NCBI GenBank assembly: GCA_014378995.1
Contig: JACMMP010000166.1
Coordinates: 1 to 51,704 of the forward strand
Length of the DNA: 51,704 nt
From: Hyphomonadaceae bacterium
GTDB taxonomy: Bacteria; Pseudomonadota; Alphaproteobacteria; Caulobacterales; Aquidulcibacteraceae
Direction of reading: 5' to 3'
Under the pieces are notes generated by a model. The model was given only the letters and a program-made list of their open reading frames with translations. It was not told the origin of the DNA and searched no databases. Below, in pieces: positions 1-51,704 of the stretch. The translations under genes and the position numbers were made by a program. Positions within the stretch are counted from its first letter, which is position 1. Each line of letters opens with the position of its first letter.

Positions 1-375
1 AATATCAGTCAGGCGCCCGCCGATGATGCACGGCGTACGCGCGGCCCCGCCCGCCGCCGCAAGCCGGCCGACGGCGCCCCGCTGCAAGACGACATCAGGA
101 TCGAGGAAAAGAAGCCAGCGGCCGCGCGACTGCTTGGCGCCTTCGTTGGCGGCGGCGGCGGCGCTGACGTCGGAGGGCACGGCGAGCAGCTTCACATCGC
201 GCCGGTCTACTTGGAAGGCGCGCAGCATCGATGAAATTTCCGCATCGTTGCCGAGATCAACGATCACCAATTCGTCGGTCAGAGCTTCAGCGAGAACGCT
301 GCGGAGGCAAAGGTCGAGACGCGTTTGAGCGGCGGCTGTAAATCGCAACCTCTGAGCGACGACGATGGCGCTCAC
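1..375 (-). CDS. Family 2 glycosyltransferase, N-terminal fragment
   Basis: The gene runs off the left edge of the window, so only about 125 residues are visible. They show the nucleotide-sugar binding half of a GT-A family 2 glycosyltransferase: an early strand (SAIVVAQ), a strand LVIVDLGND at about 46-54, and the family signature in which a Ser/Ala/Asn-Glu-Gly segment (AAANEGAKQSRG) precedes the metal-binding strand LLFLDPDV. Such enzymes move a sugar from a nucleotide donor to lipid or polysaccharide acceptors at the inner face of the membrane. A GTG at the right end was chosen as start because the fold begins directly after it; no good ribosome binding site is visible, so the start is uncertain. 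Acceptor and product cannot be told. Confidence 0.72.
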   Translation of the reverse strand, partial: MSAIVVAQRLRFTAAAQTRLDLCLRSVLAEALTDELVIVDLGNDAEISSMLRAFQVDRRDVKLLAVPSDVSAAAAANEGAKQSRGRWLLFLDPDVVLQRGAVGRLAAAGGAARTPCIIGGRLTDI

Positions 376-554
376 ACGCGGCTCTAGCGTCGTCGCTGCC
401 GATCGCGCGGGGGATGGAAACTTATCCACGCTGCTTTCCGCCCTGAGGGCCGTTTCGACTCTAGGTAGTGTGTCCCCTGGTTATGGCGGCGTCTAGAGCA
501 GGGTGTGTCCGGCTGGCGACAGAAACGCCGGCCAAGTGAGCGCCCGCCGCCTCC

Positions 555-2492
555 TCAACCCGCCCCTCGAAGATCGGGGGCCAAGGCTTCCGCAGCCAAC
601 GTTTCGATCGCATCGCTTAATGTTGCGTGCTGCTGGGCGTCACCGCCGAATCTGCGCAGCGCGACCGAACGTTCCTCCGCTTCTTTCCGGCCCACCACGG
701 CGATCACCGGAACTTTGGTCAAGGAGTGCTCGCGGACTTTGTAGCCGACCTTTTCGTTGCGCAGATCTAGTTCGACGCGGAGCCCGGCTTTGCGAAACGC
801 GGCGGCCACCTCGTGAGCGTAGCTATCGGCATCGGACGTGATGGTGGCGACGACGACCTGCGTCGGCGCCAGCCACATTGGAAACGCGCCGGCATAGTGC
901 TCGATCAGCACCCCGATGAAGCGCTCCATCGAGCCGCAGATCGCGCGGTGGAGCATGACGGGGCGATGCTTCTGCCCGTCTTCTGCGATGTAGGAGGCAT
1001 CGAGCCGCTCGGGCAGCACATAGTCCAATTGCAGCGTGCCGCACTGCCAGGTGCGGCCGATAGCGTCGCGCAGGTGAAATTCGAGCTTCGGCCCGTAAAA
1101 GGCGCCTTCATTGGCGATGCGCTCGACTTGAACGCCCGCGAGGTTTGCCGCTTGCTCAAGTTTATCTTCCGCGATCGTCCATTGCTCATCCGTGCCGAAG
1201 CGCTGATCGGGACGCAAGGCAAGCTTCACCGAGTGCAATTCAACGCCGAAATCGGCGTACACCAGATTGAGCAGATCGATGAACGCCTTGGATTCTTCAA
1301 CGATCTGATCGTCCGTGCAGAAAATGTGCGCGTCGTCCTGGCTCATTTGGCGCACGCGCAAAAGGCCATGCGTTGAGCCTGAGCTTTCGCAGCGATGCAG
1401 CCCCTCAAACTCCGCCATGCGGATCGGCAGATCGCGGTACGAACGCTGGCCGTGGTTAAAAATCTGCACGTGGCACGGGCAATTCATCGGCTTCACAGCC
1501 ATGACTTCGCCCTCGCCCGTTTCGCAGACGAACATGCTGTCGTGGAATTTTTGCCAGTGGCCGGATTTCTCCCAGAACGATTGCTCCAAGATTTGCGGCG
1601 TCTTCACTTCGACGTAACCGACCGCTTCGATGCGCCGACGCATGTAGGACAGCATCGTGCGATAGAGCGTCCAGCCCTTCGGGTGCCAGAAGATCATGCC
1701 TTTGCCCTCTTCCTGGATATGGAAGAGGTCCATCTGGCGGCCGAGTTTGCGGTGATCCCGCTTCTCGGCTTCTTCCAGGCGCTTCAGATAATCTTCGAGC
1801 TGCTTTTCGTCGGCCCAAGCCGTGCCGTAAATGCGCTGCAGCTGCTGATTGTTCTGATCGCCGCGCCAATAGGCTCCCGCGAGCTTCATCAGCTTGAAGG
1901 CTTTGCCGAGCTTGCCCGTTGAGGGCAAATGCGGACCGCGGCAGAGATCGCCCCATTTATCGCCGTGCGAATAGACCGTGATGGCGTCACCCGGTTTAAT
2001 GACTTCGTCGATCGTCTCGGCCTTGTAGATTTCGCCGATGGATTTGAAGTGCGCGATGGCGGCTTCCTTCTCCCAGACTTTGCGGATGATCGGCAGATCG
2101 GCGTCGACGATCCCGCGCATGCGCTTTTCGATCTTCTCGAAATCGTCCGTTGAGAAATGCTCATCGCGCGCGAAGTCGTAATAGAAGCCGTCCTCCGTCA
2201 CCGGGCCGAACGTGACTTGCGTGCCGGGAAAGAGCTCCTGCACCGCTTGCGCCAGCACGTGCGCCGCATCGTGACGCAGCACTTCGAGGCCATCGGCGCT
2301 ATCGCGCATGACGAGCTCAAATTTGCCGCCGTTTTCGAGCGGACGCGTCAAATCCCACCAGCCGCCGTCGACCTTGGCGGCGACGACCTTCTTGGCGAGA
2401 GATTTGGAAATGCCCTCGGCGACAGCCAGCGGCGTTACGCCATCGTCGTAGTCGCGAACGGCGCCGTCGGGAAATTGGAGTGAGATGCTCAT
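555..2492 (-). CDS. thrS: Threonyl-tRNA synthetase
   Basis: Full-length class II aminoacyl-tRNA synthetase (645 residues, the usual size) that charges tRNA-Thr in the cytoplasm. The TGS domain occupies roughly residues 1-62. The editing domain that removes mischarged Ser is marked by the HxxxH motif at H74/H78 and by the later CRGPH motif near 184. The catalytic core has the zinc-ligand Cys in MNCPCH, motif 2 in [17 protein letters not shown], and motif 3 in the [11 protein letters not shown] stretch. The C-terminal 100 residues are the anticodon-binding domain. It lies 23 bases downstream of yidD on the same strand, beyond a palindromic repeat. I see no T-box or thrS operator-like structure in the short leader, as expected for this phylum. 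Confidence 0.98.
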
Positions 2493-2515
2493 GCTTGTTG
2501 CTCTTACAGGGTTCT

Positions 2516-2980
2516 CTAATCGTCCGTGCTCCCCCGCGAGGGGGAGCTGTCACGCGTGAGCGTGACTGAGGGGGACGCGCCGCGCTCTGAAGCGTTCGCG
2601 TCTACCCCTCCGTCACGCGCTGGCGCGCGCGCCACCTCCCCCTCGCGGGGGAGGACGGGCGTGGTGGTTGTTTCATCGTTCGCTGGCGGAGCGCGATAGC
2701 CGCTTTTCCAATCGCCATAGCGCCAGGGCCGCCACCAGGAATTGGTGCGCACCGTCTCCGGCGCCGGGTCCCAGCCATGGCCGCCCCAGGGGTGGCAACG
2801 GCAGATGCGCGCCGTCGCCAACCAGCTTCCAGCCCAAGCGCCATGCTTGCGAACCGCGTCCGCGGCGTAGCTGGAGCAGGTCGGCAGATAGCGGCAATCG
2901 CGCCCGATAACGGGCGAGAGCGTCCACTTATAAAGCTGGATGAGGCCCAATAGGCCTCGCGCGGGAAGGCTAGGCGACAT
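2516..2980 (-). CDS. yidD: Membrane protein insertion efficiency factor YidD, with repeat-derived tail
   Basis: Small amphipathic inner-membrane-associated protein that assists YidC/Sec insertion. The diagnostic region is at the N-terminus: [12 protein letters not shown], then the Cys motif [11 protein letters not shown] and the second Cys cluster [15 protein letters not shown] chose the ATG that puts this domain at residue 10; the reading frame continues upstream for 85 codons but that stretch has no recognisable content. YidD proteins are normally 70-110 residues; this one has 154 because the last 45 or so residues are read through a palindromic repeat that encodes low-complexity Arg/Ser/Gly. 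It sits apart from rnpA/rpmH, next to thrS. Confidence 0.9.
2529..2653. repeat. Composite inverted repeat with two CTCCCCC-GCGA-GGGGGAG hairpins
   Basis: Each end carries a 7-base-pair hairpin (CTCCCCC, tetraloop, GGGGGAG at 2529-2546 and 2636-2653), and the sequence between the hairpins is itself an imperfect inverted repeat (GTCACGCG..AGGGGGACGCG against its complement CGCGT..CCCTCCGTCACGCG). The architecture resembles the intergenic palindromic repeats common in alphaproteobacterial genomes. It overlaps the 3' end of yidD and so contributes coding sequence. No second copy of this exact type is in the window. Confidence 0.8.
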
Positions 2981-3150
2981 CGATTTCGCTGGCGATTTGT
3001 TGGGATTGAGACCGGGACGCAACGAGCCGCTGCGGCGCGCCCGATCCCGCGCCGCCGGCTTTATAAGGTAGTAGTCGCGAGAAAACGCCGTTGCATGGCC
3101 GCTCCATAGCACAGCCATCCCCCGGCGCCCACCGGTTCCAGCGTCGAGGG

Positions 3151-3177
3151 AAAAAGGCGCGGCCCGTGGAAGCCGCG
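3151..3177 (-). terminator. Rho-independent terminator of the small membrane-anchored gene
   Basis: On the minus strand CGCGGC pairs with GCCGCG around an 8-base loop and is followed by CCTTTTT. It lies directly after the stop of the 98-residue gene to its right and separates that gene from yidD. Confidence 0.65.
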
Positions 3178-3183
3178 TCGTGA

Positions 3184-3480
3184 TTAGGTCTGCGGCGTGC
3201 GGCTGCACGTCACGAATGTGAACGCGCCATAGCATTGAACGCGCGCATCGGCTGCTGACGGCAGCGAGTAACGCGAGGCGAGGTAGAAGGTCTCGTACTC
3301 GCCGTCGCTGAGCTGCGCGGCGCTGTTGCCGATGACACCGCCGACGTCGAGCTGCTCCAAATCCTCCTGCGCGGCGGCTTGGAGGGTGTCGCGGGCCTTC
3401 GTCTCATAGGCCTCAGATTTCGGGTTCGTGAAGTAAGCCGCAACCGCGGCGACGACGAGCACTATAAGAATACGGATCAT
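3184..3480 (-). CDS. Small membrane-anchored protein, DUF4359-like
   Basis: A 98-residue protein with an N-terminal membrane anchor or uncleaved signal (IRILIVLVVAAVAAYF, residues 2-17), followed by a soluble domain with the start FTNPKSEAYE and a Cys pair near the C-terminus (QCYGAFTFVTC). The F-x-NP-x-x-x-x-Y/F opening after a single hydrophobic segment and the size recall the DUF4359 family, but I hold that assignment loosely. I chose the ATG directly before the hydrophobic segment, with GGGGAAAC upstream, in preference to an upstream start 18 codons earlier. The gene has its own terminator and lies between yidD and the MmcQ-type gene, all on the same strand. Confidence 0.65.
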   Translation of the reverse strand: MIRILIVLVVAAVAAYFTNPKSEAYETKARDTLQAAAQEDLEQLDVGGVIGNSAAQLSDGEYETFYLASRYSLPSAADARVQCYGAFTFVTCSRTPQT

Positions 3481-3549
3481 TTCTGTTTCCCCACCGATAA
3501 TGCGGCACGCTAGCGGCAATCTCCCTCGCAGCAAAGCGGATCGCGCCTT

Positions 3550-3936
3550 TTAGCGTCCGCCAGGCGGGCCGAAGCTGGCCGAGAGCTTCTTTGGCGCCAC
3601 GGCGCGCCACGATTCATCCAGATAATCGGTGAGCTTCGCCAGCGGCGGCTTTGCTTTGGCCGTGAACGTGAACGTCACCCAGCCGGATTTCGCTAGCCCG
3701 TAGCCGGTTGGCTCTGCGCCCTTCAGGTTTAGCGCCTCTTCGTTTCGGAACGGCAGCTTCATCGAACAGCTGAACCCGCCGTTTTCGTCGGCGCCCATGA
3801 ACAGGAACGCCTTTTTACCCGCGATCTTGAACGCCGAGTGGCCCCAGGGAAAACCTTCGACGGTTTCAGGATACCCAAGCGCCGCCGCGCGAAGCGCTTT
3901 GGCGCTGGGATGTTTGAGTGGAACTGAAGCCGCCAT
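3550..3936 (-). CDS. MmcQ/YjbR family protein
   Basis: A 128-residue protein of the MmcQ/YjbR family (CyaY-like alpha/beta fold, often annotated DNA-binding but without a firmly established general function). Recognisable features are the N-terminal helix ending LGYPETVEGFPWGHSAFKI, the strand pair KKAFLFMGADENGG, the KLP.. turn and the helix beginning LAKSGWVTF, and the closing helix with YLDESWRAVAPKKL. The length matches the family (110-140). It is followed by the small membrane-anchored protein 69 bases downstream. Confidence 0.85.
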   Translation of the reverse strand: MAASVPLKHPSAKALRAAALGYPETVEGFPWGHSAFKIAGKKAFLFMGADENGGFSCSMKLPFRNEEALNLKGAEPTGYGLAKSGWVTFTFTAKAKPPLAKLTDYLDESWRAVAPKKLSASFGPPGGR

Positions 3937-4046
3937 GCGCCCTCATACCACGGCGCGTCGCCCCTGCATCGCTTCTGCCCTCGGCGCTGGCGCGATGCGA
4001 GGCCACGGGCGTATTCAACGCGAGCTGCTGCGGAGGAACTCAACTC

Positions 4047-4175
4047 ATGTTTGAATCTTGGCAAGACCTCGTCCGCTTGTTGGCGGCGGGGGGACTGGGC
4101 GGGCTGTCCTACTGGGCAATTTCGCATCGCGGTGCGATTTTTGAGCTTCTGCGCAGGACCAAACGCGCGTCCTAG
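4047..4175 (+). CDS. Putative 42-residue membrane peptide
   Basis: Starts at an ATG preceded by GGAGGAA ten bases upstream. The product has a short amphipathic start (FESWQDLVRLL), a Gly-rich hydrophobic stretch AAGGLGGLSYWAI that could span or lie on a membrane, and a basic end (LLRRTKRAS). It lies just upstream of, and on the same strand as, the YeaQ/GlsB-type membrane protein, so the two may be cotranscribed. No family recognised; it could be a chance frame. Confidence 0.4.
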   Translation: MFESWQDLVRLLAAGGLGGLSYWAISHRGAIFELLRRTKRAS

Positions 4176-4232
4176 GAACGACTTTACCCCTTTAGCTGTT
4201 TGCCGCGCATCCACACACGCGGAGCACAGCTC

Positions 4233-4490
4233 ATGAATGAAGTTTCAATCCTAGGCGCGATCATCATCGGTATTCTTGCCGGCTGGATCGCCGAACAAGT
4301 GATGGGCCGCAAGCACGGCCTGATCACCAACCTTATCGTTGGCGTAGTCGGCGCGTTTCTCGGCGCGTTCTTGGCCGGGGCGCTTGGATTCGAATTCGGC
4401 GGCTTCTGGGGCAGCCTGCTCGTCTCCGCGGTAGGCGCCGTCTTGCTGCTGGCGCTCCTCAGCGTGTTCCGCAAAAATCCAGCCGCTTAA
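4233..4490 (+). CDS. GlsB/YeaQ/YmgE family small membrane protein
   Basis: An 85-residue inner-membrane protein of the transglycosylase-associated (YeaQ/YmgE) family, often induced under stress; its biochemical role is unsettled. It shows the family pattern: a first hydrophobic helix IIIGILAGWIAEQVM, the polar turn GRKHGLITN, a second Gly/Ala-rich helix LIVGVVGAFLGAFLAGAL, and a third VSAVGAVLLLALLSVF. I chose the ATG at MNEVSIL, with GGAG nine bases before it, over an ATG 11 codons upstream that adds a non-family extension. Confidence 0.88.
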   Translation: MNEVSILGAIIIGILAGWIAEQVMGRKHGLITNLIVGVVGAFLGAFLAGALGFEFGGFWGSLLVSAVGAVLLLALLSVFRKNPAA

Positions 4491-4493
4491 CGG

Positions 4494-4943
4494 CTAGATC
4501 TGACGCTTCTGCTTGGGCGCCGCTGTTTCAGCGGCGTCCAACGCGCTGCAGGCGGCATCAAACGCCAGCATGGTAGAGGCGTGACGCGGCGGATATTCCC
4601 GCACCCCTTCGAGGTGGCGCAGCTCCCAGAACCTTCCCGCCGGCGGCGGCGCGCCTTCCTTTAACATCGCACGCAACGCTTCCCGCGCCTGGCGAATTTC
4701 CGCAGGCGCCGCGCCAACCGCATGAATAGCCAACACTCCCGTGGCGGCCTGTCCAAGCGCGCAAGCTTTGGGATGCACCGCGATCTGGCTCACCACGCCG
4801 TTCTCAAGCTTCAATTCCACCGTGACGACAGAACCGCACACCCGGCTCACCTTCGTGCTGGCCCCGTCCGGCGCATCAAGACGCCCAACATGAGGTATGT
4901 CAGCCGCCAATTCCAAGATGCGGGGGTGGTAGAGGTCTTCCAT
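4494..4943 (-). CDS. Iron-sulfur cluster scaffold-like protein (NifU N-terminal/IscU-related)
   Basis: A 149-residue relative of the IscU/NifU scaffold. The first two scaffold Cys positions are present: C36 in RVCGS and C61 in PKACALGQA. The third IscU Cys is not obvious; the region reads REYPPRHASTMLAF, which is the usual form of a large alphaproteobacterial subfamily of these proteins. IscU-like proteins hold nascent [2Fe-2S] clusters; whether this branch does is unproven. It is in the same general neighbourhood as yidD and thrS, an arrangement seen in many alphaproteobacteria. It converges with the YeaQ-like gene with three bases between them. Confidence 0.82.
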   Translation of the reverse strand: MEDLYHPRILELAADIPHVGRLDAPDGASTKVSRVCGSVVTVELKLENGVVSQIAVHPKACALGQAATGVLAIHAVGAAPAEIRQAREALRAMLKEGAPPPAGRFWELRHLEGVREYPPRHASTMLAFDAACSALDAAETAAPKQKRQI

Positions 4944-4997
4944 TCGCCCTTATGTGGCCTTCCTTCAAGGGCACGCAACCGGCCGGGAGATATCTGC

Positions 4998-5468
4998 ATG
5001 CTGCGACGCACCCTTCTCATTTCCGCGCTGGCCGCCGCCGCCACGCCCGCGCTGGCGCAAACGCCGCCCAGCACGTTGCAACCGATCGAGCCGCGCAGCG
5101 CTTTGGAGCGCGCGTTCCTTGCGGCCTACCGAAGCGAAGCGATGCGGCCCGCGTTCCGTGAAGAGTTTCTCGAGAGCAGCGTCTTGCTGGTCACTGCCTC
5201 CAGCGCGCGCGATGCGCCGCCGCGGCTAACGCCTGTCCCCGGTGGGCAAACGGCGATGATCTTCACCACTGCCGCGCTGCTGGAGCGAAGGCTTGGGCCT
5301 GCGACGCCGCGCGTGGCGATGAACGGCCGCGCCGCTTTGATGCGCGTCCGCGAAAATCATGTCGTGATCAATGTCGGCTACGAGCCGATGCTGGTGCTGG
5401 ATTCGGAGGGCATCTCCGGATTCCTCGGCATACCCCCGAGCCCGAACGCAGCCGGGCCCGCTCAATAG
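4998..5468 (+). CDS. Exported SseB-like domain protein
   Basis: A 156-residue protein starting with a clear signal peptide (LRRTLLISALAAAATPALAQ, cleavage expected after ALA). The mature part has the layout of an SseB N-terminal domain: a helix with ALERAFLAAYRSE, a strand SSVLLVTA, a proline-rich loop, the strand MIFTTAALLERRLG, then VAMNGRAALMRV, a strand ending VVINVGYEPMLVLD and a final EGISGFL helix. SseB was named for serine sensitivity when overproduced and its mechanism is unknown. Most SseB proteins are cytoplasmic, so the signal peptide is a point of interest. Assignment is by pattern only. Confidence 0.68.
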   Translation: MLRRTLLISALAAAATPALAQTPPSTLQPIEPRSALERAFLAAYRSEAMRPAFREEFLESSVLLVTASSARDAPPRLTPVPGGQTAMIFTTAALLERRLGPATPRVAMNGRAALMRVRENHVVINVGYEPMLVLDSEGISGFLGIPPSPNAAGPAQ

Positions 5469-5475
5469 CGCCTTC

Positions 5476-5868
5476 AGCCTGACCTTGCGGCTAGGCAAAC
5501 TTTATCGAAACCGGCGACAGGCGCGGGACGGCCGCGCTCCAGCACGACGTACCAATCGTAGGCGCAACCGCTCTCCACGATCTCAATACGGCAATCGAGG
5601 CGCTGAGCGTCCTCGCAAGCAAAGCCATTGGACTCCAAATCGCCGCGGATGCGCGCGGCGTCCTGGCCGGCATTGAAGCGCTCGCGGACTTGCGTCTGGA
5701 ACGCCGATGCGTAGGCGGCGGGATCGGCGCTGCGCCATGCGGCGAAATCGATGCCGGCAGTCAGCGCTCAATGGGAAACGGCGACGCGCCGAGATCGGCG
5801 TCAGGCTCGGCGCCGTTCGCTGCGCAGCCTGCCAGCGCGGCCAAGAGTACGAGTGCTGCTATCCGCAT
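5476..5868 (-). pseudogene. Frameshifted lipoprotein gene
   Basis: The first frame, from ATG, encodes a typical lipoprotein signal (RIAALVLLAALAGCAANG, lipobox LAGC) and stops after 35 codons at a TGA. The next frame carries on at that same point for about 98 codons with coherent sequence containing four Cys (FACEDAQRLDCRIEI, SGCAYDW, DKVCLAA) and ends at a TGA near the left end. A single missing base around 5762-5766 joins the two into a roughly 130-residue lipoprotein. The second frame has a TGA immediately upstream and no plausible start of its own. Either the gene is broken or the assembly lacks one base. Function unknown. Confidence 0.7.
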
Positions 5869-6027
5869 GCGTCAATCCTATCCCCGCGCGGGCTTAACCG
5901 GCGCGGACGCCAGGTTCAAGGCGCGAGCGCTGCCGCGCTTCAGCCTCTCGGCGGCGAGGGCGATCGAGGCCCCCGCGCGCACCGCGGCGCTTGACGCTAA
6001 GCTGACGGCGATCTGGAAGGAGAGCGC

Positions 6028-6531
6028 GTGGCGAAACTTGGCATGTCCCATAAAGTTCGCGAGGTCAAACCCACGCGCGCTGAAGCGCGCTGCGCCTGCG
6101 GCGACGTCGTGGTCGAGATCGCAGTGCCGGCGCAATGGGCCTGGCACGACCACTCGGCCCCGGCGCGCCGCGCGCATGGCGCGGCGTACGCGACGTATGT
6201 CGGCACTTGGAAAAGCCGCTTTCGTTTCGTGCGCGGCGAGGATTGTCTCTCGCGCTACGACGCGGATGGCGCTGTGCGAAGCTTTTGTGCGCGTTGCGGG
6301 ACGCCGATGCTCTATGAGCGCTCGCCGCAGCACGTGAACATTCCGCGCGCCCTCTTCACCATCGGCGTCGGCCGCGAGCCGCGCTATCACCTCGCCATCG
6401 ATCAGCTGCGAGACTGGACCTATCTCGGCGAAAAACTCGGCCCACTAAAGGGATTTCCCGGCGTGGTGTGGACGGGCGGGCGGCGGAAAATGCCGGCGGC
6501 GAAAACGCACGGACGACGCCAGAGCGACTAA
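6028..6531 (+). CDS. GFA family zinc-binding protein (DUF636/CENP-V fold)
   Basis: A 167-residue member of the glutathione-dependent formaldehyde-activating enzyme (Gfa) fold. The zinc-binding Cys pairs are visible at C22/C24 (RCACGD) and in FCARCGTPM near residue 93; the middle holds the expected FRFVRGEDCLSRY segment in place of the usual xLxxY. Most members are not true formaldehyde-activating enzymes, so the substrate is open. The GTG start was chosen because AAGGAG lies seven bases upstream; an internal ATG five codons later is possible. It converges on the response regulator gene with a 4-base overlap. Confidence 0.85.
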   Translation: MAKLGMSHKVREVKPTRAEARCACGDVVVEIAVPAQWAWHDHSAPARRAHGAAYATYVGTWKSRFRFVRGEDCLSRYDADGAVRSFCARCGTPMLYERSPQHVNIPRALFTIGVGREPRYHLAIDQLRDWTYLGEKLGPLKGFPGVVWTGGRRKMPAAKTHGRRQSD

Positions 6532-6893
6532 GGAGCGAGCAGACCTCGAAGCGTCTCCGCCAAGTCCTCGGACTGGAAGGGCTTCTTCAGCACGGGGCGG
6601 TCGGCGTAGCCTTCAATCATGCCGTGATCGGCGTAGCCGGTGGAGAAGAGAAACGGAACTCCGCGCGCCGAGAGCTTGTCCGCCACCGGGTATGATTTCT
6701 CGCCATTCAGGTTCAAATCGAGCATCGCGACATCGAAATTCTGCGCCTCGATCAGGCCGAGCGCCTTCTTCACTGTCGGCGCCGCTGTGATCGACGTGCA
6801 GCCCAAATCCTCCAGCATCCCCTCGAGCATCATGAGGATCATCATCTCATCCTCGACCACGAGAATACGCCGGTCCAAGAGCGACTTATTCAT
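6528..6893 (-). CDS. Single-domain CheY-like response regulator
   Basis: A 121-residue stand-alone receiver domain. It shows the acidic pair in ILVVEDE (E15/D16), the phospho-acceptor D59 in VAMLDLNLNGE, the Ser/Thr position in FLFSTGYAD and the conserved Lys in VLKKPF near 105. No output domain follows, so it must act by protein contact, as is common for receivers paired with HWE kinases. Its ATG lies one base after the stop of the kinase gene (TGAGATG), so translation is almost certainly coupled and the kinase is its likely partner. Confidence 0.93.
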   Translation of the reverse strand: MNKSLLDRRILVVEDEMMILMMLEGMLEDLGCTSITAAPTVKKALGLIEAQNFDVAMLDLNLNGEKSYPVADKLSARGVPFLFSTGYADHGMIEGYADRPVLKKPFQSEDLAETLRGLLAP

Positions 6894-6894
6894 C

Positions 6895-7932
6895 TCAAAC
6901 CTCACGCGGTGCGGGGATATCGATCGTGCAGACCAGCCCATCGGGTCTGAAATCGAGGTCAACTCTGCCGTCCAATTCATGCTCCAAGCCGCGTTCGAGA
7001 ACCTGTGAGCCAAAGCCTTTCCGCGACGGCGGCGCGACGGGCGGACCGTCGCTCTCGACCCAGCACAGGATGAGCCGGTCGCCGTCCGGGCTCGCTTTAA
7101 TGCTCCAATCGATGGCGATTGAGCCGGCATCATTGGCGAATGCGCCGTACTTGCCAGCATTGGTCGCCAGTTCGTGAAACGCGATGCCGAGCGCCAGACT
7201 GGTCTTCGGCGAAAGCCGAATATTGTCCCCTTTGATCACGAAGTGCTGCGTCCGGCCGGCGACGACCTCGAACGGTTTCAGCGCGCCCTCCAGCAGATCG
7301 CGCAGCCCGACGCCTTCCCAATTCTCGCGCGTGAGGAGGTCGTGCGAGCGGGAGAGCGCGACCAGGCGAGACTCGATGGATTCGCGGACGGTCGCTGGGT
7401 CAGCCTTTGTCCGCAACGCCTGGAAAGCGATCGACTGCACAGTCGATAGCGTGTTTTTCACGCGATGGTTCAATTCGTCGATCAGCAGCGTCGACCGGGC
7501 TCGTTCCTGCCTGAATTTGGTCAGATCGACGAAAGAGACGAAGTGTTGGTCGATCTCGCCGTCCTCGGTGCAGACCGGAGCGATAAAGACGGAGGCCCAG
7601 AACTCGCTGCCGTCCTTGCGGCGATAATGAATTTCCGGATCGTCATCTGAACTGCCGTCGAACGCAGCGGCGATCGCCGACATCGCCTCTTCACTGGCGC
7701 CAACGGCCAAGAGCGCGTTGAAGCTTTTCCCGAGCACCTCTTCGCGGGAATAACCCGTCAGCTTGAGAAAACTGTCATTGGCAAAGACGATGGGGCTGTC
7801 TGGTTCTTTGGCATCGGTAAACACCATCGCCATCCGCGTCTTCTCGGCAGCGACAACGAACGGACCCAGTTGTTTGCGAAAGGCGTCCACATCGGCTTCG
7901 GCGTGTTTTTGTTCTTCGGATTTGGTGGGCAA
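6895..7932 (-). CDS. PAS/LOV-like HWE-family sensor histidine kinase
   Basis: A 345-residue soluble kinase with no membrane segment. Residues 25-140 form a PAS domain of LOV type (IVFANDSFLKLTGYSREEVLG; later HYRRKDGSEFWASVFIAPV and HFVSFVDLT). The position of the flavin-binding Cys of photoactive LOV domains (GRNCRFLQ) reads GKSFNALL, so Cys is replaced by Phe71. The HWE core follows: phospho-acceptor H156 in LNHRVKNTL, the N-box HELATNAGKYGA, the signature W-x-E in CWVESDGP, and a short G-box GFGSQVLERGL. The start is TTG; no ATG gives the complete PAS domain. It probably signals to the receiver encoded immediately downstream. Confidence 0.92.
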   Translation of the reverse strand: MPTKSEEQKHAEADVDAFRKQLGPFVVAAEKTRMAMVFTDAKEPDSPIVFANDSFLKLTGYSREEVLGKSFNALLAVGASEEAMSAIAAAFDGSSDDDPEIHYRRKDGSEFWASVFIAPVCTEDGEIDQHFVSFVDLTKFRQERARSTLLIDELNHRVKNTLSTVQSIAFQALRTKADPATVRESIESRLVALSRSHDLLTRENWEGVGLRDLLEGALKPFEVVAGRTQHFVIKGDNIRLSPKTSLALGIAFHELATNAGKYGAFANDAGSIAIDWSIKASPDGDRLILCWVESDGPPVAPPSRKGFGSQVLERGLEHELDGRVDLDFRPDGLVCTIDIPAPREV

Positions 7933-8041
7933 AGCTGAGTTCCAACACGTCCCCGAAGCGCCGGCCCGCAGACTCTCCTCGCCGAGTAACCGAAACGGCG
8001 GGCGTTAGGTTCCATCAGATACCGCAGCGCGCGCAAAGCAA

Positions 8042-8071
8042 AACCGCCCCGGATTGCTCCGGGGCGGTTTC
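8042..8071 (-). terminator. Strong bidirectional terminator hairpin
   Basis: AAACCGCCCCGG pairs perfectly with CCGGGGCGGTTT around a 6-base loop, with T-rich sequence on both strands. It lies 14 bases after the stop of the RcnB-like gene, which it most likely terminates, and insulates the kinase gene. Confidence 0.85.
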
Positions 8072-8084
8072 GTTTAGCTGTGCG

Positions 8085-8642
8085 TTATTGGCTGAGGATG
8101 ATGCTCAGGATAACGCCGGTGGCGATGCCGACGAGCAGCATGTCGCCGCGGTCGTCTTCGACGTAGCGATAGCCACGCGGCGGCGCACGCAGGTGCTCGC
8201 GGCGATAGTCTACCGTGCGGTAGCGGGTCTGATAGTAGGACGGCAGACGTTCACCACGGCGCCACGTACGATAGCCGGCTTCGTAGCCGCGGCGACCTTC
8301 GTAATGGGCAGGCGGCGGTCCGTAATTCCAGCGGCCATTATAGCTGTAGCCATTGTGGCGTTGGTTGTCCCAGCGCTGCTGACGGCGGTTGTCGCGGTCA
8401 CCGCGGCGGTCATCGCGGTCGTAGCGATCGCCCCGATTGTCGTTGTCGCCGCGGCGGTCGCCTCTGCGATCGTCGCGATCGTAGCGGTCACCGCGTCGGT
8501 CGTCGCGATCTCGGCGATCGTCATTGTCGCCGCGGCCGAACGCCTGCGTGGCGACCTGCCCGGCGGTTTGCGCGGAAGCCGTGGCCGCCAGCGGGCCGAC
8601 CAGCATCAGGGCCGTCGCGGCTGCGAGCGTAAAGCGTTTCAT
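8085..8642 (-). CDS. RcnB-like periplasmic protein with Asp/Arg repeats
   Basis: A 185-residue exported protein. Residues 1-25 are a signal peptide ending TASAQ. Residues 36-88 are a low-complexity tract built from DDRRGDRYDR-type units repeated several times. The C-terminal half holds the RcnB-type domain: Trp/Tyr-rich YNGRWNYGPPPAHYEG, then YRTWRRGERLP, YYQTRYRTVDYR, HLRAPPRGYRYVEDDRGDMLLVGIATGVI. In E. coli RcnB is a periplasmic protein affecting nickel/cobalt export; for this large, divergent family the role is not established. The gene stands alone with its own terminator. Confidence 0.85.
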   Translation of the reverse strand: MKRFTLAAATALMLVGPLAATASAQTAGQVATQAFGRGDNDDRRDRDDRRGDRYDRDDRRGDRRGDNDNRGDRYDRDDRRGDRDNRRQQRWDNQRHNGYSYNGRWNYGPPPAHYEGRRGYEAGYRTWRRGERLPSYYQTRYRTVDYRREHLRAPPRGYRYVEDDRGDMLLVGIATGVILSIILSQ

Positions 8643-8787
8643 AATGTGCTCCTCAACGAAAACGGCCCGCGTAGAAACGAAGGCCTCTCGTCCGATTGAG
8701 AACCTAGTCGAAGCACCCTGAACTGCCTGTGGGCCACTTGCTCAGGGCGGACACAGGGTGTTGTCAGAGTTTGTCGGGAACTTTGCG

Positions 8788-10164
8788 TTACCCCTTCCGC
8801 CGCCAGGTGCTGCCGCTTGCGTTGTCCATCACTTCTACGCCGCGCTCCGCCAGTGCGTCGCGCAGGCGGTCGGACTCTGCGTAGTCCTTGGCGGCGCGGG
8901 CGGCCACGCGTGCGGCGACGAGGGCGTCGATCTCGCCAGCTTGCTCGCCGAAGCTGGCGCGGAACCAGTGCTCAGGATCGCTTTGCAGCAGGCCGACGAG
9001 CGCGCCGGCGGCGAGCAGATCGGCTTTCGCCTGGGCTTGCTCGGCTGGCTTCTTGGCATTGTTGGCGTTGGTGACGAGCGCGGAGAGCTCGGCGATCGCG
9101 GCAGGCGTGTTGAGATCGTCGGCCAGAGCGGCGACGAAGGCCGCCGGCGGTTCGGCGTCAACGTCGGGGGCATCGTTCAGGCGCAGCACCGCCCCGTACA
9201 TACGGTCCAAGCTCTTTTGCGCTTGCTCCAAAAGTTCGTCGTTCCAATCCAGCGGCGCTTTGTAGTGCGCGCTGAGCAGCGCATAGCGAATGGTTTCGCC
9301 TTGCCAGCCCTGCTCCAGCAATTCGCGCGGCGTGATGATGTTGCCGATGGATTTGGACATCTTCTCTTTGTCCATCGTCAGGAAGCCATTGTGCATCCAG
9401 ACGCGCGCCAGGGCGTGACCGTGCGCCGACTCGCTTTGCGCAATTTCGTTTTCGTGGTGCGGAAAGATGAGATCGATGCCGCCGCCGTGAATGTCGATGG
9501 GCGAGCCAAGCTCTTCCTCGATCATGGCCGAGCATTCGATGTGCCAGCCGGGGCGCCCAGCGCCGAACGGCGCCTCCCATGACGGCTCGCCGGGCTTCGA
9601 AGCTTTCCAGAGCGCAAAGTCGGAGGACGCGCGTTTATCGTCCTCGCCGTCGACGCGGGCGCCGGCTTTGAGATCGTCCTGAGCGCGGCCGGAGAGCTTG
9701 CCGTAATCTTCATCCGCGGCGACGGAGAAATAGACGCCGCTCGGCACGGCGTAAGCCGCGCCGTTTGCGATCAGTTTTTCGATGACGGCGACCATGGCCG
9801 GCACGTTCTCGGTGGCGCGCGGGCGATGCGTCGGCGTCAGCACGTTGAGCGCGCCCATGTCAGATTCGTACTGCTCCTCCACCGCGCGCGTGATCTCGGC
9901 AATCGGCACGCCGCGCTCGATCGAGGCGGTGATGATCTTATCGTCGATGTCGGTGTAGTTGCGCGCGTAGAGCACGGCCTTCTCGCCATAGGCGTGGCGC
10001 AGCAGCCGAAACAGCACGTCGAACACCACTGGCGGGCGGGCGTTGCCGATGTGGGCGACGTTATAAACCGTGGGTCCGCAGACATACATCGTGACCCGCT
10101 TGGGATCGGTGGGGACGAACGGCTCTTTTCGCCGCGTCAACGTGTTCGTCAGTTGGATTTTCAT
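8788..10164 (-). CDS. cysS: Cysteinyl-tRNA synthetase
   Basis: A 458-residue class I synthetase that charges tRNA-Cys. The zinc-ligand Cys29 in YVCGPTVYN and the HIGH-type motif HIGN at 38-41 are present, as are the zinc-site WHIECSAMIEEELG and DIHGGGIDLIFPHHENEIAQSE segments and the KMSKS motif in KEKMSKSIGNI near 270. The C-terminal DALR-like helical region is complete. Size is normal. It is divergently arranged with folE, and an unremarkable 180-base region separates the two. Confidence 0.98.
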   Translation of the reverse strand: MKIQLTNTLTRRKEPFVPTDPKRVTMYVCGPTVYNVAHIGNARPPVVFDVLFRLLRHAYGEKAVLYARNYTDIDDKIITASIERGVPIAEITRAVEEQYESDMGALNVLTPTHRPRATENVPAMVAVIEKLIANGAAYAVPSGVYFSVAADEDYGKLSGRAQDDLKAGARVDGEDDKRASSDFALWKASKPGEPSWEAPFGAGRPGWHIECSAMIEEELGSPIDIHGGGIDLIFPHHENEIAQSESAHGHALARVWMHNGFLTMDKEKMSKSIGNIITPRELLEQGWQGETIRYALLSAHYKAPLDWNDELLEQAQKSLDRMYGAVLRLNDAPDVDAEPPAAFVAALADDLNTPAAIAELSALVTNANNAKKPAEQAQAKADLLAAGALVGLLQSDPEHWFRASFGEQAGEIDALVAARVAARAAKDYAESDRLRDALAERGVEVMDNASGSTWRRKG

Positions 10165-10344
10165 ACGGATTGGGTTCTAGCGGTCCCGTGTGCTACACTC
10201 CATATCCAAACCGGGGCGCGATTGGCCCCGCTGCCTGAGGGTAATCCCGCGGGCGGGCGTTAAGTCCGGGTGTCTGTCTCGCTCGTATGAGCCTGAACGA
10301 ACCCTCCCGGCTCGACCCCCGCCCCTCAGAGTGTAGGACTTCTA

Positions 10345-10959
10345 ATGAGTGAGATTTTGAAGTGGCGCTCGCCTGAAGAGGCGAACGCAAAGCGACCCTC
10401 CCGCGAAACGGCGATGGAAGCCGTCCGGACGCTGATCGCTTGGGCCGGCGACGATCCCGAACGCGAAGGGCTGAAGGATACCCCCAAACGCGTGGTCGAC
10501 GCCTATCGCGAATGGTTTCGCGGCTATGACGAGTGCCCGGCGGACGAACTCTCGCGCGTGTTCGAAGAGGTCAGCGGCTATGACGATATGGTCATGCTGA
10601 AGAAGATCGATGTGGAGAGCCATTGCGAGCACCACATCGCGCCGTTTCTCGGCAAGGCGTATGTGGCCTACATGCCGACCGACGCCGTCGTTGGCATTTC
10701 CAAGATCGCGCGCGTGGTCGAGATCTTCGCTAAGCGCCTGCAGACGCAAGAGACGATGACCTCGCAGATCGCCCAGGCGATCGAAGAGACGCTGAAGCCG
10801 CGCGGCGTCGCCGTTTTGATCGACGCTGAGCATCAGTGCATGAGCACACGCGGCGTCCACCACAAAGATGTGACGACGGTGACGACGCAATTCACCGGCG
10901 CGTTCAAGGACGACGCGGAATTGCGTAACCGGTTCTTGAAGCTGGCGGGCTACGGCTGA
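10345..10959 (+). CDS. folE: GTP cyclohydrolase I
   Basis: A 204-residue enzyme converting GTP to 7,8-dihydroneopterin triphosphate, the first step of folate synthesis. Zinc ligands are visible as C94 and H97 in [11 protein letters not shown] and a second Cys in [10 protein letters not shown]; the GKAYVAYMP and [20 protein letters not shown] signatures are clear. The homodecameric type I enzyme normally has this length. AGGAC precedes the ATG at a normal distance. The folate gene folP lies 24 kb away in the same window, so the pathway is not in one operon. The 3' end overlaps a convergent gene by 10 bases. Confidence 0.98.
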
Positions 10960-11435
10960 GGCGCGGCGACAGGCGGCTCGGCAAACTCACGGTAAATATC
11001 GATCAAGTCGATGCCCTGCGAGCCGAGGCTTGCGACGACAATCAGCAAAGCAGCCGTGTAAACGAGATTGACGATAAGGCCGAGACCGAGCGCATCCCAA
11101 AATCGGCCCCGCAACGCGTCTTTGATGATCTTGGGCTCTTCGCGCGCGAGCACATAGGCGGCGAAATTGGCAAGCACGCTCTGGGCGGTGTTCTTGCTGC
11201 TCTCAATGCGCACGTCGTTCCAACCGAGGGTGTAATCGACGATTTCATCGACGTTTGGCGCCCGATTCCGCTCGGTGCGGAAGCGGATCATCCACTCGCG
11301 TTTGTCTTTCTTGTAGAGTCCGTACGCGACCATCCCGGCGACGTCATTGACGGCGGGATCCACGAACTTTTCAAAGATGTCGTTGTGCCTGGGATTGGAA
11401 GCTTGCGCAGGGGACGTCAATTCGGTCCCATGCAT
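10950..11435 (-). CDS. Unknown protein with C-terminal membrane segment
   Basis: A 161-residue protein of no family I can name. Residues 1-110 are polar and probably cytoplasmic, with the segments [28 protein letters not shown], a charged middle and [21 protein letters not shown]. One strong hydrophobic helix follows ([23 protein letters not shown], about 115-137), with a short tail outside. It is the second gene of a two-gene cassette: the small gene upstream ends nine bases before its ATG. Its 3' end overlaps folE by 10 bases on the opposite strand. The arrangement of a small soluble protein plus a membrane protein is seen in several stress and conflict cassettes, but nothing here proves such a role. 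Confidence 0.72.
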
Positions 11436-11444
11436 GAGCGCTGA

Positions 11445-11621
11445 CTAACGCTGTGTTTTCGCGGCTTGGCTGAGTGCGGTGTTCGCGCATTTGATCGCGT
11501 CGCGGAGAACGTCGCGATCGACAGATCGGATCACGCCTCCGGGCACCCGAATATCGAAAAACGCAGAGCCGCCTTTGTTGTTCGCCATTGCGACTGGCGT
11601 CACCGATCTTTTGTCGCTCAT
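11445..11621 (-). CDS. Unknown 58-residue protein, first gene of cassette
   Basis: A small soluble protein with a positively charged start (SDKRSVTPVAMANNKGG), a predicted strand-turn-strand (SAFFDIRVPGGVIRSVDRDVLRDAI) and a C-terminal helix (KCANTALSQAAKTQR). The ATG has AGGGAG seven bases upstream, a better start than an earlier one 37 codons upstream, which would read through the promoter-like region. The stop is nine bases from the next gene. No family recognised. The local DNA upstream is markedly AT-richer than the window average. Confidence 0.65.
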   Translation of the reverse strand: MSDKRSVTPVAMANNKGGSAFFDIRVPGGVIRSVDRDVLRDAIKCANTALSQAAKTQR

Positions 11622-11667
11622 TGACTTGCTCCCTGCCAGCTTCCCAAATTTACCCCAAGCAGGCTTA

Positions 11668-11695
11668 CAATTAGTTAAACCCTGGGTTGTGTCAA
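11668..11695 (-). promoter_or_regulatory. Sigma70-type promoter with palindrome in the spacer
   Basis: Reading the minus strand, a perfect TTGACA is followed after 16 bases by TAATTG. The spacer contains the palindrome AACCCAGGGTT, which could bind a repressor. The site lies about 47 bases before the ATG of the 58-residue gene, in an AT-rich patch. Consensus matching by eye only. Confidence 0.5.
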
Positions 11696-11881
11696 TCGGC
11701 AAGGCGATTTGGATTTTTCTGAACATAACCAACCACTTGCATCCTTTGGTTGCGCCCGCCTCGGGTAAAACGCATCCGCGGCGCTTCGGTTCGACCCAAC
11801 GAAATGAGGCTCGGTCGGATTAAGCGTGCCGCTCTGCCCGCATTCGCGCCGTGACTGCGGTCATCCCGCGCGACGCCCGGA

Positions 11882-12589
11882 CTACTGCAGCGGCACCGCG
11901 CGCAGCGCGTAAGTGATGAACAGCGTCAGATCGAGGTCGCCGCTGCGGCGGAATGCGACTGGACTCTCTAATCCCGAAATTTCCGGGCGGAAGCCCTCGC
12001 CCATGGCGGCGGCGACGTTGCGACCGTCAGCGACAATGGCCGCCATGAGCGGCGCGCGATATTGCGGCAGGTCAACGACGGTGAGCTGCAGCTCGTCCTC
12101 CTCGAATTCAACGCTCGCCCGGCCGTTCTCTCCAATCGACTCCACGAATTGGGTGAAGCGCCCGCGCGCGGCGTCGAGCGTATCGCTAGGCCCGCGCGTC
12201 GCTGTGCGTAGCTGCACCACGACCTCACTTGAATCGGCCCGGCCGCCATAGGTTAAGAGCCGCATCGCCAAATCAACGGTGAAGGGGCGAAGCACCTCGT
12301 CCTGCATTAGCGAGATGGTGACGTCGCTTGCCCGCGCGCGTCGGGCCATGTCGTCAAGCGTGGCTCGAATTTCGCGGGCGCGCACGGCGGCGTCGCGAGA
12401 GTCCGACCAGACGGTGGCGTTGACGAGGATAGCATCGGCGCGGCGCGTCAGGGTGATGGCGGGCAGCACCAAGTCTTCATAGCGTTCAAGCCGCGCGCCA
12501 GTGACGACGATCTCCTCTTCCTGGGCCGCGGCAGTCGTAACGCACGCAGCGGTCAACGCCGCCGCAATCAGCACACTTCGAAACAACAT
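11882..12589 (-). CDS. Exported protein of unknown function with EIVVTG mature N-terminus
   Basis: A 235-residue exported protein: a signal peptide (LFRSVLIAAALTAACVTTAAAQ) and then EEEIVVTGARLERYED at the mature start. E-I-V-V-T-G is the TonB-box-adjacent sequence typical of Caulobacterales and sphingomonad TonB-dependent receptors, but there is no plug or barrel here. The rest alternates helix and strand (ITLTRRADAILVNATVWSDSRD; EIRATLDDMARRARA; DSSEVVVQLRTATRG; LDLTLFITYALR) in a pattern loosely like SIMPL/DUF541 proteins. I cannot assign a function. It is preceded by the DUF817 gene on the same strand. Confidence 0.68.
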   Translation of the reverse strand: MLFRSVLIAAALTAACVTTAAAQEEEIVVTGARLERYEDLVLPAITLTRRADAILVNATVWSDSRDAAVRAREIRATLDDMARRARASDVTISLMQDEVLRPFTVDLAMRLLTYGGRADSSEVVVQLRTATRGPSDTLDAARGRFTQFVESIGENGRASVEFEEDELQLTVVDLPQYRAPLMAAIVADGRNVAAAMGEGFRPEISGLESPVAFRRSGDLDLTLFITYALRAVPLQ

Positions 12590-12655
12590 AAGCGCCTCCC
12601 TCGAACGTGAGGCTGCTTCAGGTTTTGTGAAGCGACAATGCGTGCGGGCGCGCCC

Positions 12656-13558
12656 TCACTCCGACGTGATCGCCCGAGCGCCCGGCTCTCGCGTTTGTGA
12701 AGCGCCTGGCGCTTCGACGCGCTTCGGCTTGTGCACCAAGCTCACCAACACAAAGCTCAGTAACATCAGCAAATACCACGCGCCCATCTTTTCGATCGAG
12801 ACCACGTGCCAGCCGTCGCGCTGGCTGGGATAGACCCAAGCGGCGGCGAAAGTGCCGAGATTTTCCGCAAACCAGATGAAGAGCGCCACCAGCACGTAGC
12901 CGATCAGCATCGGCATGCGGCGCGGTTTTTGGTCGGGCGTGAACACGAACCAGGCGCGGCCGAAGATCAACGCTGAAAAGGCGAAGAGGCCGAGGCGGAT
13001 GTCGATGGTGTAGTGGTGGGTGAAGAAATTCACGTAAGCGAGCAGCGCCAGCAGCCACGTCGCCCAGAGCGGCGGGTAATTAATATATTTGATCTCGAAC
13101 AGCCGCGTGGCGCGGGCGATGTAGGAGCCGATGCAGGCGTACATGAAGCCGGAGAAGAGCGGCACGTCGGCAATGCGCAGCACGCTGGCTTCGGGATAGA
13201 TCCATGATCCCTGCGCCGTCTTGAAGATTTCCATGATGGTGCCGACGACGTGGAAGATCAAAATCACCAGCGCCTCGTCCCAGCGCTCGAGCTTGGTGGC
13301 GAGCAAAGCGCCCTGGATGGCGAGCGAGGCCAGCACCAAAAAATCGTAACGCGCCAGCAGCGCGTTATCGGGCCAGAGCAAGTGGGTGCCGACGAGCAGC
13401 ACGATCATCAGCCCGCCAAAAAGGCACGCCCACGCTTGCTTCAGCCCAAACAGCAGGAACTCATAGGCCCAGCCCTGCCATTTCGACCGTTCCGCCCAGG
13501 GCCGGGCCCAGGCGTCAAAAGCCGCGACTTGCGCCTTGATCCGGTCTTTCAGACTCAT
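12656..13558 (-). CDS. DUF817 family integral membrane protein
   Basis: A 300-residue polytopic membrane protein with about eight hydrophobic helices. It matches the DUF817 pattern throughout: AWACLFGGLMIVL near the N-terminus, TAQGSWIYPE, VPLFSGFMYACIGSYIARATRLFE, YVNFFTHHYTIDIR with its His pair, the MPMLIGYVLVALFIWFAENLGTF helix, and WYLLMLLSFVLVSL near the end. DUF817 has no established activity; the conserved His, Asp and Trp residues at membrane borders hint at metal or heme contact, which is speculation. A basic 25-residue tail follows the last helix. Confidence 0.9.
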   Translation of the reverse strand: MSLKDRIKAQVAAFDAWARPWAERSKWQGWAYEFLLFGLKQAWACLFGGLMIVLLVGTHLLWPDNALLARYDFLVLASLAIQGALLATKLERWDEALVILIFHVVGTIMEIFKTAQGSWIYPEASVLRIADVPLFSGFMYACIGSYIARATRLFEIKYINYPPLWATWLLALLAYVNFFTHHYTIDIRLGLFAFSALIFGRAWFVFTPDQKPRRMPMLIGYVLVALFIWFAENLGTFAAAWVYPSQRDGWHVVSIEKMGAWYLLMLLSFVLVSLVHKPKRVEAPGASQTREPGARAITSE

Positions 13559-13605
13559 CGCTTCACGCTAGCGGCATTTGCCCGGCGCGCGTAGATGAGA
13601 GCTGA

Positions 13606-14709
13606 ATGAAGGTCGCCGTCGTCGGACTCGGGGTTGCTGGGCTCAGCATCTGCGCGCGGTTGGCGCTCGCCGGCCACGACGTGCTCGGATTCGAGCAATT
13701 CGAACCGATGCACGAGAGCGGCTCCTCGCATGGCGACACACGGATCATGCGGCTGACGCCCGGTGAGGGTGAAGTCTATGTGCGCCTTGCCCGGAGGGCG
13801 GCGGCGACGTGGCGGGCCTGGGAGGGCCTCGCCGGGCGCCCGCTGATCGAGTGGACGACGGGGCTGATGGCCGGGCCCCGCGGCTCTCCTTTCGTCGCTG
13901 CGTGCCAGCGTTTGAGCCGCCAGCCGGCGGCGCTGCTGCGGGGCGATGCGATCCATCCGCTGACGCGCGGCCGTTTGGCGATGCCCTACGAGTGGGACGT
14001 GTTTCGCCAAGAGGATGCCGGCGTCATAGCCGCCGACGCAACGCGCGCGTTTCTGCTGCGGCAAGCAGCGAACTGGGGCGCGCGCCTGTTTCATCGCCGG
14101 CGCCTCGATGCGCCGATCGAAACGCCGGCGCTGCGGATCGACGGCGAGACGATGACATTTGACGCCGTGATCGTTGCGGGCGGCGCGTGGGCGGGGAAAT
14201 TACTGCCGGAATTTGCGGGGCGGCTCGAGGTGAAGCGGCGCGTGGTCGGCTGGTTCGAGACCGATGCGCCGCGCCTGTTGCCGGTGATCTGCGTCGATAA
14301 CGAGGAAGGCGTATTCGGCATGCCGGCGCCGCGCGGATATTATAAGCTAGGCCTGCACGCGGTCGGCGGCGCAACCGATCCAGATCACGTCCGCGAACCC
14401 GACGCCCGCGACGCAGCGCTGCTTTCGCAACACGCCGCGCTGCTGCTGCCGACGCATCGCCCCGAGCCGGTGCGCATGCAGCGTTGTCTCTACACCGTCA
14501 CGCCGGATGAGAACTTTCTCATCGCGCAAAGCGCGAACCACGAGCGCGTGCTGCTATTCTCCGCCTGCTCCGGCCACGGTTTCAAATATGCGCCAGTGTT
14601 CGGGGAACTCGCACAAGAATGGCTGAACGGCTTGCCTTCGGCTGAGCTGGAGGCGTTCGGCTCGCACCGGCGCGGCGATGTTAACCGCTTGGGCGCTCCG
14701 AAGGCGTAG
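13606..14709 (+). CDS. Sarcosine oxidase/N-methyltryptophan oxidase-like flavoenzyme
   Basis: A 367-residue FAD-dependent oxidase of the DAO superfamily, monomeric sarcosine oxidase branch. The ADP-binding Rossmann motif is at residues 4-15 (AVVGLGVAGLSI), followed by GSSHGDTRIMRL, which is diagnostic for this branch. The Cys that forms the covalent flavin link in this branch is present in RCLYTVTPDENF near residue 289, and the FAD-proximal C-terminus reads FSACSGHGFKYAPVFGE. The reaction would be oxidative demethylation of an N-methyl amino acid with release of formaldehyde. The exact substrate is not readable. It is a single gene divergent from DUF817. Confidence 0.9.
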   Translation: MKVAVVGLGVAGLSICARLALAGHDVLGFEQFEPMHESGSSHGDTRIMRLTPGEGEVYVRLARRAAATWRAWEGLAGRPLIEWTTGLMAGPRGSPFVAACQRLSRQPAALLRGDAIHPLTRGRLAMPYEWDVFRQEDAGVIAADATRAFLLRQAANWGARLFHRRRLDAPIETPALRIDGETMTFDAVIVAGGAWAGKLLPEFAGRLEVKRRVVGWFETDAPRLLPVICVDNEEGVFGMPAPRGYYKLGLHAVGGATDPDHVREPDARDAALLSQHAALLLPTHRPEPVRMQRCLYTVTPDENFLIAQSANHERVLLFSACSGHGFKYAPVFGELAQEWLNGLPSAELEAFGSHRRGDVNRLGAPKA

Positions 14710-14772
14710 GCGCCATATTTGAGTCATACGCGAGTCACGAAGCTGTCGCCGACTCAGCCGCATAAGCGCGCC

Positions 14773-14943
14773 ATGAACGCTGAGCAATTTCTCTCTTTGG
14801 CCGAGACGCTGCGCTCGTTTGCGCAGCACTCCGGCCGCGATCTCAACGCCGCCAACCTCTTCGTGCACGACATGCTGATGCGCGCGATCAAGGCCGATCC
14901 GGTGAACGAGCCCGATAGAGCGCCGCAACAGCGCGCGGCCTAG
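14773..14943 (+). CDS. Small helical protein, weakly sigma-region-2-like
   Basis: A 56-residue protein (AEQFLSLAETLRSFAQHSGRD, then LNAANLFVHDMLMRAIKAD). The second half vaguely recalls region 2 of ECF sigma factors (the D-L-V-Q-D-T-L-L-R-A pattern) but it is too short to bind a promoter. No strong ribosome binding site is visible. It ends overlapping the convergent PhoD gene by four bases. Could be a chance frame; function unknown. Confidence 0.45.
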   Translation: MNAEQFLSLAETLRSFAQHSGRDLNAANLFVHDMLMRAIKADPVNEPDRAPQQRAA

Positions 14944-16793
14944 TCCGCGGCGGTAATTGCGCCAATGCTAGGGCCTTGATCCGGCGCGACCGTGAACGCG
15001 GCGACGCGCGCTGTCTCATAATCCTTCGAGAGCACCGTGGAGACGCTGAAGAACTCGGCCGTGGCCTGTTGTTTTGTCAGCGTGAGCACGATGTAGCCGC
15101 GATGGAGGCCGTCGTTATACTTCACGTGCGCATTGCGAGCGCGGACAGCGGCGTTGAAATCGACTCCCGCGGAAGCGAAATATTCCGCTTCACTGGGCGA
15201 GGTTATCGAAGTCGCGCCAAACTCGACGGCGACGCGCCCCTGCCCGTCATCAATCTCGTTCGCCCACGCCGTGTGCGTGTCGCCGGTGAGGACGAGGGTG
15301 TTGCCGCCGGCGGCGCGCACAGTGGAGAGCACGCGCGCGCGCGCGGCTGGATAGCCGTCCCAGGAATCTGTGCTGAGCGGAAACGGAAACCGCGTGAGCT
15401 TCAGTAATTGCGTCACCCCTGGACGCAGGCGCTCAAGCGCCGCGGCGAGCTGCGGCGGCGTGTTTGAAACGTCCGGCGCATCGACGCGCGCCATCAGCAC
15501 TTGATTGCCAATCACCTGCCAAGTCGCTCCGCCGCGCTTTGAGCGGTTGAGTTCGTCCGCCAGCCATTGCTCCTGCGCAGTGCCCATGAGCTGACGCTCG
15601 GGCGCATTCAAGAGCGCATTGATCGCATCGACGTCGGGCGCGAGGAAAAAGCCGCTCGGCACGTTGGGCAGGTTCTGCGCCATCGGCCCGGCGCGGCGCC
15701 AATCCAGGACCGGACGCAGTTCCGCGCCGATTTCTTCGTAGATCGCCGGCAGACGCTGCATCGTCGCGGTGTCGGGCTCGTGATCGCGTAAAGCGACGGC
15801 CGCGGTCGGGCTGGTGAAATTCCAGCGCTGCATGCGCACTGGCAGCTGCGTTGCGTAATCGAGCGGCTGCGTGCGCGCCAGCAAACGCGTCTCCAGCATG
15901 ATGAGGCTGAAGAGATCGCCGTACTCGAACGAGCGGTTGATCGCTTCGAACGCGCGGCCAGGCGCCGGATCGCGGATCGGCATCCATTCGTAATAGGCCT
16001 GGAGCGCCGCTTGCTTGCGCGCTGCGAACTGTCCCTCGCCTTCGTCGTGATTCTCCGCGCCGCTGGCGAAGCTGTCATTGGCCATCTCGTGATCGTCCCA
16101 GACAACGACCCACGGCGCCATGGCGTGCGCGGCCTGAAGCTCTGCTTCGGTTTTATACTGGGCGTGGCGGGCGCGATAATCATCGAGGCGCTGGCATTCC
16201 ACCTCTGGCGCCGGCACGCGGCCAAGCTGGATGGCGATGTCGCCGCCATAGCCGGCCAGGCCGTACTCGTAGATGTAATCGCCAAGATGGACGACGAGGT
16301 CGATGTCGTCGCGCTGGGCCAAAGATGCGTAGGCGTTGAAGAAGCCATGCGCGTATGAGGAGCAAGAGACGACAGCGAGCCGCGCGGTGTCGGCGCTGCC
16401 GCGCGGCATCGTGCGCGTTCTGCCGACGGGGCTTGAGACGCCGCCGGCGCGGAAGCCGTAGAAATACGGCGCCCCGGGACGCAGGCCCGTGACGTCCGCT
16501 TTGACGGTGTAGTCGCGCGCTTCGCTGGCTGCGATGACGCCGGTTTTCACGACGTCGGTGAGCTCTTGGTTGCGCGCCACGATCCAGCGCACAGGCACAT
16601 CGCCTGGCTGCTCGGGGCTGATGCGCGTCCAGATGATGACGCGATCCTGTTTGGGATCGCCGGACGCGACGCCGTGATTGAACGCAACCGCACCCTCATA
16701 AGGCGGGGTTTCGACATTCGGCGCACATGCGGCTGCCGCGCCCGTCGCCGCCGCCGCAAGCGCGCCGCGGCGCGTCCATCCCCGTTTGGTCAT
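14940..16793 (-). CDS. PhoD-family alkaline phosphatase/phosphodiesterase
   Basis: A 617-residue exported metallophosphoesterase of the PhoD family, which hydrolyses phosphate mono- and diesters outside the inner membrane using iron and calcium. The N-terminus has twin arginines (RRGALAAAATGAAAAC) and a lipobox-like AAAC, so it may be a Tat-exported lipoprotein. An N-terminal Fn3-like domain (HGVASGDPKQDRVIIWTRI...YFYGFRAGG) precedes the phosphatase core: SCSSYAHGFFNAYA, the metal motif HLGDYIYEYG, VVWDDHEMANDS, then VIGNQVLM and LTGDTHTAWANEI. It is a normal-length member. No Pho box was recognised upstream. Confidence 0.93.
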   Translation of the reverse strand: MTKRGWTRRGALAAAATGAAAACAPNVETPPYEGAVAFNHGVASGDPKQDRVIIWTRISPEQPGDVPVRWIVARNQELTDVVKTGVIAASEARDYTVKADVTGLRPGAPYFYGFRAGGVSSPVGRTRTMPRGSADTARLAVVSCSSYAHGFFNAYASLAQRDDIDLVVHLGDYIYEYGLAGYGGDIAIQLGRVPAPEVECQRLDDYRARHAQYKTEAELQAAHAMAPWVVVWDDHEMANDSFASGAENHDEGEGQFAARKQAALQAYYEWMPIRDPAPGRAFEAINRSFEYGDLFSLIMLETRLLARTQPLDYATQLPVRMQRWNFTSPTAAVALRDHEPDTATMQRLPAIYEEIGAELRPVLDWRRAGPMAQNLPNVPSGFFLAPDVDAINALLNAPERQLMGTAQEQWLADELNRSKRGGATWQVIGNQVLMARVDAPDVSNTPPQLAAALERLRPGVTQLLKLTRFPFPLSTDSWDGYPAARARVLSTVRAAGGNTLVLTGDTHTAWANEIDDGQGRVAVEFGATSITSPSEAEYFASAGVDFNAAVRARNAHVKYNDGLHRGYIVLTLTKQQATAEFFSVSTVLSKDYETARVAAFTVAPDQGPSIGAITAAD

Positions 16794-16847
16794 GACATCC
16801 TCCGCCGCTGTTAGAGCCCACCGGCGCCCTGCTCGCCAAGGGGCAAT

Positions 16848-17873
16848 CTAGCGCGTCCGCACCCTGAGGCGCACAGGCTGGTGGTCGCTATGGGCAAACC
16901 CCAGGTCAAAGCCGGTAACGCTGAGAACTTCGACGTTCGGGGAAACCACAAAGCCATCGATGGTGGTGACGTAATTGTCCCCAGGCGCGTACGGCTGATG
17001 ATTGGTGCGCACGCTGGGGATCGTCGCGTCAGCGGCGATGCGCCAGCCCTCTGGCAGCGCGTCGTCGGGGAACGGGAACAGCCAGAACAGGTGGCGTTCG
17101 TCGGTAGTGTGCGGGAAATCCGTTGCGGCGAGTTGCAAATTCCAGTCGCCGCCAATCACCACGCGCCGCCCGCGCGCGTACTCAGCTTGCGCCCACGCCA
17201 TCAAGTCGCGCAATTGGCTGGTGCGGACGGAGGCGTCCTCATCGAACGCTGCGAGGTGGACGCTGACAATGGTCCAGTTTTCATCGCCGGCCAGGCGCAC
17301 CAGCGGCGACGCGTAGCGCCGGCGCACGCCGATGAAGCCCCCGTCTTCAGCTGGCAGCGCAACGATGTCCGTGCTCTCCACCGAACGCAGCGCGTAGATG
17401 CCCTGGCCATGCACGAGGCGCAGCGGCGGAGGCAGCAGGCGCGTCTTGAAATCGGAAAAGAAGACGTTGTCGCGATCCCGCAGCGCGTGTTCGACGCGGG
17501 CGCGCACGTCGATCCAGTAATTCACCGGCCCAGCGCGCGCGAGCTCCTGGATGAGCACGACATCGGCGTCGGCTTGGCTGATGAGGAAGCTCTCTATGCC
17601 GGCGACATTCTCGCGCACGGCCCGGCGCGAGGGCGGCAACATGTGCTCGCCGCCGTCGGCGACGAAATCGCTGCCGGCGCCGAGGCCGCCATAGCCTACG
17701 TTCCAGATCAGAATTTCGAGCACTCTGCCCGCCTCGGGCAGATCTTCGCCAGCGGTGCGTTGGACGTCGCTGGCGCGCGCTGAAACCTGATGGTTCACCG
17801 CCAGGAAGGCGGCGAGATATAGCGCGAACACGGCCGCCATGGCGGCCAGAATGACGAGCGCGCGCTTTAGCAC
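16848..17873 (-). CDS. Membrane-anchored endonuclease/exonuclease/phosphatase family protein
   Basis: A 341-residue EEP-superfamily hydrolase with an N-terminal anchor (LKRALVILAAMAAVFALYLAAFLAV). Core motifs: ILIWNVGYGG near 62, the metal-binding E in VVLIQELA, VSVHLAAFDED, GGDWNLQ and the closing catalytic SDHQPVRLRV. Substrates of the superfamily range from DNA to lipids and phosphoinositides; a surface-anchored bacterial member like this is likely to act on extracytoplasmic substrates, but none can be named. I chose a GTG that retains the Lys-Arg before the membrane segment; an internal ATG 11 codons on is an alternative. It is divergent from the pseudouridine synthase gene. Confidence 0.82.
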   Translation of the reverse strand: MLKRALVILAAMAAVFALYLAAFLAVNHQVSARASDVQRTAGEDLPEAGRVLEILIWNVGYGGLGAGSDFVADGGEHMLPPSRRAVRENVAGIESFLISQADADVVLIQELARAGPVNYWIDVRARVEHALRDRDNVFFSDFKTRLLPPPLRLVHGQGIYALRSVESTDIVALPAEDGGFIGVRRRYASPLVRLAGDENWTIVSVHLAAFDEDASVRTSQLRDLMAWAQAEYARGRRVVIGGDWNLQLAATDFPHTTDERHLFWLFPFPDDALPEGWRIAADATIPSVRTNHQPYAPGDNYVTTIDGFVVSPNVEVLSVTGFDLGFAHSDHQPVRLRVRTR

Positions 17874-17946
17874 GGGAGAACGATCCTCTTGGGCGCGCGC
17901 ACTATGGGGACTGGCCGGGGCCGCGCAAGCCGCTAATGAGGGGCGG

Positions 17947-18978
17947 ATGTTCCAGAGCGACGACGATCCCGATATCGGCGAAGTCCGGACCGCCGTAGCT
18001 CCAGCCGGCGCCGGCGAGCGGGTTGACGCCTGGTTGGCGAAACTGTGGCCCGACCTCTCGCGCTCGCGCGTGCAGGGGTTGATCGGCGCCGGCAAACTCA
18101 CCGCCAATGGCGTGCAAGTGACGCATGCAAAGGACAAACCGCGCGCTGGCGCTACTTACACGCTGACGCTGCCGCCGCCCGAACCCGCGGCGCCGCAGCC
18201 TGAAGCGCTGCCGCTCACGATCGTATTCGAGGACGAGCATCTGGTCGTGGTCGACAAGGCCAAGGGTATGGCGATGCATCCCGCGCCAGGCTCGATGCGC
18301 AGCACGTTGGTGAACGCCCTGCTCGCGCATTGCGGCGACAGTCTTTCCGGCATTGGCGGTGTGGCGCGTCCTGGGATCGTGCACAGGATCGACAAGGACA
18401 CCACCGGGCTCGTCGTCGTCGCCAAGCACGACGCCGCGCATCAAGGCTTGGCCAAGCTGTTCGCCAAGCACGACCTCGAGCGCATCTATTACGCGGTGAC
18501 GCGCGGTGCGCCGAAGGAGCGCAGCGCGACGATCGAAAACCGGTTGGTGCGATCGAACGAGGACCGGCGCAAATACGTCGTCGCACGCGATCCGAACACG
18601 GAGGCGGGAAAAATCGCGACCACGCAATACTGGACGATCGAAAGCTTCGGCCAACACGCCGGCGCCGCCGCCGGGCGCGCAGCGGCCACCCTGCTCGAGT
18701 GCCGCCTGCACACCGGCCGCACGCACCAGATCCGGGCGCATCTCACTCATCTGGGCTGCCCGCTCATCGGCGACCAGCTCTACGGCAAGCAGCGGGCGTT
18801 CAAAGCAGAAGGCGCCCACGCTGAAGAAGCTGCGGCGGCGGTGGCGGCTTTTCCGCGCCAAGCGCTTCACGCCGGCGTGCTGGGCTTTGTCCATCCCGTC
18901 ACCCGCCAAGCGCTTCGCTTCGAGAGCGAATTGCCAGAGGATATGCGAGCGTTGCTCGACGTCCTGCGCCGGCTCTGA
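17947..18978 (+). CDS. rluD: RluA-family 23S rRNA pseudouridine synthase, RluD-type
   Basis: A 343-residue enzyme that isomerises uridines in helix 69 of 23S rRNA if it is a true RluD. An S4 RNA-binding domain covers about residues 22-75 (RVDAWLAKLWPDLSRSRVQGLIGAGKLTANG). The catalytic Asp is D149 in VHRIDKDTTGLVVVAK, and LHTGRTHQIRAHLTHLGCPLIGD is the conserved RluA-family segment. The ATG follows GAGGGG; an upstream in-frame start would overlap the divergent gene. In many alphaproteobacteria this gene precedes rpoH, as here (with a small membrane gene between), so the order is conserved. Confidence 0.93.
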   Translation: MFQSDDDPDIGEVRTAVAPAGAGERVDAWLAKLWPDLSRSRVQGLIGAGKLTANGVQVTHAKDKPRAGATYTLTLPPPEPAAPQPEALPLTIVFEDEHLVVVDKAKGMAMHPAPGSMRSTLVNALLAHCGDSLSGIGGVARPGIVHRIDKDTTGLVVVAKHDAAHQGLAKLFAKHDLERIYYAVTRGAPKERSATIENRLVRSNEDRRKYVVARDPNTEAGKIATTQYWTIESFGQHAGAAAGRAAATLLECRLHTGRTHQIRAHLTHLGCPLIGDQLYGKQRAFKAEGAHAEEAAAAVAAFPRQALHAGVLGFVHPVTRQALRFESELPEDMRALLDVLRRL

Positions 18979-19080
18979 ACCCACCTTCCTCTGAGTTTCA
19001 CGCCTGGAACCTGCAGTGCCCATCTCCCCACGCTGCGCGCCGCGGGCTAGGTTCGGCGCGCGGTGATTGGGGGCAGTTCC

Positions 19081-19365
19081 ATGTCGGATGTGTTCGCGCG
19101 GCCTGAGCGTATGCTGGCTTCGGTGGCGGCGCTGTTGCTTTTTACGCTCAACGAAGCGCGCATGTTCAACATGCTGCCACGCTCGCCCGATACGGCCAAA
19201 GGCCAGGTTCACGGCGTCTGGCTCCAGCTGATGGGCGCGTCCGAGCCGGCCTATTTGAGCGCGATCGATCTGGCGCTTCGCTGGGGCCTCGCAGGCTTCG
19301 TCGCCGGGCTGTGCGTTTGGACCGTGGCCGAAACATTCAAGCGTCAGCCAATTACCGCCGACTGA
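19081..19365 (+). CDS. Unknown two-helix membrane protein
   Basis: A 94-residue protein with two hydrophobic helices (MLASVAALLLFTLNE about 11-25; LALRWGLAGFVAGLCVWTVAETF about 66-88) and a polar loop between. No family recognised. It sits between the pseudouridine synthase gene and rpoH on the same strand, with about 100 and 250 bases on either side, so it is probably transcribed separately from rpoH. Confidence 0.6.
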   Translation: MSDVFARPERMLASVAALLLFTLNEARMFNMLPRSPDTAKGQVHGVWLQLMGASEPAYLSAIDLALRWGLAGFVAGLCVWTVAETFKRQPITAD

Positions 19366-19613
19366 GTTTTAGGCACAATAGGTATGCCCTGTCCTCAAAT
19401 GTTCCGCATTTTAGGACTAGACTTTGTTTTCATTTCAGGTGCCGAATCACCTCGTTCGTGATATGTTCCAATTGCGGCGAAATCGCTAGTGGGCGGTCGC
19501 GGCACGGGTGTGAACGGCTTCCTATATTAAGCACCGCGGCGCATCCGGAGCTTCTCCTGAGACGTACTTACAGGAGACGACACCGACCCGCGACATGAGG
19601 GGTTAAGGACATC

Positions 19614-20528
19614 ATGGCTTCCAACGCGCTGACGCTTGCACTGTCCCCTGAGCAAGGACTGCAACGGTATCTCTCCGAGATCCGCAAATACCCGATGCTC
19701 ACGAAGGACGACGAGTTCATGCTGGCCAAAAGCTGGCAGGAGCACGGCGACACGCAAGCTGCCCATAAGCTGGTCACATCGCACCTGCGGCTGGTGGCGA
19801 AGATCGCCATGGGTTACCGCGGCTATGGGTTGCCGATCGGCGAAGTGATCTCCGAAGGCAATGTCGGCCTCATGCAGGCGGTCAAGAAGTTCGATCCGGA
19901 TAAGGGGTTCCGCCTGGCGACGTACGCCATGTGGTGGATTCGCGCCTCGATCCAGGAATACATTTTGCGCTCGTGGTCGCTGGTGAAAATGGGCACCACG
20001 GCCGCGCAGAAGAAGCTCTTCTTCAATCTGCGCCGCATGAAGGGCGAAATGGCTGCGCTCGAAGAGGGCGATTTGCGTCCCGAGCACGTCGCCACCATCG
20101 CCCACAAGCTCGCCGTCACCGAACAAGAGGTGATCTCGATGAACCGGCGCCTCTCAGGCGGCGGCGACGCGAGCCTGAACGCACCGATCGGCGGCGCCGG
20201 CGGCGAGGGCGATAGCGAGTGGATGGATTGGCTCGCCGACGACAAGACGGAAGGCACGCAGGAGACCCGTCTCGCCGACACCGAAGAGTTCAGCGACCGG
20301 ATGACCCTGCTCCAGGAAGCCATGGGCGAACTCAACGAACGCGAGCGTCACATCATCCAGGAGCGGCGTCTGAAAGATGAACCGGCCACCTTGGAGGAGC
20401 TCTCCAAGCAATACGGCGTCAGCCGCGAACGCGTGCGCCAGATTGAGGTGCGCGCATTCGAGAAGCTGCAAAAGGCGATGAAGAAACAGGCCGCCTCGCG
20501 CGGTCTCCTGGCCGAAGCCGAGGCTTAA
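19614..20528 (+). CDS. rpoH: RNA polymerase heat-shock sigma factor RpoH
   Basis: A 304-residue sigma-32 that directs RNA polymerase to heat-shock promoters. Region 2 reads LVAKIAMGYRGYGLPIGEVISEGNVGLMQAVKKFDPDKGFRLATYAMWWIRASIQEYIL, followed by the RpoH box QKKLFFNLRRMK that is diagnostic against RpoD. Region 4.2 closes with SRERVRQIEVRAFEKLQKAM. AAGGA lies five bases before the ATG. The roughly 250 bases upstream contain a TATATT element at about 19523 but I cannot set a convincing -35. The stop overlaps the convergent O-antigen ligase-like gene by four bases. Confidence 0.98.
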   Translation: MASNALTLALSPEQGLQRYLSEIRKYPMLTKDDEFMLAKSWQEHGDTQAAHKLVTSHLRLVAKIAMGYRGYGLPIGEVISEGNVGLMQAVKKFDPDKGFRLATYAMWWIRASIQEYILRSWSLVKMGTTAAQKKLFFNLRRMKGEMAALEEGDLRPEHVATIAHKLAVTEQEVISMNRRLSGGGDASLNAPIGGAGGEGDSEWMDWLADDKTEGTQETRLADTEEFSDRMTLLQEAMGELNERERHIIQERRLKDEPATLEELSKQYGVSRERVRQIEVRAFEKLQKAMKKQAASRGLLAEAEA

Positions 20529-21775
20529 TAAGCCGGCGTTGCGGGTCGCCGCCGGCGCAAGGCCGGCGGCGCTTGCTGCGACGCCGTTTGCTCTGCCGGT
20601 TGCGCGTTCCAGAACGCATAGACGCAAGCGCCGAAGAACAGCAGCGTATGCACCGAGAACGGTCCGATGATCGCGTCGGTGAAGGCGCGCGCCACCATCA
20701 GCACGAACAGCACGAAGAAGAAGGACGTTTCCACCGTCGGGCGCAGCAGCACCTGCTTCAGCGCACCGAGCCCTACGAGGACCACGCTGATGACGAACGG
20801 CGCGAGCCCCAGCAACCCGGTGTCGACGGCAATGATGCGGAATGCATGGTGGAAGTGGAATTGACGTCCGTCCTCGATATCCATCAGCCGCTTCAAGCCA
20901 ATCGTATCCGCGGAATCCCCCATCCAGATGGCCTGGAAGCCGTAACCGAGCAGCGGACGCTCCGCGATCAAGGCATCGGCGTGCTCCCACAGGATCGTGC
21001 GCCCGGTGAGCGTCGGGTCTTTGCCTAACGTGTCGAAGACAAAGTGATTGGTGAACTCGATCGCTTCCGGAATGAGCAGGGAGAGCGGCGCAAGGACAAT
21101 CGCACTGACGATCAGCGCGCCAAGCCTCGCGCCAGGCGGCAGGCGCTGCGACCACCAGAGCGCCAGCAGCACAGCCGAGCCGCCGAACGCCATCAGCACG
21201 GCGGTCGCCGAATTGGTCCCGGCCAGCAGGTAAACAGACAGCGGCAGCGACAACAGCGCGACACCGCGCAAAAACCAACCCGACCCCTGCATCAGCAGCA
21301 CCGCTGTCGCGGCCATCAGCAGCACCTGCGCCGCGTAAGCCATCTGGTTCTTCGAGCCAGTAAGGCCGATCAGCACCATGCCGTCCGCCGAGGTGCCTTG
21401 CCGCCCCCAGGCGATGCAGAGGATGCAGAACACAAACAGCGCCACCAGAAGCACGCCGATGTAGCGACGCGGCGATAACGTGCACGCGATCAGGACGCCA
21501 ACGAAGCAGGTGAACAGGAACTGCGCGCCATAGCGAAAAGAGAGCGACGGCACATCCGACCAAAGCCCGGACATGGTCGCGACGACCGGCATCAGCAGCA
21601 GCCACCACCAGCGCTTCAACACGTCGATGAAAGCAGTGGTGCGGAAAACGAACAAAAGCCCGACCAGCGCCACCTCGACCAGGATCAGCATGGCGCCGAC
21701 CTGCGGCACCTGCGTAGCCATGCAGATGAACAGCAGAAACGCTGCGATCTGCGGCAGGAAGGTGAGAAGCACCAT
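20525..21775 (-). CDS. O-antigen ligase/polymerase-like membrane protein (Wzy_C family)
   Basis: A 416-residue polytopic membrane protein with about ten helices and one large periplasmic loop near residues 255-315 (TNHFVFDTLGKDPTLTGRTILWEHADALIAERPLLGYGFQAIW..., with HFHHAFRIIAVDTGLLG), which is the active region of the O-antigen ligase/Wzy_C family. The R-T-x-x-W and H-x-x-F/L signature is present. Such proteins join or polymerise undecaprenyl-linked glycans in the periplasm. No other polysaccharide genes are adjacent (the family 2 glycosyltransferase lies 20 kb left), so the product is not known. The C-terminal tail is basic. Confidence 0.88.
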   Translation of the reverse strand: MVLLTFLPQIAAFLLFICMATQVPQVGAMLILVEVALVGLLFVFRTTAFIDVLKRWWWLLLMPVVATMSGLWSDVPSLSFRYGAQFLFTCFVGVLIACTLSPRRYIGVLLVALFVFCILCIAWGRQGTSADGMVLIGLTGSKNQMAYAAQVLLMAATAVLLMQGSGWFLRGVALLSLPLSVYLLAGTNSATAVLMAFGGSAVLLALWWSQRLPPGARLGALIVSAIVLAPLSLLIPEAIEFTNHFVFDTLGKDPTLTGRTILWEHADALIAERPLLGYGFQAIWMGDSADTIGLKRLMDIEDGRQFHFHHAFRIIAVDTGLLGLAPFVISVVLVGLGALKQVLLRPTVETSFFFVLFVLMVARAFTDAIIGPFSVHTLLFFGACVYAFWNAQPAEQTASQQAPPALRRRRPATPAY

Positions 21776-21897
21776 GAATGGGTTACCGGCGAGTTGTCGC
21801 GGTCAAATCCATAACCGTTTCCGGCTGTTAACGCTACGCGGTGCGCCGGAAACACGCGGGAACGCCTGCCACAGGCGAACGTTGGCCAAAACGAAAT

Positions 21898-23982
21898 ATG
21901 AACGCACCAGAGCTTCCCCAAGCGCTTCGAGCGCGCCTTAACGCACTACGCGCGTGGGGCGGGGCGCAATCTGTGCGCGGCTATCACGGTGCGAAAGCGG
22001 TGAGCCGGCGGATCGGCGCTTGGCCGTGGAAGCGGATTGGCGTTTGGGCCGGCGGCGTATTTGGGGTGCTTGCCGCCTCACTTGTATTGTTTCTGGCGTT
22101 TGCCGATTGGAACGCATTGCGCGGGCCGATCTCCCGTATGGCGTCTGCGGCCAGCGGTCGAGAAATCGTCATCGCCGGCGACCTCAAGGTTAATCCGTGG
22201 TCGTTTACGCCTGAAGCGCGCGTGGAGGGTCTGCGTATCGGCAACCTCAGGCGTTTCCGTGATCGCGGTGAGTTCGCCGAAATCGCCGCGGCCGAAGTGT
22301 CAGTGCGCCTGCTTCCGCTCTTCATTGGCCGCTTCGATATCGTTCGCCTCGACCTCAACGGCGCCGACGTCAATCTCTATCGCAACCTCGAGGGCGACGC
22401 GAACTGGGCGCAGACGCCGCGCCAAGGGCAAAGGCCGTTCACCCTGCCGGACATTCGGGCGTTTTCGCTCCGCGACGGCCATGTCCGCTTCGAGGATGAG
22501 AAACGGCGCATGGTGCTCGACGCCGCATTCACGACGAGCGAGAGCGCCGACCAAAGCAACCCTGGCGCTTTCGCGCTGAACGGCGAAGGCGAAATCAACG
22601 AGCGTCCGTTCATGGTGGAATTGAGCGGCGCGCCGCTGCTGAACGTGCGCCGCAACCGCCCCTACCCGTTCGTCGCCGACGTGCGCGCTGGCGGCACCCG
22701 CATCCAAGCCGATGGCTCGATCGCGCGCGCCTTCAATTTCAATGCCTGGCAGGCCGACATCGTCGCCTCCGGTCCCGACCTTGCGGACCTCTATCATCTG
22801 ATTGGCCTCTCGCTCCCGAACACGCCGCCTTATTCGGTTCGCGGCCGTGTCGAACGGAACGGACGCGAGTATGGCATGCCCGAGCTGAATGGCCGCGTCG
22901 GCGACAGCGATTTGAGGGGCGCGTTCACGGCAACGACCAACGCACGCACGGGGCGGGTCTTCTTCGACGGCGACTTCGTCTCGAGCCGGCTTGACTTCGA
23001 CGACTTGATGGCCGTTCTCGGCGGCGCCCCGAGCACCCGCAGCGGCGAGACTGCGTCGGATACGCAGCGCGCGATGGCCGCAAACCTCGCCGCCGAGGGC
23101 CGCCTGCTTCCAAACGCGACGCTCGACATCAGCCGCGTGCGCAACATGGACGCGCGCGTGACCTACCGCGCCGCACGCGTGCGCAGCGAGCGTGTGCCGC
23201 TGCGCGGACTTGCGCTCGACATTTCGCTCGACCAGGGCCTGCTGCGGCTCGATCCAATCACGCTCGATCTTCGCCAAGGCCGCATCTCCGGCGCCGTCGC
23301 CATCAATGCGCGCGAAGAGACGCCGCAAGTGGACGTTGACGTGCGCCTCACCGGCGCGCGGCTGGAGAGCATCATCGCTTTTAGCGGCGCGTCTCCGGTG
23401 ACGGGCTCGCTGCTCGGCCGCGCACGGCTCAGCGGACGCGGCGCGTCGGTGCGTGAAGCGGCGGCGAATGCAAACGGCGACGTGACTTTGGTGACGCCGC
23501 GCGGCGAAATACGCGAGGCGTTCGCGGAGCTGACCGGCATCAACGTGACGCGCGGGCTTGGCCTCTTGCTCACGAACGATCGAAGCAAGATCGACATCCG
23601 TTGCGGCGTCGCAAGCTTTACCGTGCGCAACGGCATTATGAATGCGCGCTCGATGGTTTTCGACACCGAGACTGTGCTGATCCGCGGCGGCGGCACAATC
23701 AGCCTCGACAATGAGACGATGGATTTGCGCCTGGAAGGTGAACCAAAAGAGGCGCGGCTGGTCCGCCTGGCGGCACCGATCACCATCCAAGGCCGCTTGC
23801 GCTCTCCGGAGCTTGGCGTCGATGTCGGAGAAGTGGTGGAAGAAAGCGGCTTTGCCGTGCTGCTCGGCACATTGGTTGCGCCGCTAGCGGCCATCCTCCC
23901 GTTCGTGGACGGAGGACTCGCAGAGGACGCCAATTGCGCGGCTTTGCTGGCGGGACGCACAAACCAGACGAGCGAAGGCTAG
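21898..23982 (+). CDS. AsmA-family outer-membrane biogenesis protein
   Basis: A 694-residue AsmA-family protein: an N-terminal cytoplasmic stretch (about 1-45), a membrane anchor (IGVWAGGVFGVLAASLVLFLAFA), then the typical AsmA N-terminal motif SAASGREIVIAGDLKVNPWSFTPEARVEGLRIGN and a long beta-rich periplasmic region, ending in the AsmA-2 domain with RGGGTISLDNETMDLRLEGEPKEARLVRLAAPITIQGRLRSPELGVDVG. The family forms bridge-like phospholipid transport proteins between inner and outer membrane. I chose the ATG at MNAPEL; an ATG 19 codons earlier is possible. It is transcribed divergently from the O-antigen ligase-like gene. Confidence 0.92.
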   Translation: MNAPELPQALRARLNALRAWGGAQSVRGYHGAKAVSRRIGAWPWKRIGVWAGGVFGVLAASLVLFLAFADWNALRGPISRMASAASGREIVIAGDLKVNPWSFTPEARVEGLRIGNLRRFRDRGEFAEIAAAEVSVRLLPLFIGRFDIVRLDLNGADVNLYRNLEGDANWAQTPRQGQRPFTLPDIRAFSLRDGHVRFEDEKRRMVLDAAFTTSESADQSNPGAFALNGEGEINERPFMVELSGAPLLNVRRNRPYPFVADVRAGGTRIQADGSIARAFNFNAWQADIVASGPDLADLYHLIGLSLPNTPPYSVRGRVERNGREYGMPELNGRVGDSDLRGAFTATTNARTGRVFFDGDFVSSRLDFDDLMAVLGGAPSTRSGETASDTQRAMAANLAAEGRLLPNATLDISRVRNMDARVTYRAARVRSERVPLRGLALDISLDQGLLRLDPITLDLRQGRISGAVAINAREETPQVDVDVRLTGARLESIIAFSGASPVTGSLLGRARLSGRGASVREAAANANGDVTLVTPRGEIREAFAELTGINVTRGLGLLLTNDRSKIDIRCGVASFTVRNGIMNARSMVFDTETVLIRGGGTISLDNETMDLRLEGEPKEARLVRLAAPITIQGRLRSPELGVDVGEVVEESGFAVLLGTLVAPLAAILPFVDGGLAEDANCAALLAGRTNQTSEG

Positions 23983-24001
23983 GGAGCAGGGCTTCGGGAG
24001 A

Positions 24002-25153
24002 TCAATCGCCGAACGCGCGTTCGAGCCGCTGGATGCTGACTGTCTCTACTGCTGCGCGCACCTGATCGGCGGTGACGCCGGTGCCTTGCGCCGAAAGCGC
24101 GACGCCCCGGCCAAGCACTGCATAAGTTGCGCTCACATCGGCGATGCTCGCCTGCTCGGCATAGAGGCGCCCGTCGATTTTCTGCGCGCGGGCGTAGCCG
24201 TTAGCGTCGAAGCGATTTTCACGAACGTCGGCGACCGGCGTCAGCGCGGCGACGGCGCCATTGCCGGCCAGATGGACGATCAGCACATCGATGCGCGCGT
24301 CGCCGTTGCGGTACTCGCCTTTTGCCTGCGCCGTGCCCATCGCCGCTTCGCTCGACGACGATGTGAGCCTGAAACCGCCGGGCAGCGTTTCGGGCAATTG
24401 TTCGTGCAAAAGGGCAGGATCGATTGCCGGCCCGGATCGAAGATAATGCCGGGCGTGGAGTTCGAGATCGCTTGCCGGCGCGGCCGCGGCGAGCGCGTCG
24501 GCAGCCGGCGTTTGCTGCCCAAACTGGATCGCCGGCATGTCCGCGAACAATCCCGACGCTGCCGACCGTATCGAGCCCAGCACCAGGAACAACACGATCG
24601 AAATCACCAGCGTGACGCCGATGATCGCCGCGAAAAACTGCCCGCGCTTGTCTTCCGGTGTTCTGATCAACCGCGGCAGGCCGATATAGAGCAACGCCAA
24701 CGAATAGAGCCCGACGATCCCGAACCCGCTGATCATCGGGTGCAGCGAGAACATTCCGGCTAACAGCGCCGCCGTGGACGAATACACCGCGAGCTTATGC
24801 GCCTGAATGCGATCGGCCTCGGCGCCAAATTTTGGGGCCAGAAAGCTGATGACGCGGGCGATGATGTAGATGGAAGCAAGCAGCAGCGCCAATTGCACGA
24901 CGCCGCTCAGCACTGCCTCGGCGGGATTGTAGCGCGACAGGAATCCGCCGCCGCCCCAGGAAAAGAACAGCAGCCCTATGGTGAGACAAAGCGCCGACAG
25001 CGCAGCCAGCGGCATCGCGTAAGATTTATAGAGCTGCTCGGGCTCCACGGTTTCGAGCGCGATCGCGTCCCACGTGGCCTGCGGCCGCATAAGGATGCCC
25101 TTCACGCGCTCGAAAAAGGATTGCGCCTCCAGGTTCGCCGGATCGATCGTCAT
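24002..25153 (-). CDS. Yip1-family membrane protein with periplasmic domain
   Basis: A 383-residue protein. Residues 1-205 are a Yip1-type membrane domain with five helices (FFERVKGILMRPQATWDAIALE at the start is the family entry; then SYAMPLAALSALCLTIGLLFF, VLSGVVQLALLLASIYIIARVI, AVYSSTAALLAGMFSLHPMISGFGIVGLYSLALLYIGLPRL and FFAAIIGVTLVISIVLFLV). Residues 235-383 are a soluble extracytoplasmic domain (LPGGFRLTSSSSEAAMGTAQAKGEYRN...VAALTPVADVRENRFD) of unknown function. It pairs with another Yip1 gene immediately upstream on the same strand, a paralogous pair that may act as a heteromer. Confidence 0.8.
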   Translation of the reverse strand: MTIDPANLEAQSFFERVKGILMRPQATWDAIALETVEPEQLYKSYAMPLAALSALCLTIGLLFFSWGGGGFLSRYNPAEAVLSGVVQLALLLASIYIIARVISFLAPKFGAEADRIQAHKLAVYSSTAALLAGMFSLHPMISGFGIVGLYSLALLYIGLPRLIRTPEDKRGQFFAAIIGVTLVISIVLFLVLGSIRSAASGLFADMPAIQFGQQTPAADALAAAAPASDLELHARHYLRSGPAIDPALLHEQLPETLPGGFRLTSSSSEAAMGTAQAKGEYRNGDARIDVLIVHLAGNGAVAALTPVADVRENRFDANGYARAQKIDGRLYAEQASIADVSATYAVLGRGVALSAQGTGVTADQVRAAVETVSIQRLERAFGD

Positions 25154-25212
25154 GTCCGTCCCCGTTACCACGACAGAGGGATGTTAGGGGCGAAGCGCCG
25201 CGAAACGCAAAT

Positions 25213-25854
25213 TCAGCCCGTCACGCAACTCGCGAGCGCCAGCAAGACGATCAGCGCCACTAAACCAGCGACGGCGACCGAGGCCGCGTAATTGAGCGCC
25301 TTTTCAAGCGGCGCCTTCATCAGGATTGGCAGGCCGCGGTACATGATGAACACGGTCGCGCCGAGCGGAAAGAGCGCAAGCCACCAGAGCGGCGGCCATA
25401 GCGAAAAAAGCCCCGCTAGAAACGTAGGCGTCAGGGAGTACGCCGCGATCTTTTGAGCGGCGAGATCATCGCGATCGGCTTCGAACTGGTCAGCGAGCGT
25501 GTTGATGACGAGGCCAAGCAGAAACACGAGCGCAACAGTGACGATCCACGTCACCACGACGCTAATCAGCGCCTGATCGATCGCCCCCACGCGCATCGGC
25601 TCGAAAATCGCGGAACCGATCAAACCCGCGACCGGCGGGATGGCGGCGAGCGGCGCGACATACCCCAACAGAATATTTGGGATCGTCGTCTGTTCGGCTT
25701 TGATCTGCTGCCATTCCTTGTTCGGCTCGCGCAGCAAGCCGTAGGCGCGCGAGAAGATGAACTCGGATTTACGGTACGCCTGCTCGGCGCGCGCGCGCGC
25801 ATCCTCTACGCTGAAGCGCGGGCCCCGTGTATGGTTCTCATTGTCTGCCGACAT
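25213..25854 (-). CDS. Yip1-family membrane protein
   Basis: A 213-residue Yip1-type protein without the extra soluble domain of its downstream neighbour. The cytoplasmic start (SADNENHTRGPRFSVEDARARAEQAYRKSEFIFSRAYGLLREPNKEWQQI) leads into five helices (LLGYVAPLAAIPPVAGLIGSAIF; ALISVVVTWIVTVALVFLLGLVINTLA; KIAAYSLTPTFLAGLFSLWPPLWWLALFPLGATVFIMYRGLPILM; AASVAVAGLVALIVLLALASC). Sixty bases separate it from the next Yip1 gene, so the two are probably one transcript. The family's role in bacteria is not settled. Confidence 0.83.
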   Translation of the reverse strand: MSADNENHTRGPRFSVEDARARAEQAYRKSEFIFSRAYGLLREPNKEWQQIKAEQTTIPNILLGYVAPLAAIPPVAGLIGSAIFEPMRVGAIDQALISVVVTWIVTVALVFLLGLVINTLADQFEADRDDLAAQKIAAYSLTPTFLAGLFSLWPPLWWLALFPLGATVFIMYRGLPILMKAPLEKALNYAASVAVAGLVALIVLLALASCVTG

Positions 25855-25924
25855 TAGCTCCCTCTCCGCGGCGCAATGCTAGCGCCTCGCTGCCCCCGCC
25901 GCCAAGCTTTCCCCTGCTGCGCGC

Positions 25925-27214
25925 TCACGCCTTGAATGGATCGCGCATCAGGATGACGTCGTCGCGCTCCGGGCTCGTCGACACCAGAGCAGCTGGGCAA
26001 CCGATCAACTCCTCGATGCGGCGCACGTATTTGATCGCCTTTGCGGGCAGATCGCGCGAGGTGCGCGCGCCGCGCGTGGTTTCCTGCCAGCCTTCCAGCG
26101 TCTCATAGATCGGCGCGCAGGCGGCTTGGTCCTTCACGCTAGCGGGCAAGTAATCCAGGGTTTTGTCGCCGAGCTTGTAGCCGGTGCAAATCTTGATCTC
26201 CTTGAATGTGTCCAGCACGTCGAGCTTGGTCAGCGCTATGCCGTCGGCGCCAGAAAGCGCGATCGACTGGCGCACCAGCACGGCGTCGAACCAGCCGCAG
26301 CGGCGCGCGCGCCCCGTATTGGTGCCGACTTCATGGCCGATCTCGCCGAGCATTCTGCCGTTTTCGTCGTCGAGTTCGGTCGGAAACGGCCCGCCGCCGA
26401 CGCGTGTGGTGTAGGCCTTCACAAGCCCAAGCACATAAGTGATCGCGCGCGGGCCGACACCGGAGCCTGCCGCGGCTTGGCCCGCGACCACGTTCGATGA
26501 TGTGACGAACGGATAGGTGCCGTGATCGACGTCGAGCAGCACGCCTTGCGCGCCTTCGAACAGCACACGCTTGGAATCCTGGAACGCGTTGTTGAGCACG
26601 CGCCATGCTGGCTGCGCATACGGCAGCACTTTCGGCGCGATCTCGGCGAGTTCGCGCTTCAAAGCAGGCACGTCGATCTCGGGCAGGCCAAGCCCGCTGC
26701 GGAGCGCGTTGTGGTGCGCGGTGAGACGTTCGATCTTCCAGGCGATCGCTTCGGGATCGGAGAGATCAGCCACACGCAGCGCGCGGCGGCCGACCTTATC
26801 CTCATAGGCGGGGCCGATGCCGCGCTTAGTGGTGCCGATCGAAGACGCGCCTGCTTGCGCTTCGCGCGCGGCGTCGAGGTCGCGGTGGAATGGAAGGATG
26901 AGGCAAGCCTGGTCCGACAGCACCAGCATGTCGGGTGAGATTTTCACGCCCTGCGCGGTGATCTTCTCAATCTCGCTGGCGAGCGCCCAAGGATCGACGA
27001 CGACGCCGTTGCCGATGATGGAAAGCTTACCCTGCACCACGCCTGACGGCAGCAGCGCGAGCTTGTAGGTCGTATCGCCGACCACGAGCGTATGGCCGGC
27101 GTTATGGCCGCCCTGAAAGCGCACCACGACGTCAGCGCGATTGCACAGCCAATCGACGATCTTGCCTTTGCCTTCGTCACCCCATTGGGCGCCGACGACC
27201 ACCACAGCGGACAT
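25925..27214 (-). CDS. purA: Adenylosuccinate synthetase
   Basis: A 429-residue enzyme that joins IMP and aspartate using GTP in AMP synthesis. The GTP/IMP loop GDEGKGK lies at residues 12-18; NAGHT and VVGDTTYKL follow; [23 protein letters not shown] and the VEGAQG-type segment [23 protein letters not shown] are intact, and the C-terminal TKLDVLD and VRRIEELIG motifs are complete. I chose the ATG at MSAVVVVG rather than a start 17 codons upstream. It is a stand-alone gene. Confidence 0.98.
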
Positions 27215-27316
27215 GGAATCTCCTTGCCGGGCTGATCCGCCCGCCGTGCGCGTTGGTGGCCCCAATCACAGATTCAGGCAAGCATTGCGCAGCCAAAACG
27301 GCAGCGGCCGAGCGCC

Positions 27317-27901
27317 TCAATCGCCGAATTGATAGCCCACGCGGATGCCGATCTGATCGACGCCTTGATTGCGGCCGCTCCCGAGAATCTGGCCATGGCT
27401 CAGATGTTCGTAAAAGACCTGCCCCTCGAACGGCCCCTGAAAGTCGTACGTGAGGCCTAGCGAGGTGCGGAAGAGATCGCTGGAGCCGTACTGAACGTTC
27501 TCGGCGGCGAAAGCGGCCGCTTCCGGCGATCCGTTGGGGAAGGGATTTTCGAGTTCGCCGTCATGGATGACATAGCCGACGCCGGGCTCCAGCGCCCAAT
27601 TCTCGGCGAAGTCCCAGCGCCATTCGAGCCCGACGCCGCCGAAGCTCGTATCGCCCGCCGTGTTCACTGACGCCATAATGTAGGGCTGCGGCGACCAGGC
27701 CCAGCGCAGGAAGTCAGGCGAGTCGAACGAAACCTGGAACTCGACGTTCGGCCCGTCCTCCTTGTCGGCGTTCTTACAATTGATGACGCAGATATTATGC
27801 TGCATCACGCCGACATGGATTTCATCCACGCCCGCTTCGGCGGCTGGCGCGAACATCATCGCCGCGCCAAATATCGCCAGTCCCGCCGCTGTTCTGCGCA
27901 T
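27317..27901 (-). CDS. PagL-like acyloxyacyl hydrolase (lipid A deacylase family)
   Basis: A 194-residue outer-membrane beta-barrel of the PagL/acyloxyacyl hydrolase family, which removes a 3-linked acyl chain from lipid A. A signal peptide (RRTAAGLAIFGAAMMFAPAAEA) precedes alternating amphipathic strands typical of an eight-stranded barrel. The H-x-S catalytic pair is visible as H166-L-S168 in YEHLSHGQIL, followed by GRNQGVDQIGIRVGYQF as the last strand. Sequence around the middle has the family's SPDFLRWAWSPQPYIMASVNT and GGVGLEWRWDFAENWALEPGVGYVIHDGELENP. It is the downstream member of a tandem paralogous pair; the activity is inferred. Confidence 0.85.
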   Translation of the reverse strand: MRRTAAGLAIFGAAMMFAPAAEAGVDEIHVGVMQHNICVINCKNADKEDGPNVEFQVSFDSPDFLRWAWSPQPYIMASVNTAGDTSFGGVGLEWRWDFAENWALEPGVGYVIHDGELENPFPNGSPEAAAFAAENVQYGSSDLFRTSLGLTYDFQGPFEGQVFYEHLSHGQILGSGRNQGVDQIGIRVGYQFGD

Positions 27902-27960
27902 CGATTCTCCCCCGAAAGGCCGCGCGAACCTAGCGTGGCGGCGGAGACGGCGAAAGCGGC

Positions 27961-28563
27961 TTAGTCTGCTGGATCGGCGTCGAAACGGTATAGAAAACGT
28001 AAGCCCACATAATCCAGGCCCTGGTTACGGCCGCTATCCAGGATCTGGCCGTGGCTCATGTGCTGCCAATAGAGCTGCAGCGCGGCTCGCTCTCCCAGTT
28101 CTCGCTCCAAAGCGAACGAGCTGCGGAACAGGTCGCGCGAGCCAAGCAGCTGGTGATCGGCTTCGAACGCTATGCCTTCGGGCGAGAGCGGCGGGAAGGG
28201 ATTATCGATTTCGCCGTTGTGAACGATGTAGCCAAAACCCGGCTCGAAAGCCCAGCCATCGGCGAATTCCCAGCGCCAAACCACGCCGACGCCGCCGAAG
28301 GAGACGCCGTCTCCGGTATTGAGCGAGCCCATGATGTAGGGGCGCGGGGAGCCGATCAAGTTCAGGAAATCCGGCGAACTGGAGACGATCTCGAGTTCAA
28401 CGTTAGCGCCGTCTTCCTTGCCCTCGACAATCTCGCCTTGGTCCGAGCGGATGTTGCCGACGACGCCAAAGCGCACCTCGTCGATCTTGGCTTCAGCCGG
28501 CGCAGCGAACATGAGCCCCGCCGCAGCGATCAGCAGGCTAGAGCACAGCAGCTTCATTTTCAT
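27961..28563 (-). CDS. PagL-like acyloxyacyl hydrolase, tandem paralogue
   Basis: A 200-residue paralogue of the gene 59 bases downstream: same signal peptide plan (KMKLLCSSLLIAAAGLMFAAPAEA), same landmarks (SSSPDFLNLIGSPRPYIMGSLNT, GGVGVVWRWEFADGWAFEPGFGYIVHNGEIDNPFP) and the H-x-S pair in YWQHMSHGQILDSGRNQGLDYVGLRFLYRF. The aligned spacing and the conserved PHSLRxPYIMxSxNT-type segments show a duplication followed by divergence, so the two may act on different lipid A forms. A start at MKMKLL has no strong ribosome binding site. Confidence 0.84.
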   Translation of the reverse strand: MKMKLLCSSLLIAAAGLMFAAPAEAKIDEVRFGVVGNIRSDQGEIVEGKEDGANVELEIVSSSPDFLNLIGSPRPYIMGSLNTGDGVSFGGVGVVWRWEFADGWAFEPGFGYIVHNGEIDNPFPPLSPEGIAFEADHQLLGSRDLFRSSFALERELGERAALQLYWQHMSHGQILDSGRNQGLDYVGLRFLYRFDADPAD

Positions 28564-28649
28564 GGCGGTCCCCTCGCAGAGCGCCGACTTCAGCAGCGCA
28601 TGCGGTGAAACGCGGCGGTTCCGCGCGGGTTCCGCCTGTTACCGCAAGA

Positions 28650-30230
28650 TCAGAACCGCAGCACCTTGGCGTAACGCACCTGGGGTAGCGCCTTGATCCG
28701 GGTCAGCAGCGGCTCGGAGATGCCCTGATCGACCCCCACAAGCGCAATCGCATCCGCGCCTTCGCTTTCGCGGCCCAAGTTGAAGGTGGCGATATTCACG
28801 CCTTCCTCGGCCAACATCGTCCCCAGCGCGCCAATGAAGCCGGGCTTGTCCGAATTGTTGACGAACAAGATGACCGGATGAAACGCCGCTTCCAGCTGCA
28901 TCGTTTTCACTTCGACAATCTTCGGCGCGCCGGCGACCACCGTGCCGGCCAGTGACCGCCACTTGCCGCCGGTTTGGACTTTAATGCGGATCAGGCTGTC
29001 ATAGATCGGACTGGCGTCGCGCGTGCTTTCCGTCAGCGGCACGCCGCGCTCCTTTAGCAGCGCCGGCGCGGAGACGACATTCACGTCTTGAAGAAGCGGC
29101 CGCAGCAGCCCGGCCAGGGCAGACGCGGTGAGCGGCTTCATGTTGAGCTTGGTGACGTCGCCTTCGTACTCGATCTCAACTGCTTCCAGCCCGTCGTCGA
29201 CAATCTGCCCGGCGAACGCGCCTAGCCTTTCCGCCAAAGCCGCGAACGGCTTCAAGCGCGGCGCCTCTTCCGCCGTGATCGACGGCATGTTGAGCGCGTT
29301 CGTGACAGCGCCCGTTAGCAGATAGTCCGCCATCTGCTCGGCGACTTGTAGCGCGACGTTTTCCTGCGCTTCGTTGGTGGAGGCGCCGAGGTGGGGCGTC
29401 GCGATGAAATTCGGCGCGCCGAAAAGCACGTTCTCTTTCGCCGGCTCTATGGTGAACACGTCGAAGCCAGCGGCAGAGACTTGGCCGCTCTCCAGCGCTT
29501 CGCGCAACGCTTGTTCATCGACCAAGCCGCCGCGCGCGGCGTTGACGATGACGACGCCCTTCTTCGTCTTCGCCAGATTTTCGCGCGAGAGGATGTTCTT
29601 GGTCTTGTCCGTCATCGGCACGTGCAGCGAAATCACGTCGGCGCGCGGCAGCAGGTCTTCGAACTCGACCTTCTCGACGCCGATTTGCACGGCGCGCTCC
29701 GGCGAGAGGAACGGATCGTAGGCAATCACTTTCATTTTCAGGCCGAGCGCGCGGTCCGCGACGATCGATCCGATATTGCCGCAGCCGATGAGGCCCAGCG
29801 TCTTGGCGTAAAGCTCAACGCCCATAAAGCGGTTCTTCTCCCACTTGCCGGCCTGGGTGGAGATATCGGCGGCCGCGATCTGGCGCGCGGCGGCGAACAT
29901 GAGCGCGATGGCGTGCTCGGCGGTGGTGATCGAATTGCCGAACGGCGTGTTCATAACGACGATGCCGCGCGCGGTGGCGGCGGGAATGTCGACGTTATCA
30001 ACGCCGATGCCGGCGCGGCCGATCACTTTGAGTTTTGTAGCCGCGGCGATGATGTCCGGCTTCACCTTGGTGGCGGAGCGAATGGCAAGGCCATCATAAT
30101 TGCCGATGATTTCCCTGAGCCTCGCCGCGTCGGGACCGAGCTGCGGCTGGAAATCCACCTCGATGCCGCGCGACTTGAAGATGTTGACAGCGGCTTCGCT
30201 GAGTTCGTCGGAGATTAGAACTTTAGGCAT
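28650..30230 (-). CDS. serA: D-3-phosphoglycerate dehydrogenase
   Basis: A 526-residue long-form enzyme that oxidises 3-phosphoglycerate, committing carbon to serine. Rossmann motif GLIGCGNIGSIVADRALGL is near residues 147-165; the catalytic set is the Arg in NAARGGLVDEQALREAL, the Glu in PAKEN, and the His in ATPHLGAST. The intervening allosteric substrate-binding domain and a C-terminal ACT domain (about 455-526) are present, so this is the type inhibited by serine in some bacteria. It ends the operon serC, GNAT, serA; the GNAT gene ends just two bases before its ATG. Confidence 0.97.
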   Translation of the reverse strand: MPKVLISDELSEAAVNIFKSRGIEVDFQPQLGPDAARLREIIGNYDGLAIRSATKVKPDIIAAATKLKVIGRAGIGVDNVDIPAATARGIVVMNTPFGNSITTAEHAIALMFAAARQIAAADISTQAGKWEKNRFMGVELYAKTLGLIGCGNIGSIVADRALGLKMKVIAYDPFLSPERAVQIGVEKVEFEDLLPRADVISLHVPMTDKTKNILSRENLAKTKKGVVIVNAARGGLVDEQALREALESGQVSAAGFDVFTIEPAKENVLFGAPNFIATPHLGASTNEAQENVALQVAEQMADYLLTGAVTNALNMPSITAEEAPRLKPFAALAERLGAFAGQIVDDGLEAVEIEYEGDVTKLNMKPLTASALAGLLRPLLQDVNVVSAPALLKERGVPLTESTRDASPIYDSLIRIKVQTGGKWRSLAGTVVAGAPKIVEVKTMQLEAAFHPVILFVNNSDKPGFIGALGTMLAEEGVNIATFNLGRESEGADAIALVGVDQGISEPLLTRIKALPQVRYAKVLRF

Positions 30231-30232
30231 GG

Positions 30233-30814
30233 TCAATTTCCTTCGCGCCAATCGGCGCGTTCTAAGCGGTGAACGAGGCAATCGTCGTCGCCAAACATGC
30301 GGCGGCCCACGACTTGGAAGCCGAGGCGGCGATAGAAACGATGCGCCTCGGTGTTGCTCGTGAGCGGGTCGATGACGATGGCGGCGATGGCCGGTTCGGC
30401 GAAGCAGCGATCGATCACGGCTTCCATCATCGCGCGGCCGTGGCCGGCGTTGCGATCTCGGTCATCGCCAATCCAGATATCGATGGCGCGCAAGTTCGGT
30501 TCGATCTCGCCCCAATAGTGCGTTGGCTCAAGATGCGGATCGATCACCTGAATACCGCCGATCGGGCGGCGATCCAGTTCGGCGATATAGTAGCAGGTGA
30601 CATCCGAGTTGGCGGCGATCTCTTCGCACCACACCGCGTCGATGAACGCCTGCGGCGACGTCGGATCATCTGTGACGCAGGCAATCACCTCCGGGTCACG
30701 ATCCCAGCGCTCCAGCATTGGCACATCTTGTTGCGTCGCCTGGCGGATGGTGAGCGTCGCCTCGCCGGAGCGGACCACGATCGGCGGCCAGACGACGCTG
30801 CTCAGCGTCGCCAT
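30233..30814 (-). CDS. GNAT acetyltransferase, AAC(6')-like
   Basis: A 193-residue GNAT enzyme with the acetyl-CoA binding motif in IGDDRDRNAGHGRAMMEAVIDRCF near residues 113-137 and the following IDPLTSNTEAHRFYRRLGFQVVGRRMFGDDDCLVHRLER, a pattern shared with aminoglycoside 6'-N-acetyltransferases (Asp in I-x-x-D-P-x-x-x-N). Its location between serC (four bases before its ATG) and serA (two bases after its stop) shows it is expressed as part of the serine biosynthetic operon. That context argues for a metabolic or siderophore-type substrate and not for a resistance role, but the substrate is unknown. Confidence 0.83.
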   Translation of the reverse strand: MATLSSVVWPPIVVRSGEATLTIRQATQQDVPMLERWDRDPEVIACVTDDPTSPQAFIDAVWCEEIAANSDVTCYYIAELDRRPIGGIQVIDPHLEPTHYWGEIEPNLRAIDIWIGDDRDRNAGHGRAMMEAVIDRCFAEPAIAAIVIDPLTSNTEAHRFYRRLGFQVVGRRMFGDDDCLVHRLERADWREGN

Positions 30815-30818
30815 GGCG

Positions 30819-31982
30819 TCAGGCTGCCAGTTCGGCTGCGAGCGTCGCGAACGCCCAATCCAGCCACGGCGTCAGCGCTTCCACATCGGAGGCTTCCACC
30901 GTGCCGCCGCACCAGATGCGCAGGCCCGGCGGCGCGGAGCGGTAGGACGCCGCGTCAAACGCAACACCCTCTTTCTCCAGCAACGACGCAAGTTTCTTGG
31001 CGTATTCCGCCTGGCCGTCTGCGCTCAAGCCTGTGACACGTGCATCGACGACCTTCAGACAGACGCTCGTATTCGAACGCGTCGCCGCATCCTCGGCCAA
31101 GAAATCCACCCAATCGGTGCGCGCTGCCCAGTCGGCCAGCGCCTTCGTGTTGGCGTTGGCGCGCGCGTGCAGCGCCTCCAAACCGCCAATGCGTTCGGCC
31201 CATTTCAACGCATCGATGTAATCTTCCGTCGCAAGCAGCGATGGCGTATTGATGGTCGAGCCCTCGAAGATTTCGAGATCGACTTTGCCCTTCTTGGTCA
31301 GCCGGAAAATCTTCGGCAGCGGGCGCTCCGGCGTGTAGCTTTCCAGCCGCTCGATCGCGCGCGGGCCAAGGATCAGCATGCCGTGCGCGCCCTCGCCGCC
31401 CAGCACTTTCTGCCAGGAGAACGTCGTCACATCGCACTTCGACCAATCGATCGGTTGCGCGAACACGGCGCTGGTGGCGTCGTTGATGGTGATGCCTTCG
31501 CGGTCGGCGGCGATCCAATCGAAGCCGCGGATTTTCACGCCGGACGTGGTGCCGTTCTGGGTGAAGATGATGTCGGCGTCTTTGCGCGCCGCGCGCAGAT
31601 CGGGCAGCGCGCCATAGGGCGCGGTGTAAATCTTGGCGTCGAGCTTCAGCTGCTTGGCGTCGGTCACCCATTCTTCGCCGAAGCTTTCCCAGGCGAAAAT
31701 ATCGACAGACCGCGCTCCCAGCATCGACCACATCGCCATCTCGACGGCGCCTGTGTCGGAAGCCGGAACGATCGCAATCTTGTGGCTGTCCGGCACGCCG
31801 AGAATGGCGCGGGTGCGATCGATCGCTTCCTTGAGCTTGGCTTTGCCGGGCTTGGCGCGATGCGAACGCCCGAGCGCCGCGTCTTTCAACGCGTCCGTCG
31901 TCCAGCCAGGGCGTTTTTTGGTGGGGCCCGACGAAAATCGGGCATCGGCCGGGCGTAATTCCGGCTTTGCAATACTTGTCAT
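30819..31982 (-). CDS. serC: Phosphoserine aminotransferase
   Basis: A 387-residue fold-type I PLP enzyme converting 3-phosphohydroxypyruvate to phosphoserine. Motifs: [12 protein letters not shown] near the N-terminus, [14 protein letters not shown], the PLP-linked Lys in [17 protein letters not shown] near 195, and [16 protein letters not shown] near the C-terminus. It belongs to the alphaproteobacterial long branch that starts with xPxxxFSSGP. Translation begins at the ATG with GGGAG eight bases upstream; the ATG 15 bases before it lies inside the leader hairpin. First gene of serC, GNAT, serA. Confidence 0.96.
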
Positions 31983-32040
31983 CAACGTGTCTCCCATCCT
32001 CACAGATGGACGTCCGCCGTTGGGAGCGGATGGCCCACTC
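31983..32040 (-). promoter_or_regulatory. serC: Candidate serC leader RNA structure
   Basis: Directly upstream of the serC ATG two stem-loops can form. The distal one pairs GAGTGG with CCGCTC (32024-32040). The proximal one pairs CAACG with CGTTG and inside it GTC with GAC and CATC with GATG, with loop TGTGAG (31983-32022); its 3' side contains the GGGAG ribosome binding site, so folding would block translation. A conserved cis-acting element, the serC RNA motif, is known upstream of serC-serA operons in alphaproteobacteria; position and fold here are consistent with it. I could not check its covariance model. Confidence 0.6.
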
Positions 32041-32115
32041 ACCACCTGCTCCGGTTCGCGAGACTTGGCAATGCGCACTTTGCTAAGCTTTGCGTTAGCG
32101 CGACTAAACGCCGAG

Positions 32116-33156
32116 CTACTTGCCCGTAATTACAATCCGCGGCGCAGGCGGTGCGTTGGTCTCCGGCGGCGTTGGGTGCGAGGTGGGCGGCGGCGGCGGC
32201 GTGGGCTCGGCGGGGACAGCGGCTTCTTCTTCGAGGCCCGGCAGCATCGGATCTTCGAAGATCGCCGGCAGCTGCTTGGCCTTGCGCGGGCGGCGCTTTT
32301 TGCGCTGCGGCGCTTCGGGATGGCTCTCGACGCGATTGTGCAGCCGCCCAATCGAATCATCGAGTTCGCCGCGCAGGTACACCGAAACTTGCCCCAGCAG
32401 CCGGACGCTGGAGAGGGTTTGGATCGCGCGCATGTAACCGCCGCGCTTACTGGCTTGGAAGCCGACGACGCTCTCTAGATCGAGCCGGTCGCACCAATAG
32501 GGCGCGGCGTCGGCGAAGGCCGAGCCCGTGACGGGATCCTCATCGACGCCGACGCTGGGGCAGAAGAAACGCTGCACGAAATCGTAGGGCTTGCCCTCAT
32601 CGGCCGGCGCGCTGACCACAAGCATGCCTTGGCGCGGCCCCCGAATGACGCGGTTGATCGCCGCGATGTCGGGCTTCATGGCTCGCAATTGCGCTTCGCT
32701 TTCGAGCACGACGTTGGCGTATTCGGCGATGAAGGCGTCGTAGATGTCCGCGCCGCCTAAGGCCTCGCTCACGCTGTCGTCCGGCGTCCACGGCGCGCGC
32801 TGCTTGCGCGGCAGGTCGAGCGTGAACCCTTCCGGCGTGCGGCGCACGATCAGCGCACCCGCGTGCGTGTCGAACACCACGATTTCGAGATTGGGCTCCA
32901 GCTCCGTCAGCAGCACGGCGCCGGCGGCGAGGGTCGCGTGGCCGCACAACGGCACTTCCGTCGTCGGCGTGAACCAGCGCAGCTGGTAATTGCCGCCGAG
33001 CCCGGTCGGGACCATGAAGGCGGTCTCCGAGAGCTTATTCTCGGTCGCGATCGACTGCAGCACCGCGTCCGGCAGCCAGCGCTCAAGCGGCACGACCGCG
33101 GCGGGGTTGCCGGTGAACACGCGGTCCGTGAAGGCGTGGACGATCCAGATTTTCAT
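32116..33156 (-). CDS. PhzF-family isomerase with Pro-rich C-terminal extension
   Basis: A 346-residue protein. Residues 1-265 form the PhzF fold (two DAP-epimerase-like halves): [16 protein letters not shown], the catalytic Glu in [32 protein letters not shown], and [17 protein letters not shown]. PhzF enzymes isomerise phenazine precursors, but most chromosomal members have unknown substrates. After residue 268 comes an unusual tail (about 75 residues): a basic stretch [10 protein letters not shown], an acidic stretch, then a Pro-rich [15 protein letters not shown] ending APRIVITGK. The standard family ends around residue 265-300, so this tail is extra. Confidence 0.88.
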
Positions 33157-33271
33157 GCGCGGCCGCGAGTTTTCCTGCAAATGACCGCGAGATATGGCCG
33201 CTGGTGCGCCCCGGCGCCAGCATCAACACCGGTTAAGCGTGCGCTGCGCTCGCGCGTCTGGGGAAACGGCG

Positions 33272-34084
33272 CTAAGGGCGCTTCAGCGTCCAATTGTGCC
33301 CGAGCGGCCCGTGCCCCTGCCCGAGCCCTGGCGCGTGGCGGATGGCCTCCATGACGTAGTCCCGCGCCTTCTCCACCGAGGCTTCCAGCGGCATTCCTTG
33401 CGCGATGTAGGCGGCGATGGCTGACGCCAGCGTGCAGCCGGTGCCGTGCGTGGCGCGCGTCTCGATGCGCGGGCTTTCGAAAACCCGGTAACCTTCGCGT
33501 GTCAACAGCACGTCGCGGACGATGGCGCCGGCGATGTGGCCGCCTTTCACCAGCGCCGACCAGGCCCCGAGCTGCTCGACCAAAATTTCCGCCGCGTTCA
33601 TCTGCCCATCCAGGTCGCGCACTTCGACGCCGGTTAGCGCTTCAGCTTCGGGCGCGTTCGGCGTGACCATAACGGCGATCGGCATCAGCTCGTCGCGGAT
33701 AATTGCGATGGCGTCGTCGGCCAGCAGCGAGGCGCCGCCCTTGGCGATCATAACCGGGTCGAGCACAAGGGGAGCGCCGTCGCCCACCGCGTACCAGCCT
33801 TCGATCACCGTCCGCACATGCGCGGCCGAGCCCAGCATGCCGAGCTTCCAGGTGTCGGCGCCGAGATCGCTCATCACAGCTTCGATCTGCCCCTTTACGA
33901 TCTCGGTCGGCACTTCGTGCACGGCGGTGACGCCAAGCGTGTTCTGCACAGTGATCGCGGTGATCGCCGTCATGGCGTAGCCGCCGAGCGCCGTGACGGT
34001 TTTGATGTCCGCCTGAACGCCCGCGCCGCCGCCGCTATCGGAGCCGGCGATGATGAGGACGCGGCCTTTGGGTTCGGTGGTCAT
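33272..34084 (-). CDS. thiD: Hydroxymethylpyrimidine/phosphomethylpyrimidine kinase
   Basis: A 270-residue ribokinase-fold enzyme that makes HMP pyrophosphate for thiamine. Motifs: LIIAGSDSGGGAGVQADIKT at the N-terminus, GYAMTAITAITVQNTLGV, KLGMLGSA, VLDPVMIAKGGA, and the anion-hole/catalytic THGTGCTLASAIAAYIAQG near 214-233. I chose the second of two close ATGs (34084 over 34096). No other thiamine genes are adjacent. A long inverted repeat separates it from folP on the same strand. Confidence 0.95.
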   Translation of the reverse strand: MTTEPKGRVLIIAGSDSGGGAGVQADIKTVTALGGYAMTAITAITVQNTLGVTAVHEVPTEIVKGQIEAVMSDLGADTWKLGMLGSAAHVRTVIEGWYAVGDGAPLVLDPVMIAKGGASLLADDAIAIIRDELMPIAVMVTPNAPEAEALTGVEVRDLDGQMNAAEILVEQLGAWSALVKGGHIAGAIVRDVLLTREGYRVFESPRIETRATHGTGCTLASAIAAYIAQGMPLEASVEKARDYVMEAIRHAPGLGQGHGPLGHNWTLKRP

Positions 34085-34114
34085 GGGAGCGCTCATGCCA
34101 CGTGTGCGCGGGAT

Positions 34115-34221
34115 CGTCATCCTGGGGCTCGGCGCAGCCGAGAGCCCAGGACCCAGGGCCTACATACGGCTATACAATCCCCTGGGTCCTGGGCTCGCAC
34201 TCCGTGCGCCCCAGGATGACG
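34115..34221. repeat. Long inverted repeat, family with CCCTGGGTCC core
   Basis: CGTCATCCTGGGG opens the left arm and CCCCAGGATGACG closes the right arm; inside, CCCAGGACCCAGGG faces CCCTGGGTCCTGGG, giving a near-perfect cruciform around a short centre (about 34160-34178). It fills the space between folP and thiD. The inner core matches the repeat at 44891-45008, so both belong to one repeat family. Confidence 0.85.
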
Positions 34222-34223
34222 GC

Positions 34224-35066
34224 TCAATTTCCCAGCGCCCGCCACACCTTCACCGCCTGCACCGTTTCCGCCACATCGTGCACGCGCACAATTGCGGCGC
34301 CATTTTGCGCAGCAATCAGCGCCGCCGCAATTGAGCCGCCGAGGCGATCTTTGCCTGCGTCCTTGGCGCGCTCGTCGATGGCCGCGATGAAGCGTTTGCG
34401 CGACGCGCCGATGAGCACGGGCACGCCGGTCTCGTCGGCGATGCGCTGAACAGCGTTCAAAAGCGCCAGATTGTGCGCGAGCGTTTTGCCGAAGCCGATG
34501 CCGGGATCGACCCACAGGTCTGCGATCCCCTTGGCGCGCACCGCGATCACACGCGCGCGCAGAAATGCGATCACTTCGGCGACGACGTCATGATAGTGCG
34601 GGTTGGCCTGCATCGTGCGCGGCTCGCCCTGCATATGCATGAGGATGACCGGCCGTTGCAGCGACGCCGCGGTCTCCAATGCGCCCGGCGATTGCAGCGC
34701 TGCGACGTCGTTCCAGATCGATGCGCCGGCCGATATTGCGGCGAGCGCGACTTGCGGCTTCATCGTATCGACGGAGATGAGCGCGTTCGTGGAGGCGCGC
34801 AATGCGGCGATCACCGGGACGACGCGCGCAATCTCTTCCGACGCGTCCACCGGCTCGGCGCCGGGGCGAGTGGATTCCCCGCCAATGTCGATGATGTCGG
34901 CGCCCGCCTCAATCATAGCCAACGCGCGCGGCGCGGCCGCACCTTCCGAAGCACCACCGTCGGAGAAAGAATCCGGCGTCACATTGAGGACGCCCATGAC
35001 GTAAGGGCCGCCCGCCAGTCTCGGCGGCGGCATGGAAATGTGTTTCATCGGCAGCGCGGATGACAA
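34224..35066 (-). CDS. folP: Dihydropteroate synthase
   Basis: A 280-residue TIM-barrel enzyme that condenses p-aminobenzoate with the pterin diphosphate. Signature 1 is GVLNVTPDSFSDGG near 25-38, signature 2 is IIDIGGESTRPGAEPV, and the later NDVAALQS, ILMHMQGEPRTMQ, and DPGIGFGKTLAHNLALLNAV and IGASRKRFI segments are intact. I take the TTG start: GGAGG lies six bases upstream, whereas the internal ATG six codons later has none. It precedes thiD on the same strand with a repeat between them. Confidence 0.97.
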   Translation of the reverse strand: MSSALPMKHISMPPPRLAGGPYVMGVLNVTPDSFSDGGASEGAAAPRALAMIEAGADIIDIGGESTRPGAEPVDASEEIARVVPVIAALRASTNALISVDTMKPQVALAAISAGASIWNDVAALQSPGALETAASLQRPVILMHMQGEPRTMQANPHYHDVVAEVIAFLRARVIAVRAKGIADLWVDPGIGFGKTLAHNLALLNAVQRIADETGVPVLIGASRKRFIAAIDERAKDAGKDRLGGSIAAALIAAQNGAAIVRVHDVAETVQAVKVWRALGN

Positions 35067-35124
35067 AGCCCACCTCCCCGCGCAAGCTTGACGCGCAGTG
35101 GTTACCGCGCGCAGGTGTCGCGTT

Positions 35125-35136
35125 TCACGATCGTGA
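35125..35136. promoter_or_regulatory. Perfect 12-base palindrome between folP and NUDIX genes
   Basis: TCACGATCGTGA lies in the 142-base divergent intergenic region. It could be an operator for one of the two divergent genes; no known regulator matches by eye. May be chance in GC-rich DNA. Confidence 0.3.
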
Positions 35137-35208
35137 GAGCAACAAGATCAAGCGGTTGACGGCGCCGCTGCGTTGTTTTCCGCATTCCTGCAAGGCAAGT
35201 CTGCGATC

Positions 35209-35682
35209 ATGAGCAGCTGGCGCATCAGACTTGAGCCCGTGATAACGCCAGTCTTTCGCGCCTGGTGGCGGATAAGCCGCGGCGTGACTTTGGGCGTGCG
35301 GGGCGTCGCCCGCGACGAAGCGGGGCGCGTGCTGCTGGTGCGCCACACCTATGCGAAGGGCTGGCACTTGCCCGGAGGCGGGGTCGAGAGCGGCGAGACG
35401 GCACCCGAGGCGATCGTGCGCGAGATGGCCGAGGAAGGCGGCGTCGACGCCATCGGTTCGCCAACGCTGATTGGGTTCTTCGCCAATCACGCCAACTTCC
35501 CAAACGATCATATCGCGCTCTATCTGTTCGAAGCGTGGCGGCCCTGCCCGCCCCGCGTTGACAACGAAATCGCCGAACGCGGCTTCTTTTCGCTCGACGC
35601 GCTGCCCGAGGGGGTCACGCGCGGCACGCAGCGGCGGCTCGATGAGGTTTACAAGGGCGCCGCCCTCAGCGCCGATTGGTAA
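35209..35682 (+). CDS. NUDIX hydrolase
   Basis: A 157-residue NUDIX enzyme. The Nudix box is complete at residues 56-78 ([23 protein letters not shown], with the REx2EE catalytic Glu set). The N-terminal helix [17 protein letters not shown] is a common feature of this subgroup. Substrates are nucleoside diphosphates linked to another moiety; the specific one is not readable. The ATG at MSSW was chosen over one 12 codons upstream. The gene ends 20 bases before the glyoxalase-like gene, so the two are probably cotranscribed. Confidence 0.9.
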
Positions 35683-35702
35683 GAGAGGATGGAAGGAGTT
35701 TT

Positions 35703-36143
35703 ATGCGCTACCTGCACACCATGATCCGCGTCGGCAATCTCGACGCCGCGCTCGATTTTTTCTGCACCAAACTTGGTCTCGTCGAGATGAACCTCATCGA
35801 GAACGCGGGCGGACGTTTCACGCTGGTTTTCCTCGCTGCGCCCGATGACGTTGAACTCGCGCGCGAGCGCAAGGCGCCCATGGTGGAGCTCACCTACAAT
35901 TGGGATGAGCACGAGTACGGCGGCGGACGTAATTTCGGCCACCTCGCCTATCGCGTGAAAGACATATACGCCCTGTGCCAAAAGCTGATGGACGGCGGCG
36001 TCGTCATCAATCGGCCGCCGCGCGACGGGCACATGGCGTTCGTGCGCTCGCCGGACGGCGTCTCGATCGAATTGCTACAGGAGGGTGAGCGCCTGGCGCC
36101 TCAGGAGCCGTGGGCGTCAATGCCCAATACTGGAAGCTGGTAA
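35703..36143 (+). CDS. gloA: Lactoylglutathione lyase (glyoxalase I, VOC family)
   Basis: A 146-residue VOC protein very like short GloA: starts [20 protein letters not shown], with metal-ligand candidates His5, the Glu in VELTYNWD, the His in GHLAYRV and the Glu in SIELLQ, in the right order for two betaalphabetabetabeta modules. It detoxifies methylglyoxal as the hemithioacetal with glutathione. AAGGAG stands five bases before the ATG. It is followed directly by a terminator hairpin, ending a two-gene unit with the NUDIX gene. Confidence 0.92.
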
Positions 36144-36147
36144 GCAA

Positions 36148-36175
36148 AAGGCCGCGTCCCGGAGGACGCGGCCTT
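36148..36175 (+). terminator. Terminator after gloA
   Basis: AAGGCCGCGTCC pairs with GGACGCGGCCTT around a CGGA loop five bases after the gloA stop. Symmetrical enough to serve the convergent gene also. There is no long T run. Confidence 0.75.
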
Positions 36176-36198
36176 CGCACTTCGCTTAGCGGCTAGGC

Positions 36199-37134
36199 TT
36201 AATGGGCGTGGTCGTGATCGTCATGACCTTGCTCTTCCGCGTAAACCTCGGTGACATGCAGCGCCGAGTCTTGCAGATCGCCTTGCGCATAGGTGCCGAC
36301 CCAGACGTCGTACTGGCCGCTCGGCGCATTCTGGAACGTGATTACAGGATCGAATCCCGAGGCATCGTCGTTGCAGACCCAATTGCCCTCGGCGTCGTTG
36401 ATCACCAAAGTGGTGTCCGCTTCCGAAGCGACATGGAACGTGAGCGGCAGCGCGCCTGAACCCGCCGTCCAATTCACGCGATAATCCGGGGCCGAGGCAA
36501 TCCATCCGGCGCAGCCTTCGATCGCGGAAGCGTCGAAGCCGCCGCCTGCCGCCACGGCGACCGTTTGCGGATCGGGTGTGAAGCCAGCTGTGAGATCAAT
36601 CGCGCCATAGGTGGGATCGAGTGAGAAGTCAGGTCCGCCTTCGGCTTGCTCTTGTTGTGGGCCGCCTACTTCGGAAATGTGCAACGCGGCCGGCGCCGTT
36701 TCGCTCTCAACGCCGAAGCGGCCAACCCAAATCTGATAGCGGCCGCTGCGCGGCGTTTCCCAGCTCACCAGCGGATTGAGGTTGCCGGCGCTGTCGTCAT
36801 CGCAATGCCAGGAGCCGTCCGGCGCGCGCACGGCGATGGTCGTATCAGCATCCGATGTGGCGCCAATATAAAGCGGCAACTCGCCAGCCCGATAGCGCAG
36901 CGAGAAGCTCGGGCGCGTATCGATGTAGCCGGTGCAGGCATCGTTAGCGCGCGAAGCGTCGTAGGCGCCGCCCGCGTTCACGGTGGCCGCGTGCGGATCG
37001 GGCGTGAAGCCCGCACGCAAGCTGACCTGTCCGTATGTGCCGCTGGCGCCCGTGTTCAGCTGCTGTGCGAAAGCCGGCGCGGCAAGCAGGCTGAGCGCCG
37101 CCGCGGCGGCAGTAATGCGTCCAAGTTTTATCAT
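36199..37134 (-). CDS. Exported protein with two PPC-like repeats and a His/Asp-rich end
   Basis: A 311-residue exported protein: signal peptide (IKLGRITAAAAALSLLAAPAFAQ), then two ~115-residue repeats (starting YGQVSLRAGFTPDPHAATVNAGGAYDAS and YGAIDLTAGFTPDPQTVAVAAGGGFDAS). Each has a Cys-Gly/Trp near the start, an ADTTxxVx strand and a W-x-C-x-D-D motif, and ends in a strand x-x-A-L-H-x-x-E-V. The layout is like the beta-rich pre-peptidase C-terminal (PPC) domain. The C-terminus is metal-binding-like, EEQGHDDHDHAH. Function unknown. Convergent with gloA across the terminator. Confidence 0.78.
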   Translation of the reverse strand: MIKLGRITAAAAALSLLAAPAFAQQLNTGASGTYGQVSLRAGFTPDPHAATVNAGGAYDASRANDACTGYIDTRPSFSLRYRAGELPLYIGATSDADTTIAVRAPDGSWHCDDDSAGNLNPLVSWETPRSGRYQIWVGRFGVESETAPAALHISEVGGPQQEQAEGGPDFSLDPTYGAIDLTAGFTPDPQTVAVAAGGGFDASAIEGCAGWIASAPDYRVNWTAGSGALPLTFHVASEADTTLVINDAEGNWVCNDDASGFDPVITFQNAPSGQYDVWVGTYAQGDLQDSALHVTEVYAEEQGHDDHDHAH

Positions 37135-37233
37135 GTAAGTCCCCAAGAATCCTCGCCGGCGCATCATCTGCCTCGCCATAGCTAAGGCAAGCGTAAAACA
37201 AGGGATTCAGTGGCGTTACCGGGGAATCTTCAC

Positions 37234-39090
37234 CTAGCGCCGCCCGAACAGCTTCTCGATATCGGCGAGCTTCAACTCTACGTATGTAGGCCGGCCATGA
37301 TTGCATTGGCCGGAGAACGGCGTTGCTTCCATCTGGCGCAGCAATGCATTCATCTCGTCCGCGGTAAGCCGGCGCCCCGCGCGCACTGAACCACGGCAGG
37401 CCATGGAGGAGCAAACTTCTTCCAGCCGCTCCTTCAGCGCATGCGCTTCACCGAGTTCGGCGATGTCGTCGATCAAATCTTTCAGCAACCCGGCAGCATC
37501 GATGTGGCCGAGCAGCACCGGCGTCTCGCGCACTAGTATCGCCCCCGCCCCGAACGGCTCGATCACAAGCCCAAGCTGCGCCAACTCTTCGGCGCGCGCT
37601 CCAAGCGCTTCCGCTTCGCTGGGATCGAGCTCAACGACTTCCGGGATCAACAGCGCTTGCCGGCGCACGCCGCCGTCCGCCAGCATCTGCTTGATGCGTT
37701 CATAGACTATGCGTTCGTGCGCTGCGTGCTGATCGACGATGACGATGCCGTCCTCAGTCTGCGCGACGATGTAGGTTTCGTGGATTTGCGCACGGGCGGC
37801 GCCCAGTGGGAAATAGCGCGCATCCTCTGGATCGTGCGCTACGCCAGCGGCGATGGCGCTCTCTAGATCGGCGGGAGAGACGCCGAACGCGAAGCCGTTC
37901 CCCGCCGCCGCCGGATCGCGCTCAACGCGCCCGCTTGGCATAATGAAATCGCCTGGCGCCACCGCTTGCTCCGCCGCGCCCCAGACGCGCAGCATCGGCT
38001 GCGGCGCATAGTGCGGGCGCGCCGCGTTAAACATGGTAGCAGCCGTCGTGGTGGACGCGCGGTGGCCGGCGCCGGCGAGCGCGTGGCTCAGCGCGCCAAC
38101 AATCAGCCCGCGCACCAAAGCCGCGTCGCGAAAGCGCACTTCGGTTTTGGCGGGATGCACATTCACGTCGACGTCGCCCGACGACAAATCCAAGAACAGC
38201 GCGGCCACCGGATGGCGGTCGCGCGCCAGCAAATCCTGATACGCCGCGCGCACGGCGCCGACGATGAGCTTATCCTTCACCGGCCGGCCGTTGACGAATA
38301 AATGCTGATGCTCACGCGTGCCGCGATGGAAGGTCGGCAATCCGGCAAACCCCGAAAGGCGCACCTCGGCGCGGGTCTGATCGAGCGCGATGCAATTGGG
38401 GGCAAAATCGGCGCCGAGAATTGCGGCAAGGCGCGCGCGCCGGCCCTCGTTTTCCGGATCGCTCTCCGCTGCGTAGCGCAACGTCACGCGTCCATCGTGT
38501 TCGAGCGAAAACGCCACGTCCGGCCGCGCCATGGCGAGGCGCTTGACCACGTCCGAGACAGCCATCATCTCCGCGCGTTCGGACTTCATGAACTTCAGCC
38601 GCGCCGGCGTCGCAAAAAAGAGATCGCGCACGTCCACGCGTGTGCCGTGCGCGCTTCCGCCCGCCCATGCCGCCGGCCGCGCCGCGTGCATCGCCCCGCC
38701 TTCAATGTCGAGCGTCCACGCATCGTCCGCGCCGCGCGCGCGCGACGTGATGGAAAGCCGCGCCACCGCGCCGATCGAGGGCAGCGCTTCGCCGCGAAAA
38801 CCCATGGTGTGGATATTCAGCAGGTCGACGTCGCCGCTGGCGCTGGCCGTCAGCTTCGACGTCGCGTGCCGCTCCACCGCTAGCGGCAATTCCTCGCGCA
38901 AGATGCCGGCGCCATCGTCTTCGACAGAGATCAGCCCCAGCCCGCCGCGTTCGATGCGCACGCCGATACGCGCCGCGCCCGCGTCGAGCGCGTTTTCCAC
39001 CAGCTCTTTCACGGCGGCGGCGGGGCGCTCGATCACCTCGCCAGCGGCGATGCGATTCACGGCTTCGGGGGGCAGGCGGCGGATGGTCAT
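37234..39090 (-). CDS. mutL: DNA mismatch repair protein MutL, endonuclease type
   Basis: A 618-residue MutL. ATPase motifs: [11 protein letters not shown] at 29-38 (catalytic Glu29 with N33, D36), the DDGAGI box, [13 protein letters not shown], and [10 protein letters not shown]. The C-terminal domain has the latent endonuclease motif DQHAxxExxxxE ([12 protein letters not shown]), ACRGSVRAG and QCNHGRPT, meaning that nicking is done by MutL itself; MutH is absent from alphaproteobacteria. I chose the ATG at MTIRRLP over one 12 codons upstream. It is convergent with the exported protein at left and divergent from the LOG gene. Confidence 0.97.
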
Positions 39091-39154
39091 GGCGATTCGC
39101 GGGACAAGGGCGATGCTAGCAGACAAACGCGGCAGGCGCCCTATCTTGGCTCAC

Positions 39155-39961
39155 ATGCCCGACAAGCCGCTCCCGCCCATCCAAAGCCTCGATCAGATCA
39201 ATTCGCCGAGCTACCGACTGGCGGCGCTGGATCAGGACTTCCTGCTCAGCGACGAAATGCGCGGCGTGCGATTCCTGCTGGAATACTCGAAGGCCGAGAA
39301 TGCGCTGAAGCAAGCCGGCATCATCTCAACGCTGGTCGTATTCGGCGGGGCCCGCGTGCGGGAGAACGGGCCGGACAAGGAAGCGCTGTGGTACGACCAA
39401 GCGCGCCACTTTGGGCGCATCGCGTCAGAACGCGGCGGCGCACTGAACTGCCCAAGCGGGCAGTGCAGGAACGTGATCGCGACCGGGGGCGGCCCCGGCT
39501 GCATGGAGGCGGCCAATCGCGGCGCGATCGACGCCGGCGCGCCTTCGATCGGCTTCAACATCACACTGCCGCACGAGCAATTTCCGAACGCCTACACAAC
39601 CCCATCGCTCACCTTCAACTTCCACTACTTCGCCATGCGCAAGATGCACCTCGCTATGCGCGCGAACGGCCTCGTCGTTTTCCCCGGCGGCTTCGGCACC
39701 CTCGATGAGCTGTTCGAGATGCTCACGCTTCGCCAGACACGCAAGGCGCCACTGGTGCCGATCGTTCTCTTTGACGAAGCATATTGGCGCTCGATCATCA
39801 ATTTCGAAAAGCTTGTTGAGTATCGCACCATCGACGCCGCCGACCTCACGCTTTTCCGTTTCGCCGATACGGCCGACGCCGCGTGGGACGCGCTCGTCGA
39901 ACAAGGCTTGGGCCGCGCGCACGACGATAGCGCGCCCGACGTGGTTCAGAAGGACATCTGA
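39155..39961 (+). CDS. LOG-family Rossmann protein (TIGR00730)
   Basis: A 268-residue protein of the LOG/YgdH family. It has GGGPGCMEAANRGAIDAG and the family signature PGGFGTLDELFEMLTLRQT near 170-190. Family members hydrolyse nucleoside 5'-monophosphates to base and ribose-phosphate; in plants they release cytokinin, in bacteria they probably serve nucleotide salvage or clean-up. The N-terminal 70 residues (LDQINSPSYRLAALDQDFLLSDEMRGVRFLLEYSKAE) mark the longer bacterial version. Start chosen at MPDKP. Divergent from mutL. Confidence 0.9.
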   Translation: MPDKPLPPIQSLDQINSPSYRLAALDQDFLLSDEMRGVRFLLEYSKAENALKQAGIISTLVVFGGARVRENGPDKEALWYDQARHFGRIASERGGALNCPSGQCRNVIATGGGPGCMEAANRGAIDAGAPSIGFNITLPHEQFPNAYTTPSLTFNFHYFAMRKMHLAMRANGLVVFPGGFGTLDELFEMLTLRQTRKAPLVPIVLFDEAYWRSIINFEKLVEYRTIDAADLTLFRFADTADAAWDALVEQGLGRAHDDSAPDVVQKDI

Positions 39962-40056
39962 GCGGAGCGGCGAATTCCCGACGCATCTCGACACAATTTT
40001 TCCGCGTGCATGCGCGCAAATCATGTGTTAGACGCGCCCTCCTTCGGAGACGTGTT

Positions 40057-40152
40057 GTGAAAAAGCTGAACCCAGTCGCCCAAAACCAGATGTTCGTCGC
40101 GTATTGCGGCGAGCGGCTGGATACGCGCGCACGGAGGAGTTCGGCTACCTGA
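40057..40152 (+). CDS. Possible short leader ORF upstream of rtcB
   Basis: In the 300-base stretch between the LOG gene and rtcB, a GTG with GGAG seven bases upstream opens a 31-codon frame (KKLNPVAQNQMFVAYCGERLDTRA...). Its end is out of frame with what looks like a natural end, TEEFGYLTSSDIGA, at 40135-40174, which would follow if one base were added near 40131. Its remains stop just before a perfect terminator. Either a short coding gene with one base missing, or part of a non-coding leader/small RNA. I do not recognise the peptide. The rest of the 300-base stretch shows nothing else. Confidence 0.3.
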   Translation: MKKLNPVAQNQMFVAYCGERLDTRARRSSAT

Positions 40153-40174
40153 CGTCTTCGGACATCGGAGCATG

Positions 40175-40210
40175 AAAAACCCCTCCAAGGCGCGGCCTGG
40201 AGGGGTTTTT
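40175..40210 (+). terminator. Perfect terminator hairpin upstream of rtcB
   Basis: AAAAACCCCTCCA pairs perfectly with TGGAGGGGTTTTT around a 10-base loop (13 base pairs, a five-T tail). It ends a short transcript 50 bases before the rtcB ATG. It could be a true terminator of a small RNA/short gene or an attenuator controlling rtcB. Confidence 0.85.
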
Positions 40211-40262
40211 CGTACGCGCTCCAGGCCGCTTTTGAAACATTGAAAACAAAGGAGAACCGGCC

Positions 40263-41471
40263 ATGTCCGGTTACGAAGAAATTCTTGGCGCACGTGCGCC
40301 GATCAAGGCTTGGATCAGCGGCGTGCCGGTGGAGCATGAGGCGCAAAACCAGCTGCGCAATGTTGCGTCGCTGCCGTTCATCCATAGCCACATCGCGGTG
40401 ATGCCGGACGTACATTTCGGCATTGGCGCAACCGTGGGCTCGGTGATCCCGACCAAGGGCGCCATCATTCCGGCGGCCGTGGGCGTGGACATTGGCTGCG
40501 GCATGATGGCGGTGCGCACGTCGCTGACGGCAAACGATCTGCCAGATTCGCTCGCGCGCTTGCGCGGCGCGATTGAGCGGAACGTGCCGCACGGCAACGG
40601 CCCGAACGGCAATCACCGCGACACGCCGTCTTTGGTGGAGACGTCTTACCGCGACTCCGGCCTCGATGAGCGCTACCGCGCCATCATCGAGAAGCACCCG
40701 AAGGCGTCGGCCAAGACGCAAAGCGCGCAATTGGCGACGCTTGGCGGCGGCAACCACTTCATCGAGGTCTGCCTCGACGAAGCGGACCGCGTGTGGGTGA
40801 TGCTGCACTCGGGCTCGCGCGGCTCGGGCAACGCGATCGGCAAGTACTTCATCGGGCGCGCCCGTGAAGAATTGCTGACCCGCGAACTCGGCTACCACGT
40901 GCCGGACAAGGACCTCGCCTTCTTAATGGAAGGCGAAGAGCTGTTCGACGATTACGTGGCGGCGGTGGGATGGGCGCAAGACTACGCGCGCACCAACCGC
41001 GAGGTGATGATGGAGCGCACTCTGCGTGCGCTGCGGGACAACTTGCCGAAGTTCAAGCTCGATAAGCACGCGGTGAACTGCCACCACAATTACGTGGCGC
41101 GGGAACGGCACTTCGGCGCCGACGTGTGGCTGACCCGCAAGGGCGCGGTGCGGGCGGGCGAAGGCGAACTCGGGATCATTCCGGGCTCGATGGGCGCAAA
41201 GTCGTTCATCGTGCGCGGCAAGGGCAACCCGGATTCGTTCTGCACCTGCTCGCACGGCGCAGGCCGCGCGATGAGCCGCACCGAAGCCAAGCGCCGCTTC
41301 ACGCTCGACGATCACCGCAAGGCGACCGAAGGCGTGGAGTGCCGCAAGGACGCAGGCGTGATCGATGAAACGCCGATGGCCTACAAGGACATCGACGCCG
41401 TCATCGCCGCGCAAAGCGACCTGATCGACGTGGTGCACACGCTGCGCCAAGTCGTGTGCGTGAAGGGGTAA
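40263..41471 (+). CDS. rtcB: RNA-splicing/repair ligase RtcB
   Basis: A 402-residue RNA ligase that joins 3'-phosphate or 2',3'-cyclic phosphate ends to 5'-OH ends using GTP and manganese, for RNA repair. Metal-site residues are in MPDVHFG and GVDIGCGMM (D76, C79). LGGGNHFIEV and MLHSGSRGSGN are conserved; the guanylate-accepting His is H331 in CSHGAGRAMSR. AAGGAG lies nine bases before the ATG. Length is that of the compact bacterial RtcB. No rtcA, rtcR, archease or prfH gene is adjacent; instead tRNA genes follow it. Confidence 0.97.
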   Translation: MSGYEEILGARAPIKAWISGVPVEHEAQNQLRNVASLPFIHSHIAVMPDVHFGIGATVGSVIPTKGAIIPAAVGVDIGCGMMAVRTSLTANDLPDSLARLRGAIERNVPHGNGPNGNHRDTPSLVETSYRDSGLDERYRAIIEKHPKASAKTQSAQLATLGGGNHFIEVCLDEADRVWVMLHSGSRGSGNAIGKYFIGRAREELLTRELGYHVPDKDLAFLMEGEELFDDYVAAVGWAQDYARTNREVMMERTLRALRDNLPKFKLDKHAVNCHHNYVARERHFGADVWLTRKGAVRAGEGELGIIPGSMGAKSFIVRGKGNPDSFCTCSHGAGRAMSRTEAKRRFTLDDHRKATEGVECRKDAGVIDETPMAYKDIDAVIAAQSDLIDVVHTLRQVVCVKG

Positions 41472-41474
41472 AAT

Positions 41475-41541
41475 CGGCAGTCGCCAATCGGCAGTCGGCA
41501 ATCGGATCAAAACGACTGCCGACTGCCGACCTCCCGACTGC
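41475..41541. repeat. Palindromic repeat of CGGCAGTCG units downstream of rtcB
   Basis: The unit CGGCAGTCG (or CGGCAATCG) recurs in both orientations. 41489-41504 and 41513-41528 form a 16-base inverted repeat with one mismatch around GATCAAAA, so a stable hairpin can form three units from the rtcB stop; it may act as a terminator or be a mobile palindromic element. It directly precedes tRNA-Asp. Confidence 0.75.
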
Positions 41542-41550
41542 CGCTTCTTC

Positions 41551-41625
41551 GGCGCCGTGGTCCATGGGTGAAGATGCTGCACTGTCGATGCAGCGAGGCG
41601 GGTTCGAGTCCCGCCGGCGCCGCCA
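41551..41625 (+). tRNA. tRNA-Asp(GTC)
   Basis: A 75-base cloverleaf with encoded CCA: acceptor GGCGCCG/CGGCGCC (7 pairs), anticodon stem CTGCA/TGCAG with loop CTGTCGA (anticodon GTC at positions 34-36), T arm GCGGG/CCCGC with loop TTCGAGT. Discriminator G73 and G10 fit Asp identity. The D stem is weak (three pairs, one mismatch) and position 38 is A instead of the usual C. Function as a tRNA is probable. Confidence 0.85.
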
Positions 41626-41648
41626 CATTCAAATAGCAGGAGGCTACA

Positions 41649-41899
41649 ATGACAAAGCATCGCAACCCATTCGATCAACCCCGATTCGAGCGCTCCTCCA
41701 AGCGTCGCAAAGGATACCCGTCGGAAACGCACGTCAAACGCGGTGCGCGTACGGTGCGTTCGCGATGTGGAGCTGATCGAAAAGCTCGGCCGCAACGATC
41801 TCTGCCCATGCGGATCACGGAGATTGTTTCAAGCGCTGCTGCTTGAAGAGCGGCCGTCATGACGGCGCCGAGCGGAACCATTATTTCCGCGATGATTGA
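41649..41899 (+). pseudogene. Small SEC-C zinc-motif protein, broken by two frameshifts
   Basis: AGGAGG lies five bases before an ATG that opens a basic N-terminus (TKHRNPFDQPRFERSSKRRKGYPSETHVKRGART). A net +1 shift near 41750-41760 is needed to enter VELIEKLGRNDLCPCGS, which is the start of a SEC-C zinc motif. A second +1 near 41824-41829 (one T too many) restores its end LFKRCCLKSGRHDG and gives a stop at 41897. Without the shifts the product would be about 83 residues, C-P-C-G-S...K-R-C-C being the zinc ligands. SEC-C modules bind zinc and can contact ribosomes or RNA in SecA and related proteins. Lies between two tRNA genes. Confidence 0.72.
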
Positions 41900-41916
41900 G
41901 CGTTCGCGCGAGCTGT

Positions 41917-41991
41917 TGCCCGTTCGTCTAATTGGTAGGACGCCGGAGTTTGGTTCCGGAAATCCTCGTTCGAGTCGAGGACGGGCAGCCA
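41917..41991 (+). tRNA. tRNA-Gln(TTG)
   Basis: A 75-base cloverleaf with encoded CCA. Acceptor TGCCCGT/ACGGGCA (T1-A72 and G73 as expected for Gln identity), anticodon stem CCGGA/TCCGG with loop GTTTGGT (TTG), T arm CCTCG/CGAGG with loop TTCGAGT. Position 32 is G, which is rare. The D arm (GTCTAATTGGTAGGAC) differs from the usual alphaproteobacterial chromosomal tRNA-Gln. Confidence 0.93.
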
Positions 41992-41999
41992 AGTGCTGA

Positions 42000-42085
42000 G
42001 GACAGGTGGGTGAGAGGCCGAAACCGCGGGATTGTAAATCCCGTCCCTAACCGGCGCGTTGGTTCGAATCCAACCCTGTCCACCA
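42000..42085 (+). tRNA. tRNA-Tyr(GTA)
   Basis: An 86-base class II tRNA with encoded CCA. Acceptor GGACAGG/CCTGTCC, discriminator A73, anticodon stem CGGGA/TCCCG with loop TTGTAAA (GTA), a long variable arm (TCCCTAACCGGC) and T arm GTTGG/CCAAC with loop TTCGAAT. Eight bases separate it from tRNA-Gln, so both are probably one transcript; it ends one base before the stop codon of the convergent formate dehydrogenase gene. Confidence 0.95.
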
Positions 42086-42086
42086 C

Positions 42087-43289
42087 TTACTCCCGTTTGA
42101 AGCGCGCCGCCTCTTCCGAACCGCCCGTGGCATTGCCGGCGCTGTAGGAGTGCGCGCCTGTGCCTGCGAGCTTGCCGCCGGAGACGATGAGGTACTCATC
42201 GCGGATCGGGCGGCCGTCGAACCAGCATTCGAGAATTTCGCGCACGCCTGCAGCGTAGCGCGCCTGGGCCGAGAGCGACGTGCCGGAAATGTGCGGGGTC
42301 ATGCCGTGATGGGGCATGGTGCGCCATGAATGATCCCGAGGCGCCGGCTGCGGAAACCACACATCGCCCGCATAGCCCGCAAGCTGGGCGCTCTTCAGCG
42401 CCCGCGCCACCGCGTCGCGATCGGCAATCTTGCCGCGCGCCGTGTTGATCAGATAGGCGCCGCGCTTCATGCGGGCGATCATCTTGTCGTCGAACAAATG
42501 CTCGGTCTCGGGGTGCAACGGGCAATTGATGGTGACCACGTCGCAGTGCGGCACCATCTCGGCGGCGCTCGCGTGGAACGTGAGCCCTAATTCTTTCTCC
42601 ACATCCGCCGGCAGGCGATGGCGATCGGTGTAGTGCAGCTTCACATCGAACGGCTTCATCCGCCGCAACACGGCAAGGCCGATGCGGCCCGCGGCGACGG
42701 TGCCGACGCTCATGCCTTCGACATCGTACGAACGCGCAGCGCAATCGGCGATGTTCCAGCCGCCATCGAGCACCACTTGGTGCGACGGGATATAATTGCG
42801 GACGAGCGAGAGGATCATCATCACCACATGTTCGGCGACGCTGATCGAATTGCAGAACGTCACTTCCGCAACGGTGAGGCCGCGCTCCATCGCCGCTTGC
42901 AGATCGACGTGATCGGAGCCGATGCCGGCCGTGATGGCGAGCTTCAAGCTCTTGGCTTTGGCGATACGCTCGGCGGTGAGATAAGCGGGCCAGAAGGGCT
43001 GCGAGATGACGATTTCGGCGTCGCCGATCTCGCGGTCGAGCGCTGCATTGGCCCCGTCCTTGTCACTGGTGACGACGAGTTTGTGTCCACCCGCTTCGAG
43101 GAACTTACGCAAACCCAGTTCGCCCGACACCGAACCGAGCAGCGCGCCCGGCGTGAAGTCGATCGCCTTCGGCGTCGGCAGGGTTTGACCGTCGGGATAT
43201 TTTTCGAGCTTCGGCAGATCGTCGCGGGCATAAGTTTTTGGATACCCATCGATCGGGTCGTCATAGAGAACGCAGACTATTTTAGCCAC
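42087..43289 (-). CDS. fdh: NAD-dependent formate dehydrogenase
   Basis: A 400-residue D-2-hydroxyacid-dehydrogenase-fold enzyme, closely matching Pseudomonas-type NAD-dependent formate dehydrogenase from end to end (start AKIVCVLYDDPIDGYPKTYARDDLPK). N147 in VTFCNSISVAEH, the Arg in LINTARGKIADRD near 285, and the His in GMTPHISG near 333 are the catalytic residues. It oxidises formate to CO2 and gives NADH. GTG start with AGGAGG six bases before it. It stands alone, next to the tRNA cluster and convergent with it; formaldehyde-generating flavoenzyme and GFA genes are elsewhere in the window. Confidence 0.96.
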   Translation of the reverse strand: MAKIVCVLYDDPIDGYPKTYARDDLPKLEKYPDGQTLPTPKAIDFTPGALLGSVSGELGLRKFLEAGGHKLVVTSDKDGANAALDREIGDAEIVISQPFWPAYLTAERIAKAKSLKLAITAGIGSDHVDLQAAMERGLTVAEVTFCNSISVAEHVVMMILSLVRNYIPSHQVVLDGGWNIADCAARSYDVEGMSVGTVAAGRIGLAVLRRMKPFDVKLHYTDRHRLPADVEKELGLTFHASAAEMVPHCDVVTINCPLHPETEHLFDDKMIARMKRGAYLINTARGKIADRDAVARALKSAQLAGYAGDVWFPQPAPRDHSWRTMPHHGMTPHISGTSLSAQARYAAGVREILECWFDGRPIRDEYLIVSGGKLAGTGAHSYSAGNATGGSEEAARFKRE

Positions 43290-43355
43290 GGACGCCTCCT
43301 GGTGAGGCGGCCACACTGCGCTTAGGCGGGGCTTGCGTCCATGCCCTCGGCGAGA

Positions 43356-43958
43356 CTACGCGCGCTGCGCGCCCACGTATGCACGAAGCACGTCCGCGGC
43401 GACTTCGCGCGTGCGGCCCGGCGCGCGGCCGATCAGCTCGGCCAGTGAGCCGCCGAACAATCCCGCGCCCATCGCCAGCGTTACGCTTACCAGCACCAGA
43501 TCTTCCGCTTGCTGCGGCGTCACATCGCCAAACGCGGCGCGCCGGAGCACGACTTCGCGCACCGCTTCGCGCACATGCGTCATGCGACGCCACTCACCGG
43601 TGAGTTCGAGCCATGCCGCAAGCCGCGCCGCGCCGCGCGTTTCGAACACATCGAACAACGCTTGCACGACCGCGTCCTGCTTCACGTCGCGGTCGCCGGC
43701 CTGATCCGCGAGCGCGAGCACATCGGCGACGAGTTGCTGCACCATCCGGTCCATCAGCGCCGCGTGAAGCGCGTCGACGCCGCCGAAATGATGCAGCACG
43801 GAGGCGTTGGCGACGCCCGCCGCGCTGGCCACTTCCGCCAGCTTCAACGCCAGCGGGCCCTGCTCCACGAGCAATTTCTCCGCTGCGTTCAGGATGTTAT
43901 CGCGCGCCGCCTCCGGCGCCCGGCGCACCCGCACCTTGTCGTTTTTGTTTATTGACAT
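43356..43958 (-). CDS. TetR-family transcriptional regulator
   Basis: A 200-residue TetR-type repressor. The N-terminal helix-turn-helix is visible in ARDNILNAAEKLLVEQGPLALKLAEVASAAGVANASVLHHFGGVDALHAALMDRM (residues about 16-70). The C-terminal ligand domain is helical and has no recognised ligand. It starts at an ATG inside a palindrome and is divergent from the metal-dependent hydrolase gene, so that gene and itself are its most likely targets. Confidence 0.92.
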   Translation of the reverse strand: MSINKNDKVRVRRAPEAARDNILNAAEKLLVEQGPLALKLAEVASAAGVANASVLHHFGGVDALHAALMDRMVQQLVADVLALADQAGDRDVKQDAVVQALFDVFETRGAARLAAWLELTGEWRRMTHVREAVREVVLRRAAFGDVTPQQAEDLVLVSVTLAMGAGLFGGSLAELIGRAPGRTREVAADVLRAYVGAQRA

Positions 43959-43966
43959 TTTTGTCA
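43953..43966. promoter_or_regulatory. Palindromic operator TGACA-N4-TGTCA
   Basis: A perfect 5-base inverted repeat TGACA TTTT TGTCA overlaps the start codon of the TetR-type gene. In divergent TetR systems the repressor often binds such a site in its own promoter region. No direct evidence. Confidence 0.55.
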
Positions 43967-44027
43967 GTAGAGCCAAATTGGGGTTCGAACGCAAGTCTAG
44001 CCTAGGTTTCCTCCCCCAAGGTGTTTC

Positions 44028-44882
44028 ATGACCGCCAAAACCACCCCCGCTGACGTCAATATCCCGCCGCGCGACATCCATTTCGACGTCGCCGAGGCGA
44101 AGGCCCGCCACTGGATGAGCGGCGATCCGGTCGGCACCGCCGTCTTCAACGCGCTCTCGCTCACCTTCCCGGACGGCGAGCGCATGTTCATGGACGCGGT
44201 GCGCCATTATCGGGACAAGGTCGATGGTAAGCTCGCGCAGGACGTGCGCGGCTTTATTGCGCAAGAAGCGATTCACTCGCGCGAACATCACTCGCTCAAT
44301 CAGCTGATCGACCGCGACCATTATCCAGTCGCTGAAATCGAGGCCGCAGTGAAGGAGCGCGTTACGTTCGCCCGCTCACGAGGGCCGATCCGGATGCTGA
44401 TTTCCACCATCTCGCTCGAACATTTCACTGCAATGATGGCCGACGCGCACGCGCGCCACCGCGACCTCTTCGATAAAACCGATCCCGGCATCGAGCGCAT
44501 GTGGCGCTGGCATGCGATGGAAGAAACCGAACACAAAGCTGTCGCTTATGACGTGTTCTTGCGTGTGACGCAGCACTGGGCGCCCTGGCAACGCTACCTC
44601 CGCCGCACCTTGGCGATGGCGTTGATCACCTTCTTCTTCACCAAGAACATCACGCACTATGCAGCGCGGCTGCTGGAAGCGGACGGCTATTCTTATGAGG
44701 ACGCGCTGAAAGCGGTGAAGGATTATGTTTGGCGCAAGCCGGGCCTCTTCAGCCGCAACGCCAAAACCTATTTCGCCTGGTATCGCCCCGGCTTCCACCC
44801 CTGGGACGAAGACAACCGCGCCCTCGTGGCGGAATGGAAAGCCGAGTTCGACGCGGATGTGGCGGCGCCAGTTCCGGCCTAA
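44028..44882 (+). CDS. Predicted metal-dependent hydrolase (PF10118-like, ferritin-like fold)
   Basis: A 284-residue helical protein. Diagnostic residues: FPDGERMFMDAVRHY near 48-62, QEAIHSREHHSLNQL near 80-94, TISLEHFTAMMADA, WRWHAMEETEHKAVAYDVF near 155-173, which supply Glu/His pairs for a dinuclear metal site as in the ferritin-like PF10118 family. The family has no agreed reaction. It is divergent from the TetR regulator, likely its controller. A TA-rich membrane-like segment LAMALITFFFTKNITHY lies near the middle. Confidence 0.88.
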   Translation: MTAKTTPADVNIPPRDIHFDVAEAKARHWMSGDPVGTAVFNALSLTFPDGERMFMDAVRHYRDKVDGKLAQDVRGFIAQEAIHSREHHSLNQLIDRDHYPVAEIEAAVKERVTFARSRGPIRMLISTISLEHFTAMMADAHARHRDLFDKTDPGIERMWRWHAMEETEHKAVAYDVFLRVTQHWAPWQRYLRRTLAMALITFFFTKNITHYAARLLEADGYSYEDALKAVKDYVWRKPGLFSRNAKTYFAWYRPGFHPWDEDNRALVAEWKAEFDADVAAPVPA

Positions 44883-44890
44883 ATCTCCAA

Positions 44891-45008
44891 CGCTTCCCGG
44901 ACGCGCGTCAGCGCGAGCCGGGACCTAGGGTCCCAAAAAGCACAAATCGCGGCCCCTGGGTCCCGGCTCGGCGCACCGCGCGTTCGCGCGATGCGTGTCC
45001 GGGAAGCG
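44891..45008. repeat. Long inverted repeat, family with CCCTGGGTCC core
   Basis: CGCTTCCCGGA opens the left end and TCCGGGAAGCG closes the right; inside, AGCCGGGACCTAGGG faces CCCTGGGTCCCGGCT with a short centre (44935-44952). It fills the gap between the hydrolase gene and the acyl-CoA dehydrogenase pair, and its core is shared with the repeat at 34115-34221. Confidence 0.82.
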
Positions 45009-45013
45009 TAGAG

Positions 45014-46093
45014 CTAGAACCCCAACAACGTCGCATACCGATCGCGGTGAAAGCTCGCGCCGCCATAGAGCGCCTCCGCCACCCGCGCGCGCTTTAGATA
45101 AAGCCCGGCATCGTGTTCATCGGTCATGCCGATGCCGCCGTGCAGCTGCACCATTTCGTTGGTGGCGAGATGCAGCGTCTCCGACGCGCGCGCTTTGGCG
45201 AGGCTCGCATATTCGGCGATGCGTTTGTCGCTGCGATCCAGCGCGTCGAGCGCCGCCAGAACGCACGAGCGCGTCAACTCCAGATCGGTGAATAGCTTCG
45301 CCGCGCGATGTTGCAGCGCCTGGAAGCCGCCAATGACTTGGCCGAACTGCTTGCGTGTTTTGAGATACTCGCTCGTGATCTCGAACGCCTCGCTCGCCTG
45401 CCCTAGCATTTCGGCGGCGAGGCCGATGCGGGCGCGGTCGAGGACTTCGTCGATGATCTCGGCGCCGCCGTTCATCTTCTCAGCGGCGACACCGTCGAGC
45501 TTCAGATCAGCCGCGCCGCGGCTATCGGCAGTGATTAGTTCGCGGCGGGTGAAGCCTGCGGCATCCGCCTTCACCAAAAAAAGCGCATCGGCGCCGATGA
45601 CAATGATGAGATCGGCGATGTGCCCGTCGGCGACATATTTCTTATCGCCGCTGAGTTTGCCGTCTTCAAACTTCAGCTTCGACTTCGTCCGCGGCGCATG
45701 ATGCGCGCCTTCGTCCACCGCCAGCGTCGCAACCACTTCGCCCGCGGCGATCTTCGGCAGCCATTCCTGCTTCTGCGCATCCGTGCCCGCGAGCAGCAGT
45801 GCGCTTGCGCCTGCGAGCGCGGATGAGTGCAGCGGCGAAGCAACCAACGTCCGCCCCCCCTCCTCCAGCACCGCGCCAAGCGCGACGTAGCCGAGGCCCG
45901 CGCCGCCGTATTCTTCCGGGATGATCACACCGGCAAAGCCCAAAGCGGCGATCTGCGACCAGAGTTCGGGATCGCGCCCGTTCTGCTTGGCGTCCCGCTG
46001 CTTGCGCAGGCGCGCGACCGGCGCTTGCTCGCGGAAGAAATCGCGCGCGGCGTCTTTCAGCATGCGCTGTTCGTCATTCAGGCTGAACGTCAT
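45014..46093 (-). CDS. Acyl-CoA dehydrogenase, small partner of a coupled pair
   Basis: A 359-residue acyl-CoA dehydrogenase, shorter than the usual 380-400. N-terminal DEQRMLKDAARDFFREQ, LGFAGVIIPEEYGGAGLGYVALGAVLEEGGRTL, and the C-terminal FAD-contacting SEYLKTRKQFGQVIGGFQALQHRAAKL and VQLHGGIGMTDEHDAGLYLKRA are seen; the middle is weak. Its ATG overlaps the stop of the larger dehydrogenase gene (ATGA), so the two are made together. Pairs of this kind can form heteromeric enzymes in steroid or branched substrate catabolism; the substrate here is unknown. Confidence 0.9.
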   Translation of the reverse strand: MTFSLNDEQRMLKDAARDFFREQAPVARLRKQRDAKQNGRDPELWSQIAALGFAGVIIPEEYGGAGLGYVALGAVLEEGGRTLVASPLHSSALAGASALLLAGTDAQKQEWLPKIAAGEVVATLAVDEGAHHAPRTKSKLKFEDGKLSGDKKYVADGHIADLIIVIGADALFLVKADAAGFTRRELITADSRGAADLKLDGVAAEKMNGGAEIIDEVLDRARIGLAAEMLGQASEAFEITSEYLKTRKQFGQVIGGFQALQHRAAKLFTDLELTRSCVLAALDALDRSDKRIAEYASLAKARASETLHLATNEMVQLHGGIGMTDEHDAGLYLKRARVAEALYGGASFHRDRYATLLGF

Positions 46094-47277
46094 TGCGTGT
46101 CCCTCAAACCCAGCACGCGCTTGGCGACGACGTTGAGATTGATCTCAGTGGTGCCGCCTTCGATCGAATTGCCTTTCGAGCGCAGCCAGCCGCGCGTCAC
46201 TGCAAGCTCATCCGGCGCAAATCCCTCTCCTGACCAGCCGAGCGCGCGATTTCCCGCGGCTTCCACCATCAGCTCGCAGCGATCGATATTGAGCGTCGCG
46301 CCCGCGACTTTGAACATCGAGGCCATGTGGCTGACATTGCCGCCGGCCTTGGCCTCTTCCTGCGCCCGCTGCGTCGTCAGCGCATATGCCCGCTCGGTCA
46401 TCTTGTGCGCAGCAATGCGCGCACGCAGATCGCGGTCTTCGAGCTTGCCGTCCGTGACGCCCACATTCTGCTTGGCAATATCGACCACATCGACCCGCGT
46501 GTTCGAGCCGAAACCCGAAATGTTGGTCCGCTCGTATTGCAGCAGCCGCTTGGCGATTTCCCAGCCGCCGTTCAGGCGCCCGACCATCTGATGTTTCGGC
46601 ACCTTCACGTCAGTAAAGAACGTCTCGCAGAATGGCGACGAGCCCGAGATCAGCTTGATCGGCCGGGTCTCGACGCCCGGAAGCGTCATGTCGATCAGCA
46701 CGAACGAAATGCCCTCGTGCTTCACGCTGGTATCCGTGCGCACCAGGCAAAAGCACCAATCGGCGTGATTGGCGTACGAGGTCCACACCTTCTGGCCATT
46801 GATCAGCCAGTGATCGCCCTTGTCCTCGCATTTGGTTTGCAGGCCGGCGAGATCGCTACCCGCGCCTGGCTCGCTATAGCCCTGGCACCAACGGATTTCG
46901 CCGCGCACGATTTTCGGCAGATGCTCGCGCTTTTGCTCTTCGTTGGCATATTCGAGCAGCGCCGGGCCGAGCATCCAGAGGCCGAAGGAGAAGAGTGGCG
47001 GACGCGCTCCAATGCGCTTCAACTCGCTTTGCAGCACGCGGTTCTCATCGGCGCTCAGGCCGCCGCCGCCATACTCTTTTGGCCAAGTCGGCGCAGTCCA
47101 GCCCGCGGCGCCCATGCGCTCGAGCCAAAGCTTGGCGTCCTCGCTTGGAAATGTGTAGTTGCGCCCGCCCCAAACGGCGTCGTCTTCGCCTGTCATCGGC
47201 GTGCGCATCGAGTGCGGGCAATTGGCGTCCAGCCAAGCCCGCGTCTCGGCGCGGAAAGCTTCTAATTGATCAGTCAT
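46090..47277 (-). CDS. Acyl-CoA dehydrogenase, large partner of a coupled pair
   Basis: A 395-residue acyl-CoA dehydrogenase that carries the complete signature: WTAPTWPKEYGGGGLSADEN, WCQGYSEPGAGSDLAGLQTKCE, INGQKVWTSYANHADWCFCLVRTD, the catalytic end ALGWSGEGFAPDELAVTRGWLRSKGNSIEGGTTEINLNVVAKRVLGL. It introduces a double bond alpha-beta to a CoA thioester with FAD. It lies directly upstream of, and overlaps by four bases, the smaller partner. I use the ATG inside a GTGATG; the GTG one codon earlier is equally possible. Confidence 0.93.
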   Translation of the reverse strand: MTDQLEAFRAETRAWLDANCPHSMRTPMTGEDDAVWGGRNYTFPSEDAKLWLERMGAAGWTAPTWPKEYGGGGLSADENRVLQSELKRIGARPPLFSFGLWMLGPALLEYANEEQKREHLPKIVRGEIRWCQGYSEPGAGSDLAGLQTKCEDKGDHWLINGQKVWTSYANHADWCFCLVRTDTSVKHEGISFVLIDMTLPGVETRPIKLISGSSPFCETFFTDVKVPKHQMVGRLNGGWEIAKRLLQYERTNISGFGSNTRVDVVDIAKQNVGVTDGKLEDRDLRARIAAHKMTERAYALTTQRAQEEAKAGGNVSHMASMFKVAGATLNIDRCELMVEAAGNRALGWSGEGFAPDELAVTRGWLRSKGNSIEGGTTEINLNVVAKRVLGLRDTQ

Positions 47278-47357
47278 CACGCGGTCCCTCGCGCGCGAGG
47301 CTAAGCATGGAGGACGCAGCGCGCAACTCGCCGCTACGTCATGCTGCGCCGTTTGAT

Positions 47358-48737
47358 CTATTGCGCTGGCGTGATCGGGGCGGCCGAAGGCTCCAGCCCT
47401 TCGGGCTGGCCCACAACGACGAACGTGAAGCTCTGGGGATTGAACAGGCGGCGGATTACCCGGTTCACGTCGTCCCGCGTCACAGCGCGGATCAGATCGT
47501 TGCGGCGGTTGATGTAGTCGACGTCCCGCCCGGCGGCTTGATAGGAATGCACCACGCTCGCGATCTTGGCGTTGCTGTCGAGATCGAGCGCGAACGAGCC
47601 GGTGAGATAGGTGATGGCGTCGTTCACCTCCGCCTGCGTCGCGCCTTCAGTATAGAGTTGCGCCATCTCGGCGCGTGTAAGTTCGATGGCCTCGCGCACG
47701 TCGCCGTTCTCGGTCTGCGCCGAGCCGCGGATGACGGCGGAATAGTCACGCACGGACGGGCTGGTGCCGATGCCGTAGACGAGGCCGCGCGCCTCGCGCA
47801 CCTCGGCCATCAAGCGCGATGAGAAGCCGCCGCCGCCCAAAATGTAATTCGCCACCGCCAGCGGAATCCAATCTGGATCTTCGTCCTGAATGCCGGGCCC
47901 CGCGAACAGCACGAGGCTTTGCGGCTGCGGCAGCTCGCGCACGATCAGCGGCGTCGGCGCGGAAAGTTGCGCTTGCGGCGGCTCGGGCGGCGCTGCGCCC
48001 TGCGGCAGCGCGCCGAAAATCGTATCGATGGCGCGGCCCGCGGCCGCTTCGTCAATGTCGCCGACGATCGTAATCTGCAGCGTCGTGCGGTTGAACGCCG
48101 CGGCGCGGCGCTGCTGCAATGCGGCGCGATTGATCGCCTCAACGCCCTCACGCGACGTGCGGCGCGCATAAGGATGATCGGGATAAAGCGCCCGATCCAG
48201 CGCCAGATTGGCGATGTAATTCGGATTGGTGTCGCGCGTGCGAATGCCCACCAGCATTTGACGCTTAATGCGCGCCAGCGGCTCGGCGTCGAACCGCGGC
48301 TCGTTAAGCGCCAGCCGCGCCATCTCGACCGCCGCGTCGCGATTTTCGCTCAACGTCGTCAAGCTCATGGCCACGCCGTCCCAGCCCGACGCGAAGCTGA
48401 CACCCATATTCAGCTCTTGCAGGCGTTCCTTGTACGCATTGGCGTCGAGCGGCCCCGCGCCTTCCGTCATCATGTCGGCCATGACGCCGGTGGCGCCCGT
48501 CAGATTCTCCGGCTCGATGGCGGAGCCGCCGCGCCAATACGCGCGCATGATGATGATGGGCACGGTGGCGTCGGAGACCAACCACGCGCTGATCCCGCCG
48601 GGCGAGGTGATTTCGCGCACCGGGATAGTATGGCGGGCAGAGGCGCTTTCGGTTTGGCGTTGCGCTTGCGCGGGCGGCGCGCCCAGCGGCGTCACAACGA
48701 AGGCGAGCGCCGCCAAGGCGGCAAAAACCGATCTCAC
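47358..48737 (-). CDS. M16-family peptidase homologue lacking the zinc motif
   Basis: A 459-residue exported M16-type protein (signal RSVFAALAALAFVVTPLGAPPAQAQ). The HxxEH zinc motif of the M16 family is replaced by NLTGATGVMADMMTEG, so it cannot bind zinc. The R/Y substrate-side motif is present as REARGLVYGIGTSPS. Such inactive subunits pair with an active one, as in mitochondrial MPP. GTG start with GGAGG seven bases before; its GTGA overlaps the stop of the active peptidase gene, so the pair is coupled. Confidence 0.93.
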   Translation of the reverse strand: MRSVFAALAALAFVVTPLGAPPAQAQRQTESASARHTIPVREITSPGGISAWLVSDATVPIIIMRAYWRGGSAIEPENLTGATGVMADMMTEGAGPLDANAYKERLQELNMGVSFASGWDGVAMSLTTLSENRDAAVEMARLALNEPRFDAEPLARIKRQMLVGIRTRDTNPNYIANLALDRALYPDHPYARRTSREGVEAINRAALQQRRAAAFNRTTLQITIVGDIDEAAAGRAIDTIFGALPQGAAPPEPPQAQLSAPTPLIVRELPQPQSLVLFAGPGIQDEDPDWIPLAVANYILGGGGFSSRLMAEVREARGLVYGIGTSPSVRDYSAVIRGSAQTENGDVREAIELTRAEMAQLYTEGATQAEVNDAITYLTGSFALDLDSNAKIASVVHSYQAAGRDVDYINRRNDLIRAVTRDDVNRVIRRLFNPQSFTFVVVGQPEGLEPSAAPITPAQ

Positions 48738-50068
48738 TCTTCGTCCTCCGGCAACAGCCAGCCGGTGACCGATGCATCCAGCACCAAAGTCGCGCGCGCC
48801 ATGGTCAGCGCTTCATCGCGCGTGACGGCTTCAATATCGCGCGGCCAGTTCACCACATCGTCGATGCTCTCGCCCTGGGCCAGCGAGGTGCCGTAAATGT
48901 TGGCGAGGCTCTCCTGGCTGTCGCGTGAATAGATCGCCGCGGCGGAGAGCGAAGATTTTGCGCGCGCTAGCTCGGCCTCGGTGGGCCCATCGCGCAAGAA
49001 GACGGCGATCACCTCATCGACCGCCGCCTCAAGCCGCTCCAGCGAAACGCCCTCTACCGGCGTTGCATAGACAGACACGCTGCCGCCGCCGAGGCCGCCA
49101 GTGCTGGCGCCCGCGCTGGCGCTCACGGCGATGCGCTGCTCTTCGACTAGCGCGCGATAAAGCCGGCTGGTCTCCGAGCCGCCGAGAATGTCGATCGCGA
49201 CATCGAGCGCGTGGGCTTGGCGCCCTTCGTCGGTGCCGTAGCTGATGGCGCGGTACGTGCGCGACATCGAGGGCTGGCGCACCTTTTCGTCGCGGTGCGT
49301 AACGCGCATCGGCCCCACATTCGGCGGATCGCTCACCCACGAGCGCGAGGGCAGCTCCCGCGTCGGCCGCAGGCGCCCGTAATGGCGCTCCACCAGCGGA
49401 CGCAATTCGGCGGCGTCGACGTCGCCTGCCACAACCAGGATCGCGTTATTGGGCGCATACCAAGTTTCGTAGAAAGCGAGCGCCGTCTCGCGGTCGAGCG
49501 TGTTGATCTCGTGCAGGAAGCCGATCACCGGCGTGCCGTAGGGATGATGCGGCCACAACATCGCCCGCATGCGTTCGCCCAGCACCGCGCCCGGATTGTT
49601 ATCGACGCGCTGGCGGCGTTCTTCGGCGATGACGTCACGCTCGGAGGCGAACGTCTCATCGCTGAAACGCAGATTACGCATGCGATCCGCTTCCATGCCC
49701 ATGACCAGTTCGAGCCGGTCGCGGGCGATGCGCTCGTAATAGGCAGTGTAGTCCTGCGACGTGAACGCGTTGTCGTCGCCGCCATTGCGGGCGACGGTGC
49801 GGGAGAATTCGCCGGGCGCGATGCGGCGCGTGCCTTTGAACATCAAGTGCTCGAAGAAGTGCGCTACCCCGGAAGACCCGCGCGGCTCATCGGCGCCGCC
49901 TACCCGGTACCAAAGCATGTGCGTCACAACCGGCGCGCGGCGATCGGTGATCACCACGACCTGCAGGCCATTGCGAAGCGTGAACGTCTCGGGCCGCGGC
50001 AACTCGCGCGCGTCAGCGCCCGAGACCAACGCGAATGCAACCGCGCACGCGGCAATCGCAGCGCGCAT
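48734..50068 (-). CDS. M16-family zinc metallopeptidase, catalytic subunit
   Basis: A 444-residue exported M16 peptidase: signal peptide (RAAIAACAVAFALVSGADA), then RNGLQVVVITDRRAPVVTHMLWYRVGGADE and the inverted zinc motif H70-F-F-E73-H74 in GVAHFFEHLMFKGT; the second zinc Glu is in VIAEERRQRVDNNPG. The second half has the inactive-like fold. It lies between the DUF3035 lipoprotein and its partner; the ATG was chosen because GAGGG lies 6 bases upstream, in preference to a TTG five codons earlier. Confidence 0.95.
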   Translation of the reverse strand: MRAAIAACAVAFALVSGADARELPRPETFTLRNGLQVVVITDRRAPVVTHMLWYRVGGADEPRGSSGVAHFFEHLMFKGTRRIAPGEFSRTVARNGGDDNAFTSQDYTAYYERIARDRLELVMGMEADRMRNLRFSDETFASERDVIAEERRQRVDNNPGAVLGERMRAMLWPHHPYGTPVIGFLHEINTLDRETALAFYETWYAPNNAILVVAGDVDAAELRPLVERHYGRLRPTRELPSRSWVSDPPNVGPMRVTHRDEKVRQPSMSRTYRAISYGTDEGRQAHALDVAIDILGGSETSRLYRALVEEQRIAVSASAGASTGGLGGGSVSVYATPVEGVSLERLEAAVDEVIAVFLRDGPTEAELARAKSSLSAAAIYSRDSQESLANIYGTSLAQGESIDDVVNWPRDIEAVTRDEALTMARATLVLDASVTGWLLPEDEE

Positions 50069-50088
50069 GCTTGCCCTCAGCAAAGCGC

Positions 50089-50628
50089 TTAAGTGCCCGG
50101 CAGCTTGAAGCCGCCGCGATCGCGCTCGATCACGACTTGACCACCGCCAGTGGCGCGGCGAATGGATTCGTCCTCTTCAAGACGGCGCGATTCATCTTCG
50201 GCGTTGAGCGGCGCCGCGCGCGGCGCACCCGAACCGCCAAACGCCAGCAGACGATCGACGAAACCCTCGTTACGGCGCACGACGCCCTGAGCTTCAAAAT
50301 CGATAGTGTCGCGAATTTCGGCGTCGGCCGTGCCGGCGCCAGCGGCAGCGACGAGCGTACGCTCGCCCTGGCTTGCCGCCTGGCCGACTTCCTGACCGAA
50401 CAGCGCGGCGCGCGCCTGATCGGTCGGCTGCAGTTCGGACGGACGCGGCTCACCCGGACGCGGCGGGCGCAAATTGTAATCCGGCGGCAGCGTCAGCGGC
50501 GCTTGGGTCACGACACGGAATTCATCTGGCGCCGTTTTCGATGCGCCGATGGCGCGCGAAACGCTTGCGCACCCCGTCGCCGCGGTCGCCGCGGCCAGGA
50601 CCGCCAACACTACGAATGGTTTGGACAT
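50089..50628 (-). CDS. DUF3035 lipoprotein
   Basis: A 179-residue lipoprotein with signal KPFVVLAVLAAATAATGC (lipobox ATGC) and the DUF3035 pattern: TAPDEFRVVTQAPLTLPPDYNLRPPRPGEPRPSE, then a polar Ala/Glu-rich middle and a short Arg-rich tail. DUF3035 proteins are conserved in alphaproteobacteria between lspA and the M16 peptidases, where this gene also lies; the role is unknown. Confidence 0.92.
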   Translation of the reverse strand: MSKPFVVLAVLAAATAATGCASVSRAIGASKTAPDEFRVVTQAPLTLPPDYNLRPPRPGEPRPSELQPTDQARAALFGQEVGQAASQGERTLVAAAGAGTADAEIRDTIDFEAQGVVRRNEGFVDRLLAFGGSGAPRAAPLNAEDESRRLEEDESIRRATGGGQVVIERDRGGFKLPGT

Positions 50629-50756
50629 CGGACGTCCGCCTCCCTTAAATCTCTCGCGCCGGTTCTAGCTGAGCCCCGCGCCCCAAGCCAAGCCGGACAG
50701 CAGCGACGAGGCATCCCGCTTCAGTTTGACCGTTCTGGGGCGAATCCGCCCCCATT

Positions 50757-51326
50757 TTACATGCCCGGGCCGCGAGAGCCGCTGCGGACCCCGCGCCACC
50801 AGGTCTTGATCTGGCTCCAAGTGGTCCCCTTGCCAGGCTCCGCCTCGGCCAGAAAGACCATATCGACCGCCAACAGGATCGCGCCCACGGTGATGGCGGC
50901 GTCGGCCACGTTGAACACCCAGGGAAACCATAGCCCGTTGAAATCGAGAAAATCGGCCACCGCGCCGAAGCGGATGCGGTCGATCACGTTGCCCAGCGCC
51001 CCGCCAATGACGAGCCCCAGGGCGATCGCCGTCATTTTCCGCTCCGCGCCCTTCAGCCACCAGATAAAGACGCCTGAAATCACAAAGGAAAGCGCCACCA
51101 AGCCCCAGCGGGCGATGTCCTGATCCGCCCTCAAGAGGCCAAAGCTCACGCCCCGATTCCAGACCATTTGGAGGTCAAAGAACGGCGTGAGCTCAACAAA
51201 GCGGCAGCCATAATTGGCTTCAAGGCAGCCGGGCGGGCTGAACCGGCCCGGCCCAAGCACGATCCATTTGGTGATCTGGTCGGCGACCAGGACGATGGCG
51301 GACAGGGACAAGCCTAAGCGCAACAT
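50757..51326 (-). CDS. lspA: Lipoprotein signal peptidase
   Basis: A 189-residue inner-membrane aspartic protease that cleaves prolipoprotein signal peptides. Four helices; catalytic Asp in ALGNVIDRIRFGAVADF near 115-130 and in FNVADAAITVGAILL; VWNRGVSFGLL is the conserved N-side motif (the substrate Asn region). The C-terminus is longer than usual by about 20 residues (TTWSQIKTWWRGVRSGSRG). Likely the first gene of lspA, DUF3035, M16, M16. Confidence 0.96.
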   Translation of the reverse strand: MLRLGLSLSAIVLVADQITKWIVLGPGRFSPPGCLEANYGCRFVELTPFFDLQMVWNRGVSFGLLRADQDIARWGLVALSFVISGVFIWWLKGAERKMTAIALGLVIGGALGNVIDRIRFGAVADFLDFNGLWFPWVFNVADAAITVGAILLAVDMVFLAEAEPGKGTTWSQIKTWWRGVRSGSRGPGM

Positions 51327-51408
51327 GGTCGCGGGTTATGGCTGGGGCCGGGGACGCGAGCAAGGCGGCAGCTTCGTTTCCCCCTCGCCGTGGTCCAAGC
51401 TCGCCGCC

Positions 51409-51704
51409 ATGCGCATCATCGTCGCCTCACTGACAATCCTCTTCACCCTTGCCGCACCGGCAGGGGCGCAGACCGGTCCGCTTCACCAGGCGCTCGACGC
51501 CTACGCCCTCTACCAGAGCGATGTGTCCGCGCTGCTCGACGCCGACATCGCCAGTGAGGCTGCCCTGGAGAGCGCGCTTGAATTGGCGGCGCGTCATGAT
51601 CCGGCCCGAGTCTCGCGCGGATGGGTCGCGTATGGCGCGTTGGCCGCTGCGCAATCGCCAGCGTTCGTGCGCGGCGTCCGCAGCCGCGTGACGGCCGCCG
51701 GCCG
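51409..51704 (+). CDS. Exported protein of unknown function, N-terminal fragment
   Basis: About 98 residues are visible before the right edge. A signal peptide (RIIVASLTILFTLAAPAGAQ) is followed by a helical segment GPLHQALDAYALYQSDVSALLDADIASEAALESALELAARHDPARVSRGWVAYGALAAAQSPAFVRGVR, a pattern I associate with a conserved Caulobacterales exported family without known function. Divergent from lspA. Confidence 0.7.
   Translation, partial: MRIIVASLTILFTLAAPAGAQTGPLHQALDAYALYQSDVSALLDADIASEAALESALELAARHDPARVSRGWVAYGALAAAQSPAFVRGVRSRVTAAG

Follow-up and report, generated by a model that had tools for sequence, protein, structure and literature searches.

An rtcB gene beside accessory tRNA genes and a frame-changing SEC-C gene at a conserved chromosomal site: a candidate tRNA-damage cassette

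Why should an RNA ligase gene lie just upstream of a few spare tRNA genes on a bacterial chromosome? The question is raised by a Hyphomonadaceae contig (JACMMP010000166.1, assembly GCA_014378995.1), analysed over its 51,704 nucleotides and referred to below as the window, in which rtcB is followed by genes for tRNA-Asp, tRNA-Gln and tRNA-Tyr, with a small SEC-C gene between the first two. The reading favored here, with a probability of roughly 0.55, is that the locus is a chromosomal tRNA-damage cassette in which rtcB is transcribed towards a small array of reserve tRNAs. That such a cassette repairs cut tRNAs and replaces them is the best reading of the data, though not a proven one.

The ligase gene (40263..41471, + strand) encodes 402 aa, of which residues 30–402 match PF01139 (E 5.8e-128). 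Membership in the RtcB family is further indicated by conserved motifs, aligned to structure 2epg and starting at residues 75 (VDIGCG), 161 (GGGNHF), 182 (HSGSRG), 272 (NCHHNY), and 329 (CSHGAGRAMSR); the catalytic motifs of RtcB include an Asp-Cys and the His residues of the metal and GMP site. The 2epg chain was deposited as a hypothetical protein; matches of the window protein also include 1uc2 and 7lfq, which do bear the name RtcB. Its gene has as direct neighbors a lysine-decarboxylase-like gene and the tRNAs; no rtcA directly adjoining it, no adjoining RF-1-domain gene, and no sigma-70 promoter-like site near it was found. RtcR (PF06956) was detected in none of 30 genomes of the genus and, among 14 control genomes, in E. 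coli alone, so the known damage switch is absent from the genus genomes. Across the genus the site is flanked upstream by MutL and the lysine-decarboxylase-like gene and downstream by TetR, a metal-hydrolase-like gene, two ACADs and M16, with not every gene present in every genome. These conserved chromosomal genes on both sides of rtcB and the tRNAs indicate that the site is not a phage or prophage.

The tRNA genes follow on the same strand, as the first-pass annotation had described: Asp(GTC) at 41551..41625, Gln(TTG) at 41917..41991, and Tyr(GTA) at 42000..42085. All were called by ARAGORN and scored 55.4, 52.5, and 58.8 bits, respectively, against RF00005 (gathering score 29); all three encode CCA, as had been noted, and are contiguous, with no intron or permutation. 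Their own genome has 43 RF00005 matches, and ARAGORN run on the 40 outside the window gave one more Asp(GTC), one Gln(TTG), and one Tyr(GTA), which rules out that the three are sole copies and makes each a duplicate of a tRNA encoded elsewhere. Besides these, only Ser(GGA) and CAT are duplicated (ARAGORN). The rtcB-side copies had been said to differ from the usual chromosomal ones, and this holds: by eye, the acceptor, D, and anticodon arms differ from those of the canonical copies, and so does the anticodon loop in all three (CTGTCGA versus canonical CTGTCAC in Asp, GTTTGGT versus TTTTGGT in Gln, TTGTAAA versus CTGTAAA in Tyr).

The expected link between rtcB and tRNAs in related genomes was also found, most of these genomes being drafts. 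Of 19 rtcB-bearing genomes in the genus, 14 have between one and six tRNAs downstream on the same strand, the first within 460 bases of rtcB in 13 of them and at 1,042 in the other (G020). The order of the tRNAs is mostly kept, with differing subsets, and arrays in other species include tRNAs for Pro, Glu, and Arg as well as one with the anticodon CAU. Asp and Tyr tRNAs are targets of colicin E5, which had been offered as a rationale for the isotypes present, but this argument does not cover the additional isotypes of other species and so is not sufficient for the whole set. The remaining five genomes (G008, G007, G023, G015, and G043, whose contig stops ~570 bases past rtcB) have no ARAGORN tRNA downstream; G008 is the closest relative by RtcB (96% identity), yet belongs to this group. 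Six genomes lack a complete rtcB but show both flanks, and none of these has a tRNA at the site. G021, with an array-type Arg tRNA at a site lacking rtcB, is the one exception among seven informative genomes. All of the cases in the genus may go back to a single inherited event.

The accessory tRNAs are strongly constrained, with far less change than silent sites in rtcB: in genus pairs, tRNA identity was 0.85–1.00 against 0.61–0.83 at rtcB 4-fold sites (equal-length pairs only, so that the G004 Asp was dropped, and with no rtcB value for pairs involving G014). The tRNA-Asp is identical in G002, although rtcB there differs at 32% of 4-fold sites. When the copies of four isotypes (Asp, Tyr, Pro, and Gln) served as queries over the 30 genomes, near-full-length matches of at least 79% were found at the rtcB site only. 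Pro-like matches of 76–77% in G013, G014, and G022 proved to be Pro(CGG) next to Gln(TTG), the arrangement of the window genome's own canonical locus. On another contig of G043 (C6) there is a five-tRNA cluster including a 77% relative of the Tyr copy.

Pairing of rtcB with tRNAs is also common in viral contigs. A tRNA lies within 300 bases of rtcB at 17 of 80 viral-contig loci, compared to one of 78 cellular loci outside the genus, and tRNA density in viral contigs falls from 0.77 per kb in the 300 bases nearest rtcB to 0.10 per kb at 300–3000 bases. (ARAGORN rows without an assigned name, all of them more than 300 bases away, were dropped before the 300-base counts, and for one locus without a tRNA, L149, a weaker rtcB match than the best listed was used.) Some of these contigs have rtcB inside or beside a tRNA array, and the tRNAs often found next to it overlap in isotype with the genus set. 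The window shares the same close spacing, with tRNA genes within 300 bases of rtcB. Four Burkholderia loci have tRNA-like matches 1.5–2 kb upstream of rtcB, three of them without an ARAGORN name; these are presumably Y RNAs.

The viral pattern could be taken to mean that the tRNAs are phage-derived passengers, which landed downstream of rtcB in the ancestor of the genus, as a phage-type rtcB/tRNA array or as single phage tRNAs, and are now being lost one at a time without having any part in repair. This is a possible but somewhat unlikely account. It would explain the overlapping isotypes beside viral rtcB genes, the resemblance of single accessory tRNAs to phage tRNAs (Tyr 80%, Gln 75%), the different subsets in different species, the five rtcB genomes without an array, and the signs of decay in G041, where the Asp copy now has the anticodon GGC, and G007, which has an Asp-like remnant. 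It accounts less well for the strong constraint on intact copies relative to rtcB silent sites, for the mostly kept order, and for the absence of tRNAs from six of the seven informative genomes lacking rtcB; moreover, a function at present is compatible with a phage origin. That the extra genes are ordinary supply copies, serving dosage or codon usage, suits well-formed tRNAs with usable anticodons, but is very improbable given that the window anticodons repeat canonical ones in a genome where nearly all other tRNA genes are single copy, that the bodies are divergent rather than duplicated, and that the close Asp, Tyr, Pro, and Gln matches are confined to the rtcB site. Finally, ligase and substrate might be linked because RtcB matures the array tRNAs by splicing or end joining, as it joins tRNA halves in archaea and eukaryotes. 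With contiguous tRNA genes, and an array-type Arg tRNA at a site without rtcB in G021, there is hardly any likelihood of this.

The SEC-C gene had been described as remains, and here the first-pass annotation was mistaken. Its first stretch (41649..41762, + strand; segments 1 and 2 in the comparison below) begins with an ATG preceded by AGGAGG; the second (41764..41829, +; segment 3), in the +1 frame relative to the first, carries CPCGS; and the third (41831..41899, +; segment 4), again shifted by +1, carries KRCC and the stop codon. Together, CPCGS...KRCC make up the SEC-C zinc motif, and read-through peptides of relatives G019 and G018 match PF02810 with 33.5 and 31.8 bits. The gene is ~82 codons long. 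It needs two +1 frame changes in the window genome, where the relatives' site 1 is already in frame, and three in each of four relatives. Across five genomes, variable columns at codon positions 1/2/3, each segment counted in its own frame, number 6/5/12, 4/5/18, 3/1/15, and 2/3/15 for segments 1–4, a third-position excess with permutation p values of 0.003, 5e-5, 5e-5, and 1e-4. This variation speaks against a decayed gene. Judged from its sequence, the SEC-C gene is a real coding gene with +1 frame changes, not a remnant, and its conserved frame changes with selection on both sides are as expected of programmed +1 shifting, most weakly so for the first segment.

A frameshifted pseudogene unrelated to the cassette is accordingly improbable, although several observations could be cited in its favor. 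None of the five genus copies has a single open frame spanning the gene; the short first segment has 31 nonsynonymous versus 15 synonymous pairwise codon differences (pairwise counts for segments 1 and 2 leave out the G000 copy, which is included in the third-position test); G000 has TCG before the second shift where its relatives have GGG, so that a P-site slip is not obvious there; and in a Manganitrophus relative there is a stop codon in frame and no second pair of cysteines. Set against these are the third-position pattern and the SEC-C relatives of other orders and two further phyla, in which +1 changes are likewise required, in many cases at UUU_Y. Eight such loci (L307–L314) were found with a pattern requiring an extra base at site 3, and site 3 in them is not independent evidence because the search demanded it; their other shifts are independent. 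The frame-aware aligner also placed three -1 steps in the unalignable first half of the Kovacikia copy, and a further three -1 and six +1 steps before residue 13, where the N-termini of Kovacikia, L307, and L309–L312 are poorly aligned.

At the shift positions, the next codons in the unshifted frame are CGA and CAA, with the placement of the last shift in the genus copies ambiguous within ~4 codons. Since +1 shifts are needed before these codons, the condition of the translation machinery could influence whether the protein is made. UUU_C does not mark a shift in every case: close to its end, the G002 copy reads TTT in frame ahead of CGG. Four-base decoding by the accessory tRNA-Asp was considered and rejected, because G018 and G043 carry the gene with no Asp found beside it; the G37 of this tRNA could in principle pair in such decoding.

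Elsewhere the gene has varied surroundings. One SEC-C relative lies just 3' of a 33-tRNA plasmid array, and another (G087) adjoins rtcB and a gene for an RF-1-domain protein, taken for PrfH. A constant tie to tRNAs or rtcB did not hold up: there is no tRNA within ~1.5 kb of any of L307–L314, and an rtcB match at L309 only. Nor did a viral home, as a pattern scan of viral contigs gave one match, not SEC-C by eye, where a control pattern gave two chance matches, and protein searches of phage gave only short or weak matches (10 phage records).

At this locus, the SEC-C gene, lying between tRNA genes, is a further genuine component without an assigned activity. A speculative and rather doubtful suggestion is that it senses the tRNA pool through serial +1 frameshifts and acts together with RtcB and the reserve tRNAs. 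Once anticodon nucleases had depleted the tRNAs for the codon that follows, ribosomes might pause at several positions, such as UUU_CGA, UUU_CAA, or UUU_UGA, and the product might be made only then. If so, SEC-C would represent a family for which no name was found, with members in three or more phyla, each gene needing several frameshifts and easily missed by annotation; its serial +1 shifts, if cells do use them, would amount to an uncommon mode of gene control overlooked by ordinary gene finding.

For the tRNA-damage cassette as a whole, the following sequence of events is proposed. An anticodon nuclease, from a phage-triggered defense, a toxin-antitoxin system, or a competitor's ribotoxin, would cut tRNAs; RtcB would rejoin the halves; and the array would supply intact tRNAs, mostly with anticodons already in the genome but with other bodies and anticodon loops, which may make them poorer nuclease substrates. 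Under this scheme rtcB and the array would be transcribed together, and the array tRNAs would be charged, would resist cleavage, and would be induced by damage. What has been observed is the second copies, the conserved site, the mostly kept order, array-type tRNAs without rtcB in only one of seven informative genomes, the constraint, and the recurrent viral pairing. Counting against the cassette are the five rtcB genomes with no downstream tRNA, the close relative G008 among them, the G021 tRNA at a site lacking rtcB, the decayed Asp copy of G041, the missing RtcR, the lack of a promoter-like site near rtcB, the chance of a single inherited event, and the SEC-C relatives far from any rtcB or tRNA. 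Neither outcome that the first-pass annotation had named as refuting its tRNA-damage unit, sole tRNA copies or an unconserved link to rtcB, was borne out. The unit gains from the second copies, the conserved link, and the viral enrichment, while repair and replacement are still conjectural and its "decoy" role found no support of its own. The locus would be a bacterial case, at one chromosomal site, of a tRNA ligase physically joined to reserve tRNAs; many viral contigs show the same arrangement, which suits tRNA-cutting defenses. Repair plus replacement is testable here in a single locus with natural variants (with, without, or with different tRNAs).

Among known systems, phage tRNA clusters share the extra tRNAs and altered anticodon loops, changes proposed to evade nucleases in the part of PMC10264068 consulted, as do tRNA array units. 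The window array, in contrast, is on a bacterial chromosome at a conserved site with ordinary gene flanks, and its tRNAs are few: three, and at most six in the genus, which does not make a tRNA array unit, described in the available portion of PMC5966550 as many tRNA genes at high density in one region. SecA ends in a SEC-C motif. A SecA cluster is among the possible programmed-frameshift genes of PMC3711429; "SEC-C" does not occur in the available text of that paper or of PMC5009743, and no account of a frameshifted SEC-C gene was found in the literature searched. The prfB (RF2) and UUU_Ynn genes, as far as PMC5009743 was available, are similar in having a +1 shift, in many cases where C or U comes after UUU and sometimes immediately before UGA, but SEC-C has two to three shift sites within its ~82 codons and a different product. 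RtcB2-PrfH operons (PMC9223846, in part) offer a likeness in an RtcB answering a ribotoxin, as the neighbors of the G087 SEC-C relative recall; beside the window rtcB no RF-1-domain gene was seen, and the G087 RtcB is just 28% identical to the window's. In the Rtc RNA repair system, according to the portion of PMC7790460 available, RtcB is likewise proposed to mend cleaved tRNAs, and Salmonella rtcBA is switched on by them; the genus differs in lacking RtcR, in having no rtcA adjoining the window rtcB, and in having genuine tRNAs instead of Y RNAs. Similar, too, is the TrcR regulon of Anabaena sp. PCC 7120, which on the accessible part of PMC10272220 brings RtcB and accessory tRNAs into one stress response, TrcR repressing rtcB and a 26-tRNA accessory operon until released under translational stress. 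In Anabaena the ligase gene sits on the chromosome and the tRNA operon on a megaplasmid, with the repressor coupling the two, whereas at the genus site the ligase gene and its one to six tRNAs are same-strand neighbors.

In the genus, rtcB shares a single chromosomal site with an array of second-copy tRNA genes that is under constraint and largely retains its order. In the window, a complete RtcB ligase gene with the expected motifs (40263–41471, + strand; aligned to the solved chain 2epg) is followed on the same strand by tRNA-Asp(GTC), tRNA-Gln(TTG), and tRNA-Tyr(GTA). A promoter scan of 39950–42150 found no sigma-70-like promoter, and the three terminator-like sites there are all on the − strand, so rtcB and the tRNAs could be co-transcribed. 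The genome is a 3.5 Mb draft in 252 contigs, the window being contig C239. RF00005 matches it at 43 places, and the 40 outside the window include, by ARAGORN, one Asp(GTC), one Gln(TTG), and one Tyr(GTA), although at 88% completeness a few tRNAs may be absent from this count. The three are thus second copies, as the first-pass annotation had proposed; the only other duplicated tRNAs are Ser(GGA) and CAT, two each (ARAGORN). The rtcB-side copies are not recent duplicates of the canonical genes: compared by eye, all three (Asp, Gln, and Tyr) have a different anticodon loop, and the acceptor, D, and anticodon stems differ too. The closest approach to a canonical copy is the 3′ end of Tyr (86% over 29 bases).

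RtcB is present in 19 of 30 sampled genomes of the genus, with just a piece of 29 residues in G042. ARAGORN detects same-strand tRNAs 3′ of rtcB in 14 of the 19 with RtcB, so that the expected link is kept in relatives, with differing subsets of tRNAs. The arrays are Asp-Gln-Tyr in the window's genome (G000), Asp-Gln-Tyr-CAU-Pro-Glu in G019, Asp-CAU-Tyr-Pro-Glu in G004, Asp (mutated to GGC)-Gln-CAU-Pro-Glu in G041, Asp-CAU-Pro-Glu in G044, Gln-CAU-Pro-Glu in G014, Pro-Glu in G009, G020, and G024, and single genes in G018 (Tyr), G002 (Asp), G016 (Gln), and G010 and G045 (both Arg(TCG)). Order is constant apart from Tyr and CAU, whose positions are exchanged in G004 relative to G019, and the first tRNA is at most 460 bases from rtcB in 13 genomes and 1,042 in G020. 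The other five (G008, G007, G023, G015, and G043, where the contig ends) have no tRNA 3′ of rtcB by ARAGORN; G007 has an Asp-like remnant at the site, and in G015 rtcB itself is in two pieces (L079 8907–9807). Flanking genes are largely shared throughout the genus. In G014 (locus L080) and G010 (L081) the RtcB encoded at this position is only ~70% identical, as though through gene replacement, yet tRNAs are still present. The CAU-anticodon tRNA, of 87–88 bases (L064 9079–9165; also L065, L080, L244, and L245), has a long variable arm, a body resembling that of the array Tyr, and a non-Watson-Crick first pair; it may be Met, Ile2, or another type.

The site was also located through MutL in the 10 genomes without an RtcB match and in G042, and the adjoining DNA inspected. 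Neither rtcB nor a tRNA is found in G022, G011, G001, G005, G042, or G003, where both flanks can be seen, and in G012 the 2.5 kb past the neighbor contain no match; G006, G013, and G017 were uninformative at this MutL-side site. G021 is a counterexample to the pairing, with an array-type Arg tRNA (98% over 60 bases, truncated by the contig end) ~100 bases from the upstream neighbor and no rtcB. When the 30 genomes were searched at DNA level with the Asp, Tyr, Pro, and Gln copies, matches of at least 79% identity covering 85% or more of the query lay at rtcB sites only. Weaker matches comprised relatives of the Glu and CAU types, again at rtcB sites; canonical-type Pro(CGG) genes (76–77%); short fragments of other tRNAs; and, in G043, a single Tyr-like gene (77%) from a cluster of five tRNAs (Tyr, Ser, Ser, Leu, Leu; L246 8489–8981).

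Between genus genomes with equal-length copies, the array tRNAs are 85–100% identical, whereas fourfold sites of rtcB are 61–83% identical; Asp is the same in G000 and G002, at 68% fourfold identity. Stem cells of the seven Pro copies are paired in 147 of 147 cases, with only one varying pair, so that covariation is uninformative.

Outside the genus, a tRNA lies within 300 bases of rtcB in just one of 78 cellular loci (the best 80 of 589 confirmed matches in genome_contigs, minus two from the genus). This locus, L113, comes from a deltaproteobacterial MAG; its tRNA is Pro, and the ORF after it looks RusA-like by eye, so the locus is perhaps phage. Among viral loci (best 80 of 308) there are 17 such cases out of 80, with 0.77 tRNAs per kb close to rtcB versus 0.10 farther off, or 0.66 versus 0.046 without L326, a contig with rtcB amid a 29-tRNA array; these loci are not independent, some sharing identical tRNAs at identical distances. 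Isotypes adjoining rtcB in this viral sample include Pro(TGG), Arg, Gln(TTG), Lys, Glu, and Tyr.

A small SEC-C gene adjoins rtcB in five genomes (G000, G019, G018, G002, and G043). It has no single frame open throughout, but the first-pass view of it as remains is contradicted: split at the frame changes and read in their own frames, its segments give one conserved peptide of ~82 residues that matches PF02810 (no NCBIfam model scores above its cut-off), and variation in each is biased toward third positions. Variable columns at codon positions 1/2/3 are 6/5/12 in segment 1 (permutation p 0.003), 4/5/18 in segment 2 (5e-5), 3/1/15 in segment 3 (5e-5), and 2/3/15 in segment 4 (1e-4); segment 1 is the weakest case, with 31 nonsynonymous versus 15 synonymous pair differences. 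Three +1 changes are required in four genomes and two in G000, which is a base shorter at the first site.

Small SEC-C genes requiring one to three or more +1 changes occur in several orders and in three phyla (L297 4945–5205; L300 1465–1760; L301 1388–1600; L307–L314); in L300, the one annotated record inspected, the gene is not annotated. G010 has a relative away from its rtcB site, with three changes. One on a Nitrospirota plasmid, in an unannotated stretch, requires two, and is perhaps decayed, since it has an in-frame stop and lacks the second cysteine pair. In the cyanobacterium Kovacikia minuta, a frameshifted relative, alignable in its second half only, directly follows a 33-tRNA array on plasmid pA (L404 4793–9094), with no rtcB match in 18 kb. 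Eight further genomes came from a pattern search that presets the extra base at one site: five besides G000 among 398 of the phylum and three besides G000 among 385 of the class, with no match to the reversed pattern in either set. A frame-aware alignment of 16 members, penalizing +1 and −1 steps equally, placed 39 +1 and three −1 shifts from residue 13 on, the latter confined to that half of the Kovacikia copy which could not be aligned; with eight of the 39 preset by the pattern and the members related, these are not independent events. Twenty-two fall at TTT followed by C or T, eight within four codons before such a site, and nine elsewhere (five at a genus-specific second site, two at TCT_TGA, one at ATT_CGA, and one where L311 ends). 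In four of the 22 the site is right at the 3′ end of the gene, in three of these ahead of a stop, and the shift there may be unnecessary. In G087 (L315 5331–7470) the relative adjoins a distant RtcB and an RF-1-domain gene, which we take to be PrfH; neighbors of the others, some identified by eye alone, have no common theme.

We infer that RtcB would rejoin cut tRNAs while the array tRNAs replace them. That the SEC-C gene would report on the state of the tRNA pool is speculation only, suggested because in the window's copy the two shifts come just before CGA and CAA (unshifted frame), CAA being read by tRNA-Gln(TTG). None of the open-access matches listed describes a bacterial chromosome on which rtcB is linked to a reserve tRNA array, or SEC-C genes with frameshifts; a SecA cluster appears among possible programmed-shift genes in PMC3711429. 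In Salmonella, according to PMC7790460, rtcBA is switched on by broken tRNAs via RtcR, in contrast to this genus, where RtcR is found in 0 of 30 genomes and some other switch would be needed. In Anabaena, as described in PMC10272220, rtcB is held down by the same repressor as an accessory tRNA operon.
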